A stretch of DNA of 64,000 nucleotides from an uncultured Anaerolineae bacterium (GTDB lineage: Bacteria > Chloroflexota > Anaerolineae > Aggregatilineales > Phototrophicaceae). The notes beneath the pieces are model-generated. The model searched no databases. It worked only from the letters and a program-made list of their open reading frames with translations, and had not been told where the DNA came from. This document shows, one piece after another, positions 1 to 64,000 of the stretch (position 1 is its first letter; each line of letters starts with the position of its first letter). Both the position numbers and the translations under genes were made by a program. The DNA lies in the NCBI GenBank assembly GCA_937995825.1, contig CALKJO010000002.1, positions 310,001 to 374,000 of the forward strand, given 5' to 3'.

Positions 1-706
1 TTGGCGCGCAACGGCGGCGCTGCTGTCGGAGACGACGACGGTGATCGTGCCGGATTTACCCGGCACTGGGCGCTCGCAGCCAGTGCGCCGCGCGCAGAAT
101 ATGTACGATCAGGTGAACGCGCTGCGCCAACTGCTCGACTATCTCAAGCTGGATCGGGTGCAGGTGGTCGGGCATTCGATGGGCAGCGCGATGGCGCTTT
201 TGCTGGCGGACGCGCAGCCCGGGCGGATCGAGCGGCTGGTGCTGACCTCGCTGAGCTTTTTCGTGACCGAGAGCCAGCAGCAGATTTACCGCGTTTTCAT
301 GGGCGCGTTCGCGCTGACGATGGTCTTTCGACCGAGCTGGCTGGAAAATATGCCGGCGATGTGGCGGATGATGGCGGCGCGCTATTTTCACCGCATCCCC
401 GATGATGAGGCGATCCTCAGGCAGGGCTGGAGCGATTACCTGCGGCTGGATTACGGCACGGCGATTGCCTGCGCCAAAAATGCCGCCGATTCGAGCATCC
501 CGAAGGCGGGCGCAACCATCCGCGTGCCGACGCTGCTGATCGCGTGCCGGCAGGATCAGGTGATGCCGGTGGAGAACGTCGCGTACACCGCGCAGACGAT
601 CCCCAACTGCGAAGTGGCGTGGATCGATCAGTGTGGGCATATGCCGATGATCGAACAGCCGGACATCTATCATGCGCATCTGCGCCGTTTTCTGGCGCTG
701 GAATAG
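1..706 (+). CDS. alpha/beta hydrolase (5' end outside or at window edge)
   Basis: ORF 41..706 in frame 2, open to the window start; G-H-S-M-G nucleophile elbow (VVGHSMGSAMALLLA), late Asp/His motifs (ACRQDQVMPVEN, CGHMPMIEQP). Confidence 0.8.
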   Translation, partial: WRATAALLSETTTVIVPDLPGTGRSQPVRRAQNMYDQVNALRQLLDYLKLDRVQVVGHSMGSAMALLLADAQPGRIERLVLTSLSFFVTESQQQIYRVFMGAFALTMVFRPSWLENMPAMWRMMAARYFHRIPDDEAILRQGWSDYLRLDYGTAIACAKNAADSSIPKAGATIRVPTLLIACRQDQVMPVENVAYTAQTIPNCEVAWIDQCGHMPMIEQPDIYHAHLRRFLALE

Positions 707-716
707 GGGGCGCGGC

Positions 717-1250
717 ATGAGCGGGGACATCGATCTGCACTACCTGAACGACATTTTGGTCAACCGGATGAAGGTCAAGCGTCAGCCGGTGGCGATCACC
801 ACCCCGCAGGGCGCGCGCCGTAACAAGGAACAAAGCTATTCGCTGCCGCGCGGCGCAATCACTGCGCTTGCTGCCGCGCCGCTCCACGATGTGCCGGACG
901 GCGTTCAGGTCGATCTGATGGTCTGCGTCTGCAACACGCAGCAGGCGACGCAGATCGCGGGGGCGGCACCGGTGCGCGAAGGGAAGTTCCCGCATGGCGA
1001 GAGCCGATTGTCAGCGTGTTCATCGATTTTTGCCGCGCCCTGGCACACCCAAAACGGCGTTCTCGCCACAGGTGACGGCGGCGGTCGCGCCTTCAATCAC
1101 GTCGCGGTCAGCGATCTGTTCGTGTCGATCCCGCGTCGCCATTTCGGTTACACCATCGAGCTGATCGGAAACCTCCGCATCAACCCTGAGAAGATGCGCG
1201 AAGCGATCATGCCGTCCCATGCGCCTAAATCCGACTCGGATTCAGACTGA
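717..1250 (+). CDS. conserved hypothetical, possibly DUF169-like
   Basis: ATG at 717 just after the hydrolase stop; PVAITTP start and late LFVSIPRRHFGYTIELI segment resemble DUF169 style proteins; weak. Confidence 0.5.
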   Translation: MSGDIDLHYLNDILVNRMKVKRQPVAITTPQGARRNKEQSYSLPRGAITALAAAPLHDVPDGVQVDLMVCVCNTQQATQIAGAAPVREGKFPHGESRLSACSSIFAAPWHTQNGVLATGDGGGRAFNHVAVSDLFVSIPRRHFGYTIELIGNLRINPEKMREAIMPSHAPKSDSDSD

Positions 1251-1268
1251 AACGATTGGAGTGATCCT

Positions 1269-1835
1269 ATGTTTTTGCAAGATGTCCCAATTACCGGTCT
1301 CCTGTTCTGCTACGGTCCGCTCATTCTGACCGTCCTCGGCTTTATCGTCTTCGCTGCGCTGACGGACGGCAATGCCCGCCGCACGTATCTGCGCCGCAAA
1401 ATCGGCCCGGAGGAAAAGAATCTCGGTAAACAGGTGGGGGTGCGCACGCGACCGCTGACAGTGGCGACGCCGGCAGGCTCCTATCTGACCGTCCAGCCGA
1501 CGCCGCCGGTTCAGGTCGTGCCGCCGGAACTCCCGATCAGCAGCGCGCCGCCCGCGCTGGCAATGGGCGAAGCAGCCGAGGCGAGCGCAGAAGCCGCGGA
1601 GACAGGCGCGGAAGCCCAAGTGTCCGCCGAGGCGAGCGCAGAAGCCGCGGAGACAGGCGCGGAAGCCCAAGTGTCCGCCGAGGCGAGCGTAGAAGCCGCG
1701 GAGACAGGCGCGGAAGCCCAAGTGTCCGCCGAGGCGAGCGCAGAAGCGCCGAAGCGCCGCCGCCGTCGCAGCGGCGAGTCGGCTGAAAGCGGTGAACAGG
1801 GCGAAGCGCCAACCTCAGGCGATGAGCCAAGCTAG
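1269..1835 (+). CDS. hypothetical single-TM protein with Ala/Glu-rich tandem repeats and Arg-rich tail
   Basis: N-terminal TM helix (GLLFCYGPLILTVLGFIVFAAL), 17-aa repeats AEASAEAAETGAEAQVS, KRRRRRS tail. Confidence 0.65.
   Translation: MFLQDVPITGLLFCYGPLILTVLGFIVFAALTDGNARRTYLRRKIGPEEKNLGKQVGVRTRPLTVATPAGSYLTVQPTPPVQVVPPELPISSAPPALAMGEAAEASAEAAETGAEAQVSAEASAEAAETGAEAQVSAEASVEAAETGAEAQVSAEASAEAPKRRRRRSGESAESGEQGEAPTSGDEPS
1578..1747 (+). repeat. 51-bp tandem repeat, three copies plus a partial fourth
   Basis: Unit gaggcgagcgcagaagccgcggagacaggcgcggaagcccaagtgtccgcc starts at 1578, 1629, 1680 and partial at 1731; third copy has one C->T change. Confidence 0.95.
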
Positions 1836-1881
1836 GGGCGGCGCGCCCTTGTATTGGGGTCATGAGTAAGGCGAAAGTGCG

Positions 1882-3339
1882 ATGAAGAAGTCGTCCAATT
1901 CTCCCCTGCTGAGGCTGCTGAAGCTGCTTCTGCTGCCTTTCACCAGCCTGTTCAGGGCGGTAGATGGGTGGTTCAAGCGCCGACCGAGCCTATATTGGTG
2001 GATGCGGGTGCTGCGGCTGGGGCTGATCCAGTTTGGGATCGGCTTATCGCTGGCGCCGATCTCCGGCACGCTCAACCGTGTCCTGATCACCGATCTGAAC
2101 ATCCCGGCGGTCGCTGTTGGCGTGCTGATCGCAATGCATTACTTTGTGTCGCCGGTGCGCGTCATGATCGGCTACCGGTCGGATAAAGCGCGCTCAATGG
2201 GGCAGTGGCGAACGCCGTATGTCGTGCTGGGCGTGATGCTGACGTTCGGCGGCTTAGCGTGCGCGCCGTTTGCGCTGATTTTGCTCAGCGGCGACGGCGT
2301 GCTGCCCTTCTGGCCCGCGTTGATCATCTGCATCGGTATTTTCGCCGCTTATGGCATGGGAATCAACATCGTCGAGACCGTCTACTTGGCGCTGGTGAGC
2401 GACATCACGCCGCCCAATCAGCGCGGGCGGGTGATCACAGTGCTGTGGCTGATGCTGATTCTCGGCACGGTCGTTAGCGCGGTGATCGTCAGCGCCATCC
2501 TGATCGATTACTCGCACCGGCTGTTGATCGGGGTGATGCAGGGATCGGCGGTCATTTTCGTCGTGCTGACGGTGATCGCGCTGTTCGGGCAGGAGCGCCT
2601 GCGCCCCGATGGCACGATCATCTCGGCGGTGCAGACGGTGCGCGTCCGGCTGACGCTGTGGGAGTCGCTCGCTGTGCTGAGCAAGCAGAAAACCCTGATC
2701 GCCCTGTTCGCGCTGATCTTCATGGCGACGATGGCGTTTGCGACTCACGATGTGCTGCTTGAGCCGTATGGCGGGCAGGTCTTGGGCATGAGCGTGTCCG
2801 CCACCATGAGCCTGACGGCGCTGTGGGGAGTGATGACGATCGTCGGCGTGGGCATGGCGGGCTATCTGCTCTGGCGGCGACCGCTGCCAGTGGTGTTGAT
2901 CGGGATGGGCTGCGGCGTCGGGCTGGTTGGCTTCGGCATGATCAGCGCCGCCAGCCCAGCGCCGATGATCGTCGTCTTTCAGATCGGCGTTGCCTTCGTC
3001 AGTCTGGGGCGCGGCTTGTTCCTGGTCGGGACGATTGTGCTGGTCATGTCGCTGACCGATGTCGGACATGCGGGCTTGCTGCTGGGCGTGTGGGGCATCG
3101 TCCAGGCGATGGCGCAGGGCATCGGCACGATTGGCGGCGGCTTGGCGCGCGATATTGCGCAGATGCTCAGCGGCAGTGTCGCCATCGGTTACAACGTCGT
3201 CTATCTCTCGTCGCTGGGGATGCTGCTGCTGGTCGTCCTGCTGCTGGCGTTCCGGTTCGGCAAGCAGTTCCAGACGCGCGAGATTCGAATGCCCTGGAGT
3301 GGGATGGAGGAAATCCCTGCCGATCAGCTTGTGTTTTAA
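1882..3339 (+). CDS. PucC/LhaA-family MFS transporter
   Basis: 12-TM-like protein with GTLNRVLITDLNIPAVAVGVLIAMHYFVSPVRVMIGYRSD, characteristic of the PucC (BCD) MFS family. Confidence 0.8.
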   Translation: MKKSSNSPLLRLLKLLLLPFTSLFRAVDGWFKRRPSLYWWMRVLRLGLIQFGIGLSLAPISGTLNRVLITDLNIPAVAVGVLIAMHYFVSPVRVMIGYRSDKARSMGQWRTPYVVLGVMLTFGGLACAPFALILLSGDGVLPFWPALIICIGIFAAYGMGINIVETVYLALVSDITPPNQRGRVITVLWLMLILGTVVSAVIVSAILIDYSHRLLIGVMQGSAVIFVVLTVIALFGQERLRPDGTIISAVQTVRVRLTLWESLAVLSKQKTLIALFALIFMATMAFATHDVLLEPYGGQVLGMSVSATMSLTALWGVMTIVGVGMAGYLLWRRPLPVVLIGMGCGVGLVGFGMISAASPAPMIVVFQIGVAFVSLGRGLFLVGTIVLVMSLTDVGHAGLLLGVWGIVQAMAQGIGTIGGGLARDIAQMLSGSVAIGYNVVYLSSLGMLLLVVLLLAFRFGKQFQTREIRMPWSGMEEIPADQLVF

Positions 3340-3372
3340 TTTCACATTTTGGTTCCATCGCACGGAGGCAGT

Positions 3373-3864
3373 ATGAAGCGATTTTCCATTTTGTTCCTGA
3401 GCCTGGCGATGCTGGCGCTGGTCGGCTGCGGCAGCCGCAGCTTCGGCACACTCAGTGTTCAGACCGAACCGGTGGAGACGACCACGATCACGCGGACGGT
3501 TCAGTTCGTGGAGTCCGGTCGGCTCGGACCGGCGTACAACATTTCGCTCACAGTTCCGACTGAGTGGGTCGGGCGCTTCCAGACGCGCAATCGTGGCAAC
3601 AGCTTGCTTTTTGAGTTCATCAATGATCGCGGTCGCCCTGCGCCCATTTTCTCGCTCGATGCGCTGTCGAATGCCCAATACTGGGAGCAGATCGGCAATC
3701 TGCCAGGCGATTATAACAGCATCATCAACACCGCTGACACTTACATCGTCTATCATCTGCCGCTGACGCCGTTCTATTCTGGCTTGTCGCCTGCGCAGTT
3801 TCAATCGTTAGCCGACTCGGTTCCGAGCGTCATTCAGAGCATCCGCGTGACGCGCGTGCGCTGA
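3373..3864 (+). CDS. putative lipoprotein
   Basis: MKRFSILFLSLAMLALVGC lipobox signal; ATG at 3373 preceded by a purine-rich RBS. Confidence 0.65.
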   Translation: MKRFSILFLSLAMLALVGCGSRSFGTLSVQTEPVETTTITRTVQFVESGRLGPAYNISLTVPTEWVGRFQTRNRGNSLLFEFINDRGRPAPIFSLDALSNAQYWEQIGNLPGDYNSIINTADTYIVYHLPLTPFYSGLSPAQFQSLADSVPSVIQSIRVTRVR

Positions 3865-3928
3865 TCTTTTCGACAGGCGCAAGGCAAGTTACAATGGGGA
3901 ATGTGGGTAAAGAAGGAGAGAACACCTG

Positions 3929-4069
3929 ATGATGTACACTGAGTTCTGGGATATCGTTCTCAATCCCATCTTTGTCATCATGTTCGGGCTGGTGATGCTG
4001 CCGTTCGTGCCGCTGCTGATCAGCGTGTATGTCACTTGGAAAGAAAACGGCGAGCAGATGGACGAGTGA
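3929..4069 (+). CDS. small single-TM protein (46 aa)
   Basis: Missed by ORF track: MMYTEFWDIVLNPIFVIMFGLVMLPFVPLLISVYVTWKENGEQMDE; upstream aaggagag RBS; followed by a terminator at 4096. Confidence 0.6.
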   Translation: MMYTEFWDIVLNPIFVIMFGLVMLPFVPLLISVYVTWKENGEQMDE

Positions 4070-4095
4070 CCCGTCCACAGCCACCGACTCAACCT

Positions 4096-4145
4096 AAAAA
4101 AACGGCGTCTTCAGGCTGCCCCAAGCCTGTTGACGCCGTTTTTTT
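4096..4145 (+). terminator. bidirectional rho-independent terminator
   Basis: aaaaaaACGGCGTCttCAGGCTgccccAGCCTGttGACGCCGTttttttt. Confidence 0.9.
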
Positions 4146-4176
4146 CATGCAATGGTGCTGTTTCGGGGCAAAATCC

Positions 4177-4281
4177 CTAGACGCGCCCGCCCGCGCCGAT
4201 AACAATCATCAGGACAATCCAGACGAAAACGACAATCGTGACGACAACCGGCACTGCCCATTCCGAAGTTTCAGGTTTCAT
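4177..4281 (-). CDS. small single-TM protein (34 aa)
   Basis: Missed by ORF track: MKPETSEWAVPVVVTIVVFVWIVLMIVIGAGGRV with GAGGAGGTC RBS upstream of ATG; convergent with 3929..4069 around the shared terminator. Confidence 0.6.
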   Translation of the reverse strand: MKPETSEWAVPVVVTIVVFVWIVLMIVIGAGGRV

Positions 4282-4396
4282 GCTTTGACCTCCTCATGGT
4301 CAATTCAATGCGCAACCGATAGAATATCAATATATATCGATTATAGAACTCTCAAACGAGACCTGTCCAGCACCAAACCGCCGCTGCGCGCTGTGT

Positions 4397-5554
4397 CTAT
4401 GGGGGCAGCAGTGCCAGCGCGGCGCCAAACTTATTCTGCACGCTCCGCGGCGCGACTGCTGCAAGCTGCCAGAAGAGCGACCAGAAACCTGGGAATTGAT
4501 GGCGGTAAAAATGCCGCGCCACCATCACACGGCGCATCAGCAGACGCCCCAGGTGATGATCGAGAAGGCGCGCGCGATACCCCTGAAATGTGAAATCGTC
4601 ACGAGCAAAGGCGTCGCGAATGGTTTCGACCACCACCGCGCCGTATTCCATCGCGTAGGAGATGCCCTCGGCGAACAGCGGATCGACGCCCGCCGCGTCG
4701 CCAGCCAGCAGGATATGCGGGCGCGCGAACTCAGCGTCGGCATTGAACCAGCGCACTGGATGCCCCTCCAGCACCGCCGCGTCGAGATCGACCTGGCGAT
4801 CCTGCAAGCCCTCGGTGAAAAACTGCTTGAGCATCCCATGCGCGCGCTTGGCGGCGGTGTGCGGAATGAGGCGGCTGTCGAGAATGCCGCGATTCATGTG
4901 CGGCGCGCCGTCGATCAGGCAGGGAAAATCCCACATGTAGCCCTGAATCCCATGCAGGACGCAGGTGAAATCGAAGATGGCGGTCTGCTCCGCCCAGGTC
5001 GGGTTTTCGGGGCTGACGGGCGTCATCGTGCGCAGCAGCCGCGCGACTCCGGGCGTGTTGAACATGCGCAGCTTGCGCCGGACAGTGCTGTTCGCGCCGT
5101 CTGCGCCGACCACGACGCGCGCCCGATACTGCCCGGCGGCAGTCGTCAGTTCGACGCCGCCCTCAATCATGCGCAGATCGACCAGCTGCTCATGCGTGTG
5201 CATGGCAATGCCTCGGTCGATCACCGCCTGCGCTAGCACGGCATCGAAGACGGCGCGTTCGTAGATGTGCATCGCGCCGCTGTGCCGGATTTTGAAGCTG
5301 CGCCGTCCAAGGCGAAAGAGCAGGTTGTTGACTCGGAAGGTCGGCACGTCGATCTCGACGCCGAGCCGGCGAAGCTGCGCCGCGCCGTGAAACGTGACGC
5401 CGCCGCCGCACAGCTTGGGGCGCGGATGCTGTTTGGATTCGAGGATCAGGGTCTGACCTGCCAGCTCAGGAGCCTGCTGCGCCAGAAAGAGCGCTGTCGC
5501 TAAGCCGGCGGGTCCGCCGCCGACGATGATGATCTGATGGGTCATCTCAGTCAT
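4397..5554 (-). CDS. geranylgeranyl reductase-family FAD-dependent oxidoreductase
   Basis: N-terminal IIIVGGGPAGLATALFLA, KLCGGGVTFHG motif, VVGADGANSTVRRKL, LAGDAAGVDPLFAEGISYAMEYG. Confidence 0.8.
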   Translation of the reverse strand: MTEMTHQIIIVGGGPAGLATALFLAQQAPELAGQTLILESKQHPRPKLCGGGVTFHGAAQLRRLGVEIDVPTFRVNNLLFRLGRRSFKIRHSGAMHIYERAVFDAVLAQAVIDRGIAMHTHEQLVDLRMIEGGVELTTAAGQYRARVVVGADGANSTVRRKLRMFNTPGVARLLRTMTPVSPENPTWAEQTAIFDFTCVLHGIQGYMWDFPCLIDGAPHMNRGILDSRLIPHTAAKRAHGMLKQFFTEGLQDRQVDLDAAVLEGHPVRWFNADAEFARPHILLAGDAAGVDPLFAEGISYAMEYGAVVVETIRDAFARDDFTFQGYRARLLDHHLGRLLMRRVMVARHFYRHQFPGFWSLFWQLAAVAPRSVQNKFGAALALLPP

Positions 5555-6369
5555 GCTGCCCGCCAATCTCCGCGCCAGACTCTCATCAGGAAACGCCGCA
5601 TGACTGGCTGCGGGGTCTCCAAGTCGTCCCAGCGTGCCGCTGCGTAGTCGCGCAGATGCGCCAGCACGGTCTCAAACAGATCGGGTGGGAGAACCCAGCT
5701 TTCATTGTCGCGCCGCTCGGCAATCGCGCTCAGCCGCTCGGCGGGGCTGGCATAGGTGAGCCACTCGGCAACCCGCAGCTCTTGAACATCGTCACCGCCC
5801 AGATCGCGCAGCAGGGTGTCGCGGGCAGCAGTCGCTGCCGGCGGCATGAAATTTGGGGTGAGCGCAGCGACTTTAGCGCGCAGCTCATCGCGCAGCGCGC
5901 CTGTGACCGATTCGGGGTCGATCCAGTCACTGCCTTCCATGAATGCTGCGCCAGTACGCATGACTCGCGCCGCTTCCGTCAGGACTTTGCGCCAGTCCTT
6001 CGCCAGATGCAGCACGTGGATCGCCATCGCGCCATCGACGCTGTTATCGCGCAGCGGGATCGCGTGCATATCGGCGCGCAGGATGCGCAGCCGAGCGCGC
6101 CGATCATCGTCCGCAAGCTGCGCTTTCACTTCTGCCAGCATCTCCGCCGACAGGTCGAAGCCGATCACGCGGCAGCCAGCCGCCACCACCGGCAGCGCGA
6201 TCCGACCCGTGCCGATGCCGATCTCCAGCACGCGCCGATCTGCCCCTACCTGCGCAAACACGGCTTCTCCGATGGCTTTTGAGACTTCGGGCGGATGCGC
6301 ACGCTGCGCCGCATACCGGCTGGAGACGCGCGCGTCAAATGAAAAATCGGGCTTGATCGATATGTTCAA
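5551..6369 (-). CDS. class I SAM-dependent methyltransferase
   Basis: VLEIGIGTGRIALPVVAAGCRVIGFDLSAEML and LRADMHAIPLRDNSVDGAMAIHVLH; overlaps start of downstream oxidoreductase gene. Confidence 0.85.
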   Translation of the reverse strand: MNISIKPDFSFDARVSSRYAAQRAHPPEVSKAIGEAVFAQVGADRRVLEIGIGTGRIALPVVAAGCRVIGFDLSAEMLAEVKAQLADDDRRARLRILRADMHAIPLRDNSVDGAMAIHVLHLAKDWRKVLTEAARVMRTGAAFMEGSDWIDPESVTGALRDELRAKVAALTPNFMPPAATAARDTLLRDLGGDDVQELRVAEWLTYASPAERLSAIAERRDNESWVLPPDLFETVLAHLRDYAAARWDDLETPQPVMRRFLMRVWRGDWRAA

Positions 6370-6530
6370 ATCACTGCGCCCTCACTATTTTTCCCCTAGA
6401 GAGTAACATTCCCGCCGTGACCTGTCAACTTTCCCCGTCCCCATTCCTTGCCGTGCCAAGTCCTTTGCTATCGTCGCCAGGGTGGTTACAATGGAGGCGT
6501 CTTTTGGGCGGCGCAGACGGAGAAAACCGT

Positions 6531-7400
6531 ATGCTTCAGCGCATATCCACCATCACCGACAACCTCGAACATTTCTGGGAAAACCGAGTCATGAAGCGGT
6601 CTGCTGGGTCGATCCTAGTGGTGGTCTACCTCACGCTGATCGGCATCATCGAGCTGAACCGTCAGCGGCTTTTCCCGGAACCCCTGGCACCTTCTCTTCC
6701 AACCAATCACTTTTTCGCCGTCGAGATCACCTTCACCATCCTGCTGCTGACGGAAGTCATCAGCTTGGTCTTTGCGCTCACGCGCTCTTTCTCGCGCTCG
6801 ATTGGCGTGCAGCTTGAGATTTTATCGCTGATTCTGCTGCGCGACACGTTCAAGTATTTCACGACCTTCAGCGAGCCGCTCGAATGGGAGCAGGTCTCCG
6901 AGAGCATCGTGCCGATGCTGATCGATGCCATTGGCGCGCTGGCGATCTTTGTAATCGTGAGCTTCTACTACCGCATTCAAAAAAGCCGCCCGATCACCGC
7001 CGATGATTTGGAACAGAAAGAATTCATCGCCTACAAGAAGCTGCTCGCGCTCGGCATGATCGTCGTTTTCATCCTGATCGGCATCGTCGATCTGGTGCGG
7101 TTGATCCAGGGGCTTCGGCTCTATCCTTTTTTCGAGACCTTCTACACCGTGCTGATCTTCATCGACGTGCTGATGGTGCTGCTGTCACTGCGTTACAGCG
7201 TCAAGTTCACGGTCACCTTCCGCAATTTCAGTTTCGCTGTTGTTACCGTGTTCATCCGGCTGGCGCTGATCGCGCCGACGCTGATCGCCGTCCTGCTGGG
7301 CATCGGGACGGGCATTTTTGCGCTCGCCGTGAGTTATGCCTACAACTACAATCTGCGCCTGTATGCGGCGGAGCCGGCGGAACCGCGCCAGGCGAATTAG
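6531..7400 (+). CDS. polytopic membrane protein of unknown function
   Basis: Several TM helices; probable ATG at 6531; TACAAT -10-like element near 6487. Confidence 0.65.
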   Translation: MLQRISTITDNLEHFWENRVMKRSAGSILVVVYLTLIGIIELNRQRLFPEPLAPSLPTNHFFAVEITFTILLLTEVISLVFALTRSFSRSIGVQLEILSLILLRDTFKYFTTFSEPLEWEQVSESIVPMLIDAIGALAIFVIVSFYYRIQKSRPITADDLEQKEFIAYKKLLALGMIVVFILIGIVDLVRLIQGLRLYPFFETFYTVLIFIDVLMVLLSLRYSVKFTVTFRNFSFAVVTVFIRLALIAPTLIAVLLGIGTGIFALAVSYAYNYNLRLYAAEPAEPRQAN

Positions 7401-7413
7401 ATCGCCTGGCGCA
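7386..7413. terminator. 11-bp perfect inverted repeat between convergent genes
   Basis: GCGCCAGGCGA-attaga-TCGCCTGGCGC; no long T-run. Confidence 0.5.
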
Positions 7414-7438
7414 TGACGCGAATGACGTCGTTCGTTCC

Positions 7439-9046
7439 CTAGCGCGCCAGCATCTCGATGCTGAAAATCTGGGGCGAATTGTCCAGATTGAGCTGCATCG
7501 ACTGGACGCGCGGCGTGTGCACAAAATAGAACTGCACCCATGACAGGAACAGCACAGCGGCTTCGTCGTGCATCAGCCGCGAATTCTCGCGGATGAGCGC
7601 GTTGCGCGTCTCCCGATCGGGCGCGAGCTTGATCTGCTGGTTGAGTTCAAGGAAGCGCTCATTGTCGAACTCAATCGGCGCATTCGGCGGCAGCGTGGTG
7701 CTGTCGAGCGCGACCATCGCCTGCGTCCAATCGCCGAGCGTCGAGAACTGCGCCGGCGCGAGGATCATGTCGAAGTTCGTGCCGGTGAGCATCTGCATGA
7801 TGATCGTGCCGGTGTCCGCCGTTTCGACGCGCGTCCGAATGCCGACGCCTTCGAGATAAGCGGCGACCGCCTCGGCATCGGTGCGGACGGTGTTGGGCGC
7901 GCCCAGCGACAGCTCCAGATTCGGGTAGCCGGCTTCGCGCAGCAGCCGCATCGCCTCTTCAGGATCATACGGGAAGGCTTCGAGTTCCTCGTTGTAGCCG
8001 TCCATGCCCGGCTGCATCAGCTGACCAGTGGTCGGGACGCCGAAGCCGGCGCGGATGAACTCGTTGTACTCCTCTTTGTCGACCGCCAGATTGATCGCGC
8101 GGCGGACGCGCACATCGCGCAGCGCCTCATTGTTCTGCGGGAAGAAGCGCGCGATCTCGGTCGAGAGCGCTGGCTTGGTGGTGACAGTGAACGCGCCGCT
8201 GTCGATCAGTGCGCGCGCCACATCCGGCGGCACGCTCTGAGCGATGTCGATGTCGCCCGCCTGCAGCGCCGTGCGCAGATCGCCGACGACGGTGTAGGTC
8301 GCGGTCTGGATCGGATAGCTGCCGCGCCAGTTGCCTTCCCACCTCTCCAGCTCGATGCGCTCGCCTGGCGACCAGCCAGCGACGCGGAAATAGCCGGTTC
8401 CGACAGCGCCGTTGACCAGATCGCCGTTGGACTCGTTCATATACTGCTCAGAGATGATGAACAAGCGCGAGAGACGCTTCTCCAGCGTCGGATCGGGGCG
8501 GGTCGTGCGGATCAGCAGGTGCGTGTCGTCGATGATCTCAACGCTCTCATTGGTGAACAGCGGCGGCGCAACCATTTGACCCGTCGGGCTAAAAAGCGGC
8601 AGCAGGTTCAAATCCGTCAGCGGAATCTGATACGCGCCGAAATTCTGCATCCCCACCGTCAGCAGGTGGTTCATGGTGTAGGCGACAGACGCCGAGGTGA
8701 AGCGTTCGCCATTGGAGAAGAAGACATCATCGCGCAGCCGCATCTCCAATAGATTCGGCTCCACGCGATTCCACTCTACCGCTAAGCCGGGCAGCAGATT
8801 GCCTTCGGCGTCGGTCTCGATCAAGGTGTCGTAGATTTGGCGCGCCTGGAAATAGGCTTGGAAGAACGGACTCAGATTGGGCTGAATGCTGGTGTTGCCG
8901 ATGGTGACATGCGACGCCAGCGCTGTCTGCGCGGCGGCGCGCTGCGGCTGCCGCAGCCCGGCATACCCCATCAATCCCAATCCGGCGGCTGCCGCGCTCA
9001 TCTTGAAGAAATCGCGGCGGCTGAGCTGTGTGGTGGTAGGTGACAT
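7439..9046 (-). CDS. peptide/nickel-type ABC transporter substrate-binding protein (SBP family 5), Tat signal
   Basis: LSRRDFFKMSAAAAGLGLMG twin-Arg signal; FAM5 SBP features (LRDDVFFSNGERFTSASVAYTM, RRAINLAVDKEEYNE). Confidence 0.9.
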   Translation of the reverse strand: MSPTTTQLSRRDFFKMSAAAAGLGLMGYAGLRQPQRAAAQTALASHVTIGNTSIQPNLSPFFQAYFQARQIYDTLIETDAEGNLLPGLAVEWNRVEPNLLEMRLRDDVFFSNGERFTSASVAYTMNHLLTVGMQNFGAYQIPLTDLNLLPLFSPTGQMVAPPLFTNESVEIIDDTHLLIRTTRPDPTLEKRLSRLFIISEQYMNESNGDLVNGAVGTGYFRVAGWSPGERIELERWEGNWRGSYPIQTATYTVVGDLRTALQAGDIDIAQSVPPDVARALIDSGAFTVTTKPALSTEIARFFPQNNEALRDVRVRRAINLAVDKEEYNEFIRAGFGVPTTGQLMQPGMDGYNEELEAFPYDPEEAMRLLREAGYPNLELSLGAPNTVRTDAEAVAAYLEGVGIRTRVETADTGTIIMQMLTGTNFDMILAPAQFSTLGDWTQAMVALDSTTLPPNAPIEFDNERFLELNQQIKLAPDRETRNALIRENSRLMHDEAAVLFLSWVQFYFVHTPRVQSMQLNLDNSPQIFSIEMLAR

Positions 9047-9219
9047 GAGCTTTGATCTTTCCTGAATCTGAAAACACGAACGAAGATGCGCTGCAAGAAA
9101 CCGATTGTCAATGGAATGATGATCTCGTCACGAATGATCGGCGAATCCTCCTCCTTTGTAGGCTAAGCCGTCTTCATCAAGTTGTCGCCGGTTGGATGCG
9201 AATAAGCATTCGTATGCCG

Positions 9220-10167
9220 CTAGGCATACAGATGTCGCGACGAGAACTTTTGCAGCGCATCGCCAACCGTGTTGACACAGAGGATGGTCATCATCAGCGC
9301 CAGCCCCGGAACGACCGACATCCACCACGCATCCTGGAGATACGTTCTGCTGTCGTTGAGCATGTTGCCCCACGATGGAGTCGGCGGACTGACGCCCAGC
9401 CCGATGAAGCTCAGGCTGCTCTCGACCAGCACCAGCGCGCCGAAACTGAGCGTCCAGACGACGATGTTGACCGAGATGATGGCAGGGAAGATGTGGAGGC
9501 GGATCACGTGCTGTGAAGATGCGCCCAGCGCGATGGAAGCATGGACATATTCAAGCTCGCGCATCTTCAGGGTTTGCGCCCGTGTCACTTGAGCAGGATA
9601 GACCCAGCCCGACAGCGACATCAAGATGATCAGCACCAGCGGGCTGCTGCCGACAACCGCGATCACCGCCAGCGCCAGCACCAAAAACGGGAACGACACC
9701 CAGAATTCCGTCAGCCGCAGCAGCAGCCGGTCGAACACGCCGCCCAGATAGCCGCAGATCAAGCCCAGGCTCGCCCCGATCAGCGTTGCGGCGGTGCTGG
9801 CAACGAAGGCGACACCCAACGACACCTGACCGCCGTAGAGCGTGCGCGTGAGCAGATCGCGCCCCAAATTGTCGGTGCCGAGCGGATAGGCGGTCGAGCC
9901 GCCTTCCAGCCAGAAGGGGGGTTTAAAACGCTCGCGCATGCTGGCGGCGGTTGGACTATGGGGGGTAAGATGCTGCGCGAAGATGATCGCCATGACGAGG
10001 ATCGTCAGCACGATGCCGGCGATCACGCCTTCGCCATAGCGCCTGATCTGCCGCTGCAGCATGCGCCAGCGCCAGCGCGGGAGATTGAGCGGAGGCGGGG
10101 CATGAAGCAGTTCGGACGGCGCAGGCAGGACGACCGGGCTGGTTGGAATTTTAATGCTTGAATTCAT
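9220..10167 (-). CDS. peptide ABC transporter permease, DppC-like
   Basis: PLGTDNLGRDLLTRTLYGGQVSLGVAFVAS and C-terminal LGVSPPTPSWGNMLND. Confidence 0.92.
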   Translation of the reverse strand: MNSSIKIPTSPVVLPAPSELLHAPPPLNLPRWRWRMLQRQIRRYGEGVIAGIVLTILVMAIIFAQHLTPHSPTAASMRERFKPPFWLEGGSTAYPLGTDNLGRDLLTRTLYGGQVSLGVAFVASTAATLIGASLGLICGYLGGVFDRLLLRLTEFWVSFPFLVLALAVIAVVGSSPLVLIILMSLSGWVYPAQVTRAQTLKMRELEYVHASIALGASSQHVIRLHIFPAIISVNIVVWTLSFGALVLVESSLSFIGLGVSPPTPSWGNMLNDSRTYLQDAWWMSVVPGLALMMTILCVNTVGDALQKFSSRHLYA

Positions 10168-10171
10168 TCGT

Positions 10172-11107
10172 TCACGCTCGAATTCTTGGATCGATCATCT
10201 GATACAGCCGGTTGGACAGCATGTTGACCACCAGCACGAAGACCACGATCACGAACATGCTCGCCTGCACGAGCGCGTAATCGCGGTTGAAGATCGCTTT
10301 GACCATCTGATCGCCCATGCCGCTGTACGAAAACAGCGTTTCGACGATGATCGAGCCGCCAACCATGAAGGACAAATCCAGCGTCACAAACGCCACGACC
10401 GGGATGAGCGCATTGCGCAGCGCATGGACGAACAGGACTCGGCGCGGCTTGAGTCCTTTCGAGTGCGCCGTGAGGATGTGGGCTTCGTGGAGTTCATCGA
10501 TCAGCCCGCTGCGCACTAGCCGGATCAGCCGCGCGACATAGAACGACGCCAGCGTGATCGTGGGCAGCGCCATCCGGCGCAGTAGATTGTCTTCCAGATT
10601 CGACACACTGCCGACCCATTTCAACTGCACGGAGAAGATCAAAAGCAGCACCAGCCCCAGCCAGAAGCTCGGCAGCGATTGCAGCACGCCGGCAAACAGA
10701 TTGACGACGACGCCATCGGCGCGGCGGAAGTGGAGCGCCGCGTAAATGCCGCTCGGGACGCCGATCAGCACCGCCAGCGTCAGCGCGCTGACGCTCAGCA
10801 GCAGCGAATTGGGGAAGCGCGCCATGACCAGTTCAAGCGCCGGCTTCTGAAAGCGGTTGGACTCGCCGAAATCGAGCTGGAGCGCCTTGCCGAGGAAGGT
10901 GGCATACTGAATGTGAAGCGGCTGATTCAAGCCCATCTGTTCGCGCACCGTTTCCAGCAGTTCGGGCGTCGCGTTATGACCGACCAGGACGGCTGCCGGG
11001 TCGCCTGTGAGACGCTGCAAGAAGAACAGCAGCGTGAGGATGCTCAAAATGATGACGGCAACCTGCAGCGCGCCGAGAAAGAGTTTTTTGGACAGCAGAA
11101 GCACCAT
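10172..11107 (-). CDS. peptide ABC transporter permease, DppB-like
   Basis: LLFFLQRLTGDPAAVLVG, HALRNALIPVVAFVTLDLSFMVGGSIIVETLFSYSGMG. Confidence 0.92.
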   Translation of the reverse strand: MVLLLSKKLFLGALQVAVIILSILTLLFFLQRLTGDPAAVLVGHNATPELLETVREQMGLNQPLHIQYATFLGKALQLDFGESNRFQKPALELVMARFPNSLLLSVSALTLAVLIGVPSGIYAALHFRRADGVVVNLFAGVLQSLPSFWLGLVLLLIFSVQLKWVGSVSNLEDNLLRRMALPTITLASFYVARLIRLVRSGLIDELHEAHILTAHSKGLKPRRVLFVHALRNALIPVVAFVTLDLSFMVGGSIIVETLFSYSGMGDQMVKAIFNRDYALVQASMFVIVVFVLVVNMLSNRLYQMIDPRIRA

Positions 11108-11244
11108 TTGTAGAAGCCCTCTAAGATAGTTAGGGCATGAAAAAAAGCTTAGAAGATCATGAAATTTTCTCGCTTTAGTAAAGATTATACAGCTGTTCTC
11201 GGCGCGCGCAACAATTTCATGGTATTACAAAGGCGAAATTGGCT

Positions 11245-12360
11245 CTATGCGTTGGGTAACACCCAATCTTTGACCTGCCAGCCGGCATCGACGCGGGCGC
11301 AGGTGGCGTCCCAGGTGCGCACGCCGCTGAGCGCGTCCGCCGCTTCGACATTGCAGCCGCCGACCGCGTTCGCCATGCGCACGGCGTCCTCCAGCCCTAA
11401 GCCATGCCCCAGCGCCGCAATGAAGCCGGCATAGCAGCAGTCGCCCGCGCCAGTTGTCCCGACGACCTGCGCTTCAAACGCGGGCAGCCAGACCTCACCG
11501 CCGCGCCAAGCCTCCCGATCAATCGGCAGGCGCGCTAAGGCGCTGAGCCGTTCCACATCATCGGTAACGCGGACATACAGCCCGCCCTCGCCCAGCTTGA
11601 ACCCCGCCACCGCTGCGCCCATCGCCAGCAGCTCATCCGCCAGCCCGCGCAGATAGGCGCGCGTCAGGTGCGGCAGAGCGGTTCCCTGCCAGCGATCATA
11701 GTCGGCGCGGCGCAGCATAAAGACGATCTCATCGATGCTTGGCAGGAAGATATCGACAAACGGCAGTGTATTGATCAAAATGGCGCGCCAGTCCACTCTG
11801 CCGCTTTCGCCCTCCGCGTCGGGATGCGCCATGTCCAGCGAGGTGACGATCCCCAGCGCCTTGACGCGCTGGTAAATCAGCCGCAAGTCCGCGCCGTCAT
11901 GCGGCAGCAGCCCGGGCAGGATCGGCGGGTAGCCCAGATGGAACAGATGGCAGTCCGCGATCCGCGCCGGATCGACCGAGTCGGCGCAGAACAAGTTGTT
12001 TGTGCCAGGATAATGCAGAAAGACCCGATCCCGCCCCAATGGGGACAGCGCAATCGTATATGAGCTGGAACAGCCCGACATGACGCTGATCGTCTCGGTC
12101 AGGCGCGGATTGATGCGCCCGATGATATCCAGAATCAGCCCACCGAGGCGATCATCCCCCACCTGCGACAGCAGCCGCACCTCCACACCGAGCCGATCCA
12201 GCGCCAGCCCGGTATTGGAGACCGATCCGCCCGTCGCCGTCGTCATCGGGCCGACTTCGTAGAGTCGTCCGGGATGTTCCAGCGCCGTCGGCGGGACGGT
12301 GCGCATATCTGGCAGCAGATCGATGCATAAATGCCCTGCAGCAGCGACTTTGATCGTCAT
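11245..12360 (-). CDS. PfkB-family carbohydrate kinase
   Basis: TTATGGSVSNTGLALDRLG and VVGTTGAGDCCYAGFIAALGHG signature. Confidence 0.88.
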   Translation of the reverse strand: MTIKVAAAGHLCIDLLPDMRTVPPTALEHPGRLYEVGPMTTATGGSVSNTGLALDRLGVEVRLLSQVGDDRLGGLILDIIGRINPRLTETISVMSGCSSSYTIALSPLGRDRVFLHYPGTNNLFCADSVDPARIADCHLFHLGYPPILPGLLPHDGADLRLIYQRVKALGIVTSLDMAHPDAEGESGRVDWRAILINTLPFVDIFLPSIDEIVFMLRRADYDRWQGTALPHLTRAYLRGLADELLAMGAAVAGFKLGEGGLYVRVTDDVERLSALARLPIDREAWRGGEVWLPAFEAQVVGTTGAGDCCYAGFIAALGHGLGLEDAVRMANAVGGCNVEAADALSGVRTWDATCARVDAGWQVKDWVLPNA

Positions 12361-12392
12361 GGTTTCACAAATCCGTTCTCAAAATACTTATC

Positions 12393-12433
12393 AAAAAAAG
12401 CCTGCGAGGGCAGGTCAACTGCCCGTCACAGGC
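12393..12433 (-). terminator. rho-independent terminator (minus strand)
   Basis: GCCTG..GGGCAG-gtcaa-CTGCCC..CAGGC flanked by aaaaaaa, giving a U-tract on the minus-strand transcript. Confidence 0.75.
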
Positions 12434-12439
12434 GCTGAT

Positions 12440-13597
12440 CTAAATGCCTTCCAGATCGACCGCCTGCTTCATCTCATGCGAACGGAGTGCAGCGGTCAGG
12501 ACGCGGTGATGCTGCGTCGTCTCGTCTAGTGTCGCGCAGTAGAACGGCTGGCGCATCCCAGCGCGCCCGTGCGTCAGTTCATCGCAGAACGCCGCCCACA
12601 TTTGCAGCAGCGCGTCCGACAAGCCGAACTCAAAGATGCCGCCGGTGATGGTGGCGTAGGGTGGAGTGTAGCCGAGGCTCTCCTCGCACCAGAGCTGCGC
12701 GCCGCCGCTGCTGTATTCCATCGTCCAGAGCGATTTCGGCTGCCGAGTCGAGAAGCGGACACCGCCACGCGTGCCGTGAATGGTGATGTACCAGGTGTTG
12801 GTCTCGCCAGGGGCGATCCGGTAGGTTTTGAGTGTCATCGGGAAGGCTGCGCCGTCGGCTTCGGCTTCGCAGAACAGCACGGCGTTGTCCCAGGTGTCGC
12901 AGGGGACGGTGTCTCCCTTGCCATCGGGGCGCTCATGCACCAGATCGCTCAGCAGCGCGCGGACATTCCTCGGCATCCAGCCCAGCCGCAGCGGGATGTG
13001 CAGCGCGTGCAGCCCCAGATCGCCCATGCAGCCGTAAACGCCGTTGAAGCGCGCGATCCGCTTCCAGTTGATCGGCTTGTTCGGGTTGAGGTCGCTGCTG
13101 TGGAGCAAGCCCGCCTCTACCTCGACGATCTGCCCCATCCTGCCTTCGCGCGCGAACGCGATGGCGCGCTGTGCGCCTGGAAAGAACGGAAACTCCGATG
13201 AACTGGCGACGAACACATGTGGATGCTCTGCAGCGGCGGCGGCGATCCGGCGGTTGGCATCCAGATCGATGCCGAAGGGCTTTTCACCGAGCAGGTGCTT
13301 GCCGGCGCGGATGATGTCGATGTAAACATCCGCGTGCAGATGATGCGGGATGGCGCAGTAGATGGCGTCGATGCCGGTATCCGCCAGCAGATCGTGATAG
13401 TTCTCCGTGACGACTCGGATCGACGGGAAATTGTCTTGATACCAGCCGAACAGCGCCGGATTGGTGTCGCAGATGCCGACGATCACGGGCTGAAAATCGA
13501 GATCGAGCAGATGCGCCCAGCGCGCGGCGGCGCTGGCGAATTCGCGCCCCATCAGCCCCAAGCCGATGACGCCGAAATGGATCGGTTTCTTCGCCAT
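12440..13597 (-). CDS. Gfo/Idh/MocA-family oxidoreductase
   Basis: HFGVIGLGLMGREFASAA, YCAIPHHLHADVYIDIIRAGKHLLGEKPFGID; start at MAKKPIHFG. Confidence 0.9.
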   Translation of the reverse strand: MAKKPIHFGVIGLGLMGREFASAAARWAHLLDLDFQPVIVGICDTNPALFGWYQDNFPSIRVVTENYHDLLADTGIDAIYCAIPHHLHADVYIDIIRAGKHLLGEKPFGIDLDANRRIAAAAAEHPHVFVASSSEFPFFPGAQRAIAFAREGRMGQIVEVEAGLLHSSDLNPNKPINWKRIARFNGVYGCMGDLGLHALHIPLRLGWMPRNVRALLSDLVHERPDGKGDTVPCDTWDNAVLFCEAEADGAAFPMTLKTYRIAPGETNTWYITIHGTRGGVRFSTRQPKSLWTMEYSSGGAQLWCEESLGYTPPYATITGGIFEFGLSDALLQMWAAFCDELTHGRAGMRQPFYCATLDETTQHHRVLTAALRSHEMKQAVDLEGI

Positions 13598-13601
13598 CGG
13601 A

Positions 13602-14435
13602 TCACGCCTTGAGCATGTCAAGCGCGGCTTCCGGCGTCGCGCCCTCATGGACGATAGCCATCAGCGCCCGCGTCATGCGCGCCGGGCTTTCATGCTGGAT
13701 GACATTGCGCCCGTAGACGATGCCTTTTGCGCCCTGCTGCATCAGCGCCGCCGTGCGCTTCAGGATTTCTTCATCCGACACCCTGCCGCCGCCGCGCACC
13801 AAGATCGGCACATCGCCGGCGATCTCAACGACGCGGTGATAATCCTCGACGTTATCGGTCGGGTCTGCCTTGATCACGTCCGCCCCAAGCTCGACCGCCT
13901 GCCGGACGACGGGCAGGATTTTATCCAGATCGCCATCGACCATGTAGCCGCCGCTCTTCAAATTGTGCTGCATGACCAGCGGCTCGATCATCAGCGGCAT
14001 TCCCATCATCTCGCATTCCGGCTTGAGCAGGGTGATGTTGCGGACACACTGCGCCCAGACATCCGGCTGATTGGGCAGCATGAACAGATTCGCCACCACG
14101 CACGCGGCGTCCAGCCGGAGCGCCTGCTCGACCGGCTCGGCGATCATGTCGCTGTAGAGGCTGGCGGGCAGTTCCTTGCCGTAGACGTTGGCGATGTCGG
14201 TGCGCAGCACCAGCGCGGGCTTGCGCTTGCCGGGGATCGACTGCAAATAGCGGGCATTGCCGATGGAAAGCTGAATCGCGTCCGGGTCAGCCTCCACAAG
14301 GATTTTGACGACCCTGGCGATATTTTCGATGCCATCGAGGAAGGCGCGCTCCCCGAAGAAGCCGTGATCGACCGCGACATCGAAGCATTTGCCGTCGGGC
14401 GCGAACAGACGATTCAGACGATAGCTTGTACTCAT
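13602..14435 (-). CDS. class I aldolase, DhnA/FbaB-type (COG1830-like)
   Basis: KCFDVAVDHGFFGE, ADVIKADPTDNVEDYHRVVE, VPILVRGGGRVSDEEILKRT, GIVYGRNV. Confidence 0.82.
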   Translation of the reverse strand: MSTSYRLNRLFAPDGKCFDVAVDHGFFGERAFLDGIENIARVVKILVEADPDAIQLSIGNARYLQSIPGKRKPALVLRTDIANVYGKELPASLYSDMIAEPVEQALRLDAACVVANLFMLPNQPDVWAQCVRNITLLKPECEMMGMPLMIEPLVMQHNLKSGGYMVDGDLDKILPVVRQAVELGADVIKADPTDNVEDYHRVVEIAGDVPILVRGGGRVSDEEILKRTAALMQQGAKGIVYGRNVIQHESPARMTRALMAIVHEGATPEAALDMLKA

Positions 14436-14584
14436 GATGGTTGGACTCTTTCGTGTATGTTCCCGTTTATGCGCTCAAGTGTATCTTGCACCATAGGCAA
14501 TGTCCACGCGGACACAGCGCCGGTCACAAAAGCAGGGGATGAAACGCTTGCAGATGGCGTTGTTTTCGCTCCAGCTTTCAGCTT

Positions 14585-15406
14585 TCAATCTCGGATCAGC
14601 GTTCGCAGATATGCCGCGCTCTGACGCACCCAGTCCTGTTCCTGCTGCACGGTCTCGCGCATGGTCGCCAGCGGCGGCATCCAGGTTTCGATGATGGCGC
14701 TCAATGACCGACCATAGGGCTTCAGCGTCTCCAACAGCCAGGGGACATTCAGCATCCCCTGTCCGGCGGGCGCGCCGGTGACTTCAAAGCCCATATTGTG
14801 CCGCGCGCGCCGGACGACAAACTCCTTGACGTGCAGATTGATGGTGTATTTTGCCAGCGCCGCGACCACGACCTCCGCCCCTTCGAGCGCGCCGAACGAA
14901 TTGACCGTGTCGAGGCAGATGCCGACCTGCGGATCGTCCACCGCTGCGACGATCTCCGCCAGCGTCCGCGCCTTGCAGCGGTCATGGTTTTCAATCGCTA
15001 GCGCCACGCCCGCCCTGTGCAGATCGGGCAAGACAGCGCGCAGCCGCTCCACCAGCGCCTCCGCTGATGGGCGATCCGATCCTGCGTCCGGCACGATCCG
15101 CAAAATCGGCGAGCGGTAATATCGGGCGATGACGATCCAGCGGCGCAGATGCTCCGGCTGGCTGCCGCGCGTCCCAACTTCGATGGCGATGCCGCGCCGC
15201 TGCGCGGTCTCGCGCAGGCGCGCCTGCTGCTCACTGTCGAGCGCTTCTAACGACAGATTGTCAGCGTACTGCACGCACGTCAAGCCGAGTTCGTCGGCAA
15301 AATCCAGCACATCGAAAACGTCCATCGGCGCCTCCGGCGGCGGAAAAGTCGGCACCCCAATCGACCACGCCACCCCATAGCTCCCCAGTCCGAGTCGGAT
15401 TGTCAT
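14585..15406 (-). CDS. sugar phosphate isomerase/epimerase (xylose isomerase-like TIM barrel)
   Basis: VALAIENHDRCKARTLAEIVAAVDDPQVGICLDTVNSFG; start at MTIRLGLGSYG. Confidence 0.85.
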   Translation of the reverse strand: MTIRLGLGSYGVAWSIGVPTFPPPEAPMDVFDVLDFADELGLTCVQYADNLSLEALDSEQQARLRETAQRRGIAIEVGTRGSQPEHLRRWIVIARYYRSPILRIVPDAGSDRPSAEALVERLRAVLPDLHRAGVALAIENHDRCKARTLAEIVAAVDDPQVGICLDTVNSFGALEGAEVVVAALAKYTINLHVKEFVVRRARHNMGFEVTGAPAGQGMLNVPWLLETLKPYGRSLSAIIETWMPPLATMRETVQQEQDWVRQSAAYLRTLIRD

Positions 15407-15650
15407 CGCGCTCGCTTTCCCTGCTGAACCACACTGAGTCAACTTTAACGCAAATACGCCGGGGCGCGAATAAAAAGACAATCCGCGCTTTTCCGACTCT
15501 TCCCTTACACTGCGCCAATGTCTTTCTTACACCATTTCATCTATGCTTACAGTATCAATGCAATCGCAAAATCGACCGCCGCGCGCGCTGGATTTCCGCG
15601 TTACAATGGAAATCGCGAGCGTTGGCTTGTCAACTGAGGATGAACTGAAC

Positions 15651-18134
15651 ATGATGCGTTATGACCGTTTCACCGAGCGCGCTCAGGACGCCGCCATGCG
15701 CGCCTATGAGATTCTTCAGCGCTATGGTCACAACCAGGTGGACACTGAGCATTTGCTGCTCGCGCTGCTGGAACAAAAGGATGGCGTTGTCCCGCAGATT
15801 CTGGAAAAACTCAACGCCGACGCCGGCGCAATCCGCGCTCGCTTAGACGAAATCCTGCGCGCCAGCCCGAAAGCCGCCATCTACGGCGGCGGGACGGGGC
15901 AGGTGTTCATCACGCCGCGCGTCAAGCGGATTCTCGACATCGCCAACGAAGAAGCCAACCGGCTGCGCGATGAATACATCTCGACCGAGCATATCTTCAT
16001 CGCCATCCTGGCGGAGCGCAACACCGCTGTCGCCAAGATCATGGCGGACAATGGCATCACCCGCGACCGCGCCAACGACGCGGTCAAAGACATTCGCGGC
16101 GGTCAGCGCGTGACCGATCCGCAGGCGGAGTCGCGCTATCGCACGCTGGAAAAATACAGCCGCGATCTGACGCGCATGGCGCTGGAAGGCAAGCTCGATC
16201 CAGTGATCGGGCGCGAAAGCGAGATCATGCGCGTGATCCAGGTGCTTTGCCGCCGCACCAAGAACAACCCCGTCCTGATCGGCGAAGCGGGCGTCGGCAA
16301 GACCGCCATCGTCGAGGGCTTGGCGCAGAAGATCGTCAGCGGCGATGTGCCAGAGATTTTGCAGGGCAAGAAAGTGATCGCGCTGGACTTGAGCGCGATG
16401 CTGGCGGGCAGCCGCTTTCGCGGCGAATTCGAGGAGCGCCTCAAGGCGGCGATAGAGGATGTCCAGCGCGCCGAGGGCGAGATCATCCTCTTCATCGACG
16501 AGCTGCATCAGGTGGTCGGCGCGGGCGCGGCGCAGGGCGCGCTGGACGCCGGCAACATGATGAAGCCGGCGCTGGCGCGCGGCGAGCTTCAGTGCGTCGG
16601 CGCGACGACTCTGGACGAATACCGCCAGTATATCGAGAAGGACTCGGCGCTGGATCGCCGCTTTGCGCCGGTCTATGTCGAGGAGCCGAGCGTCGAAGAC
16701 ACTATCGACATGCTGTTCGGCTTGCGCGACCGCTATGAAGCACACCACAAGGTCACCATTAGTGACGACGCCGTGATCGCAGCGGCGCGCATGGCAGATC
16801 GCTATGTCTCGGAGCGCAAACTGCCGGACAAAGCCATCGACCTGCTCGACGAAGCGGCGTCGCGCCTGCGCGTTGCGCTCTATTCGCTGCCGCCGCGCCT
16901 GAAGGAGATGAAGGACGTGCTGGGGCGGCTGTTAGCGGATGAGGAAGCGGCGGGTCAGGCGCGCGATTACGAGCGCGCCGCCGAATACAAGATGCGCCGG
17001 ATTCAGCTTGAGGAGGAATTCGAGCGCGAGCGTGACGCCTGGCAGCGCGAAAATACGCTCGATGAGGTCGTCAGCGCCGAGGACATCGCCGCCGTTGTCA
17101 CGCAGTGGACAGGCATTCCGGTCACCCAGATCATGGAGACCGAGAGCGAGAAGCTGCTGCGCATGGAGGAAGCGCTGCACCAGCGGATCATCGGGCAGGA
17201 GGGCGCGGTCAGCGCGATTGCCAACGCGATCCGGCGCGCGCGCAGCGGCTTGAAAGACCCACGCCGCCCGATTGGGTCGTTTGTGTTTCTGGGCAGCAGC
17301 GGCGTCGGCAAAACAGAGCTGGCGAAGGCGCTGGCGGAAATCCTGTTCGACGATGAAGAGGCGCTGGTGCGCATCGACATGAGCGAATACCGCGAACAGC
17401 ACACCGTCAGCCGGCTGTTCGGCGCGCCGCCTGGCTATGTCGGCTATGAGGAAGGCGGTCAGCTCACCGAAGCCGTCCGTCGCCGCCCGTATCGGGTGAT
17501 CCTGTTCGATGAGATCGAGAAGGCGCATCCTGACGTGTGGAACGCGCTGCTGCAAATCCTGGAGGATGGACGCCTGACCGATGGGCAGGGGCGCACGGTC
17601 GATTTCAGCAACACCGTCGTGATCATGACCAGCAACCTCGGCACGGAGTTTGCCCGTAAAGGCGGGGCGCTCGGCTTCGTCCAGCCCAACGATGAGCAGG
17701 CGATTGCCGATCATCAGAAGATCGAGCGCGCTATGCGCGAGACCTTCCGACCGGAATTCCTCAACCGAATCGACGAGATCATCATCTTCGAGCCGCTGAC
17801 GCTGCCGCAGGTCGAGCAGATCGTGGACTTGCAGTTGAACGAAGTCGCAGCGCGGATCGCGGAAAGCACCGGCATCAGCCTGCAGTTGAGCGCCAATGCC
17901 CGCCGCTGGCTGGCGGCGCGCGGCTATGATCCGCAGTTCGGAGCGCGCCCGCTGCGCCGCGCCATTCAGCGCTACGTCGAGAACGAGCTGAGCGCGCTGC
18001 TGCTGCGCGGCGGCATCCACAGCGGCGATCTGATCATGATCGACGAGGTCGATGGCAAACTGACCTTTGAACGGCAGGAGCAGGCTCCCGGCTTCATGCC
18101 GATCCAGCAGGAAAACAACACCCTGGTCGAATGA
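15651..18134 (+). CDS. clpC: ATP-dependent Clp protease ATP-binding subunit ClpC
   Basis: [23 protein letters not shown] Clp-N domain, two AAA+ modules ([31 protein letters not shown]), UVR-like segment [22 protein letters not shown]. Confidence 0.93.
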
Positions 18135-18143
18135 TCAGGCGCG

Positions 18144-18174
18144 CAAGCCCCCGCTCGACGAGGGCTTGTTTTTA
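18144..18174 (+). terminator. rho-independent terminator downstream of clpC
   Basis: CAAGCCC-ccgctcgacga-GGGCTTG-tttttatt. Confidence 0.85.
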
Positions 18175-20199
18175 TTCCCGCCAGCCGTAGAGTGTATAGC
18201 GCAGTCCGTCCGTCCAGACTTCGACCATGTGCCGTTCCAGCGCGGGGTAAAAACCGTCGATCTGATCGCTGTAGCGGTCGAACAGGTCACGATAATGATC
18301 GTAGCCAGCGCGCCAGACCAGTAGATAATCATCGCCTGCCGCGCGGTAAGACGCGAAAATGGCATCCGGATCGCTGCCATTGACCGCCGGATGCAGCCAG
18401 TGATCGAGCAGCACGTCGGCGGTGCAGGTCAGATGCGCCGGACAGTAAAAGCCGCGCGGCTCCCACATGAAGCGCACCTGCGCGCCTTCGGGCAGCGCTT
18501 CCAGGCTGCGCATGGCGGGAGAATACGCGAGGGTATTGATATAGCTGTAATTGTCCTGCGAGATTAAGCCAAAGAGGTATTGCGGCGCGCTCTCGCGCAG
18601 CCAGATATGCACCGTGTCTAGGGTGTTGAAAACAACGCTGCTGATCATCAGCGCGCGAATGATGAATCCCACGTCCAGCGGCTTTTTCGGCATCGCCATC
18701 AGCCCGGTCAGCCCGACCGCGCCCGCCACTGCAAACAGCGGCAGCGCCATCGCCATCAGGCGCGTCTGCATCCCGACCGATGAGCTGAGCGCGGTCACCG
18801 TCCAGACGCCGATCAGCGGGACGAGCGCGATCATCGTCAGCGCCGCCAGCCGGCGCGCCCGCGCATCCAGCCAGCGCCAGACCAGCGGCAGCAGCAGCCA
18901 GATTGTCAGCAGCCAGGGTCCCGCCGTGAAACCGAATCCGTCGGTGCGATCTACGCCAAAGACGGTCGCGCTGACCGGGACAAACAGCGCCTGCCACGCA
19001 TTTCCGGTCGCCAGCAAGCCGCGATCGGTGAAATTGAACAGCGCGGCGCGCAGCGCGTCCCAGTTCAGCCCGCCAAAGACGAACGGATAGATCGGGTTGC
19101 CATAATGCAGCCAGCCGCGCACCGCCCAGGGTGCGAACGCCAGCGCGGCGGCAGACGCCGTGATCAGCCCGTTGACGATCACGCGGCGCGGCTGGTAAAC
19201 CAGGATGACCAAGCCCGCCGCCAGCGCCAGCGCGCCCGCCGTGTATTTGACGCCGACAGCAAAGCCCACCAGCGCGCCGATCAGCATCAGCCCGCCGCGC
19301 CCGCCCGTCTCGCGCCATGCCAGCAGCGCCGAGAGCGTCCCCGCGCCATATGCCAGCGCCGCCAAGTCGGTGTATGCCCACCCGAACAGCGCCGCCAGGT
19401 TATACGCGCTCATCATCAGCAGCAGCGCCGTCCAGCCCGCCGTTTTGCCTGCATACCGGCGCGCCGCGCCCATCGCTGCCAGCACGCCGCACAAACCGAA
19501 CATAAAATGCACGGGTGCGGCGGCGGTCGCGCGCCCGAAGGCGCTCATGGCGATCCCGAACAGCAGGTTGACGCCCTGCGGAAAGCCGAGATAGAAATTG
19601 TCGTGATAGGGTTCGACTCGCCCCGATTCGAGATAGCGCGCTGGAGCGACGAGCTGATAAGTCAGGCTGTCCCAGTGGATCGGCGGGCTGAGCGCCTCCG
19701 TCAGCGCCATCAGCAGCATGGCGGCGGCGATCACGGCGCTGAAAGCGCTCCACGCCGAGTCCAGGCGCAGATCGCCGACGACTCCGCCCAGATCGCTTAT
19801 CCAGGCGCGGACACCGCGCCGAAACACCACCGCCCCCAGCGCGATCAGCCCCCACAGCGCAGCGCGATTGAACAAGCCGATCATGCCCAGCGCTAGCGCG
19901 CCCAGCCCGACAACTCCGAACCCGATCAGCCCCGCCAGCGCGAGTCGTTCCAGGCGCGAGAGCTGGCGCATGGGCAGCCGCGCCAGCAGTCCGCGCCCGA
20001 TCCCCGCGCTCAGGACGGTCAGCGCCGCCGCTGTCGCCAGATCGAGCATTGCGCCGAGGATGCGCAGCGCCGCCGTCAGGCCGTAATCGATGGAGAGCGG
20101 CTTGTGTAACCAGTAATACGCGCCGAGCAGCGCCAGCGCCCCCAGCAGAATCGCGATCCCGCGCATCAGCACGCCGAGCGCGCCCATCTTTTCTGACAT
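18172..20199 (-). CDS. polytopic membrane protein, GT39/GT-C glycosyltransferase-like
   Basis: Multiple TM helices; loop IHWDSLTYQLVAPARYLESGRVEPYHDNFYLGFPQG typical of GT-C proteins; start at MSEKMGALG. Confidence 0.7.
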   Translation of the reverse strand: MSEKMGALGVLMRGIAILLGALALLGAYYWLHKPLSIDYGLTAALRILGAMLDLATAAALTVLSAGIGRGLLARLPMRQLSRLERLALAGLIGFGVVGLGALALGMIGLFNRAALWGLIALGAVVFRRGVRAWISDLGGVVGDLRLDSAWSAFSAVIAAAMLLMALTEALSPPIHWDSLTYQLVAPARYLESGRVEPYHDNFYLGFPQGVNLLFGIAMSAFGRATAAAPVHFMFGLCGVLAAMGAARRYAGKTAGWTALLLMMSAYNLAALFGWAYTDLAALAYGAGTLSALLAWRETGGRGGLMLIGALVGFAVGVKYTAGALALAAGLVILVYQPRRVIVNGLITASAAALAFAPWAVRGWLHYGNPIYPFVFGGLNWDALRAALFNFTDRGLLATGNAWQALFVPVSATVFGVDRTDGFGFTAGPWLLTIWLLLPLVWRWLDARARRLAALTMIALVPLIGVWTVTALSSSVGMQTRLMAMALPLFAVAGAVGLTGLMAMPKKPLDVGFIIRALMISSVVFNTLDTVHIWLRESAPQYLFGLISQDNYSYINTLAYSPAMRSLEALPEGAQVRFMWEPRGFYCPAHLTCTADVLLDHWLHPAVNGSDPDAIFASYRAAGDDYLLVWRAGYDHYRDLFDRYSDQIDGFYPALERHMVEVWTDGLRYTLYGWRE

Positions 20200-20268
20200 C
20201 TTCACCCTATTCCTATTCGACTCTGCTAAGATTATGACATAAGTTTTCGCGCCGCAGGATGGACGAAC

Positions 20269-20748
20269 ATGCCGTATCTGATTGATGGACACAACTTGAT
20301 CGGGCAGCTTCCCGACATTTCGCTCTCCGACCCGAATGATGAAGCCAAGCTGGTGATCAAGCTGGTCGGGTTTGCGGCGCGCAAGCAGGTGAAGTGCGTG
20401 GTGGTGTTTGACAGGGGGATCACGGCGGGCAGATCGCGCATGTCGAATTCGGCGGTCGAGGTGGTGTTTGCGCCGAGGAGCAGCAGCGCCGACGCGATCA
20501 TGATCGCCCGCATTGAGGCGACGACCGATCCGAGCTATTGGATCGTCGTCTCCAATGACCATGCCGTCCTGAAACGCGCGCATCAGCGGCAGATGAAAGC
20601 GATCAAGAGCAGCGTCTTTGCCCGCGAGCTGCGCCCAGTACAGGTGATCGACAAGGACGCCGATCCAGGCGCGGCGGAGCATGTCCGTGTTTCACCGGCG
20701 GAAGTCGAGATGTGGATTCAGATTTTCAAGGAGCGCCGCAGCGGTTGA
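20269..20748 (+). CDS. NYN (YacP-like) domain protein, putative RNase
   Basis: MPYLIDGHNLIGQLP, VVVFDRG, SADAIMIARIE, WIVVSNDHAV. Confidence 0.75.
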   Translation: MPYLIDGHNLIGQLPDISLSDPNDEAKLVIKLVGFAARKQVKCVVVFDRGITAGRSRMSNSAVEVVFAPRSSSADAIMIARIEATTDPSYWIVVSNDHAVLKRAHQRQMKAIKSSVFARELRPVQVIDKDADPGAAEHVRVSPAEVEMWIQIFKERRSG

Positions 20749-20754
20749 AGCGGC

Positions 20755-21522
<768 letters not shown>

Positions 21523-21609
21523 AAGCCTTTCATCCTTTTCCCATTCGACCTTCAGCACAGCGCGCTATTCGTTATAATGGTAACCGATTGATCCATTTAG
21601 GGAAACACG

Positions 21610-21978
21610 ATGGCGCAAACGCACGAACTCCGAGTCAAAGTCCATGGCGAAGAACATGTGATCCAGGCTGCAGACGGCGCGAATCTGCGAAAAACGCTGC
21701 TGAGCGCCGGCTTGACCCCCTACACGGCGATCACGCGGGGCGTCAACTGCGGCGGGCGCGGCATCTGCGCCACCTGCGGCGTGCATTTTGAGGCGGGCGA
21801 ACCCGCGCCCGTCCACTGGCATGATAAGCTGGCGGCGCGCTTCGGCTATCCGCGCCTGTCCTGCCAGATCGCCATCCACAATGCCATGACGATTGCGATC
21901 ATTGCGGATAAAGTCATCTGGGGAGCGCGCGATCCCGCCCGCCGCTTTGGAATATCCCCCCGCTGCCAGATCGACTGA
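21610..21978 (+). CDS. [2Fe-2S] ferredoxin
   Basis: GVNCGGRGICATCGV...RLSCQIAI cysteine pattern; TATAAT -10-like element upstream. Confidence 0.88.
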   Translation: MAQTHELRVKVHGEEHVIQAADGANLRKTLLSAGLTPYTAITRGVNCGGRGICATCGVHFEAGEPAPVHWHDKLAARFGYPRLSCQIAIHNAMTIAIIADKVIWGARDPARRFGISPRCQID

Positions 21979-21981
21979 CCG

Positions 21982-22677
21982 ATGGGACGGCTCGCGGACG
22001 ATGCAGCGCGCTTAGGCGTGACCCTGAACGCCGATCAGGAGGCGCAGTTTGAACAGCTGGCGGCGGAGCTGGTGTGCTGGAATGCTCACACCAACCTGAC
22101 CGCCATCACCGACCCCGAAGGCGTGCGTGTCCGCCATTTTCTCGACTCGCTGACCGTGCCGGTGCGCCCCGATGATCGGGTGATCGATGTCGGGACGGGC
22201 GCGGGCTTTCCGGGGCTGCCGCTGGCGCTGGCGCATCCGTCACTGCGCGTGACGCTGCTGGAGGCGACCGGCAAGAAGATCGCCTTTCTGGAGCATATGA
22301 TCGAGCTGTTGGGACTGACCAATGCGGTGACGCTGCACGCGCGCGCTGAGGACGCCGGTCAGCACCCCGCCCATCGCGCCGCTTACGATCTGGCGGTGGC
22401 GCGGGCGGTGGCGCGGCTGCCGGTGCTGCTGGAATACCTGCTGCCGCTGGTGCGAGTCGGCGGGCGCTGCATCGCCATGAAGGGCATCACCGCCCATGAG
22501 GAAGCCGAGTCCGCCAGGCGCGCGCTGCGGACGCTCGGCGGGAGGCTGATCGGGATTGAGACGGTCATGCTGCCGGGAGTTGCGGAGCCGCATCATCTGG
22601 TGATGGTTGAGAAAACCGCCTCGACTCCGCCGCTCTATCCGCGCAAACCCGGCACGCCGAGCAAAAAGCCGCTTTGA
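21982..22677 (+). CDS. rsmG: 16S rRNA (guanine527-N7)-methyltransferase RsmG
   Basis: WNAHTNLTAITDPEGVRVRHFLDSL, VIDVGTGAGFPGLPLAL, LLEATGKKIAFLEHM. Confidence 0.92.
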   Translation: MGRLADDAARLGVTLNADQEAQFEQLAAELVCWNAHTNLTAITDPEGVRVRHFLDSLTVPVRPDDRVIDVGTGAGFPGLPLALAHPSLRVTLLEATGKKIAFLEHMIELLGLTNAVTLHARAEDAGQHPAHRAAYDLAVARAVARLPVLLEYLLPLVRVGGRCIAMKGITAHEEAESARRALRTLGGRLIGIETVMLPGVAEPHHLVMVEKTASTPPLYPRKPGTPSKKPL

Positions 22678-22678
22678 C

Positions 22679-23653
22679 TTACAGCTCGCGCCCGCCCATC
22701 AGCCCGCCAGGACGGACGATCAGCGCGATCAGCATCAGCAGGCTGATCAGCAGCGAAGTCGCCCCGGAGACCGAGATCGCCCCGCCCACATTGATCGCGG
22801 CTTCCGCCGCGCGCAGCAGCTCCGACAGGAGCGTGATCGTGAACACGCCGATCACCGCGCCGCTGACGCTGCGCGCGCCGCCGATCACCAGCATCGCCAG
22901 GATCAGAAAGGTCGTACTCAGGTAGAAGGCGCTCGCGCCGAAGCTGCCGATGAAATGCGCATACAGACCGCCCGCCGCGCCGGTGAAGAATGCGCTGATC
23001 ACCCAGGCGATCCAGCGCATCCGCACGATGTCCACGCCGATGCTCTCCGCCGCCCGCGCATCCTCGCGGCTGGCGCGCAGCATCAGCCCCCAGCGCGACT
23101 CCTTGAACGCCAGCGCCGCGATCACCGCCGCCGCCGCCCATCCCAACGCCGCCCATGAATTCGTCAGCCGTTCGATGCCAAAGACTGTGCGCGGCCCGTT
23201 GGTGACCTGATTCCAGTTGAGCAGCACGACATTGACGATCACCAGCAGCGCAAACGTCGCGATCACCGCCGCGCCGCCCGACAGCCGCATCAGCGGCAGC
23301 CCGACCATTGCAGCGCACAGCGCCGCGATCAGCCCCGCCGCGATCAGCGCCGGCAAATAGGGCAGCGCCAGATCGATCAGCGGCGCGTATAAATTCGGCA
23401 GCGCAACCCGCTTGCCGCGCTCGGTCAGGGTGAACAGGATCGACGCATACGCGCCGATGCCCATGAAGGCGATCTGCCCGAAGGACACCACGCCGCTGCC
23501 GCCCATGAAAATATGCAGCGCGACGGCTAAGACGACGTGGATCAACATCAGCGTGATGACGCGCTCGACAATCGCACCGCCGCCGAGCAGAGTCACGCCC
23601 TGCGCGGCGATCAGCAGCCCGATCAGGATCGCCCCAGTGCGCCAGCGCCGCAT
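22679..23653 (-). CDS. branched-chain amino-acid-type ABC permease (LivM-like)
   Basis: GGSGVVSFGQIAFMGIGAYAS, LMLRASREDARAAESIGVD, SFYLSTTFLILAMLVIGGARSVSGAVIG-type region. Confidence 0.85.
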   Translation of the reverse strand: MRRWRTGAILIGLLIAAQGVTLLGGGAIVERVITLMLIHVVLAVALHIFMGGSGVVSFGQIAFMGIGAYASILFTLTERGKRVALPNLYAPLIDLALPYLPALIAAGLIAALCAAMVGLPLMRLSGGAAVIATFALLVIVNVVLLNWNQVTNGPRTVFGIERLTNSWAALGWAAAAVIAALAFKESRWGLMLRASREDARAAESIGVDIVRMRWIAWVISAFFTGAAGGLYAHFIGSFGASAFYLSTTFLILAMLVIGGARSVSGAVIGVFTITLLSELLRAAEAAINVGGAISVSGATSLLISLLMLIALIVRPGGLMGGREL

Positions 23654-23654
23654 G

Positions 23655-24680
23655 TCAGCTCAGCCTGAGCCGCGATCTGAGGAAGGTGTGCATCGCCACC
23701 GACAGCACGATCACGAAGCCGTAGATGACTTGAGTCGTGAAGCCGCTCCAGCCAATCGCCACGACCGCCGGCTGAATGGAGGCGATGATGAAGCAGCCGA
23801 TGAACGTCCCGAAGACCGTCCCCGTGCCGCCGAAAACCGATGTCCCGCCGAGAAAGACCGCCGCCAGCCCGATCAGCAGGTAGCCTTCCCCGAGATTGGT
23901 GAAGAAATTGGAGATGTCGAGCGCGGTCAGCAGTCCGGCAAACCCCGCCGCCAGCCCCACCAGCCCGAACAGCAGCACGCGCGTCCTGCCGACGTTGATG
24001 CCCATCAGCCGGGCGCTGTTTTCGTTATCGCCGATCAGGTAGACGTGCGCGCCGAAGCGGTGGCGGTTGAGCAGCAGCCAGACCAGCACCGCAGCCGCGA
24101 TCATCCAGATCATCTGCATCGGCACAAAGCCGAACAGCCGCCCGACCAGCAGCTCACGCAGCGGATCGCCGCGCAGATCATTCAGGGCGAAGCTGCGCCC
24201 GTTGGTGATGACCTGCACCATGCCGCGCCAGAAAAACTGCGTCCCGATGGTGGCGATCAGCGCGGGCAGCCCGATCCCGACGACGATCACGCCGTTGAGC
24301 AGCCCAACCAGAAACCCGACCAGCAGACACGCCGCAAATGCGATGATGATGCTGCCCGTCGCCTGATTGATCAGCACGAACGCGGTCACGCTGATCGCCA
24401 TGATCGACGGAAACGACAGATCGATGTCGCGCGCAATCACCAGCATCGTCAGCGGCAGGGCGACGATCCCGAAAAATGGGACGCTCTGCATGAAAGCGCG
24501 GTAGATATTTTCGCTGGCAAAGACCGTCGGCGCGAAGCTTAGGTAAAACAGCCAGAGCAGCACCATCACGCCGACGATCCCAAGCTGCAAGCCGTTGCGC
24601 CGGATGAAGCGGCGCGCCGCGCTCGTCGGACGGGACGCGCTCGGTGGGGGTGGGGTGGAGATGCGGGGTGTATCGACCAT
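23655..24680 (-). CDS. sugar ABC transporter permease (RbsC-like)
   Basis: LTMLVIARDIDLSFPSIMAISV, GIGLPALIATIGTQFFWRGMVQVITNG, LGGTSVFGGTGTVFGTFIGC. Confidence 0.88.
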   Translation of the reverse strand: MVDTPRISTPPPPSASRPTSAARRFIRRNGLQLGIVGVMVLLWLFYLSFAPTVFASENIYRAFMQSVPFFGIVALPLTMLVIARDIDLSFPSIMAISVTAFVLINQATGSIIIAFAACLLVGFLVGLLNGVIVVGIGLPALIATIGTQFFWRGMVQVITNGRSFALNDLRGDPLRELLVGRLFGFVPMQMIWMIAAAVLVWLLLNRHRFGAHVYLIGDNENSARLMGINVGRTRVLLFGLVGLAAGFAGLLTALDISNFFTNLGEGYLLIGLAAVFLGGTSVFGGTGTVFGTFIGCFIIASIQPAVVAIGWSGFTTQVIYGFVIVLSVAMHTFLRSRLRLS

Positions 24681-24693
24681 CGCGCTCGCCCTC

Positions 24694-25452
24694 TTAATCC
24701 AGTGTGCCGGTCTCAGCGACGTGCTGCATCTTCTCCAGCAGTTCGTTGAGGCTCAGCGAATCTTTGCGAAATTCGCCGGCGACCGTCCCGCGATCCAGCA
24801 GCACGATCCGATCCGCCACGTCGTAGACATGAAAGACATTGTGATCGATGAAAATCGCCGACTTACCCGCCCGCTTGATGTCGCGGACGAAATGGAGCAG
24901 TTTGCGCGTCTCGCTGAGCGCCAAGCCCATCGTCGGCTCGTCGAGGATGATCACCTCGGCGTCGAAATACAGCGCGCGGACAATCGCGACGCCCTGCTTT
25001 TCCCCGCCGGAAAACCCTTTGATGATCGAGTCCGGCGTGACCGCCGCTGACGTGAAGCCGAGTTCGCTGCGCATCAGCCGGTCGGTCTCGGCGCGCATCT
25101 TCTTGATGTCCAGAAAGCCGAGGCGCGTGGTCAGTTCGCGCCCCATGAAGATATTGCGCCACAAATTCTGCTGATCCGCCAGCGCCCGCTCCTGATAAAC
25201 CGTCTCAACGCCAAGCTGGCGCGCCTTCGGCACGGTCAGATGATCGACCGGCTGCCCGTTGAACAGGATCGTCCCGCTGTCCGGCTGATGATAACCAGTG
25301 ATGATCTTGATCAGCGTCGATTTACCCGCGCCGTTGTCGCCCAGCAAGCCGACGACCTCATTCATGCCAACCTTGAAGTTGACATCGCGCAGCGACTGCA
25401 CTTCGCTGAACGACTTGCTCACGTTCCGCAGTTCTAAGCGGTACGACTCCAT
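24694..25452 (-). CDS. sugar ABC transporter ATP-binding protein (single ABC domain)
   Basis: LLGDNGAGKSTLIKIITG, FSGGEKQGVAIVRALYFDAEVIILDEPTMGL. Confidence 0.93.
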   Translation of the reverse strand: MESYRLELRNVSKSFSEVQSLRDVNFKVGMNEVVGLLGDNGAGKSTLIKIITGYHQPDSGTILFNGQPVDHLTVPKARQLGVETVYQERALADQQNLWRNIFMGRELTTRLGFLDIKKMRAETDRLMRSELGFTSAAVTPDSIIKGFSGGEKQGVAIVRALYFDAEVIILDEPTMGLALSETRKLLHFVRDIKRAGKSAIFIDHNVFHVYDVADRIVLLDRGTVAGEFRKDSLSLNELLEKMQHVAETGTLD

Positions 25453-25469
25453 GCGGTCTCATCCTGTCA

Positions 25470-25502
25470 GAGGCGGCGCGGACAAGCTGGCTGCGCCGCC
25501 TC
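25470..25502 (-). terminator. intercistronic stem-loop between SBP and ATPase genes
   Basis: Perfect 10-bp arms GAGGCGGCGC...GCGCCGCCTC, no T-run. Confidence 0.7.
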
Positions 25503-25515
25503 ACTGCACCGTAAT

Positions 25516-26532
25516 TCAGCGGATGCCCTGCTCGACCAGCGGGGCGAGGATGGCGATATTGTCCGCGCTGGCGAAGCCCGCGCCCGTGTCAATCGTCAAG
25601 CCGGAGAAGCTGAAGCGCTTCGCCAGGCAGAGCTGAAGCACGGGCAGGTAGCCCTGGAGATACTGCTGCTGATCGATCACCAGATCAGTCCAGCCGCCTT
25701 CGATGGCGCGGACGGTCGCTGGCGACAGGTCGAAACCCGCCATGAAGATGTCATCGGGTCCCTTGCCAGCGGCTTCGAGGAAGCTCTGCTGTGAGGCGGT
25801 CAGGTTGCCGTGATCGGTGATGATCAGCTTGACGTCCGGATTGGCAGAGACATAGCCGGTGAAAGTCGGGATGCCGGCGGAGGCATCGGCGTTGGTCGCC
25901 GAGTCGATCTCCAGATAATCGACGGTCATGCCCGCCGCTTCCAAGCCTTCGATAATGCCGCGCGTCCGCTCACCGCGCCCTGGCTGCGACAGCAAGCCCC
26001 AGACCATCGCTCGGTCGCCTTCGCCCAGCCCAAATCGGCGCACCGCCTCCTCAGCCAGCGAATAGCCCGCCGTATACTGGAACGCGCCGACATAGCCGAA
26101 GCCGTTGGCGCCATACTGCGCCTGCAGCTCGCTGAGCGGGACGTTCATCGCAGTCACCAGAATCCCGCGCGCTTCGGCTTCTTCAACCGCCGCGCGGTAG
26201 GCTTCATCGCCGGGATGTCCCATGATGGCGATGCCGTCCGGGTTGGTGGCGATGGCTTCGTTCAACTGCGTCACCATCTTCTGCGGATCCCAATCCGACC
26301 AAAAATACTGAATGTTCGCGCCGAGTTCTTCGGCTGCGCGCACTGCGCCGTTATAGACGACGGTCTCGAACGGACCGCCGGGCGATCCACCGGGGAAGAA
26401 GACAATATCGACGCCCGCACAGGTGCGGTTGTCTTCCTGCGCCACCACAACCGAACGATTGACCAGCAGCAGGCTGGCGGTCAGCGCCAGCAGCGCAGTC
26501 ACCAACAGCGAGAAACGAACTAACTTCAACAT
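25516..26532 (-). CDS. ribose-type sugar ABC substrate-binding protein
   Basis: Signal peptide MLKLVRFSLLVTALLALTASLLL; periplasmic binding protein-like features (GIAIMGHPGDEAYRAAVEEAEARGI, VKLIITDHGNLT). Confidence 0.88.
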   Translation of the reverse strand: MLKLVRFSLLVTALLALTASLLLVNRSVVVAQEDNRTCAGVDIVFFPGGSPGGPFETVVYNGAVRAAEELGANIQYFWSDWDPQKMVTQLNEAIATNPDGIAIMGHPGDEAYRAAVEEAEARGILVTAMNVPLSELQAQYGANGFGYVGAFQYTAGYSLAEEAVRRFGLGEGDRAMVWGLLSQPGRGERTRGIIEGLEAAGMTVDYLEIDSATNADASAGIPTFTGYVSANPDVKLIITDHGNLTASQQSFLEAAGKGPDDIFMAGFDLSPATVRAIEGGWTDLVIDQQQYLQGYLPVLQLCLAKRFSFSGLTIDTGAGFASADNIAILAPLVEQGIR

Positions 26533-26718
26533 GGAAACCTCTCCTGTATGAAAGGATTTTTCTTCAAGAAAAGGCGGTGACACCTTTTCACAACGATCCC
26601 AGTGGCGATTATAGCGCGAAACAATTAATCTGACGAAAATATGCGTCCGCCCGGTTGGGCGGATCGATGATTTGATGGTCAAATAGAGCGGTCTAGATCT
26701 TCACGGAGAGTAAACCCC

Positions 26719-27732
26719 ATGAACTACCGCTATCTCGGGCGCACCGGCTTGAAAGTCAGTGAACTGTGTCTCGGCGCGATGACCTTCGGGCGCGAGGCGG
26801 ATGAAGGCACCAGCCATGCCATGCTCGACGCTTTCGCAGCGGCGGGCGGCAACTTCATCGACACCGCCAATGTCTACACACGCGGCGTCAGCGAGACGAT
26901 TTTGGGCAACTGGCTGGCGAAGCAGCGGCGCGAGGACTGGATCATCGCCACCAAAGTCCGCTTCACGATGGGCGACGGGGTGAACGAAGTCGGCTTGAGC
27001 CGCAAGCACATCCTCTACGCCGCCGATCAGAGCCTCAAACGCCTGCAGACCGACTACATCGACCTGTATCAGGTTCACTGCTGGGACCCCGGCACGCCGC
27101 TTGAAGAGACGCTCTCGACGCTCGATACGCTGGTCAAGGCGGGGAAGGTGCGCTATATCGGCGTGAGCAACTATAAGGCATATCAAATTCAAAAAGCGAT
27201 GGATATGAGCCGCGCCAGCGGCTGGGAGGCGTTTGTGTGCCTTCAGCCGCTTTACAACCTGCTGGATCGCTCGCTGGAATGGGAGATCGTCGAGCTGTGC
27301 CAAACCGAGGGCTTGGGCATCATCCCGTGGAGTCCGCTGCGCGGCGGCTGGCTGACCGGTCGCTATCGGCGCGGGATGGCGCTGCCTGAGGACGACTCGC
27401 GCGTCGCCAGAGCGACTCGGCAGGGCTGGGGTGAGATGTGGGGGGTCTATAACAACGAGCGCACCTGGAGCGTGATCGATGTGCTGGTGGCGACCGCTGA
27501 CGCGCTGGGCAAGACGCCGGCGCAGGTGGCGCTCAACTGGGTCAAGGATCGCCCCGGCGTGACCGCGCCGATCATCGGCGCGCGCACACCCGAACAGCTC
27601 GCCGACAACCTCGGCTCGGTCGGCTGGACGCTGGACACCGAACACCGCGCCAAGCTCGATGCCGTCAGCGATCTGCCGGGTCCGTATCCATATGATTTCA
27701 TCCTGAGCGCGACCGGCAGCCGCCTGCGCTGA
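26719..27732 (+). CDS. aldo/keto reductase
   Basis: [60 protein letters not shown]. Confidence 0.92.
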
Positions 27733-27735
27733 GAG

Positions 27736-28584
27736 TCAGCCGGCGACGGGGATCAGGGCGAGATCGGCATCGGTGTCGATGAACACCGCCGCCACCCAGC
27801 CGACTTCACCCGCATCGGTGCGGATCAGCAGCCAGCGGTCATCGGCAGTCCTGCCTTCGATAATGACAGGGGTCAGCGCGGGCAGATTCATGATGACACG
27901 GGCGGAGTCGCTAAGGGATTGACGCAGGCGCAGCCCGCCCGCGCCTGCCGCCACCTGCCCTGAGGGCGGCACAATCGTCACGGTGGGCAGAGCGGCTAGA
28001 TCGAGCGTGAAGGCGAGCGCGTCCGCCTCGACCCAGCCGGATTCGCCCGCCGCTGTCTCACCCTGAAACCACGCGCCCTCCTCCAGCCGCCCCGTCAGCA
28101 GAAGGAGAGTCAGCGGGTCGAGCGATGCGACGACTTCGCCAGCGCGGTTGGGCGCAGCGCGCAGTTCGGCGTCGCGGGTGAGGAGGGCGGCATTGTCGAT
28201 CTGCGCCGCTGCTCCGGTCACCGGCAGCGCTGCGTGATCGCGATCCAGCCTCACCGCGCGCGCCATCACCCAGCCGCCTGCGCCGTCATCGCTGCGCCCG
28301 ATGGGGGTGAGGGGCGCGAGATCGCAGGCAGTGCGGATGATCGCCGCCATGCGCGACGGCTCCGCGCGGACGTAGAGCGCGCCATCCGTGCCAGCCAGCG
28401 CGTCGCGGATGAGCGCCGAGGGAGCCAAGGTGGGCGTCAGCGTGGGGGTGGTGGGCGGCGCGAGCGTCGGCACGGCGGTGACCACCAGGGGCGGGCGCGT
28501 CGGCATTGAGGTGGCAATCGCTGCAGGCGCGTCGGTCGCGCACGCCGTCAGTGCCAGCAGCAGCAGCCAAGGACGCGAGTTCAT
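27736..28584 (-). CDS. SH3-like domain lipoprotein
   Basis: Lipobox LLALTAC; repeated SH3b-like segments (WFQGETAAGESGWVEAD; WLLIRTDAGEVGWVAAVFI). Confidence 0.65.
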   Translation of the reverse strand: MNSRPWLLLLALTACATDAPAAIATSMPTRPPLVVTAVPTLAPPTTPTLTPTLAPSALIRDALAGTDGALYVRAEPSRMAAIIRTACDLAPLTPIGRSDDGAGGWVMARAVRLDRDHAALPVTGAAAQIDNAALLTRDAELRAAPNRAGEVVASLDPLTLLLLTGRLEEGAWFQGETAAGESGWVEADALAFTLDLAALPTVTIVPPSGQVAAGAGGLRLRQSLSDSARVIMNLPALTPVIIEGRTADDRWLLIRTDAGEVGWVAAVFIDTDADLALIPVAG

Positions 28585-28626
28585 CGCCGGGGTTCAAGGC
28601 AGGCGTCCGTCCAGATCAAGGGCGGA

Positions 28627-29121
28627 TCAGCCCTCGAGATGGGCGCGCAGCATCCACGCCATCTTTTCGTGCTTCTCCATGAGGGCAGTCAGGAAATCGC
28701 TCGTCCCCATGTCGTTGTACTGCTCGGCGGTCGCGTCCACATCGGCGCGAAGCTGGCGGATGACGGCTTCATGATCGCTGAGCAGATTGCGCACCATCTC
28801 TTCAGCGGTCGGCACGACGCCGGGTTCTTCCCTGAGCGCGCTGTGCTGCTGGACTTCGCTCAGCGTGCCGATGGCGATGCCGCCGACCTGCCGGACGCGC
28901 TCCGCCATCTCATCCATCGCCTCTTCAAGCTGATCGTACTGCTCCTCGAAGAACTCGTGCAGCTCCGCAAAGTGCATCCCGGTGACGTTCCAGTGATAGT
29001 TGCGGGTCTTGAAGTAGAGCGTCACGAGGTCTGCCAGCCGATGGTTGAGCAAATCCGCCACCGCCTTCTGCGCCTCGCCCAAGCCGATGTTCGGATCGAT
29101 AAACTTTACCTTATGGGTCAT
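28627..29121 (-). CDS. dps: Dps-family DNA-protection/ferritin-like protein
   Basis: LYFKTRNYHWNVTGMHFAELHEFFEEQYDQLEEAMDEMAERVRQVGG. Confidence 0.92.
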   Translation of the reverse strand: MTHKVKFIDPNIGLGEAQKAVADLLNHRLADLVTLYFKTRNYHWNVTGMHFAELHEFFEEQYDQLEEAMDEMAERVRQVGGIAIGTLSEVQQHSALREEPGVVPTAEEMVRNLLSDHEAVIRQLRADVDATAEQYNDMGTSDFLTALMEKHEKMAWMLRAHLEG

Positions 29122-29171
29122 GACTCACTTCCTCTCAGTTCGATTGTTTTGATTGTCGACCATCAACATGA

Positions 29172-29201
29172 GACGAGCATGAGCGTCAGCTCATGCTCGT
29201 C
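29172..29201. repeat. 13-bp perfect inverted repeat with 4-nt loop upstream of dps / at end of PIN gene
   Basis: GACGAGCATGAGC-gtca-GCTCATGCTCGTC. Confidence 0.85.
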
Positions 29202-29544
29202 GTATGAATACTCTGGCAAAATCCAGCGCATTGACAATACGAATGGTGTTGATTGGATCAAGCGCCGGGAGATCGCCATCTTCAGAGACGATATAGTCCG
29301 CCTTGCCTGTCTCAGCGCAGGCGAGAAAAATGTCATCCTTTGGGTCACGCGAGATCGCCTTTACCTGCTCTACCGCGACCTTCTCCCCCTTCGACAGTCG
29401 TTCCATCATTTGCTGAACTATTTTGTCGGTCAGCCCAGATTTCCGGCGAATCTTAGGACGATTGAGAACATCCTCAATTCTGGGCTTTGCGCTCACGTCT
29501 GACCTCATCAAGCGCCTCGTCCAGCGTTTGTTCGATCTCCTCAT
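29191..29544 (-). pseudogene. N-terminally truncated PIN-domain toxin (COG1569-like)
   Basis: C-terminal PIN features (VLNRPKIRRKSGLTDKIVQQMMERL, SRDPKDDIFLACAETGKADYIVSEDGDL) but no N-terminal V(L)DTN strand. Confidence 0.6.
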
Positions 29545-29671
29545 CGGTCATGACCGACGCCTTCGCATGAACCGACTCCAGCAGGGTATCAAGCTCCCGG
29601 AGTGCCAGCGGATCAACCGACCAGACGGTTGTCAGGCGGCGCTGCTGAATATATCGGCTCAATCGAGCCAA
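29474..29671 (-). CDS. putative antitoxin-like small protein upstream of PIN remnant
   Basis: 65-aa ORF MARLSRYIQQRR...ASVMTDEEIEQTLDEALDEVRRERKAQN overlapping the PIN ORF. Confidence 0.45.
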   Translation of the reverse strand: MARLSRYIQQRRLTTVWSVDPLALRELDTLLESVHAKASVMTDEEIEQTLDEALDEVRRERKAQN

Positions 29672-29712
29672 GTCTTCTCGCGGAAGCTGGTCGATTTGCT
29701 CTCCGTCCCCAC

Positions 29713-31437
29713 TTATTTCACGACCACATACCGCCCGACCGCCAGCGCGTCCATGCGCGTGCGCAGGAAGCAGTCGATGGCTTCGGCGGGCGTGCGAACA
29801 ATCGGCTCATTCTCGTTGAACGACGTGTTCAGCACAACCGGCGTACCGGTCAGGTCGCCAAATGCACGGATGAGCGCCCAATAGAGCGGCGACTCCTCGC
29901 GCGAGACGGTCTGCAAGCGCCCTGTGCCATCGACATGAGTGACGGCGGGAATCTCGGCGCGCTTCTCCGGCAGCACGTGGTAGACTTTGATCATGAACGG
30001 GTCGGGGTAGGTCTGGTCGAAGTAATCGCCGGTCGCTTCCAGCAGTATAGATGGGGCGAACGGGCGAAAACTTTCGCGGTGCTTGATGCGCGCGTTCAGG
30101 ATATCCTTCATGTCGGCGCGGCGCGGATCGGCGATGATGCTGCGCGCGCCCAAGGCGCGCGGTCCCCACTCCATGCGCCCCTGAAACCAGCCGACGACTT
30201 TACCGTCGGCGACCAGTTCGGCGGCGCGCCTGGGCAGCGCGTCTTCGTCATGGACGGTGTAGGCGAGTCCGGCGTGATTGAGTTCGGCGCGGATGGCGTC
30301 ATCGCTGAAGCCGCTGCCGAGATAGGCATTCCCCAAAGTGGTCGCGCGCGGCTGCCCCAAAAGCTGATGGTAAATGTAGAAGCAGACGCCGAGCGCTGTC
30401 CCCGCATCGCCCGCCGCCGGATGAATGTGGATGTCGGTGAAGTCGGTTTGGGGCAGGACTTTGCCGTTGAAGACGCTGTTGAGCGCGACTCCGCCCGCCA
30501 TACAGAGCGCGCTCATGCCCGTGTCGCGCTGTAAGCGCCGCACGAGCGCGAATTCGGCTTCTTCGAGCATGGCTTGCAGCGACGCCGCCACATCTTCATG
30601 CTTCTTTTCGATGGCGGAGCGCGGCTGGCGCGGTTCGCCGAGCAGATCGACCAGCTTGCGCGAATAAAGCGTCCCGACGGTCGGCTCACCGCCAGCCCAA
30701 GTCATGGCTGCGCCTTCGGCATGATGGACGAAATAGTCCAGATCAAGCTCGAACGTGCCATCGCGCTGAAGGCGCACGAGCTTACGCATGGCGTCCAGAT
30801 AGACCGGCTCGCCATACGGAGCCAGCCCCATGATCTTGCCTTCGTCGCCGTACTTGAGATAGCCGAGCCACTGGCAGATCGCGCTGTAGAAGATACCGAG
30901 CGAATGCGGAAAATTGATCTCATCCAGCACCGTGAGCTGATTCCCCTTGCCAACCGCCCACATGGTCGTGACGAAATCGCCCGCGCCATCGACCGACAGC
31001 ACCGCCGCCTGATCGAACGGCGAGACGAAAAACGCGCTCGCCAGGTGCGCCCGATGATGCTCGACATTGTGAAAGTCGGCTTTGAGCGCGTCGGCGCTGA
31101 TGCCCATGTGCCGGATGAATTCGCTCTTGAGCGATCCCACTTTCATCGTGTTGGAGAGACGGTCGCGCACCATCGCCAGCGTCGGGCGCTGCGCGAACGC
31201 GAACAGCGCCGCTTGCAGCAGATTCGCCTTCGGATCGCGGCTGATGCCGATATGATCGAGGTCGGCGGGCTGAATCCCCGCCTCATCCAGCACATAGCGG
31301 ATCGCCTGGACGGGAAAGCCCGCCCAGTATTTGACGCGGTTGAAGCGCTCTTCCTCCGCCGCCGCGATGATCCGTCCGTCCTCGATCAGGCACGCCGACG
31401 CGCCGCCGTGATACGCATTGATGCCGAGAATGTACAT
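29713..31437 (-). CDS. NodU/CmcH-type carbamoyltransferase
   Basis: MYILGINAYHGGASACLIEDGRIIAAAEEERFNRVK, LCMAGGVALNSVFNGKV, GRMEWGPRALGARSIIADPR. Confidence 0.93.
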   Translation of the reverse strand: MYILGINAYHGGASACLIEDGRIIAAAEEERFNRVKYWAGFPVQAIRYVLDEAGIQPADLDHIGISRDPKANLLQAALFAFAQRPTLAMVRDRLSNTMKVGSLKSEFIRHMGISADALKADFHNVEHHRAHLASAFFVSPFDQAAVLSVDGAGDFVTTMWAVGKGNQLTVLDEINFPHSLGIFYSAICQWLGYLKYGDEGKIMGLAPYGEPVYLDAMRKLVRLQRDGTFELDLDYFVHHAEGAAMTWAGGEPTVGTLYSRKLVDLLGEPRQPRSAIEKKHEDVAASLQAMLEEAEFALVRRLQRDTGMSALCMAGGVALNSVFNGKVLPQTDFTDIHIHPAAGDAGTALGVCFYIYHQLLGQPRATTLGNAYLGSGFSDDAIRAELNHAGLAYTVHDEDALPRRAAELVADGKVVGWFQGRMEWGPRALGARSIIADPRRADMKDILNARIKHRESFRPFAPSILLEATGDYFDQTYPDPFMIKVYHVLPEKRAEIPAVTHVDGTGRLQTVSREESPLYWALIRAFGDLTGTPVVLNTSFNENEPIVRTPAEAIDCFLRTRMDALAVGRYVVVK

Positions 31438-31529
31438 TGCGTTTGCGTCTATCCTTCATCATTCAAACGTCTGCATTATACTGTTCATCAGCAAACAACA
31501 TCAGACCGCGTTTTTGGGAGTTCATCATC

Positions 31530-32129
31530 ATGGACAATCGGCGAGTCCGCGTCTCGTGCGCGGGGTTATGCCGCATCCGCGACGACGACGGGCGCTATCT
31601 GCTGGCGCTCAACGCTAACCGCCTGACTCGCGGCGTCCGCGTGTATACGCCGCTGGGCGGCGGACTGGAGTATCACGCGCCCGATCTGCCGGCGCGCTTC
31701 GACGCCGAGCCGGAAAATCCCAATGAGCGCGAACTGCGGCTGTATCTGCCGTCGGCGCGCTTCCCCGAATTTCGGGCATGGTTTCTGCGGCGAGTCGAGC
31801 GCGAAACCGACCCGTTCCGCGAGCTGCGCGAGGAACTGGTCGATGAACTGGGCGTGATCGACGCGCTGCGGCGATCTGATATCGCCTTTGAGCGCGTGCG
31901 CGCGCTGGACGCCGAGCGGATCACCGACCGAGCCGGCGCGCACGGGCTGCCCACACGCTATCTGCTGGAAGTTTTTGAGGTGCGGCTTGAGTCGCTGCGG
32001 GTGCGCGCGGCGCTGATGACTTTACCCGCTGACGGCGCGCTGGGCTGGTTCACGCCGGCGGAGCTGGACGCGGGGCGAACAGACGACGGCGCAGCCGTTG
32101 AAGCGAGCGCCTTGTTGGAAAAAAGCTGA
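31530..32129 (+). CDS. NUDIX-superfamily protein, resembling SMODS-associated NUDIX (SaNUDIX)
   Basis: GLCRIRDDDGRYLLALNANR, YTPLGGGLEY, ERELRLYLPSARFPEFRAWFLRRVERETDPFRELREELVDELGV. Confidence 0.6.
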   Translation: MDNRRVRVSCAGLCRIRDDDGRYLLALNANRLTRGVRVYTPLGGGLEYHAPDLPARFDAEPENPNERELRLYLPSARFPEFRAWFLRRVERETDPFRELREELVDELGVIDALRRSDIAFERVRALDAERITDRAGAHGLPTRYLLEVFEVRLESLRVRAALMTLPADGALGWFTPAELDAGRTDDGAAVEASALLEKS

Positions 32130-32970
32130 TCAGTCCGCCGGGTAGATAGACGATCACCAGCATCAGGATCAAGCCGTTGACCACGCCGCGATATTCGCGG
32201 ACGGGGCGCAGCACCTCCGGCAGCCCGGTCAACACGACCGCGCCCAGAATCGGCCCGAAATAGGATGCGCCGCCGCCCAGCACCGCAAACGCCAGGATGT
32301 TGACCGCCTGCGCAAAGCCGAAGCCGTCGGGGCTGATGATGCGCGTCAGATGTCCGCTGAATGCGCCCGCCGCGCCCGCCAGCAGCGCGCTCAGGACGAA
32401 GACCACATTCTTGACGTAGACGACGTTGATCCCCATGTTGGCGGCGACTTTTTCGTCCTGCCGGATCGCCGCCATCGCCCGCCCGAAGCGCGAGCGGTGC
32501 AGCCGGTCGATCAAATAGCAGACGGCGATCAGAAAGCCGACCAGATGCCAGGTCTCGGTGAGCTTAGGGATGCCCTTGATGCCGAGCGCGCCGCCGGTGA
32601 TCGTAACGCGCTGCCCGATGATGCCGCTCACCAGCGGATCGAAGTTGAGGATCAGAATCCGCACCACTTCGCCAAAGCCGATGGTGGCAATCGCCAGGTA
32701 AATATCGCGCAGGCGCAAAACGGGCAGCCCGACAGGGATCGCCAGCACGCCTGCCAGCGCTGCGCCGCCTGCGATCCCAACTGCCAGCGGCAGATCGAAA
32801 GTTTGGGTGAGGATGACGCCGGCAAACGCGCCAATCGCCATGAAGCCGGCGTTTGCCAGCGAGAACATGCCGGTGTAGAGCGTCAGATAGATGCTCAAGC
32901 CCAGCAGCGCGTTGACGAGCATGAACTGGATGACAGGTTCAGTGATGCCGATGCTGCGGAGAACGTCCAT
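32050..32970 (-). CDS. branched-chain amino acid ABC permease (LivM-like)
   Basis: GMFSLANAGFMAIGAFAGVIL, AIRQDEKVAANMGINV, AGAAGAFSGHLTRIISPDGFGF. Confidence 0.9.
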   Translation of the reverse strand: MDVLRSIGITEPVIQFMLVNALLGLSIYLTLYTGMFSLANAGFMAIGAFAGVILTQTFDLPLAVGIAGGAALAGVLAIPVGLPVLRLRDIYLAIATIGFGEVVRILILNFDPLVSGIIGQRVTITGGALGIKGIPKLTETWHLVGFLIAVCYLIDRLHRSRFGRAMAAIRQDEKVAANMGINVVYVKNVVFVLSALLAGAAGAFSGHLTRIISPDGFGFAQAVNILAFAVLGGGASYFGPILGAVVLTGLPEVLRPVREYRGVVNGLILMLVIVYLPGGLISFFPTRRSLQRLRRRLFAPRPAPPA

Positions 32971-32973
32971 CGT

Positions 32974-33858
32974 TTACGCCCGCGTCTGTTCCTTTTGTCC
33001 GACCAATCCCTGTGGACGCACCAGCAGGATCAGAAACAGCAGCGTGAACACAATCGCATCGCGGTAGTTGCTGCCGCCCGCCGCCACGCTGAAGACCTCC
33101 AGCGCCGCAACTACAAAGCCGCCGATCAGCGCGCCCTGAATGTTGCCCAGTCCGCCCAGCACGATCACGGTCAAGCCTTTGAGCGCGATGGCGTCGCCGA
33201 TGAACGGCGTGATCTGGTTGAATGCCAGCCCATACAGCACGCCCGCCGCGCCCGCCAGCGCGCCCGCCAGGAAAAAGGTGATCATATAGATCGCGCCGAC
33301 GTTGACACCCAGCAAGCCCGCTGTCCGCTGATTGAAAGCGACCGCTCGCATCCGCTGCCCCAACCGCGTGCGCGCCACGAGCAGATTGAGCAGCGCCATC
33401 AACACAACCGACACCATCAGGATGACGACCTGAATCGGCGTAACACGGAACGGCAGGTTTGGGATCGCCTCCGCTGGGATGAGTCCGATGGGGAAGCGCT
33501 CCGGGTTGGTTCCGAACAGCAGCTGAGCGAAATTGACCAAGAAGAAGGACGCGCCGATGCTGCTGATCAACTGCGAGATGCGCGGCGCGCCGCGCGCACG
33601 CAGCGGCGCAAATGCCGTCCGTTCAAGCGCGACGCTGATCAAGCCTGCGCCGAGCATCGCCGCCGGAACCGCGATCCAAAGCGGGAGCGTGAGCTGCGTC
33701 ACCACCAGCAGCCCGATCCACGCGCCCCACATGAAGACCGCGCTGTGCGCCAGATTCAGCACGCCCAGCACGCTGAACACCAGCGCGTAGCCGAGCGCGA
33801 ATAGGCTGTAGACCGAGCCGAGCCAAATGGCGTTGACGAGCTGCTGGATGAGATTCAT
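32974..33858 (-). CDS. branched-chain amino acid ABC permease (LivH-like)
   Basis: MNLIQQLVNAIWLGSVYSLFALGYALVFSVLGVLNLAHSAVFMWGA; RAVAFNQRTAGLLGVNV. Confidence 0.92.
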   Translation of the reverse strand: MNLIQQLVNAIWLGSVYSLFALGYALVFSVLGVLNLAHSAVFMWGAWIGLLVVTQLTLPLWIAVPAAMLGAGLISVALERTAFAPLRARGAPRISQLISSIGASFFLVNFAQLLFGTNPERFPIGLIPAEAIPNLPFRVTPIQVVILMVSVVLMALLNLLVARTRLGQRMRAVAFNQRTAGLLGVNVGAIYMITFFLAGALAGAAGVLYGLAFNQITPFIGDAIALKGLTVIVLGGLGNIQGALIGGFVVAALEVFSVAAGGSNYRDAIVFTLLFLILLVRPQGLVGQKEQTRA

Positions 33859-33866
33859 CGGATCAC

Positions 33867-33898
33867 GGGAGGGGAGGACGGTCAGCGCCGCCCCTCCC
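33867..33898 (-). terminator. intercistronic stem-loop between SBP and LivH genes
   Basis: GGGAGGGG...CCCCTCCC arms, no T-run. Confidence 0.6.
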
Positions 33899-33908
33899 CG
33901 CCTCACGC

Positions 33909-35096
33909 TTATTCTGCGCCGAGGACGGCAAACGCGCCGCCCCGGTTGACCTGCACAACCGGATCGTGGATCGGGTTGCGGTCTTCAGTGAAGCTGAAGA
34001 AGCCGAGCGGCGTCTCCATTTCGAGCGCCGCCAGCGCATCGCGCACGGCGGCGCTGTCGGTGGAGTCAGCGCAGCGGATCGCGCTGGCGATCATCCATGC
34101 GCCAGTGTACGCCTGCGCCGCAAACTGATCGGGCAGGTTGCCGTATTCATTCTCGAAAGCGGCTTTGAAGGCGGCGCTGAGTTCGTTCGGGCTGCCGATA
34201 TTCCAGGCTGCGCCGACGATTAAGCCTTCGCTGTCCGCGCCGGTCTGCTGAAGGACTGCCGGGCTGTTCAAGCCGTTGCCGCCCATCAGCACGCCCTGAT
34301 AGCCCTGCGCGCGCGCCTGAAGGATGATCTGCACCGCCTCGACCGCCAGCGCCGAGATGGCGAGAGCGTCGGGATTCTGCGCGATGATATTGGTGAGCTG
34401 GGCGTTGAAATCGACATCGCCGGTCGCGTAGGTTTCTTCCGCAACCACCGTGACGCCGTTGGCTTCGAAAGCCTCGCGGAAGACATTTGCGCCGCTGACG
34501 GTGAAGTCGTCGTCATTGGCGTAGATGATCGCCGCCGAGCGGATGCCGAGCTGATCGACTGCGCCCGCGACCGTCCCCGGAATGACCGAGGCTTCCGGCA
34601 GGCTGTTGCGGAAGATGAAATCGCCCATGTCGGTGATGCCGTTGGCGGTATTGCTGACCGCCAGCACCACCACGCCCGCGTCCTGAGCGATCGGATCGGC
34701 GGAGAAGGCTTCGCGCGAGAGCGTCGGCCCGATCACGGCGATCACGCGGTCTTCTTCAACCAGCTTGGTCATCGCGGCAATCGCCTGATTGTTGTCGCTG
34801 GCACTGTCCTCAAAGATCACCTCCAATGTGACGCCTTCGCCCAGGAAAGCGCTGTTGTTGATCTCAGCAATGGCGAGCTGAATGCCGCGCTGCTGCGACA
34901 CACCGAAGACCGACGCGCCGCCGGTGAGCGTCAGCAGTGAGCCGATGGTGACGGTGTCGGGCAGATTAGTCGGGTCTGGGCAGGTTTGGCGGATGTCCGC
35001 CCCGATCAGGCTCTCCATCGTCGGCATCTGCGCGCTGACCAGCGCCGGCGCAGTCAGCAGCGCCAACAGACTGAACACCCAAATCCACTTCTTCAT
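33909..35096 (-). CDS. branched-chain amino acid-type ABC substrate-binding protein
   Basis: Signal peptide MKKWIWVFSLLALLTAPALVSAQ; TVTIGSLLTLTGGASVFGVSQQRGIQLAIAEINN. Confidence 0.9.
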   Translation of the reverse strand: MKKWIWVFSLLALLTAPALVSAQMPTMESLIGADIRQTCPDPTNLPDTVTIGSLLTLTGGASVFGVSQQRGIQLAIAEINNSAFLGEGVTLEVIFEDSASDNNQAIAAMTKLVEEDRVIAVIGPTLSREAFSADPIAQDAGVVVLAVSNTANGITDMGDFIFRNSLPEASVIPGTVAGAVDQLGIRSAAIIYANDDDFTVSGANVFREAFEANGVTVVAEETYATGDVDFNAQLTNIIAQNPDALAISALAVEAVQIILQARAQGYQGVLMGGNGLNSPAVLQQTGADSEGLIVGAAWNIGSPNELSAAFKAAFENEYGNLPDQFAAQAYTGAWMIASAIRCADSTDSAAVRDALAALEMETPLGFFSFTEDRNPIHDPVVQVNRGGAFAVLGAE

Positions 35097-35279
35097 GAGC
35101 ATCTCTCCTCTAAATTGCATTAACTTTTCATTGGTACGCTGGCGCCCTAGTTTAACGCAGACCATGCTTGCAGGCAAAACCTGTTTTTTCTCGCCCTTGC
35201 GCATGTCATGCGCATCAGATAACAGTATAATGTGGGATAAGCAGTTCAACCGATGGGATTTTGAGGGATTATTCCCAGC

Positions 35280-36062
35280 ATGGGCTACTGGGGCTGGCGT
35301 CCGCTGTTTTGTGGAGTGTTCTTCAGCGTATGGGTCGCAAGCTGCAGCGTCGTCGCGGAGACGACAGACGGGATAACGCCGCCAACTGCTTTTCCCAGTG
35401 TCACCCTGACGGTTGGGCGGATTGTGCCATTCAGCACAGCCTCTCCCACTCAGATCGCGGCAGCCCGACCCGATACGACACTGAGCGCCCCGCAGCCGAG
35501 CTGTTACACCAATCGAGCCGGCGGTGTCGTCTGTCTTGGCGTGATCGAAAATCGCGGCTCAACGGCACTGACGCTTGACGATGCCTTGGTGACGGTGCGG
35601 CTGCGGGTGCGCGGTCAGCTCGTCGAGCGGCACGCCCGCTTCGAGCAGCGCCAGGTTGTCCCAGGCGGGATCGCGCCCTACCGCACCGCCTTTGACGCGC
35701 CGCCCGATCCGGGCTTTGCGCCGCAGATCGAGATTTCGCTGCCCCTGATGACTGCTGTGCCGTTGGAGTTGGTCAGGCTGACGCCGATGAATGCAGCGGT
35801 GGCGTGGGATGGTGGGCGCTATCAGGTGAGCGCCGCTTTGTTGAATACCGACACGCAGACCGGTCTGCTTGAGCGGATTGTGGTTACGCTGCGGGACGAT
35901 GCCGGTCGCGTGATCGGCTACCGCGTGCTTGCCCCGGCGCCGATCCGGCTTGCGGCGGGCGAGTCGTTCCCGCTGCGGGTTGAGATCGTCCCGCTGGCGG
36001 ACATGCCGGCACACACGCTGCAGATCGATTGCTACGCAGAAGCCGCGCCGATCAGCGGATGA
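35280..36062 (+). CDS. secreted/lipoprotein of unknown function
   Basis: N-terminal hydrophobic segment with VASC; beta-rich body [33 protein letters not shown]-like element near 35227. Confidence 0.6.
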
Positions 36063-36789
36063 GCGTGCCGACCGCGCTGTCGCCCATCACAGCGCGCAGC
36101 AGCGCATCGTCCGACGAGAAATCCAGCACTAGAATCGGCATATTGTTTTCCTGGCAGAGCGTGAAGGCGGTCATGTCCATGACCTCCAGCTTGTCCTGGA
36201 TCACTTTGTCATATGAGACGTGCGTATAACGGGTGGCATTGGCGTGCTTCTTCGGGTCAGCCGAATAAACGCCGTTGACCTTAGTCGCTTTAATGACGAT
36301 CTCGGCGTTGATCTCCATCGCGCGCAGCGCGGCGGCGGTGTCGGTAGTGAAGTACGGATTGCCCGTGCCGCCGGCGATGATCACCACGCGCCCTTTTTCC
36401 AGATGACGGATGGCGCGCAGGCGAATATACGGTTCAGCGACGGCGTTCATGGCAATGGCGGTCTGGACGCGCGTCTCGACGCCGGCGCGCTGAAGCGCGT
36501 CCTGAAGCGCCAGCGCGTTCATGACCGTCCCGATCATGCCCATGTGATCGGCGGTGCTTTGCGACATGCCGCGCTCAACCCCCTGTGCCCCGCGCCAAAG
36601 GTTGCCCGCGCCGATCACTAGCGCGATCTGCACGCCCAATTGATAGACCTGCTTGATCTTGACCGCGATTGCTTCAGCGCGATCGGGATCGATGCCAAAA
36701 TTTCCTTTTCCCGCTAACGCCTCTCCGCTCAACTTCAGCACGATGCGCCTGTAAGCGGGTGCGGGGTGTTGAAGTCGACTGCCGTTCAT
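36052..36789 (-). CDS. pyrH: UMP kinase PyrH
   Basis: [60 protein letters not shown]. Confidence 0.95.
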
Positions 36790-36802
36790 CTGCCCTCCTG
36801 AT

Positions 36803-36836
36803 AAAAAAGGGGGACTAGCCAATGCTAACCCCCCTC
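36803..36836 (-). terminator. terminator/attenuator between tsf and pyrH
   Basis: GGGGG-ac-TAGC-caat-GCTA-ac-CCCCC with adjacent aaaaaa (U-tract on minus strand). Confidence 0.75.
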
Positions 36837-36890
36837 AAAGATCGTATTGGATCGTTCGAGGCGTCCCTGTCAGTGAGATCGGGAAAACCC

Positions 36891-37547
36891 TTACCCATTT
36901 GCACCATTGGCATTCGCGGCGCTGTCCGAATCGAGCGGTTCGCCAAGTTGATAGCGCGCAAAGCGGCGAATTTCGATGCTCTCGCCCAGCTCAGCGACCG
37001 TCTCGGAGAGAAGCTGCGAGATCGTCTTGCTGTCGTCCTTGATGAAGGGCTGCTCCATCAGCACGATCTCTTTGAAGTAGGTCTCCATGCGTCCAGCGAC
37101 GATCTTCTCAATGACCGCCTCCGGCTTGCCTTTGCCCTCTTCCTGAGCGCGGCGGCGGAATTCTTCGCGGACGACCGCCGCCGCCGACTCTGGAATCTGC
37201 TCGCGCTTGACGTACTGCGGGTTCATGTTGGCAATATGCAGCGCGATGTCCTTGCAGAACGCGCCGAACGCCGGCGTTTTGGCGACGAAATCGGTCTCGC
37301 AGTTGATCTCGACCATGACGCCGACGCGCTTATTGAAATGCAGATACTGCTCGATGAAGCCTTCGTTCATCGTCCGACCCGCGCTGAGCTTTTTCGCCGC
37401 TTTCGCCAAGCCCTTTTCCTTGAGCAAAGCGGCTGCTTTGTCGAGATCGCCGCCAGTGCTTTCGAGCGCCTTCTTGCAATCGAGCGGACCTGCGCCGGTC
37501 ATCTCGCGCAGGTCTTTGACCATTTGTGCCGTGATCTGCTGTCCCAT
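36891..37547 (-). CDS. tsf: translation elongation factor Ts
   Basis: MGQQITAQMVKDLREMTGAGPLDCKKALESTGGDLDKAAALLKEKGL. Confidence 0.95.
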   Translation of the reverse strand: MGQQITAQMVKDLREMTGAGPLDCKKALESTGGDLDKAAALLKEKGLAKAAKKLSAGRTMNEGFIEQYLHFNKRVGVMVEINCETDFVAKTPAFGAFCKDIALHIANMNPQYVKREQIPESAAAVVREEFRRRAQEEGKGKPEAVIEKIVAGRMETYFKEIVLMEQPFIKDDSKTISQLLSETVAELGESIEIRRFARYQLGEPLDSDSAANANGANG

Positions 37548-37551
37548 GCTT

Positions 37552-38397
37552 TTATTCGCCGTCCTCTTCTTCGTCGTCGAATAGCCTTGTCGTCTTGAGC
37601 TTCGCCAGGGTCGAAGCGCCGAGATAGACCTCGTCGCTGCTGTCCTCGTCGAAGGTCTCCACCCTCTCCTGCGCCATCTCCGCCGCGCCGGCCTCGTCAT
37701 CATCGCCTTTGCGCATCATCTGCCCCTCGATTACGGCGTCCGCCAGCGCGCCGATCAGCAGCTTGATGGCGCGCACGGCGTCATCGTTGGCGGGGATGAT
37801 ATAGTCGATTTCATCGGGATCGCTGTTGGTGTCCGCCAGCGCCAGCACCGGAATTTTCAGCGTGTTGGCTTCTTTGACCGCCGTCGCTTCGCGCTTAGTG
37901 TCAATCACAATCAGCAGGTTGGGCAGACGGCGCATATGACGGATGCCGCCGAGGCGCTGCTGCAATTTCTCGATCTTGCGCGAGAGAATGAGCGACTCTT
38001 TCTTGGGCAGCAGGTCGAATTCGCCGTTATCGCGGCGGCGTTCCAGCTTCTTGAGCGTGTCGATCCGGCGCGAGATCGTCACCCAGTTGGTCAGCGTGCC
38101 GCCGAGCCAGCGCGTGTTGACATACGGCATCTTGCAGCGCTCGGCTTCACGCTGCACAGCGTCCTGCGCCTGACGCTTCGTGCCGACGAACAGGACGACG
38201 CCGCCATCAGCCACCAGATCGCGGATCATGTCGTAGTATTCGTTCAGGTTGACCAGCGTCTGCTGCAGGTCGATGATGTGAATGTCGTTGCGCGCCATGA
38301 AGATGTACGGCTTCATCTTCGGGTTCCACTTGGTGGTGCGATGGCCGAAATGAACGCCCGTTTCCAAAAGCGCCTTCATGGAAACATTCGATGGCAT
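37552..38397 (-). CDS. rpsB: 30S ribosomal protein S2
   Basis: [51 protein letters not shown]. Confidence 0.96.
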
Positions 38398-38576
38398 GAT
38401 GGTGTGCTTGCTCCTATGGTTTGTGTTTTAGCGATCACGCCGTTCATCCTCGGCTGTCAGATGGGCGTCCCCTCCACACCAGCCGAGTCCGGGCGTGTGA
38501 TATTTGCGGATGTATTCGCAGATGCGAATGTCCACCGCAGGGTAGTCTAACATAGGGCGTAGGCGTGTTCAAGACG

Positions 38577-38608
38577 AAAAAAAACGCAGCCCAGAGGCAT
38601 CAGCCTGC
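38577..38608 (-). terminator. terminator overlapping end of GT-C-like gene
   Basis: CGCAG...CTGCG next to aaaaaaaa (U-tract on minus strand). Confidence 0.5.
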
Positions 38609-40042
38609 GGCGGTGATGCGCCAGAGTCCGAGCGATGGCAGCCGCGCGCGCAGCAGCGACTCGAAAGTGAGCAGACCAGCCGCCGGCTCGATAATGAGTT
38701 CGATCCGCGCCGTGTCCGGATTGAAGGCGTAATTGTTGAAAATCGTATTGAACTCCTCCGCCCACATCGAGAGCAGCACATCCTCCGACCGGACCGGGAT
38801 CGGTTCGGGATAGCGCCCTAACTCATGGTAATTGGCGATCACACGGGCATAGGGTTCGTCGATGATCGGCAGCGCCAATCGCACCGATACCCATACCAGA
38901 CCCGGCGCAGTTCGACCGGAATAGCGGTCGATCTCAGCTAAGACCGCGCGCGCGGTCTCGCCGTAGCGCGGATTTTCGAGCTGCTGAAACGTCGGGAAAT
39001 AATGGGAGAAGAAAGGCAGCATGAGCAGCAGACCCGCCGCCAGCGCAAGCCGGGGGCGTCCCGCGTCGGGGAGGCGAGCCAGCCGCCAGACGATCAACAG
39101 GATCAGGTACGTGAAGTAGCTGCCGCCGCCGCCGAACAGGATCGGCAGCATGAACACCAGCGCCAGCGCAGCCTCGCGAAGCAGTCGGCGCGGCGACTCC
39201 TGCACCAGACGCAGCAGCGCACGTCCATACAAGATGACCAGCGGCGCGCCCCAGCCGAAGAAGCGCAGCGCGTCGGCATCGAGCGAGGTCAGGCTTGACA
39301 GACCGCGCGGCTCCTCACGGGTGAAAAAGCCGAGAAAGTTTCGGCTCCACTGCTCGACATCGACCAGGATGACAGGCAGGTAGAGCGCGGCGGCGAACGC
39401 GCCCACAGCCGCCGCCAGCGCGATCAGAACGCGCAGTTTCCAGCCGCGCTCCAGCCCCGCCGCCGTCAGCGCCAGCACGCCGATCAGCCCGCCGAGCGGG
39501 TGCGCGAGGCCGGAAAAAGCAGCCAGAAAGCCGCTGCTGAGGATCGCCCGCAGCGGCGGCTGACGGCTCGAGCGCGCGATCAGCGTCAGCGCCAGCAGCA
39601 GCAGCGGGATGGTCAGCGCCTCCGGTCGCATCGCCCACAGGCTCGGATAGACGAAAACCGCCAGCGCCGCAATCGCGCTGGTCAGCGGATCGACGCCGCG
39701 CCCTGAACGCAGCAGCAGCCACGCGGCAGCCGCGCTCGACAGCGCGAACAGCAGCGACGCGGCGAAATAGCTGTGAGTCGTGCCGAAGGGCAGCAGCGCC
39801 AGGATCACGCTGGCGGCGGCGCCGAAGCCATACGGAAGCTGATAGATCGGCATCCAGTTGTGCCACAGGCGGCTGAGCAGCGGTTCACCGCGCAGCAGCG
39901 AATAGGGATGCGACAAAGACTGAACGCCGTCGGTCGTCGGCAGCGGCAGATGCAGCCAGAGCGCCGTTTTCCAGACGATCAGCGCGGTCAAGTAAAGCGC
40001 CAACAGCAGCGGGATAAGATGGTAGATGCGGTCACGGCTCAA
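38600..40042 (-). CDS. polytopic membrane protein, GT39/GT-C glycosyltransferase-like
   Basis: Multiple TM helices, N-terminal LPTTDGVQSLSHPYSLLRGEPLLSRLWHNW extracytoplasmic loop; start uncertain (TTG near 40042 proposed). Confidence 0.6.
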   Translation of the reverse strand: MSRDRIYHLIPLLLALYLTALIVWKTALWLHLPLPTTDGVQSLSHPYSLLRGEPLLSRLWHNWMPIYQLPYGFGAAASVILALLPFGTTHSYFAASLLFALSSAAAAWLLLRSGRGVDPLTSAIAALAVFVYPSLWAMRPEALTIPLLLLALTLIARSSRQPPLRAILSSGFLAAFSGLAHPLGGLIGVLALTAAGLERGWKLRVLIALAAAVGAFAAALYLPVILVDVEQWSRNFLGFFTREEPRGLSSLTSLDADALRFFGWGAPLVILYGRALLRLVQESPRRLLREAALALVFMLPILFGGGGSYFTYLILLIVWRLARLPDAGRPRLALAAGLLLMLPFFSHYFPTFQQLENPRYGETARAVLAEIDRYSGRTAPGLVWVSVRLALPIIDEPYARVIANYHELGRYPEPIPVRSEDVLLSMWAEEFNTIFNNYAFNPDTARIELIIEPAAGLLTFESLLRARLPSLGLWRITAAG

Positions 40043-40179
40043 TGGGCGCGCACATCCTGGACAGACACGGAAAATAGAACGCGATTGTACCGAAAAATTC
40101 GGCGATTGGGACTGTGAACAAGCTGTTATATAATCGCCGCTTGCGCTCGTAATCGTAACCATCCTCAAGGAGACAAAAT

Positions 40180-41643
40180 TTGGACGCAAAAATCCCGTTC
40201 GGGGGGCGCATTCTGGTTTTGGGCTGTGGATCGGTGGCGCAGTGTACGCTGCCCTTGCTGCTGCGGCATCTGGAGATGGATTTCCAGCGGATCACGGTCA
40301 TGGACGCGCTCGACAACCGCGCGGCGATCCAGAGCGCGCTGGAAGCCGGCGTGAGCTATGTTCAGCATACGATCACGCCGACCAACATGGCGGAGACGCT
40401 GGCGCAGTATCTCGATGCCGGCGATCTGCTGATCGACGTGGCGTACAACATCGACTGCGCTGAGATCGTCGGCTGGTGTCATGATCACGGGGTGATGTAT
40501 ATCAATACTTCGGTCGAGGTCTGGGATCCGTATGACAAAATGGAGATAACTCCACCGACCCAGCGGACGCTCTACGTCCGCCACTTGGCGCTGCGGCGGA
40601 TGGCGGCGCGCTGGGATGAGCCGGGCGCGACGGCGGTCGTCGAGCATGGCGCCAATCCCGGCTTGGTCAGCCATTGGACGAAGGTCGCGCTCGAGGACAT
40701 CACCAGAGCGGTGCTGGCGGGATCGGTCGAGGCGGAGCGGCGCGCCGCGCTCGAACGCGCGCTGGACGTTGGCGCGTACAACATCCTGGCGCACCGGCTG
40801 GGGGTCAAGGTGATCCATATCTCCGAGCGCGACACGCAGATCAGCGATCAGCCCAAGCAGGTCGGCGAATTCGTCAATACCTGGTCGGTCGAGGGGTTGT
40901 ATGAGGAGGGAGTCGCGCCCGCTGAGATGGGCTGGGGGACGCATGAGCGCCGTCTGCCCGCTGGCGCGCAGGTGCATCTTTACGGACCCGCCAACCAGAT
41001 TTGCCTCAGCCAGATGGGGATGAATACATGGGTGCGCTCATGGGTTCCGCTGGGCGGGGAGATCATCGGCGCGATCATCCGGCACGGCGAAGCCTTCACC
41101 ATCAGCGATTACCTGACCGTCTACGACGCGCACGCTCGCCCAATCTACCGCCCGACGGTGCATTACGCCTACATGATGTGCGACGCAGCGATTGCCTCGC
41201 TTCACGAACTGCGCATGAACGCCTACGATCTGCCGCCTAAAATCCGCATTATGAACGATGAGATCATCGATGGGCGCGATGAACTGGGCGTACTGCTGCT
41301 AGGGCATGATCTGAACGGCTGGTGGGTGGGATCGCAGTTGGACATCCACGAGGCGCGGCGGTTGGTTCCGGGTCAGAACGCGACGACGCTGCAAGTGGCG
41401 GCGTCGATTTTGGGCGCGCTCTTCTGGATGATCCAGAATCCGCGCCGAGGTTTGCTCGTGCCGGATCAACTGCCCCACCGCGCGGTGCTGGCGATTGCCA
41501 GCCCCTATCTGGGCCTCTGCCCGTCCGTGCAGACCGATTGGACGCCGCTGAAGAATCGCTATGATGCGTTCGCTGGCTATGGGACGACTCCGCCGCCCGC
41601 GCCGGAGGAGGTCTGGCAGTTCGAGACCTTCTGGATACGCTGA
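40180..41643 (+). CDS. homospermidine synthase-like (saccharopine dehydrogenase superfamily)
   Basis: FGGRILVLGCGSVAQCTLPLLLRHLEM, LIDVAYNIDCAEIVGWCHDHGVMYINTSVEVWDPY, VVEHGANPGLVSHW. Confidence 0.85.
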   Translation: MDAKIPFGGRILVLGCGSVAQCTLPLLLRHLEMDFQRITVMDALDNRAAIQSALEAGVSYVQHTITPTNMAETLAQYLDAGDLLIDVAYNIDCAEIVGWCHDHGVMYINTSVEVWDPYDKMEITPPTQRTLYVRHLALRRMAARWDEPGATAVVEHGANPGLVSHWTKVALEDITRAVLAGSVEAERRAALERALDVGAYNILAHRLGVKVIHISERDTQISDQPKQVGEFVNTWSVEGLYEEGVAPAEMGWGTHERRLPAGAQVHLYGPANQICLSQMGMNTWVRSWVPLGGEIIGAIIRHGEAFTISDYLTVYDAHARPIYRPTVHYAYMMCDAAIASLHELRMNAYDLPPKIRIMNDEIIDGRDELGVLLLGHDLNGWWVGSQLDIHEARRLVPGQNATTLQVAASILGALFWMIQNPRRGLLVPDQLPHRAVLAIASPYLGLCPSVQTDWTPLKNRYDAFAGYGTTPPPAPEEVWQFETFWIR

Positions 41644-41712
41644 AAACAGCCAGAGCGAAGCAGCAGAACCGAGTATAATTGCAGACATCGGAAATTAGGA
41701 CAACGGCGCACG

Positions 41713-43434
41713 ATGAAAACGACGCGCAAGATGCTGCACGAAGGGGACGCCGCTCCGCTGGTCTGCCTGTTGGAAATCTGGGGCGTGCGCGCCAACCCAA
41801 ACGCGCCGCCGGAGGCGGTTCAGGCGGAATTGGCGGAGGCGATGATCGAGCCGACGCGCGTGGATCGGGTGATCGCGCTGCTGAGCGACGAACAGCGCCA
41901 GGCGCTGCACATGATCCTGAGGGCGCGCGATGGCTTCATGCTGGAGCCATTTTTCCGCGCGACACAGGGCGATATCCGCGAGCTGGGCGAGGGCGCGATC
42001 CAGCGCGAGCATCCGCATCTGACGCCCAAGACCAACGCCGAAGCGCTCTATTATCGCGGGCTGATCGGGCGGGCATTTGACCTATCGAGCAGCGGCAGCG
42101 CGCGGCGCGTCGTCTACGTCCCGACTGACCTGGCGAGTCTGCTGGTCGGGCTGAAAACTAGCTACGACGATGCCGACGCGAGCGCGGAACCCCTAGATGA
42201 GGGCGAGCTTGCCATCGAGCCGCTGCCCGACATGCCCGCAGCGCAAACCGCCGATACGTCCCTGGTGGACGACATGACCACGCTGCTGGCGTTCATCCAG
42301 GTTGAAGCGCCGAAGCTGTCGGGTCGGCTGCTCGATCCGGACGCGGCGGCGGCGCTGCTGCCCCATCTGCTGTACGCCAGCGTGAGCCGGCTGGCATTCC
42401 TGATTCAACTGGCATGGAGCGCCGAACTGATCGAAAGCCAGGAAGAGCGCGCCTATATCAAGCGGGCGGAGGCGCGCCGCTGGCTGAGCGCGACACGGGC
42501 GCAGCAGGTGAAAATGCTGGCGGAGAGCTGGCGCGACTCGCGGGTGATCGTCGATCTGTGGAGTACGCCGGGGCTGCGCATCGAGCATCGCGCCGGATCG
42601 ATGCCCAACTACGATGGGCTGGCGGCGCGCAAGGCGGCGCTGAGTCTGATCGGCGAGCGGGTTCCGCCGGAGGCATGGTGGTCGCGGGACGACCTGATCC
42701 ATGTCGTCCAGCAGACGCGCCCCGATTTTCAGCGCCAGAATTTCGACACCTGGTACATCCGCGATGAGGCGGGCAATGACCTGAGCGGCGAGCGCCACTG
42801 GGAGGATGTCGAGGGGCGGCTGCTCGAATACCTGATCACCAGCCCGATGCACTGGCTCGGGCTGGTCGATCTGACGGAGGAGGCAGCGCGGCTGACCGCG
42901 TATGGGCGCGGCTTTCTGGGGCTGGCGGCATTTCCGACTCCGGCAGACCCGCCGGATCAAATCGTCATCGAGGACGATGGGCGGCTGTCGATCTCACGCC
43001 GGATCGCCCGCATCGACCGGTTCACGGCGGCGCGCTTCAGCGAATGGCTCGACACGGCGCATCTGGTGGAAAACACGCCTTACCACTACCGGATCACGCT
43101 CGCCAGCCTGGAGAAAGCGAAAAATCAGAGCATCACCCCCGATCAGATCGCGGCATTCTTACAGCGGACGGGCGGAAACATCCCTGACGGCGTGGCGCGC
43201 CTACTCAAGCTGTTCACGATGGCGCCGGTCTCATCGGCGACGGTCGAGGCGATGTGGGTACTGCGGACGACATCGAAGGCGACGCTGGATTTACTGTATG
43301 AGACGCCATCGCTGCGGCGCTTTTTCGGAGCTAGGCTGGGTGAGCTGGCGGCGGCGCTGCGCGCGGACACCATCGAGCAGGCGGCGGAGGCATTCCGCGA
43401 GCATGGCATCAAGCTGGACGTGGTGGAAAGGTAG
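41713..43434 (+). CDS. XPB/Ssl2 helicase N-terminal-like domain protein without helicase core
   Basis: C-terminal DQIVIEDDGRLSISRRIARIDRFTAARFSEWLDTAHLVENTPYHYRITLASLEKAKNQSITPDQIAAFLQRTG resembles Helicase_C_3/XPB-N domain; no Walker motifs. Confidence 0.6.
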   Translation: MKTTRKMLHEGDAAPLVCLLEIWGVRANPNAPPEAVQAELAEAMIEPTRVDRVIALLSDEQRQALHMILRARDGFMLEPFFRATQGDIRELGEGAIQREHPHLTPKTNAEALYYRGLIGRAFDLSSSGSARRVVYVPTDLASLLVGLKTSYDDADASAEPLDEGELAIEPLPDMPAAQTADTSLVDDMTTLLAFIQVEAPKLSGRLLDPDAAAALLPHLLYASVSRLAFLIQLAWSAELIESQEERAYIKRAEARRWLSATRAQQVKMLAESWRDSRVIVDLWSTPGLRIEHRAGSMPNYDGLAARKAALSLIGERVPPEAWWSRDDLIHVVQQTRPDFQRQNFDTWYIRDEAGNDLSGERHWEDVEGRLLEYLITSPMHWLGLVDLTEEAARLTAYGRGFLGLAAFPTPADPPDQIVIEDDGRLSISRRIARIDRFTAARFSEWLDTAHLVENTPYHYRITLASLEKAKNQSITPDQIAAFLQRTGGNIPDGVARLLKLFTMAPVSSATVEAMWVLRTTSKATLDLLYETPSLRRFFGARLGELAAALRADTIEQAAEAFREHGIKLDVVER

Positions 43435-43438
43435 CACG

Positions 43439-43912
43439 ATGCAGCCGGGCGCGCTGGATGACTTCATTCTGAGGCGGATGCTCGCCGATGTGGGGATGCC
43501 GGACGAATCAGCGCTGGAAGTCGAAGCGGCATGGGCGGTTTTCAAGCAATTTGCCCGTGTCCCGCTCAAGACCGAGAGCGACCTGCTGATGATCGAATGG
43601 CTGATGGTGGGTATCTGGGAGAGGCAGGCAGATGGCAGAGGTGCGCGGGTTGGAGAACGCTTCCATTTCTCGATGATCCGCCAGGGACAGGAGGAGGGCG
43701 ACGAGGAATACATCCAGACCGGCTGCGTTTTTGAATATGAGCCGGACGAGACGCTGAGCGGGTTTGGCAAAAATATCTTCTACTGGGAGGAGAACGAGCG
43801 CGAACCCACGCTGGATGACTTCTTCGCGCAGATCGAGGCGACCGGCGTGATCGCAGCACTGAAGGAACGGACGCCGATCATCCGGCGGATACGCTGCGAT
43901 CCGACGGGTTGA
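43439..43912 (+). CDS. hypothetical protein (157 aa), probably co-transcribed with 41713..43434
   Basis: ATG at 43439, 4 nt after upstream stop; acidic protein MQPGALDDFILRRMLADVGMPDESALEVEAAW. Confidence 0.6.
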   Translation: MQPGALDDFILRRMLADVGMPDESALEVEAAWAVFKQFARVPLKTESDLLMIEWLMVGIWERQADGRGARVGERFHFSMIRQGQEEGDEEYIQTGCVFEYEPDETLSGFGKNIFYWEENEREPTLDDFFAQIEATGVIAALKERTPIIRRIRCDPTG

Positions 43913-43976
43913 GCGGACTAAGCCCGCAATCTATGATACGATTGCCACAGCCTTGCATGACTCAGGGGAGTAAACC

Positions 43977-44567
43977 ATGACAGACTGTCTTCAGATACGC
44001 GCTTAACGGCATCCTGATCGGGGCATCCGTCGCCGCGCCCGTCGGCGCGATGGGTATCTTATGTATACGGCGCACGCTGGCGCATGGCTGGCGGTTCGGG
44101 TTCGCAACCGGACTAGGCGTCGCCGCCGCAGACGGCATCTACGGCAGTTTTGCTGCCTTTGGACTCACTTTTATCACGCAAACGCTCGTTGACCTGCGCG
44201 CTCCCATCGGCATTGTGGGCGGGCTGTTTTTGCTGTATCTGGGCTGGCGGACGCTGCGATCAGCCGGTCACGCGGCGCGTTCACATCGGCGCTGGCATTG
44301 GGCGTGACCAATCCCATGACGATCCTGCTGTTCGCTGCGATCTTCGCGGGATCGGGTCTGGCGGTGGCGGGCGGCGATGCGCGCGGCGCGGCGGCGCTGG
44401 TGGCAGGAGTCGTCGCGGGATCGACGCTGTGGTGGCTGATCTTAAGCGGCGGGACGGCGCTGCTGCGGACGCGCCTCAAGCCGAGCGCGCTGATGTGGTC
44501 GGATCGGCTATCGGCGGCGATCCTGATCCTATTCGGCATCGCCGCGCTAATCGGCGCGGCAGGCTGA
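43977..44567 (+). pseudogene. LysE-family transporter with two apparent frameshifts
   Basis: GILIGASVAAPVGAMGILCIRRTLAHGWRFGFATGLGVAAADGIYGSFAAFGLTF in frame 1, then AFTSALALGVTNPMTILLFAAIFAGSG in frame 0; ATG at 43977 is in frame 0. Confidence 0.7.
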
Positions 44568-44612
44568 CATGATGGGGAACGCCACGATGACGGCGTTCCC
44601 ATCACGGCAATG

Positions 44613-45065
44613 TCACGGGGTCAGCCCTTCCAGCGCATCGCGGTATGCCTGGGCAGTGCGCGGGGGAAGATCGGCGTTGATTTGGATCATCACGTTGCGG
44701 AAGGTATAAACATAGGAGACATCGCGGCGTGTCGCGGAGTTGGCGCGCAGACGCTCGATATATGCCGTCCATTGGGCGAGCGCTTCGGGCGTGTCGAAGA
44801 TCAGCACCTGCCCGCCGTTGGGGGCGACGCCTTCGATGGCGAACACGTAGCGGTCGCGGAACGATGACGGCGCATCGCGCCCGACCTGCATCTCGCGGGC
44901 GGGGTTGATCACGCTCAGACCGGCGGCGCGGAAGACATCAAGCACCTGCTGCGCCGTGTGCAGATTGAAAGGAAGTGGGGTCGGCGGCGGCGGACCCTGA
45001 CCGGGAAGCCCGCTGCAGCCAACGGCGGCGAGCGCGAACAGCGCGATCAGCAGGTAGCGCAGCAT
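44613..45065 (-). CDS. putative lipoprotein
   Basis: MLRYLLIALFALAAVGCSG lipobox. Confidence 0.65.
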   Translation of the reverse strand: MLRYLLIALFALAAVGCSGLPGQGPPPPTPLPFNLHTAQQVLDVFRAAGLSVINPAREMQVGRDAPSSFRDRYVFAIEGVAPNGGQVLIFDTPEALAQWTAYIERLRANSATRRDVSYVYTFRNVMIQINADLPPRTAQAYRDALEGLTP

Positions 45066-45111
45066 GACCTTTTCCTTTTATTGAGCAACACCCTAACGAT
45101 TATAGCTCAGG

Positions 45112-46113
45112 TTGAAAATGACGGTGATTTTCCACGATCAGGATGGCGATCTCAGCGTTTTACAGGGTCGGCAGATCGGCGTTATCGGTTATGGCAACAT
45201 GGGGCGTCCGGTGGCGCTCAATCTGCGCGACAGCGGCGTGAATGTGCTGGTGAGCGAGCCGAGCGCAGAAAAACAGGCGCTCGCGGTCGAGGAGGGCTTT
45301 CCGCTGCACGATGTGGCGGAGGTCATGGAGCGCTGCCATGTGATCATGCCGCTTTTGCGCGATGAGGACATGCCCAAAGTCTATCTCAGCGAAGTCTCGC
45401 CGCGCTTGCAGCGCGATCAGGCGCTGATTTTCAGCAGCGCCTACAATATCGCCTTCGGTTTCATCGAAGCGCCGCCGTTTGTCGATGTGGGGTTGGTGTC
45501 GGCGCGGACGCTCGGCGCATCGGTCAGGCAGCGCTACATCAGCGGCGAGGGCTTTGCCAGCTTTGTCGCGGTTGCGCAGGATGCCAGCCGGCACGCCTGG
45601 CAGATCGTGCTGGCGGTGGCGAAGGCGATGGGCGCGCTGCGCGGCGGCGGCGTCGAGATTCGCTTTGAACAGGAGGCAGAGCTGGACTTGTTCATGCAGC
45701 AGACCGTCCTGCCGATGTTTCACCACATCATCATCGCGGCGGCGCGCCTGCTGATCGACAAAGGCTACCCGCCGGAAGCGGTCTTCACCGAACTTTACGT
45801 CAGCGGCGAAACATCGGATTACCTCCGGCACGCCGCGCAGTTTGGGCTGATGCGGGCGCTGAAGATGCAGTCGCTGCCGGCGCAGTACGGCGTGTTGAGC
45901 CGCTATGAGCGCTTTAAAGAGATGAAGCTGGATCGGCTGCTGGAGATCGCGCTGGAGGACATCCGCGAGGGCAAGTTCGCGCAGGAGTGGGCGAAAGAAT
46001 TTGCAGCGGACTATCCGCGCTTGCGCGCGCTGATGAAGCAGCGCGCGTCGATGGACATCTGGGAGTTTGAGCAGCAGACGGTCGAGCTGCTGCGCGGCAT
46101 CGCGCTGGACTGA
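45112..46113 (+). CDS. ketol-acid reductoisomerase-like protein with divergent active site
   Basis: FHDQDGDLSVLQGRQIGVIGYGNMGRPVALNLRDSGVNVLVSEP N-domain and ELDLFMQQTVLP..ELYVSGETSDYL C-domain; canonical HGFNI and PKGPGH motifs replaced. Confidence 0.7.
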   Translation: MKMTVIFHDQDGDLSVLQGRQIGVIGYGNMGRPVALNLRDSGVNVLVSEPSAEKQALAVEEGFPLHDVAEVMERCHVIMPLLRDEDMPKVYLSEVSPRLQRDQALIFSSAYNIAFGFIEAPPFVDVGLVSARTLGASVRQRYISGEGFASFVAVAQDASRHAWQIVLAVAKAMGALRGGGVEIRFEQEAELDLFMQQTVLPMFHHIIIAAARLLIDKGYPPEAVFTELYVSGETSDYLRHAAQFGLMRALKMQSLPAQYGVLSRYERFKEMKLDRLLEIALEDIREGKFAQEWAKEFAADYPRLRALMKQRASMDIWEFEQQTVELLRGIALD

Positions 46114-46229
46114 TTTGTAAAATGCTTAAAGATACAACAAAAACGACTTAATCGAAGCTCTCTACATTTGAAAGCATCCGAAGTCTAAAGCCACACTTGC
46201 GCGATCATTAATTCAGGAGGTCTGTCATC

Positions 46230-47924
46230 GTGCAGAAAGGTTTTTGTCACAGTCTTCGATTGGTGTTGATTCTGATCCTCGCGCTGAGCCTGTCGGGGCT
46301 GGCGCGCGCTCAGGACAGGAACGACACCGTCATCATCGGCGCACCTGCATCCACGGCGTTTCGTAATAATCCGCTCTGGGCGACCAGCTCGGCGGACTTC
46401 TACGTCTTCCCGCTCATCCTGCCGGGGCTGACTTGGTTCGACGATCAGATGAAGCCGATCCTGGCGCTGGCGGAGTCCGTGTCGATCAGCGAGGATGGGC
46501 TGACCTATACCTTCATGCTGCCGGAGAACGCCACTTGGAGCGACGGCGCGCCGATCACGGCGGAGGATGTCAAGTTCACCTGGGAGCTGAAGTCCCATCC
46601 GGCGCTGCTGGCGCTGCCGCAGCCGCCAGCGGGGCGCGGTGACATCACGCTGGTGGCAGGCGTCGACGCCTACAGCCGCGGTGAAGCGGATGAGATCACC
46701 GGCATTCAGGTGCTGGATGAGCGGACAGTGTCGTTCACGCTGAATTCCCCCAATTTCCTGTTCCTGGGCAACGCCACGCTCGGCATCCTGCCCAAGCACA
46801 TCCTCGGCGAGGTCGATCCGGCGCAGATCGCCGATCACTCGTATATTGACTTCCCCGATGTCACCAGCGGAGCCTATACGCTGGTGGAGTATGAACGCGG
46901 GAGTTTCTGGCGCTTAGCGGCGCGCCCGGATCACTGGGGCGTGCAGCCGGCGATCCCGAATGTGATCGTGCGCGCCTTTGCCGATATCCAGTCGCAGCTT
47001 GCAGCGATGGAGGCAGGCGAGATCGATGTGACAACCGTGCCTGCCGCTGAGGTCGAGCGCTTCGAAAACGTGGACGGAATCACCCTGGTGGCGCGCCCTG
47101 GATTGGGCTTCTACGTGCTGCACGTCAACATCAGCGAGCCGCGCGTGACCGAGAACTGCTCAGCGGAAGCGGTCGCACAGGCGTACACCAAGCGCGATCC
47201 GATTGCCGATGTGCGCGTGCGCCAGGCGCTGTCATTTGCCATCGACCGCGATGAGATCATCGATGTGATCGCCAACGGTCAGGGGACGCGCATCTTCTCC
47301 TCGATCTTCGGACCCGACTGGCTCGATAACAGCGGCTTGGAGGCGTATGACTACAATCCGGAGCGCGCGCTGGAACTGCTGGCGGAAGCCGGCTGGACGC
47401 TCAACGAGGCGGGCAATCGCTTGGTCAATGCCAACGGCGAGTCGATCCGTCAGCTCATTTACGTGTCCCAGGCGGGTGAGGAAGGCTTTCAGCTCGGCAT
47501 CCTGCTGCAGGATTATCTGGGCGCAATCGGCATCCCGCTGGAAATCCGCCTGACGACCGCCAGCAACTTCCTGCCGACGGTTTTTGAAGAAGATTGGGAC
47601 TTGGCGCGCAACGCCGGCGGGTCGCTTGGGCGCGATCCCAGCGAGAGCGCGCGCTTCTACCGCACCTGCGCCGGCTGGGCGAACGCCATTGGCTACAGCA
47701 ACCCCGAATGGGACGCCCTGATGGACTCCGGCGCGGCGACGACTGACCTGAGCGAGCGCGCTGCCATCTACAATCAAGCGGCGCGCACCCTCAATACGGA
47801 GCTGCCCAGCCTGTTCTTGATGTCGCCCAACATCACGTGGGCGGTGCGCGATACGATTGAAGGCTTTGTCGGCTCGGCGGGCAACTACATCACCTGGAAC
47901 CTTCCCGATTGGCGGCTGCGCTAG
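46230..47924 (+). CDS. peptide-type ABC substrate-binding protein (SBP family 5)
   Basis: LTYTFMLPENATWSDGAPITAEDVKFTWEL, VRQALSFAIDRDEIIDVI; GTG start after aggagg. Confidence 0.92.
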   Translation: MQKGFCHSLRLVLILILALSLSGLARAQDRNDTVIIGAPASTAFRNNPLWATSSADFYVFPLILPGLTWFDDQMKPILALAESVSISEDGLTYTFMLPENATWSDGAPITAEDVKFTWELKSHPALLALPQPPAGRGDITLVAGVDAYSRGEADEITGIQVLDERTVSFTLNSPNFLFLGNATLGILPKHILGEVDPAQIADHSYIDFPDVTSGAYTLVEYERGSFWRLAARPDHWGVQPAIPNVIVRAFADIQSQLAAMEAGEIDVTTVPAAEVERFENVDGITLVARPGLGFYVLHVNISEPRVTENCSAEAVAQAYTKRDPIADVRVRQALSFAIDRDEIIDVIANGQGTRIFSSIFGPDWLDNSGLEAYDYNPERALELLAEAGWTLNEAGNRLVNANGESIRQLIYVSQAGEEGFQLGILLQDYLGAIGIPLEIRLTTASNFLPTVFEEDWDLARNAGGSLGRDPSESARFYRTCAGWANAIGYSNPEWDALMDSGAATTDLSERAAIYNQAARTLNTELPSLFLMSPNITWAVRDTIEGFVGSAGNYITWNLPDWRLR

Positions 47925-47939
47925 CTGGACAGCACCGAT

Positions 47940-47968
47940 GGCGAGGGGCGGCGCGCCCGCCCTTCGCC
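47940..47968 (+). terminator. intercistronic stem-loop between SBP and permease genes
   Basis: GGCGAGGGGCGG-cgcgc-CCGCCCTTCGCC (one G-U wobble), no T-run. Confidence 0.65.
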
Positions 47969-47993
47969 CTGCTCGCTCACGCAGACTCTGCCT

Positions 47994-48974
47994 ATGACCG
48001 CTTACCTTCTACGCCGCATGGCTGTATCCATCCCCGTCCTGATCGGCATCACCATCGGCACATTCCTGCTCATCAGCGCTGCCCCAGGCGATCCGCTGCT
48101 GGCATACGCCAGCCTGGACGACTTCAGCGATGCCCAGATCACGCGCGCGCGCGCTGAGTTGGGCTTGGACGACTCGCTGCCAGAGCAGTATCTCCGCTGG
48201 CTCAGCAGCATCTTGCAGGGGAACTTCGGTCGCTCGCTGGTCACGCAGCGCAGCGTTGCCGCTGAGATCGCCGCCAGCTTTGGCATCACAGTCCGCCTGA
48301 CGCTCCTGGCGCTGTTGGTCAGCACAGCGGTCGGCATTGGCGTCGGCGTCATATCCGCGGTGCGCCAATATTCCCTGCTGGACTATGCCTTCACGTTCAT
48401 CTCCTTCCTCGGTCTGAGTATGCCCGGTTTTTTCCTAGCGCTGCTGCTGGTGGCGGTGTTCGCGCTGAGTCTGGGCTGGCTGCCGACATCGGGGATGTTC
48501 ACGCTGACGCTCCCCGCGGAGGCATCCGCATGGGAGCGCTTCTGGGACAGCGCGCGCTACCTGGTGCTGCCCGTGATCGCGCTCAGCGCGCCGGATGCCG
48601 CATCGCTGGCGCGCTACACCCGCTCCAGTATGCTCGACGTGCTGGGACAGACCTACCGTGCCACCGCGCGCGCCAAAGGGCTGCGCGAGTCCTATATCCT
48701 CTGGCGGCATCTGCTGCCCAACGCCATGCTCCAGATCATCACCGTGATCGCGCTGCGGCTGCCTGGCTTGTTCGGCGGCTCGGTCGTTGTGGAGACGATC
48801 TTCAACTTTCCGGGAATGGGGCTGCTGAGCGTGCGCGCCGCCACAGACAAGGACTATCCAACGATTATGGGGATCACGCTGATCTTCGCGCTGCTGCTGC
48901 TGGCAGCCAATTTTGCCGCTGACATGTTGTACGCGATCTTCGATCCACGAGTGCAGTATGACCAACCGGGCTGA
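47994..48974 (+). CDS. peptide ABC transporter permease, DppB-like
   Basis: MTAYLLRRMAVSIPVLIGITIGTFLLISAAPGDP; LRLPGLFGGSVVVETIFNFPGMG. Confidence 0.93.
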   Translation: MTAYLLRRMAVSIPVLIGITIGTFLLISAAPGDPLLAYASLDDFSDAQITRARAELGLDDSLPEQYLRWLSSILQGNFGRSLVTQRSVAAEIAASFGITVRLTLLALLVSTAVGIGVGVISAVRQYSLLDYAFTFISFLGLSMPGFFLALLLVAVFALSLGWLPTSGMFTLTLPAEASAWERFWDSARYLVLPVIALSAPDAASLARYTRSSMLDVLGQTYRATARAKGLRESYILWRHLLPNAMLQIITVIALRLPGLFGGSVVVETIFNFPGMGLLSVRAATDKDYPTIMGITLIFALLLLAANFAADMLYAIFDPRVQYDQPG

Positions 48975-49848
48975 AGTCATTCGGCTGAGCGCCGGGCGAT
49001 CGCGCACGCGCCGACCCAATCGCACGGTGAGGCGCTTCATGCGCCATCGTCTCGCTATGATCGGCGCGATCATCCTGATCACGATGCTGAGCGCCGCGCT
49101 GCTCGCGGAGCAGATCGCGCGCTTCGATTACGATGAGCGCGCGCGCGGCTACCGCGACAGCCCGCCTAACAGCGTGCATTGGCTGGGGACGGATCGGCTG
49201 GGGCTGGACGTGTGGAGCAATTTGATCTACGGCGCGCGCGTCTCGCTGACGGTGGGCATCACAACGGGGCTGCTGGCGGTCGGCATTGGCGCATTGGTCG
49301 GCTTGGTCTCCGGATACACCGGCGGTTGGGTCGATGGCGCGCTCATGCGCTTGGTGGACACCATCATCGCCTTCCCGACGCTCGTGATCGTGCTGGCGGC
49401 GATCGCGTTGTTAGGCGCTAGTCTCATCAACATCATCCTGATCATCAGTTTGGTGACATGGACGGGCAGCGCCCGCCTCGTCCGCGCGCAGGTCTTATCG
49501 CTGCGCAGTTGGGATTTCGTCACGGCGTCACGCGCGCTCGGCGCGTCGGACTGGCGCATCCTCTTTCGGCATATCGCGCCCAACGTCGTTTCGTCGTTGC
49601 TGGTCGCGGTGACGCTGTCGATTGCCGGCTCGGTGCTGATCGAGGCAAATCTCAGCTTTCTCGGTCTCGGCGATCCGACACAGCCAAGCTGGGGACGCAT
49701 GTTGAACGCCGCGCAGTCGCACACGATCCTGCGCACGCGCTGGTGGCTGTGGATTCCGCCAGGGCTGGCAATCGTCCTCTGCACGCTCAGCTTCAATTTC
49801 GTCGGTGATGGGCTGCGCGATGCGCTCGACCCATTCACAACACGCTAG
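48958..49848 (+). CDS. peptide ABC transporter permease, DppC-like
   Basis: RFMRHRLAMIGAIILI, WLGTDRLGLDVWSNLIYGARVSLTVG; overlaps upstream permease. Confidence 0.92.
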   Translation: MTNRAEVIRLSAGRSRTRRPNRTVRRFMRHRLAMIGAIILITMLSAALLAEQIARFDYDERARGYRDSPPNSVHWLGTDRLGLDVWSNLIYGARVSLTVGITTGLLAVGIGALVGLVSGYTGGWVDGALMRLVDTIIAFPTLVIVLAAIALLGASLINIILIISLVTWTGSARLVRAQVLSLRSWDFVTASRALGASDWRILFRHIAPNVVSSLLVAVTLSIAGSVLIEANLSFLGLGDPTQPSWGRMLNAAQSHTILRTRWWLWIPPGLAIVLCTLSFNFVGDGLRDALDPFTTR

Positions 49849-49855
49849 CTCACCG

Positions 49856-51775
49856 TCATAAGCGCGGACGCGGGATGTTGGGCGGGCGGCTGCCTGCACC
49901 TGGCGGGGGCGGCGGCGGCGCGGCAATTCCCCCACTCGGATCGAAGAAGGGTAGGCTGGTGGGGCGCGCGGGCGGCGGCGCGCTGGGCGCGGCGGGTGGC
50001 GCGCTGGAGGGGCGCACGGGCGGCGGCGCGCTGGGCGGTGGATTGGCGCAGCCTAGCGAGGGCGCACTCGGCGCGGGCTGTCCCTGCTGCGTCTGCTGAG
50101 TGCGGTTGGCTTCATGGTAGGCGCGCAGATATTCAACGATGGCATCGCGCTCGGACTGCGCTTCCCACTGCTGAGCGCGATTTTTCAGCTCCGCCTGACG
50201 GCGCGAAATCTCCGCGTGGAGTTCCTGCGGGGCGTAGATCGGGGCGATGATCTTGGGCTTGCCCGCCCCGATCAAAAAGATGCGGACTTCGCCGCGATTG
50301 AGCAAACTGTTGACCAAGCCCTGCACATCCGAGATGACATTGTCGATCTGAGTCAAACTGATCTGGTCGATCTCGTTTTGCAGCCAGAGCGGGCGCTTGT
50401 GGACGATCGTGATCGTCTGCGGATTGATCGTGATCGTGTCATTGCGCCAGTCCCAGTCCGCCATATAGAACCAGACCACCGCAAACAGCAGCACCGCGAC
50501 CCCCAGCGACAGCGCGATGATCGGCGTGACCGCGCCGCCGAAGATCGATACGCCGGCAATGGCGGTGATGATCCCGATCAGTCCGAGGACGAGAGCGATG
50601 GCGGGCAGCGCGATATACGCCAGCCAGACGGTGAAGTGCTTGCGATAAACCGTCTCGCCCGCTTCATTGATGAAGCGCGTGCGCGCAATCGCGAGTCCCT
50701 GCATCCCGCTGCGCCGGACGCTCTCGCCAGAGCCGCCGCCCACGCCCCCGCCAGCCAGAGAAATGTAGGGCGAGTTGGTCGAAAGTCCTGTACCATCGCT
50801 GATGCCAAGCGCGCGTTCAATGTCGGCGCGGATGTTGAGCTGACTGCGCTGGCGCGTGAGCTGCTGGAAGCGGTCGCGCTCAACAAAGATCGCCGACTGC
50901 ACTGCGCGTGGATTCGGCATAAAAGGCGCTTCTAAACTGCCCGTCTCGCCCGCTGTCCTGACGAACACCGTCCCGTAGCCAAACAGCCGCGCCATCAGAT
51001 CGGCGGGGGGAATCTCCGACCGCACTTCAACGACGCGCTCCAGCGGGATTTCGCTCAGCGAGCGGGTGAAGGTGAGCAGATTGTTATGCACCTTGACGAT
51101 GCGCTCACTGGTCAGGATGAGCGCGTCGTCGCGCCATTCAAAATACAGATAGGCGATGCCCGCCACCACGATCACCAGCGCCAACCCGCCCAGCGCCAGC
51201 GCAACTGTTGGCGTTGTGGCGCTGAGGAAGACCGCCGCCGCGCCAACCGCGCCGCCGATGATGACTGGGATCGGAATCTGGCGAATCCAGACCCATTGAT
51301 GCAGCCGCCAGGCATGGATGATCGTCTCTGTCGGGCGCTGTCCGGTAAGAAGCTGGCGCGCCAGTGCCAGCTCTTCCGCCTTCAGATGACTGCGCAGATT
51401 GGGCTGAGTCGACGGCTGCGCATTGAGCGCGGCGTCCATGCGCGCGCGCGACAAAAACAGCACCACCGATGGCTCCAGCACGCGCAGTGTCGCGCTTTCG
51501 ATCATCGGCTCATTGAGCGCTGCCTCGTTGATATACTGCCCGCCGCCGACTAGACCAAGCTGCTGCTCACCCTGCGGCGTCTGGCGTGTCAGCAGCGCCT
51601 TGCCGGAGACAAAGACGAACATCCCCTGCGTCGGCTGCCCCTGCGCAAAGACGATTTCGCCCGGCTCAAAGCGCCGCACCTGAAACGCGGTCGAGAGCGC
51701 GCTGAGCTGCTCCGGCGAAAGCCGCTCAAACAGCGGGATACTGCGGATGTGATTGAGGACAAATCGGTCGGTCAT
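49856..51775 (-). CDS. cyclic nucleotide-binding domain + bacterial PH-like (bPH2/DUF304) membrane protein with Pro-rich C-terminus
   Basis: MTDRFVLNHIRSIPLFERLSPEQLSALSTAFQVRRFEPGEIVFAQGQPTQGMFVFVSG; two TM-pair + LTSERIVKVHNNLLTFTRSLSEIPLERVVEV / INPQTITIVHKRPLWLQNEIDQISLTQIDNV modules; PPPPPPG tail. Confidence 0.8.
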   Translation of the reverse strand: MTDRFVLNHIRSIPLFERLSPEQLSALSTAFQVRRFEPGEIVFAQGQPTQGMFVFVSGKALLTRQTPQGEQQLGLVGGGQYINEAALNEPMIESATLRVLEPSVVLFLSRARMDAALNAQPSTQPNLRSHLKAEELALARQLLTGQRPTETIIHAWRLHQWVWIRQIPIPVIIGGAVGAAAVFLSATTPTVALALGGLALVIVVAGIAYLYFEWRDDALILTSERIVKVHNNLLTFTRSLSEIPLERVVEVRSEIPPADLMARLFGYGTVFVRTAGETGSLEAPFMPNPRAVQSAIFVERDRFQQLTRQRSQLNIRADIERALGISDGTGLSTNSPYISLAGGGVGGGSGESVRRSGMQGLAIARTRFINEAGETVYRKHFTVWLAYIALPAIALVLGLIGIITAIAGVSIFGGAVTPIIALSLGVAVLLFAVVWFYMADWDWRNDTITINPQTITIVHKRPLWLQNEIDQISLTQIDNVISDVQGLVNSLLNRGEVRIFLIGAGKPKIIAPIYAPQELHAEISRRQAELKNRAQQWEAQSERDAIVEYLRAYHEANRTQQTQQGQPAPSAPSLGCANPPPSAPPPVRPSSAPPAAPSAPPPARPTSLPFFDPSGGIAAPPPPPPGAGSRPPNIPRPRL

Positions 51776-51870
51776 GGCGATGCGATTCCGGCTTTTGCAG
51801 ATCATTGTACTCGTTTTTGGGGCGGAATTGACGATCAGGGGGCGATTTGCTATGCTAAAGTCGCACAGAT

Positions 51871-51956
51871 GGGGCAGTGGCGGAACGGCAGACGCAGCAG
51901 ACTTAAAATCTGAAGCCTGAAAGGGCGTGTGGGTTCGAATCCCACCTGCCTCACCA
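51871..51956 (+). tRNA. tRNA-Leu (anticodon TAA), CCA encoded
   Basis: Acceptor GGGGCAG / CTGCCTC, anticodon loop CTTAAAA, long variable arm, T-arm GTGGGTTCGAATCCCAC, CCA. Confidence 0.93.
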
Positions 51957-52448
51957 GATTGGACGTAGTCCGAACATTGACCAGCCATCGCGCTGGCATT
52001 TTTTCCCGCAACTGCACCACCGCCTGTCACATGCCGCAGGTAAAAGAAGGAGGAAGTAATTCCAGCCGGACGATCATTCCCTCGATGCTGTACCTGCAGC
52101 AGGTGGGTATGGATCGCATTCGTGCGATCCCGCGCGGCATCGGGTCGGGGATGGGTAAAACCACACCGCCGCGCTCTTCAGGGGTATTCTTCCGCGTTCC
52201 AAGCTGGCGATCGACACTTTTGGCGATTCCATGCCGCTGATGGAGAAGTCATTCAGGACAAGCGCCGGCGGTTCCGCTGTACAAGGTGTTCAACTGCCTT
52301 CTCTTCCGCCAGCGGGGATGGAAGCTTGCGCGTCTGGTCAGCGTGCGCTAAAGCCAAATCTTTATTCAGGGTGTTTTGATTTGTAGTGTATAGTTCATAT
52401 ATCATATGCGATTCAAATAATTTTGAGGTTTATTCAAAGGTGAAGATC

Positions 52449-52964
52449 ATGCCAACTGCCACACCCTACGCCGACATGGAAGTGAACGGAGCATATCTGC
52501 TGGGTCTGATCAACTCGCTGAACGAAGAGGATGTCAAGCCATTTCGCGAGCGCCATCACCTCACCGAGATCGACGCGGAGAAGTGGTATCCGGCTCAGCA
52601 GGTGATCGATTTCTACAACGACATCGCCAATGCGCCTGGGGGCATGTTCAATCTGATCGCTATCGGCATCAATGTGGTGATGCAGCTTCCCTATCCGCCG
52701 TCTGTGAAGACCTTGCAGGACGCCATCGCCGCTGCGGACGCGATCAATCGAGGGGCTTGGCGCGGCGGGGATGCGCCGGAATTGAAAATCGAGATGCTGG
52801 ATGAGCGCCATGTGCGTTTCCGGTTTCGCAATGTGCCGTTCCCTACGGATTTGATCTATGGGCTTTGCTTCGGATTGGTCAAGCGCTTCTCCCCGCCCAA
52901 CACCCATTTTTACGTCACCCAAACGACTGAAGAGGATACCTACATCTACAATCTATCGTGGTGA
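52449..52964 (+). CDS. hypothetical protein, possibly HNOB/V4R-like sensory fold
   Basis: YPAQQVIDFYNDIANAPGGMFNLIAIGINV ... RHVRFRFRNVPFPTDLIYGLCFGLVKRF; ATG at 52449. Confidence 0.5.
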   Translation: MPTATPYADMEVNGAYLLGLINSLNEEDVKPFRERHHLTEIDAEKWYPAQQVIDFYNDIANAPGGMFNLIAIGINVVMQLPYPPSVKTLQDAIAAADAINRGAWRGGDAPELKIEMLDERHVRFRFRNVPFPTDLIYGLCFGLVKRFSPPNTHFYVTQTTEEDTYIYNLSW

Positions 52965-52976
52965 CGTGCCGCCTTT

Positions 52977-53738
<762 letters not shown>

Positions 53739-53740
53739 GT

Positions 53741-55870
53741 TTATCGCAGCGCCTCAGCGATGATATTGATATTACGGCGCATCATGCCGAGGTAGGTCTC
53801 CGCGCCCGAACCCGCCGGACCGAGTCCATGTGTGAACAGTGGATCAGCCAGCATCACGCCCGCTTCGTCGGCGATCTGCTGCATCAGCGCCGGATTGCCG
53901 ACGGTCTCGACGAAGATCGCCGGGATGCCCGTTTCGCGAATTTCCTCGATCACCAGCGCGATCTGCCCCGCCGCCGGTTCCGCGCCGGTAGTCACTGCCC
54001 CAAGCGCCGAGTCGAGCAGGGTGAAGCCGTAATCGCGGGCAAAATAGGCGAACAGCTCATGCGTCGTCACCAGCACGCGGTTCGCTTCCGGAATGGTCGC
54101 CACCTGCTCGCGGATATAGGCATCCAGCTCCAGCAGCTCGACGATGTACGCTTCTGCGTTCGCCGCATAGACCGCCGCGTTCGCCGGATCAGCCGCCATC
54201 AGCGCATCGCGCACATTTTCCGTCATGATGACAACATTCAGCGGCGACATCCAGGTGTGCGGGTCGAACTCGCCGTGTGCATGATCATCATGGGCGTGAT
54301 CGCCTTCGCCGTCAAGTTCGCTTTCGGCGGTCATGCCGAACACTGCCATGTTGGCGGGCTTGCCGCCGACGAAGACGCGCATGTCGGTGATCGCCATCGT
54401 CTCCAGGTCAACCGCGCGGATGTCGCCTGGCAGTGGCTCGCTGACATAAACCATGTGACCGTTGGTGACGAACGTCGGGCGGGCGGCGGCGCGACCGCTG
54501 GCGGGAGCCGTGAACGGATCGACCACCTGCACCGTGCCTTCGATCTCGCCCGTCGCGATGTCGATCACGTGCAGATTGCCGTCCATCGTCAGCGCGACGA
54601 CTTTCGATGGGTCCTCGCCGTGATACTGGAAGCGCCAGATGCGCTGACCGGCATCCAGCACCACCGCCGACTCGCCGGCGACTGGATCGATGCGGACGAT
54701 GGCATTGCGCCCGTAATTGCCCAGCAGGAATTGAGCGCCATCGACATAATAAAGCGTGCCGGTGCGCAGATCGGGGTTGGCGGTCGGGTTGGCGATCTTG
54801 CGCGAGACGAATGCATCGCCATCGCGCTCGATCAGCAGCACGCCGTCCGAACAGCCGAACGCCACACCGTCATCGCTGTACGCGGCTTCGCCATGCAGAC
54901 CTGGGCATTCCGGGAAGCTCTGAAGAATCTCGCTGTCCATGTTCATGACATCGACGCCAATCGGCAGGCTGCTGTTCATATCCTCCATGTTCGGGCTGGA
55001 GATCAGCACCACATCGCCCAGCGGCACGGCAACGCCGTGATGGGCGCGGGCGGTCGCCACCGTGATGATCGCCTCAGACGGATCGAACAGGTAGTTCTGC
55101 GTGAAGATCGACGCCGTGCCGTCCCCATCGTTGAAGATGGCGATCTGGTCATGGTGCGTCACGAAGTGGATCGGGGTTGAACCGGGAATGTCAACGCCCA
55201 ACAGCGCCGGACGCCCGAACTCGGCATGGAAGTGGTCATCGTGCGCCACCATCGACACGCCGCTGTCGATCACATTGGTGACGCCGCCGGTCATCTGCAC
55301 GGCAAAGGCATAGCGCCCATTCGGCGAAGGATAGAGGTTCGGGCGAGCGGTCAGCTCGAAGGTGGCGATCACTTCATTGGAGCGCAGGTCGATCACATGC
55401 ACCGTGCCGCTCTCGAAGTCGTTGACGATCAGGCGCGCGCCGACCATCGAATCGTCCTCCATGAAGCCGCCGTGATGATGATCCCTGTCATGAGCGTGAT
55501 TGTGGTCATGATGCCCCGCGAATTCCAGCACGTCAACCCCATCGCTGACCGCGACGCGCAGCGCCGTTGAGCCGGAGGATTCATACAGTGCGTCGATCCA
55601 CGGTTCCAGTTCCAGCCCGTTCTCAAACAGGATGTCGGCTTGTGCCAGCGCGATCAAGTCCTGCGGCGTGGGTTCATACACATGCGGATCGCCATCCCCG
55701 CCGACCAGCACGGTCAGTGAAACGTTCTCGCCGCCTACGATCTCGACGATTTCCCCAAGAATGCTGTACGTGGCGACCACCTTCAGCGGCGCGTCCTGCG
55801 CGCTGCTCAGCGGCGCACTGAGCGCCAGAAGTGCCAACAAAACCAGAACCAACATACGACGTAATGCCAT
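53741..55870 (-). CDS. ZnuA/AztC-type metal-binding SBP with inserted AztD-like beta-propeller
   Basis: N-lobe KVVATYSILGEIVEIVGGENVSLTVLVGGDGDPHVYEPTPQD; His loop GHHDHNHAHDRDHHHGG; propeller-like insert VGARLIVNDFESGTVHVIDLRSNEVIATFELT...; second His loop GDHAHDDHAHGEFDPHTWMSP and ZnuA C-lobe. Confidence 0.85.
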   Translation of the reverse strand: MALRRMLVLVLLALLALSAPLSSAQDAPLKVVATYSILGEIVEIVGGENVSLTVLVGGDGDPHVYEPTPQDLIALAQADILFENGLELEPWIDALYESSGSTALRVAVSDGVDVLEFAGHHDHNHAHDRDHHHGGFMEDDSMVGARLIVNDFESGTVHVIDLRSNEVIATFELTARPNLYPSPNGRYAFAVQMTGGVTNVIDSGVSMVAHDDHFHAEFGRPALLGVDIPGSTPIHFVTHHDQIAIFNDGDGTASIFTQNYLFDPSEAIITVATARAHHGVAVPLGDVVLISSPNMEDMNSSLPIGVDVMNMDSEILQSFPECPGLHGEAAYSDDGVAFGCSDGVLLIERDGDAFVSRKIANPTANPDLRTGTLYYVDGAQFLLGNYGRNAIVRIDPVAGESAVVLDAGQRIWRFQYHGEDPSKVVALTMDGNLHVIDIATGEIEGTVQVVDPFTAPASGRAAARPTFVTNGHMVYVSEPLPGDIRAVDLETMAITDMRVFVGGKPANMAVFGMTAESELDGEGDHAHDDHAHGEFDPHTWMSPLNVVIMTENVRDALMAADPANAAVYAANAEAYIVELLELDAYIREQVATIPEANRVLVTTHELFAYFARDYGFTLLDSALGAVTTGAEPAAGQIALVIEEIRETGIPAIFVETVGNPALMQQIADEAGVMLADPLFTHGLGPAGSGAETYLGMMRRNINIIAEALR

Positions 55871-55958
55871 GAACAGCCTCTCCTTGCTTCAAACTTACCT
55901 CTTAATGCTTGCAATGCATTCATCGATGCGCTGCTGAGTCAGTCAGCGCAAAACGTAT

Positions 55959-55973
55959 TGATACCATGTATCA
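55959..55973. promoter_or_regulatory. candidate Fur/Zur-family operator (7-1-7 palindrome)
   Basis: TGATACCATGTATCA; overlaps putative minus-strand promoter TTGTCA-17-TATCAA upstream of 53741..55870. Confidence 0.55.
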
Positions 55974-56060
55974 CTGAAGTTGACAAGGATGAACACGAAA
56001 GATGGGAGCGAAAGCGCGCTCCCATCGTATCGAAGGTGTAAAAGCGGCGTGCAGATGTTG

Positions 56061-56336
56061 TTAACTGCTTCGGCGGCTGTTCAGGAAGCGGCTGTAGCCG
56101 ATGTAGATCGCGGCGCAAACGACGGCGGTGACGATGGTGGCGATGATGGCAGTGCCGATTCCATCTAAAAGACCCGGCGGGCTGACGATTTCCTCTACGC
56201 CCGGATTAGCGCTCCAGAAAGTCACAATTGCGGCGTATGGCACCAGCAGCGCTACGAAAAAGGCGACAATCACCACCACGATCAACCCATAACGCAGCAG
56301 GCGAAGACGACCCTGAATGTCGGACTGACTAATCAT
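56061..56336 (-). CDS. small two-TM membrane protein
   Basis: MISQSDIQGRLRLLRYGLIVVVIVAFFVALLVPYAAIV ... GIGTAIIATIVTAVVCAAIYIGY; gaggaag RBS. Confidence 0.6.
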   Translation of the reverse strand: MISQSDIQGRLRLLRYGLIVVVIVAFFVALLVPYAAIVTFWSANPGVEEIVSPPGLLDGIGTAIIATIVTAVVCAAIYIGYSRFLNSRRSS

Positions 56337-56713
56337 GTGCTTCCTCCCCTTTTGTTATGTGTGAAGACAGCTCAGTCTGCAACAACATGAGCTACTATAT
56401 TTATTGTTAGGAGTTTTGGCGCTGATGTCAATTGGGTGATACCAGCGGGGCAAACGCTTGAAAATGACCACACGCAGAGGATGCGGAGAGTATAACAAAG
56501 GGGCGCCGGCTGATGGTGACCGTCCAATCAACGTGAAGAGAGTCTAATCGAACCCCAAACCCTCCCCGTTGCAACAATAGAATTCCTTCACTCCATTTCC
56601 TTTCCGCCGCGGAGGCTAACGGCACTTCCAGCCAAGAGAATAACGGTTGGTAGTTCGTTGGTTTCGCAGATGGTTTCGTTCAACTTTTTCAGTTTGCGCA
56701 GGAACACCCAATC

Positions 56714-57052
56714 GTGACTCGCGCTTTTGTATTCACCAACCACAAAGGGGGCATCGGCAAGTCCACGTCCGCCACCAATATCGCGCTCGGCATCGCCGGG
56801 ATGCTGCAGCGCGCTGGCGCTCCCAATGCGCGTGTGCTGCTGATTGATACCGAAGCGTGCTGGAGCTGCTGCCGAACGCTGGCGGCGAAGGTCGCACAAG
56901 TGATCAGCGCGACCACGCCGCAGGAACTGGCACGAGCGCTCATGCGCCAGGAATCAGATCAGGCATCAGCGCACGCTGACCAGATGCGCACGCTCCCATC
57001 CCCGCTGGCGGAGGCGAGTTCGCGTCCATCCGGCGACCAGGCGAGGTCATAA
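56714..57052 (+). pseudogene. 5' fragment of ParA-like ATPase
   Basis: GTG/ATG-like start, FVFTNHKGGIGKSTSATNIALGIA deviant Walker A and VLLIDTE, then non-homologous sequence running into the antisense WD40 gene. Confidence 0.55.
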
Positions 57053-58704
57053 TTGTAGCCAGTATGCCCGCGCAGGATGACCAACTGCTCCCCTGAGACG
57101 ACATCGAAAATGCGCACTGATCTGCCCTGTCCGGTGGCGGCGAGCAGCGCGCCGTCCGGTGAAAAGGCGACCGCCTGCGAATTCCAGATCAAATCGGTCA
57201 TGAAACGCTGCGTGCCCGTCTCGACATCCCACAAGCGGACGGTGTTATCGCCGCCGCCGGACGCGAGCAGGCGTCCATCGGGGCTGAACGCCATCGCGCG
57301 GATCGCCTGACCGCCGTGTCCCGCCAGCGTGGAGACCCGCGCGCCGGACGAGTCGGTGATGACGATCTCCGGCAGCGCCAGCGACGCAGTCAGCCGCCCA
57401 TCCGGGCTGGTGACGGCAGCGAGATTGCGCGCCTCGGTCGGCGGCAGCAGCTCGCCGGATGCGGCATCCCAGACGAACACATCGCGGTGCGCGCCCTGCG
57501 CGGTGATCTGCGCGCCGTCCGGGCTGATCTCCACATTGAGGACAGCCGCAACCCAGCCCGCAATCGGATAGCGCCGCTCCGCGCCCGTCGCGCGCTCCCA
57601 GACGATGATCTCCCTACCCCCGCCGCCCGCCGCCAGCCGCGCGCCGTCCGGCGAGTAAGTCAGCGCGTTGAAGCCGGTGTTGTACATGGGGGAGGTGTCC
57701 AGCAGCGCGCCCGACTCGGCGTCCCAGCGCCGCAGCGCGCCGTCGGTCGATCCGGTGATGAGCTGCGTCCCGTCCGCGCTGTAGACAATGCCCGCCACCT
57801 GCCATTCGCCATCGCTGAGCGAGTGGATCAGGTCGCCCGACGCCGTATCCCAGACGCGGATCAGCCCGCGCATCCCCGCCGCCGTCAGCCGCGCCCCATC
57901 CGGGCTGAACGCGATCTGCCGCGTCTCCTCCCCGAAGCGCAGGCTGAACCGCTCAGCGCCGGTCTCGGTCTCCCACACCCAGACATCGTGCGCGCCCGCC
58001 GCCAGCAGCCGCCCATCCTGGCTGAAGGCGAGCGCGCGCAGATGCAGCGAACCCGTGCTGAAGTCATAGAGCAGGCGTTCGTCCGCCGACAAGAGGACGA
58101 CGCGCCCGCTGCTGTCGCTGAAGGCGTAAAAGCGCCCATCGGGGGATGCCGCCACGCTGGTCATCCGGATCGTCCCCGTCCCGATCAGCGAATTGCGCCG
58201 CCAGCGCCGAATGACACCCGACGCTGCGTCCCAGATGCCCAGTCTGTTATCATGCCCGGCGGTGAAGGCGCGCGCGCCGTCCGCGCTGAAGGCGACATCG
58301 ACGATCCAGCCGTCATGACCGCGCAGCGTTGTCAGGATCGACTCGCTGGCGATGTCCCAGATGTGGGCGGTGTAGTCCCAACTCCCGCTGATCAGCCGCG
58401 TCCCGGTCGGGTCAAAGGCGGCTGCCGCTGTATCGTCGCTGTGACCACTCAGCAGGGTAAGCGGCTGCATCGTCGCGGCATCATGCAGCCAGACGCCGAT
58501 GGTGCTGGCGACCGCCAGCGTTTGCCCATCCGGGCTAAGCGCCAGCCGTTTGATGATCCCGCGCCCGAACAGCGCCGTCTGGCGCATCTGCGCGGCATTG
58601 TCGATGGTGATGGGTGGACATTCGGCTTCGGCGGCGGACGGAGATGTCCAGAACGGAGAAAAAAAGACCGACAGGATCAGGAAAACTGTGCCTACTCGCA
58701 GCAT
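56959..58704 (-). CDS. secreted WD40-repeat protein
   Basis: Signal peptide; many SPDGRLLASGGGDNTVRLWDVETG-type repeats. Confidence 0.92.
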   Translation of the reverse strand: MLRVGTVFLILSVFFSPFWTSPSAAEAECPPITIDNAAQMRQTALFGRGIIKRLALSPDGQTLAVASTIGVWLHDAATMQPLTLLSGHSDDTAAAAFDPTGTRLISGSWDYTAHIWDIASESILTTLRGHDGWIVDVAFSADGARAFTAGHDNRLGIWDAASGVIRRWRRNSLIGTGTIRMTSVAASPDGRFYAFSDSSGRVVLLSADERLLYDFSTGSLHLRALAFSQDGRLLAAGAHDVWVWETETGAERFSLRFGEETRQIAFSPDGARLTAAGMRGLIRVWDTASGDLIHSLSDGEWQVAGIVYSADGTQLITGSTDGALRRWDAESGALLDTSPMYNTGFNALTYSPDGARLAAGGGGREIIVWERATGAERRYPIAGWVAAVLNVEISPDGAQITAQGAHRDVFVWDAASGELLPPTEARNLAAVTSPDGRLTASLALPEIVITDSSGARVSTLAGHGGQAIRAMAFSPDGRLLASGGGDNTVRLWDVETGTQRFMTDLIWNSQAVAFSPDGALLAATGQGRSVRIFDVVSGEQLVILRGHTGYNYDLAWSPDGRELASASGDGSVRIWSACADA

Positions 58705-58773
58705 GTGGACTGTACCTCCTGGCTATGAAGCCAGTGTAGCAGCAAAGCGCATTTTCCGCTTGCGCGCGGCGCA

Positions 58774-59436
58774 TCAGCCGGTGACCAGCGCCAGCGCCAT
58801 CCCGTCATAGCCCTTGCCCCCGACAAGCTGGATGATCGTCGCGGTGACGCGCGGTTCGGCGGCGAGCATGGCGTTGAAGGCGCGCACCCCCTGGACATTC
58901 GGGTCATCGCTGCTCACGTCGATCACCTTGCCATCGCGGATGACGTTGTCGGTGATGATCAGCCCGCCGCGCCGCGTCAGTTTGAGCGCCCATTCGAAAT
59001 AGGCGGGCGTGCTGGGCTTGTCGGCGTCGATGAAGACGAAATCGAAGGTCAGCCCTTCATCCGCCAGCGTCGGCAGGGTGTCGATGGCGCGTCCGACTCG
59101 GACCTCGGCAGTAGTGTCCACGCCGGCGCGGGCGAGGTTGGCGCGCGCGACTTCGGCATGGGCAGGGTTGACTTCGAGGCTGATCAGGCGTCCGTCGGGC
59201 GGGAGCGCGCGCGCCAGCCAGATCGTGCTGTAGCCGCCCAGCGTCCCGATTTCGAGGATGGTTTTCGCGCCGACGGCGCCCGCCAGCACACTCAGCAGCC
59301 TGCCCTGCGCTGCCGAGACCTGAATCGCCGGCAGACCGGCAGCGGCAGAGGCCGCAAGCGCGGCATCGAGAATCGGATCAGCGGGCAGCAGCCCGGCGAT
59401 ATAGTCATCCACCTGCGTCCAGATCGTCTGGGACAT
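58774..59436 (-). CDS. class I O-methyltransferase (COMT-like)
   Basis: ILEIGTLGGYSTIWLARALPPDGRLISLEVNPAHAEVARANL, FDFVFIDADKPSTPAYFEWAL, IITDNVIRDGKV. Confidence 0.9.
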   Translation of the reverse strand: MSQTIWTQVDDYIAGLLPADPILDAALAASAAAGLPAIQVSAAQGRLLSVLAGAVGAKTILEIGTLGGYSTIWLARALPPDGRLISLEVNPAHAEVARANLARAGVDTTAEVRVGRAIDTLPTLADEGLTFDFVFIDADKPSTPAYFEWALKLTRRGGLIITDNVIRDGKVIDVSSDDPNVQGVRAFNAMLAAEPRVTATIIQLVGGKGYDGMALALVTG

Positions 59437-59543
59437 GCGGCTTGCTCCTTGTGTATGTATCGTGTATGCATCAGATTCGCCGCAAGGATACGCCATTGCC
59501 CTTGACATCGCGAGGGGGACTCTGCTATAAATAAAAGCCATAG

Positions 59544-59615
59544 TCCACAGTAGCTCAACGGCAGAGCAATCGGCTGTTAACCGATGGGTTCCTGGTTCGA
59601 ATCCAGGCTGTGGAG
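59544..59615 (+). tRNA. tRNA-Asn (anticodon GTT)
   Basis: Acceptor TCCACAG/CTGTGGA, anticodon stem-loop ATCGG-CTGTTAA-CCGAT, T-arm CCTGGTTCGAATCCAGG. Confidence 0.95.
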
Positions 59616-59650
59616 CAAGCGTGGATTAGACTCGAACATTGTTCGGAGGA

Positions 59651-59681
59651 AACGCCGTAAGAGACTGCTTCGGCGTTTTTT
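59651..59681 (+). terminator. rho-independent terminator after tRNA-Asn
   Basis: AACGCCG-taagagactgctt-CGGCGTT-tttt. Confidence 0.8.
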
Positions 59682-60070
59682 GTTGGCTTGCGTCCGCGCT
59701 TCACCGTTTGTGCTGCATTGATATCCGCGCGGCGGATGTCGTCTAGCAGTGCATAGAAATAGGCGAACGGTGAACGCAGCTCCCAGGAACGTCTCCACCA
59801 ACTTGGATTGGGTGGTCGTCCATTGACGGCAAAAGTCGTCGCGCACGCGCAGCGCCTGCATTTCACCCGCGGACACCACACCTTCGTTTGTCCCACTGTC
59901 GTATCATGGCGTTTCCTCAGTGCTGTCTTGGGTTGACGACCAGGCATTTTATCCGAGTTCACGCCTTTTTCTATTTCAACCGAATTCAATACACTTCCGC
60001 GATGACCCTGGCATGGGATGAAAAGCGAAAATTCGTTATAATGTGCGCATCTGATCGGGCGAAAACTAAC

Positions 60071-62170
60071 ATGCGTTTATTAAAAAAGCAGCAGCTCGCC
60101 GCCAAAGAAAATCTTGACAAGCGGGTCTTTCTGGAGGGCGCAGCGGGGACGGGCAAGACGACCGCCGCGATTGAGCGCATTAAGCAGTTGATCCGCAGCG
60201 GCGCGCCCGCTGGCTCGATTCTGATCATCGTCCCCCAGGCGACGCTGGCAGCGCCGTATCATGAGGCGCTCAAGCGCGCGCGTGTGGAGGGCGCAGGGAG
60301 CGTTCGCGCCGCGACGCTCGGCGGGCTAGCGGTCGAGATGCTCGATCTCTTCTGGCCTCTGATCGCGGAGGAGGTCGGCTTCGCCCGCCCGACTCAGCGC
60401 CCGCACTTTCTCAGCCTGGAACTGGCGCAGTACTACATGACGCGCTTCATCCAGCCGGAGATCGAACGGTATGATCTCTTCAACAGCGTCCGCATCCAGC
60501 CCAACCGCCTGTATACGCAGATTCTCGACAACCTGAACAAGGCGGCGCTGGTCGGCTTTCCGCATGACCAGATCGGCGCACGGCTCAAATCGGCGTGGGC
60601 GGGCGATGTCGAGCAGGCGGCGATCTACGACGATGCGCAGCGCGCCGCCGATCTCTTTCGCGATCTCTGCCGCCAGTACAATCTGCTCGACTTTTCCTTG
60701 CAGGTGATCCTGTTCGTCCAGTTTTTATGGCGGAGGGAGCCGCCGCGCCGTTATCTGACGCGCCGCTATCGCCATCTGATCGTCGATAACATCGAGGAGG
60801 ATAACCCGGCGGCGCACGATCTGATCGCGGACTGGCTGCCCGAATGCGACTCGGCGCTGCTGATCTACGATCGGGAGGGCGGATTCCGGCGCTTTCTGGG
60901 GGCAGACCCCGACGACGGCTATCGGCTCAAGGCGCTGTGCGAGGTGCAGCTCGAGCTGGACAATGACCGCGTGATGTCAGAGGAGGTCGCGGCGTTCCGC
61001 TATGAACTGGGGCGCAGCCTGGGGCGGCGAGTCCCCGCCGAAAAGCCGAACGCCGCCGACGCCCGCGACGCGATCCGCTTTGCCGACAGCCGCTATCTGC
61101 CGCAGATGCTCGACTGGACGGCGGACAACGTCCGGCGGCTGATCGTCGATGAGGGCGTTTCGCCCAAAGAGATCGTGATTCTGTCGGCGCTGCTGCCGGA
61201 CGCGCTGCGCTTTGCGCTGCAAACCCGCCTGTCCGAACGCGGCATCACCAGCCGGACGCACCGTCCATCGCGGGCGCTGCGCGAAGAACCCGCCGCCCGC
61301 GCCCTGATCGCGCTGGCGAAGCTGGCGCATCCGCATTGGGGGATGCCCGCCGAGAAATACGATACGATCTTCGCGCTCAGCGCCGCGATCCACGATCTCG
61401 ATCTGGCGCGGGCGCGGCTGCTGGTCGAGACAGGTTACAAAAACAATCAGCTCATCCCATTCGCCCAGATTGCCGATCCGGAAATTCAGAATCGCGTCAC
61501 GTTTGAGCTGGGCGGGCGCTATGAGCGGCTGCGCGCATGGCTGGCGCGCTATCAGGCGGGCGATCCGCAGCCTTTAGACCACTTCTTCAGCGCGCTCTTC
61601 GGCGACGTGCTGGCGCAGCCGGGCTTCGGCTTTCACCGCAGCCCCGATGCCGCCGCCGCCACCGCCAACCTGATCGACTCGGCGCGCGAATTCCGCCAGA
61701 CGGTCAGCCGGATCGAGCCGGATTTGGCTGTCGCGCCGGAATATGTGAAGATGGTCGATCAGGGCGTGATCGCCAATCTCTACCTCCGCGATCGCGATCC
61801 CAAGCTCAGGGACGCCGTGCTGATCACGCCGGCGTATGCCTTTCTAATGAGCAATATGCCGGTGGATTATCAGTTTTGGCTGAATGTCGGCAGCAGCAGT
61901 TGGGGACAGCGGCTTTATCAGCCGCTGACGCACCCGTATGTGCTGAGCCGAGGGTGGAAGCCGGGGCGCATCTGGACGGACGCCGACGAATACGCCACCG
62001 ATCAGGAGATGGTCTACCGGATTGTATCCGGGTTGGCGCGGCGCTGTCGCAAGCGCGTGTATATCGGCTTCAGCGAGATCGGCGAGCAGGGCATCGAGCA
62101 GCGCGGCGCAGTGCTGACGGCGGTGCAGGGGATGCTGCGGCGGCTGTCCAGAGAGGCGGCGGGCGTATGA
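60071..62170 (+). CDS. SF1/UvrD-AddB-like P-loop ATPase, first subunit of tandem helicase pair
   Basis: RVFLEGAAGTGKTTAAIERIKQLIRSG Walker A, RHLIVDNIEEDNPAAHDLIADWL Walker B-like; ATG at 60071. Confidence 0.75.
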   Translation: MRLLKKQQLAAKENLDKRVFLEGAAGTGKTTAAIERIKQLIRSGAPAGSILIIVPQATLAAPYHEALKRARVEGAGSVRAATLGGLAVEMLDLFWPLIAEEVGFARPTQRPHFLSLELAQYYMTRFIQPEIERYDLFNSVRIQPNRLYTQILDNLNKAALVGFPHDQIGARLKSAWAGDVEQAAIYDDAQRAADLFRDLCRQYNLLDFSLQVILFVQFLWRREPPRRYLTRRYRHLIVDNIEEDNPAAHDLIADWLPECDSALLIYDREGGFRRFLGADPDDGYRLKALCEVQLELDNDRVMSEEVAAFRYELGRSLGRRVPAEKPNAADARDAIRFADSRYLPQMLDWTADNVRRLIVDEGVSPKEIVILSALLPDALRFALQTRLSERGITSRTHRPSRALREEPAARALIALAKLAHPHWGMPAEKYDTIFALSAAIHDLDLARARLLVETGYKNNQLIPFAQIADPEIQNRVTFELGGRYERLRAWLARYQAGDPQPLDHFFSALFGDVLAQPGFGFHRSPDAAAATANLIDSAREFRQTVSRIEPDLAVAPEYVKMVDQGVIANLYLRDRDPKLRDAVLITPAYAFLMSNMPVDYQFWLNVGSSSWGQRLYQPLTHPYVLSRGWKPGRIWTDADEYATDQEMVYRIVSGLARRCRKRVYIGFSEIGEQGIEQRGAVLTAVQGMLRRLSREAAGV

Positions 62171-64000
62171 CGTTCAAGCCGCGCCCCGCGCAGCGGGAGG
62201 TCTTGTCCTATACGGGCGGCTGGATGGGGGTTGCCGCCGTGCCTGGCAGCGGCAAGACCGCCACGCTGTCGTATCTGGCGGCGCGGCTGGTGGCGACGGT
62301 CGAGCTGCGCGATGGACAGGAAATCCTGATCGTGACGCTGGTCAAGTCCGCTGTCGGCAATTTCGCGGCGGCGATGGCGCGCTATCTCAAAGAAGAGTTC
62401 AACCTGCTGCCGGGCATCGGCTATCGCGTCCGCACGCTGCACAGTCTCGCCAATGACATCGTCCGCGAACGCCCCGGTCTGGTTGGGCTGGCGGACAATT
62501 TCAACGTCCTGAGCGAGCGCGAAGCCGATGACCTGCTTCAGGATGCGGTCGAAACGTGGATCAAAGTCCACCCCGACGCGCCGAACGCCTGGCTGAAGGA
62601 TGAGCAGTTCGATCACCGCAGCGCTCGGGGCGATGGCTGGCGCGATGCGGTCAAGAGCATGGCGAACACGTTCATCCGGCAGGCGAAAGACTACCAGCTC
62701 AGCGCGGCGGAGACGCGGCGGCGGCTAGATCGCTTCGGCATGGCGCTGCCGCTGGCGGAGATATGCTTGAGCATTTACGAGCAGTATGAGCGCGGGCTGC
62801 GCTATCGCGGCGCGGTCGATTTTCAGGACTTGATCCGGCTGGCGCTGCGCGTGCTTGACCTCGACTCGCACTATCTGGTCAGGCTTCAGGATCGCTGGGG
62901 ATACATCCTGGAAGATGAAGCGCAGGACAGCAGCCTGCTTCAGGAGCAGATTCTGCGGCGGCTGGTCGGGGAGATGGGCAATTGGGTGCGCGTGGGCGAC
63001 CCAAATCAGGCGATCTTCGAGACCTTCACGACCGCCAACCCGAAGTATCTGCGCGCCTTCATGACCGAGCCGGGCGTGCAGGCGCGGACGCTGCCCAATT
63101 CCGGGCGCAGCACCAAGAGCATCATCGCGCTGGCGAACCGCCTGATCGCCTGGTCGCTGGAGCATCCGGTCGAGGCGGTGCGCGCGCGGATGCCGCTGGC
63201 GCCGCCCTATATCGAGCCAACGCCGCCCGACGATCCGCAGGGCAACCCGCCCGATCAGCCGGATAAAGTCATTTTGTGGGGCAAGAAGCTGACCGCCGAC
63301 GAAGAACGGGGCGCGATCATCGAGTCGCTCAAGCGCTGGCTGCCGGAAAATCAGGATAAGACGGTCGCTGTGCTGCTGCCGATCAACAGCGCAGGGGCGG
63401 CGATGGTCAAGGCGCTGCGCGAAGCCGGCATCCCGCACGTCGAAAATCTGCGCTCGACCAGCGGGGCGCGCGCGGTCGTCGGCGCGCTGGCGCTGCTGCT
63501 GGACTATCTCGATCACCCGCTGGATGCGGCGAGCCTGGCGCGGGTCTATGCCGTCTGGCGGCGCGATGCGCGCGGCGATGAGGACGTTGAGCGCGGCATC
63601 AGGCAGGTGAGCGATCTGCTGCGGATGATCCCGTATGTGGAAGATTTTCTCGCCCCGCGCACGTCGAACTGGCTGGAGGAAGCCGTCCCCTACAGCGATC
63701 AGCCGATCCTGCATGAGCATCTGGCGCAGTTTCGGGCGTGGGTGCGGCGCTGGTCGAGCGCGGTCGATCTGCCGATTGACCAGCTCATCCTGACGATGGC
63801 GGGCGATCTGTTCGTCCTGGAGACGGAGATCGCGACCGCGTATAATGCCGCGCTCCACCTGCGGCGGCTGGCGGAGTTCAACCCGCTCATGCGCCTGCCA
63901 GATTTCGCCAAAGAACTGCGCGACATCGCCGAGGGCAAGCGCAGCTTCAGCGGAATGGGCGATGATGACGACGCCTTTGACCCGGAGCGGCACAAGGGCG
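62167..64000 (+). CDS. UvrD/PcrA-like SF1 ATP-dependent DNA helicase (3' truncated by window)
   Basis: FKPRPAQREVLSYTGGWMGVAAVPGSGKTATLSYLAARL, RTLHSLANDIVRE, VDFQDLIRLAL, YILEDEAQDSSLLQEQIL, VGDPNQAIFETF; ATGA overlap with upstream stop; open to window end. Confidence 0.9.
   Translation, partial: MTFKPRPAQREVLSYTGGWMGVAAVPGSGKTATLSYLAARLVATVELRDGQEILIVTLVKSAVGNFAAAMARYLKEEFNLLPGIGYRVRTLHSLANDIVRERPGLVGLADNFNVLSEREADDLLQDAVETWIKVHPDAPNAWLKDEQFDHRSARGDGWRDAVKSMANTFIRQAKDYQLSAAETRRRLDRFGMALPLAEICLSIYEQYERGLRYRGAVDFQDLIRLALRVLDLDSHYLVRLQDRWGYILEDEAQDSSLLQEQILRRLVGEMGNWVRVGDPNQAIFETFTTANPKYLRAFMTEPGVQARTLPNSGRSTKSIIALANRLIAWSLEHPVEAVRARMPLAPPYIEPTPPDDPQGNPPDQPDKVILWGKKLTADEERGAIIESLKRWLPENQDKTVAVLLPINSAGAAMVKALREAGIPHVENLRSTSGARAVVGALALLLDYLDHPLDAASLARVYAVWRRDARGDEDVERGIRQVSDLLRMIPYVEDFLAPRTSNWLEEAVPYSDQPILHEHLAQFRAWVRRWSSAVDLPIDQLILTMAGDLFVLETEIATAYNAALHLRRLAEFNPLMRLPDFAKELRDIAEGKRSFSGMGDDDDAFDPERHKG

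Follow-up and report, generated by a model that had tools for sequence, protein, structure and literature searches.

Can a zinc-uptake substrate-binding protein (SBP) carry, within a single polypeptide, the metallochaperone from which it would otherwise receive its zinc? The question arose from an ORF in a 64,000-nucleotide stretch of DNA (the window) from a Chloroflexota bacterium, contig CALKJO010000002.1, for which the first-pass annotation had proposed that an AztD-like beta-propeller was nested inside the His-rich loop of a ZnuA/AztC-type SBP, suggesting an intramolecular metal hand-off. In order to establish whether such a gene exists, both strands were read. The 709-aa ORF was found on the minus strand, with the ATG at 55870, the last codon ending at 53744 and the stop at 53743-53741; the plus-strand reading of the same coordinates was interrupted by stops. 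The features of the locus are as follows.

53741..55870, minus strand: nested chaperone-SBP fusion, 709 aa
55796..55870, minus strand: residues 1-25, Sec-type signal peptide (MALRRMLVLVLLALLALSAPLSSAQ), with no lipobox Cys and a predicted helix at 2-16
55517..55795, minus strand: residues 26-118, SBP lobe 1, with zinc ligand H63
55448..55516, minus strand: residues 119-141, first half of the D-loop, with the His-rich linker HHDHNHAHDRDHHH (120-133)
54326..55447, minus strand: residues 142-515, predicted AztD propeller
54269..54325, minus strand: residues 516-534, second half of the D-loop, with the His-rich linker DHAHDDHAHG (524-533)
53744..54268, minus strand: residues 535-709, SBP lobe 2, with zinc ligands H538, H604 and H681
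52977..53738, minus strand: AztA-like ABC ATPase, 253 aa, directly downstream
55959..55973, no strand assigned: perfect palindrome TGATACnnnGTATCA, about 90-100 bp upstream of the ATG, candidate operator of a Zur-like regulator
55878..55885, minus strand: AAGGAGAG, probable ribosome-binding site

To determine which families the ORF belongs to, it was compared with profile and structure-derived sequence collections. Pfam ZnuA (PF01297) matched in two separated stretches (E 2e-83), the second of which spans residues 516-707. NCBIfam AztD (NF038015) matched residues 150-511 over profile positions 2-354 of 356 (254 bits, E 2e-75) and AztC (NF040870) matched the two flanks (262 bits), although both scores fall under the curated cut-offs of 400 and 350, respectively. 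A phmmer search of the PDB recovered solved AztD (6cmk, residues 139-532, E 1e-55) and AztC (5kzj, in two stretches, and 5w56). The proposed nesting was thus confirmed, with two small corrections: solved AztD has 8 blades (PMC6689063) rather than the 7 assumed in the first-pass annotation, and the insert is about 374 residues (142-515). A secreted 581-aa WD40-repeat protein encoded upstream of the fusion (56959-58704, minus strand) was judged to belong to an unrelated propeller family.

To examine the fold of the protein, an AlphaFold2 model was built with 34 aligned nested homologues and compared with solved structures by Foldseek. The mean pLDDT was 85.6; lobe 1, the propeller (strands from 142 to 515) and lobe 2 were confident, and only the two His-rich linkers (119-139 and 521-532), residues 18-25 and a short loop at 624-630 fell under 50. 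The best PDB hits were all AztD (TM-score normalised to the target of 0.92 for 6n01, 0.88 for 6cmk and 0.89-0.91 for 6ck1), followed by AztC (0.86-0.95), which aligned over about 682 columns, that is, with the propeller as one long gap. pTM was 0.63, and no claim is made for the relative placement of the domains.

We next mapped the published zinc ligands onto the fusion; the numbering of AztD from Paracoccus sp. MA is offset by 4 from that of P. denitrificans, which fits every published residue. AztD site 1 (H124/H167/H218) corresponds to H235/H278/H326, and the disulfide pair C214/C231 corresponds to C322/C340. Site 2 is altered: H99/G100/H102/D104 corresponds to H210/D211/H213/H215, such that H210 and H213 are kept while D104 is replaced by His (the residue is Asp in the relatives L009 and L010; L numbers denote loci of our collection). 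All four free-standing AztDs compared (Paracoccus sp., Shinella, Thermus and Streptomyces) end in His, the H408 ligand of site 2, whereas in the fusion this end runs straight into the His linker that leads to SBP ligand H538 and takes the place of the C-terminal His. Of the AztC ligands H61, H138, H204 and D279, the first three are kept as H63, H538 and H604, and the fourth is H681, a His in place of Asp.

The position of the insert bears on its possible role. In P. denitrificans AztD, site 2 and not site 1 gives zinc to AztC, by a slow associative reaction (PMC6689063). The AztC D-loop (residues 117-133) and its three His are essential for taking zinc from AztD, and in the docking model this loop enters the AztD pore while the N-terminus of AztD lies at the interface (PMC7463823). 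The insertion lies in that same loop, with His-rich stretches on either side (120-133 and 524-532).

To explore whether the architecture recurs, genomes related at the level of family, class and phylum were scanned. In the window's family, 7 of 98 genomes had a strong AztD match, all in frame with SBP sequence where the contig allows it to be seen; in the class draw, 12 of 397 genomes had one, ten of them a Caldilineaceae lineage that includes a single 5.4-Mb contig; a phylum draw added four, all nested. The named collection gave 31 loci with lobe 1, AztD and lobe 2 in one frame, all Chloroflexota, and free-standing AztD was found in the same scan in Dehalococcoidia and Alteromonadales. Of the partial AztD hits (L014-L019, L021-L023 and L034-L037), those read out were YncE-type or other propellers, not AztD. 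Against L007, the window protein showed 76-80% identity and dN/dS of 0.10-0.20 in every part; against L009, dN/dS was 0.18-0.27. In L054, L059 and L063, nested SBPs have an extra N-terminal stretch of roughly 190-270 residues before lobe 1 (repeat-like in L054), perhaps a surface stalk. The Caldilineaceae nested SBPs carry a lipobox (LLAAC), whereas SBPs of the window's genome (55796-55870, minus strand, and 46230-47924, plus strand) carry signal peptides without a lipobox Cys, although many Chloroflexota are thought to lack an outer membrane.

To gain insight into the origin of the nested forms, trees were built separately for the AztD and SBP parts. The window's AztD groups with alphaproteobacterial AztD (98/89) and its SBP with alphaproteobacterial AztC (99/97), so that here AztD is nested in its own kind of partner; the other nested AztDs sit in several different SBP subfamilies. 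Holding all nested forms together was rejected by the AU test for the SBPs (p-AU 2e-4) and for the AztDs (4e-6). This favours nesting at the same loop at least twice, or nesting plus transfer of the insert between SBPs, although an ancient fusion followed by fissions and exchange of AztD between SBPs is not formally excluded. In L057, a plain SBP with a 90-residue loop and a nested SBP (3696-4958 and 7281-9746) lie side by side and are each other's nearest relatives, suggesting a likely loss or gain of the propeller within one genome.

The same loop receives other inserts. Two family members, L011/L089 (L011:481-3156) and L012/L042, carry a ZinT domain between lobe 1 and AztD (Pfam 50.7 and 34.4 bits, cut-off 27). 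The L012/L042 gene is broken into two frames near the end of AztD, and in an AlphaFold2 model of the SBP[ZinT-AztD] protein the ZinT region reached a pLDDT of only about 30-65 with two sequences aligned, so that its fold was not confirmed. L122 (2633-4189, minus strand) and L123 (969-2525, plus strand) encode cluster A-I SBPs with a different insert of about 150-170 residues, without a Pfam match, at the same place, next to ABC permease genes (and an ATPase in L122). We consider it more likely than not that the D-loop of zinc SBPs is a recurrent plug-in site, into which whole zinc-chaperone domains (AztD; ZinT followed by AztD) and other small inserts have been placed more than once, making single-chain zinc relays in which the exit ligand of the chaperone merges with the acquisition loop of the SBP.

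The genomic context was then examined. The AztA-like ATPase (NF040873, 199 bits against a cut-off of 220) directly follows the fusion, but no permease lies next to it; the permease ortholog, which is adjacent in L038, L040, L041 and L042, lies about 141 kb away in this genome (L090:6770-7675, minus strand; position 506829 of contig C2 of this genome, G000), indicating a split operon. In L038 the order is palindrome, fur, fusion, cobW (COG0523), ATPase, permease and a second cobW. In contrast, many nested homologues with other SBP types, among them L048, L060, L062, L065 and L078 of a second SBP subfamily, have no adjacent ATPase or permease. The palindrome TGAKACnnnGTMTCA occurs 9 times in 730 kb of related loci, every time within 900 bp upstream of the first domain of an AztD gene, with none in the reversed control. 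It occurs 3 times in the 3.5-Mb genome of the window: before the fusion, before a cyclase-family (PF04199) gene and before a gene 68% identical to the SaoD/DsrE gene beside aztD in Thermus (the latter two at L125:1501-1515 and L126:1501-1515), a candidate small zinc regulon. That a Zur-type regulator binds the palindrome is inferred; no paper naming it as a Zur box was found.

The closest known systems differ in defined ways. In the AztABCD transporters of Paracoccus denitrificans and Citrobacter koseri, AztC and AztD are separate proteins; here both partners are recognisable, with zinc sites conserved apart from the changes described above, and the AztA-like ATPase is adjacent, but AztC and AztD are one polypeptide and the permease is encoded elsewhere. 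AdcA of streptococci likewise joins a ZnuA-like SBP and a zinc-recruiting chaperone in one polypeptide (PMC6689063), but there the partner is ZinT, probably C-terminal, and no ZinT was found in the window protein. The TIGR03772 anchored-repeat ABC transporter SBP of Actinobacteria (Zur-regulated dip0438 in Corynebacterium diphtheriae; PMC6711530) is a cluster A-I SBP whose model carries about 250 extra residues between the parts that match our two lobes (profile 1-60 and 310-485); the match was split, at 164 bits against a cut-off of 350, in the relatives only the two ends of the profile matched, and our insert does not match that of the model. Finally, a Rhizobium sp. Q54 plasmid encodes a 610-aa AztD-ZinT fusion annotated only as ZinT (L132:4899-6731), but this is end-to-end and contains no SBP. 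Consistent with the first-pass annotation, no description of the nested architecture was found, at least in the open-access literature, which does not include most subscription journals.

We reason that the protein is an AztC-like SBP with its own metallochaperone built into the flexible His-rich D-loop, and assign this reading, including the mechanism that follows, a probability of about 0.72. Outside the cytoplasm, the two His-rich linkers and the two AztD zinc sites would collect Zn(II); site 2 (H210, H213 and H215 plus a His from the second linker) would hand the ion to the SBP cleft (H63, H538, H604 and H681), the slow bimolecular encounter of AztD with AztC being replaced by a fast first-order step because the propeller is tethered. 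The loaded SBP would then deliver zinc to an ABC-3 permease with the AztA-like ATPase, and expression is probably repressed by a Fur/Zur-type regulator at TGATACnnnGTATCA when zinc is sufficient. Zinc as the metal, the direction and intramolecular nature of transfer, and regulation by zinc are inferred in the absence of measurements on the fusion; SBPs of the A-I cluster also carry Mn or Fe.

Two alternatives are unlikely but survive. The propeller may be a high-capacity zinc store or scavenging module that raises local zinc or buffers toxicity, in keeping with linkers in the relatives that are very rich in His, Asp and Glu; however, the insertion sits exactly in the loop needed for AztD-to-AztC transfer and nesting there recurs with distinct SBP types, whereas a store need not be nested at that position. 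About as improbable is transfer between two copies, in which the propeller of one molecule serves the cleft of another in an oligomer and the fusion mainly secures co-expression and 1:1 stoichiometry. In the docking model the AztC D-loop enters the AztD pore, and within one chain that loop is split into two linkers, so the same pose may need a partner molecule; yet the placement of the AztD N-terminus at the AztC interface in that model (PMC7463823) makes a single-chain pose possible, and co-expression alone would not need nesting at the same loop more than once. An assembly or frameshift artefact, conceivable in an incomplete genome of 24 contigs, is refuted by the same architecture in over 30 other loci, including single-contig genomes, and by a continuous frame with uniform GC/GC3 and dN/dS of 0.10-0.27 in all parts.

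Together these data describe a zinc-uptake system of known parts in which chaperone and SBP are nested in one chain, with direct transfer within the chain as the best-supported, though inferred, mechanism. Direct protein-to-protein zinc transfer is hard to study because donor and acceptor meet only briefly; AztD-AztC transfer runs at about 600-1300 per M per s and forms no stable complex (PMC6689063). A natural single-chain version fixes donor and acceptor at 1:1 in a defined topology, which would make the structure, kinetics and stoichiometry of the hand-off directly measurable, and it supports the view that the D-loop docks on AztD. It also warns annotators that, below the curated cut-offs, the AztD part may go unnamed. 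That the arrangement appears more than once, and that ZinT appears in the same loop, would explain why zinc-specific SBPs keep this loop.
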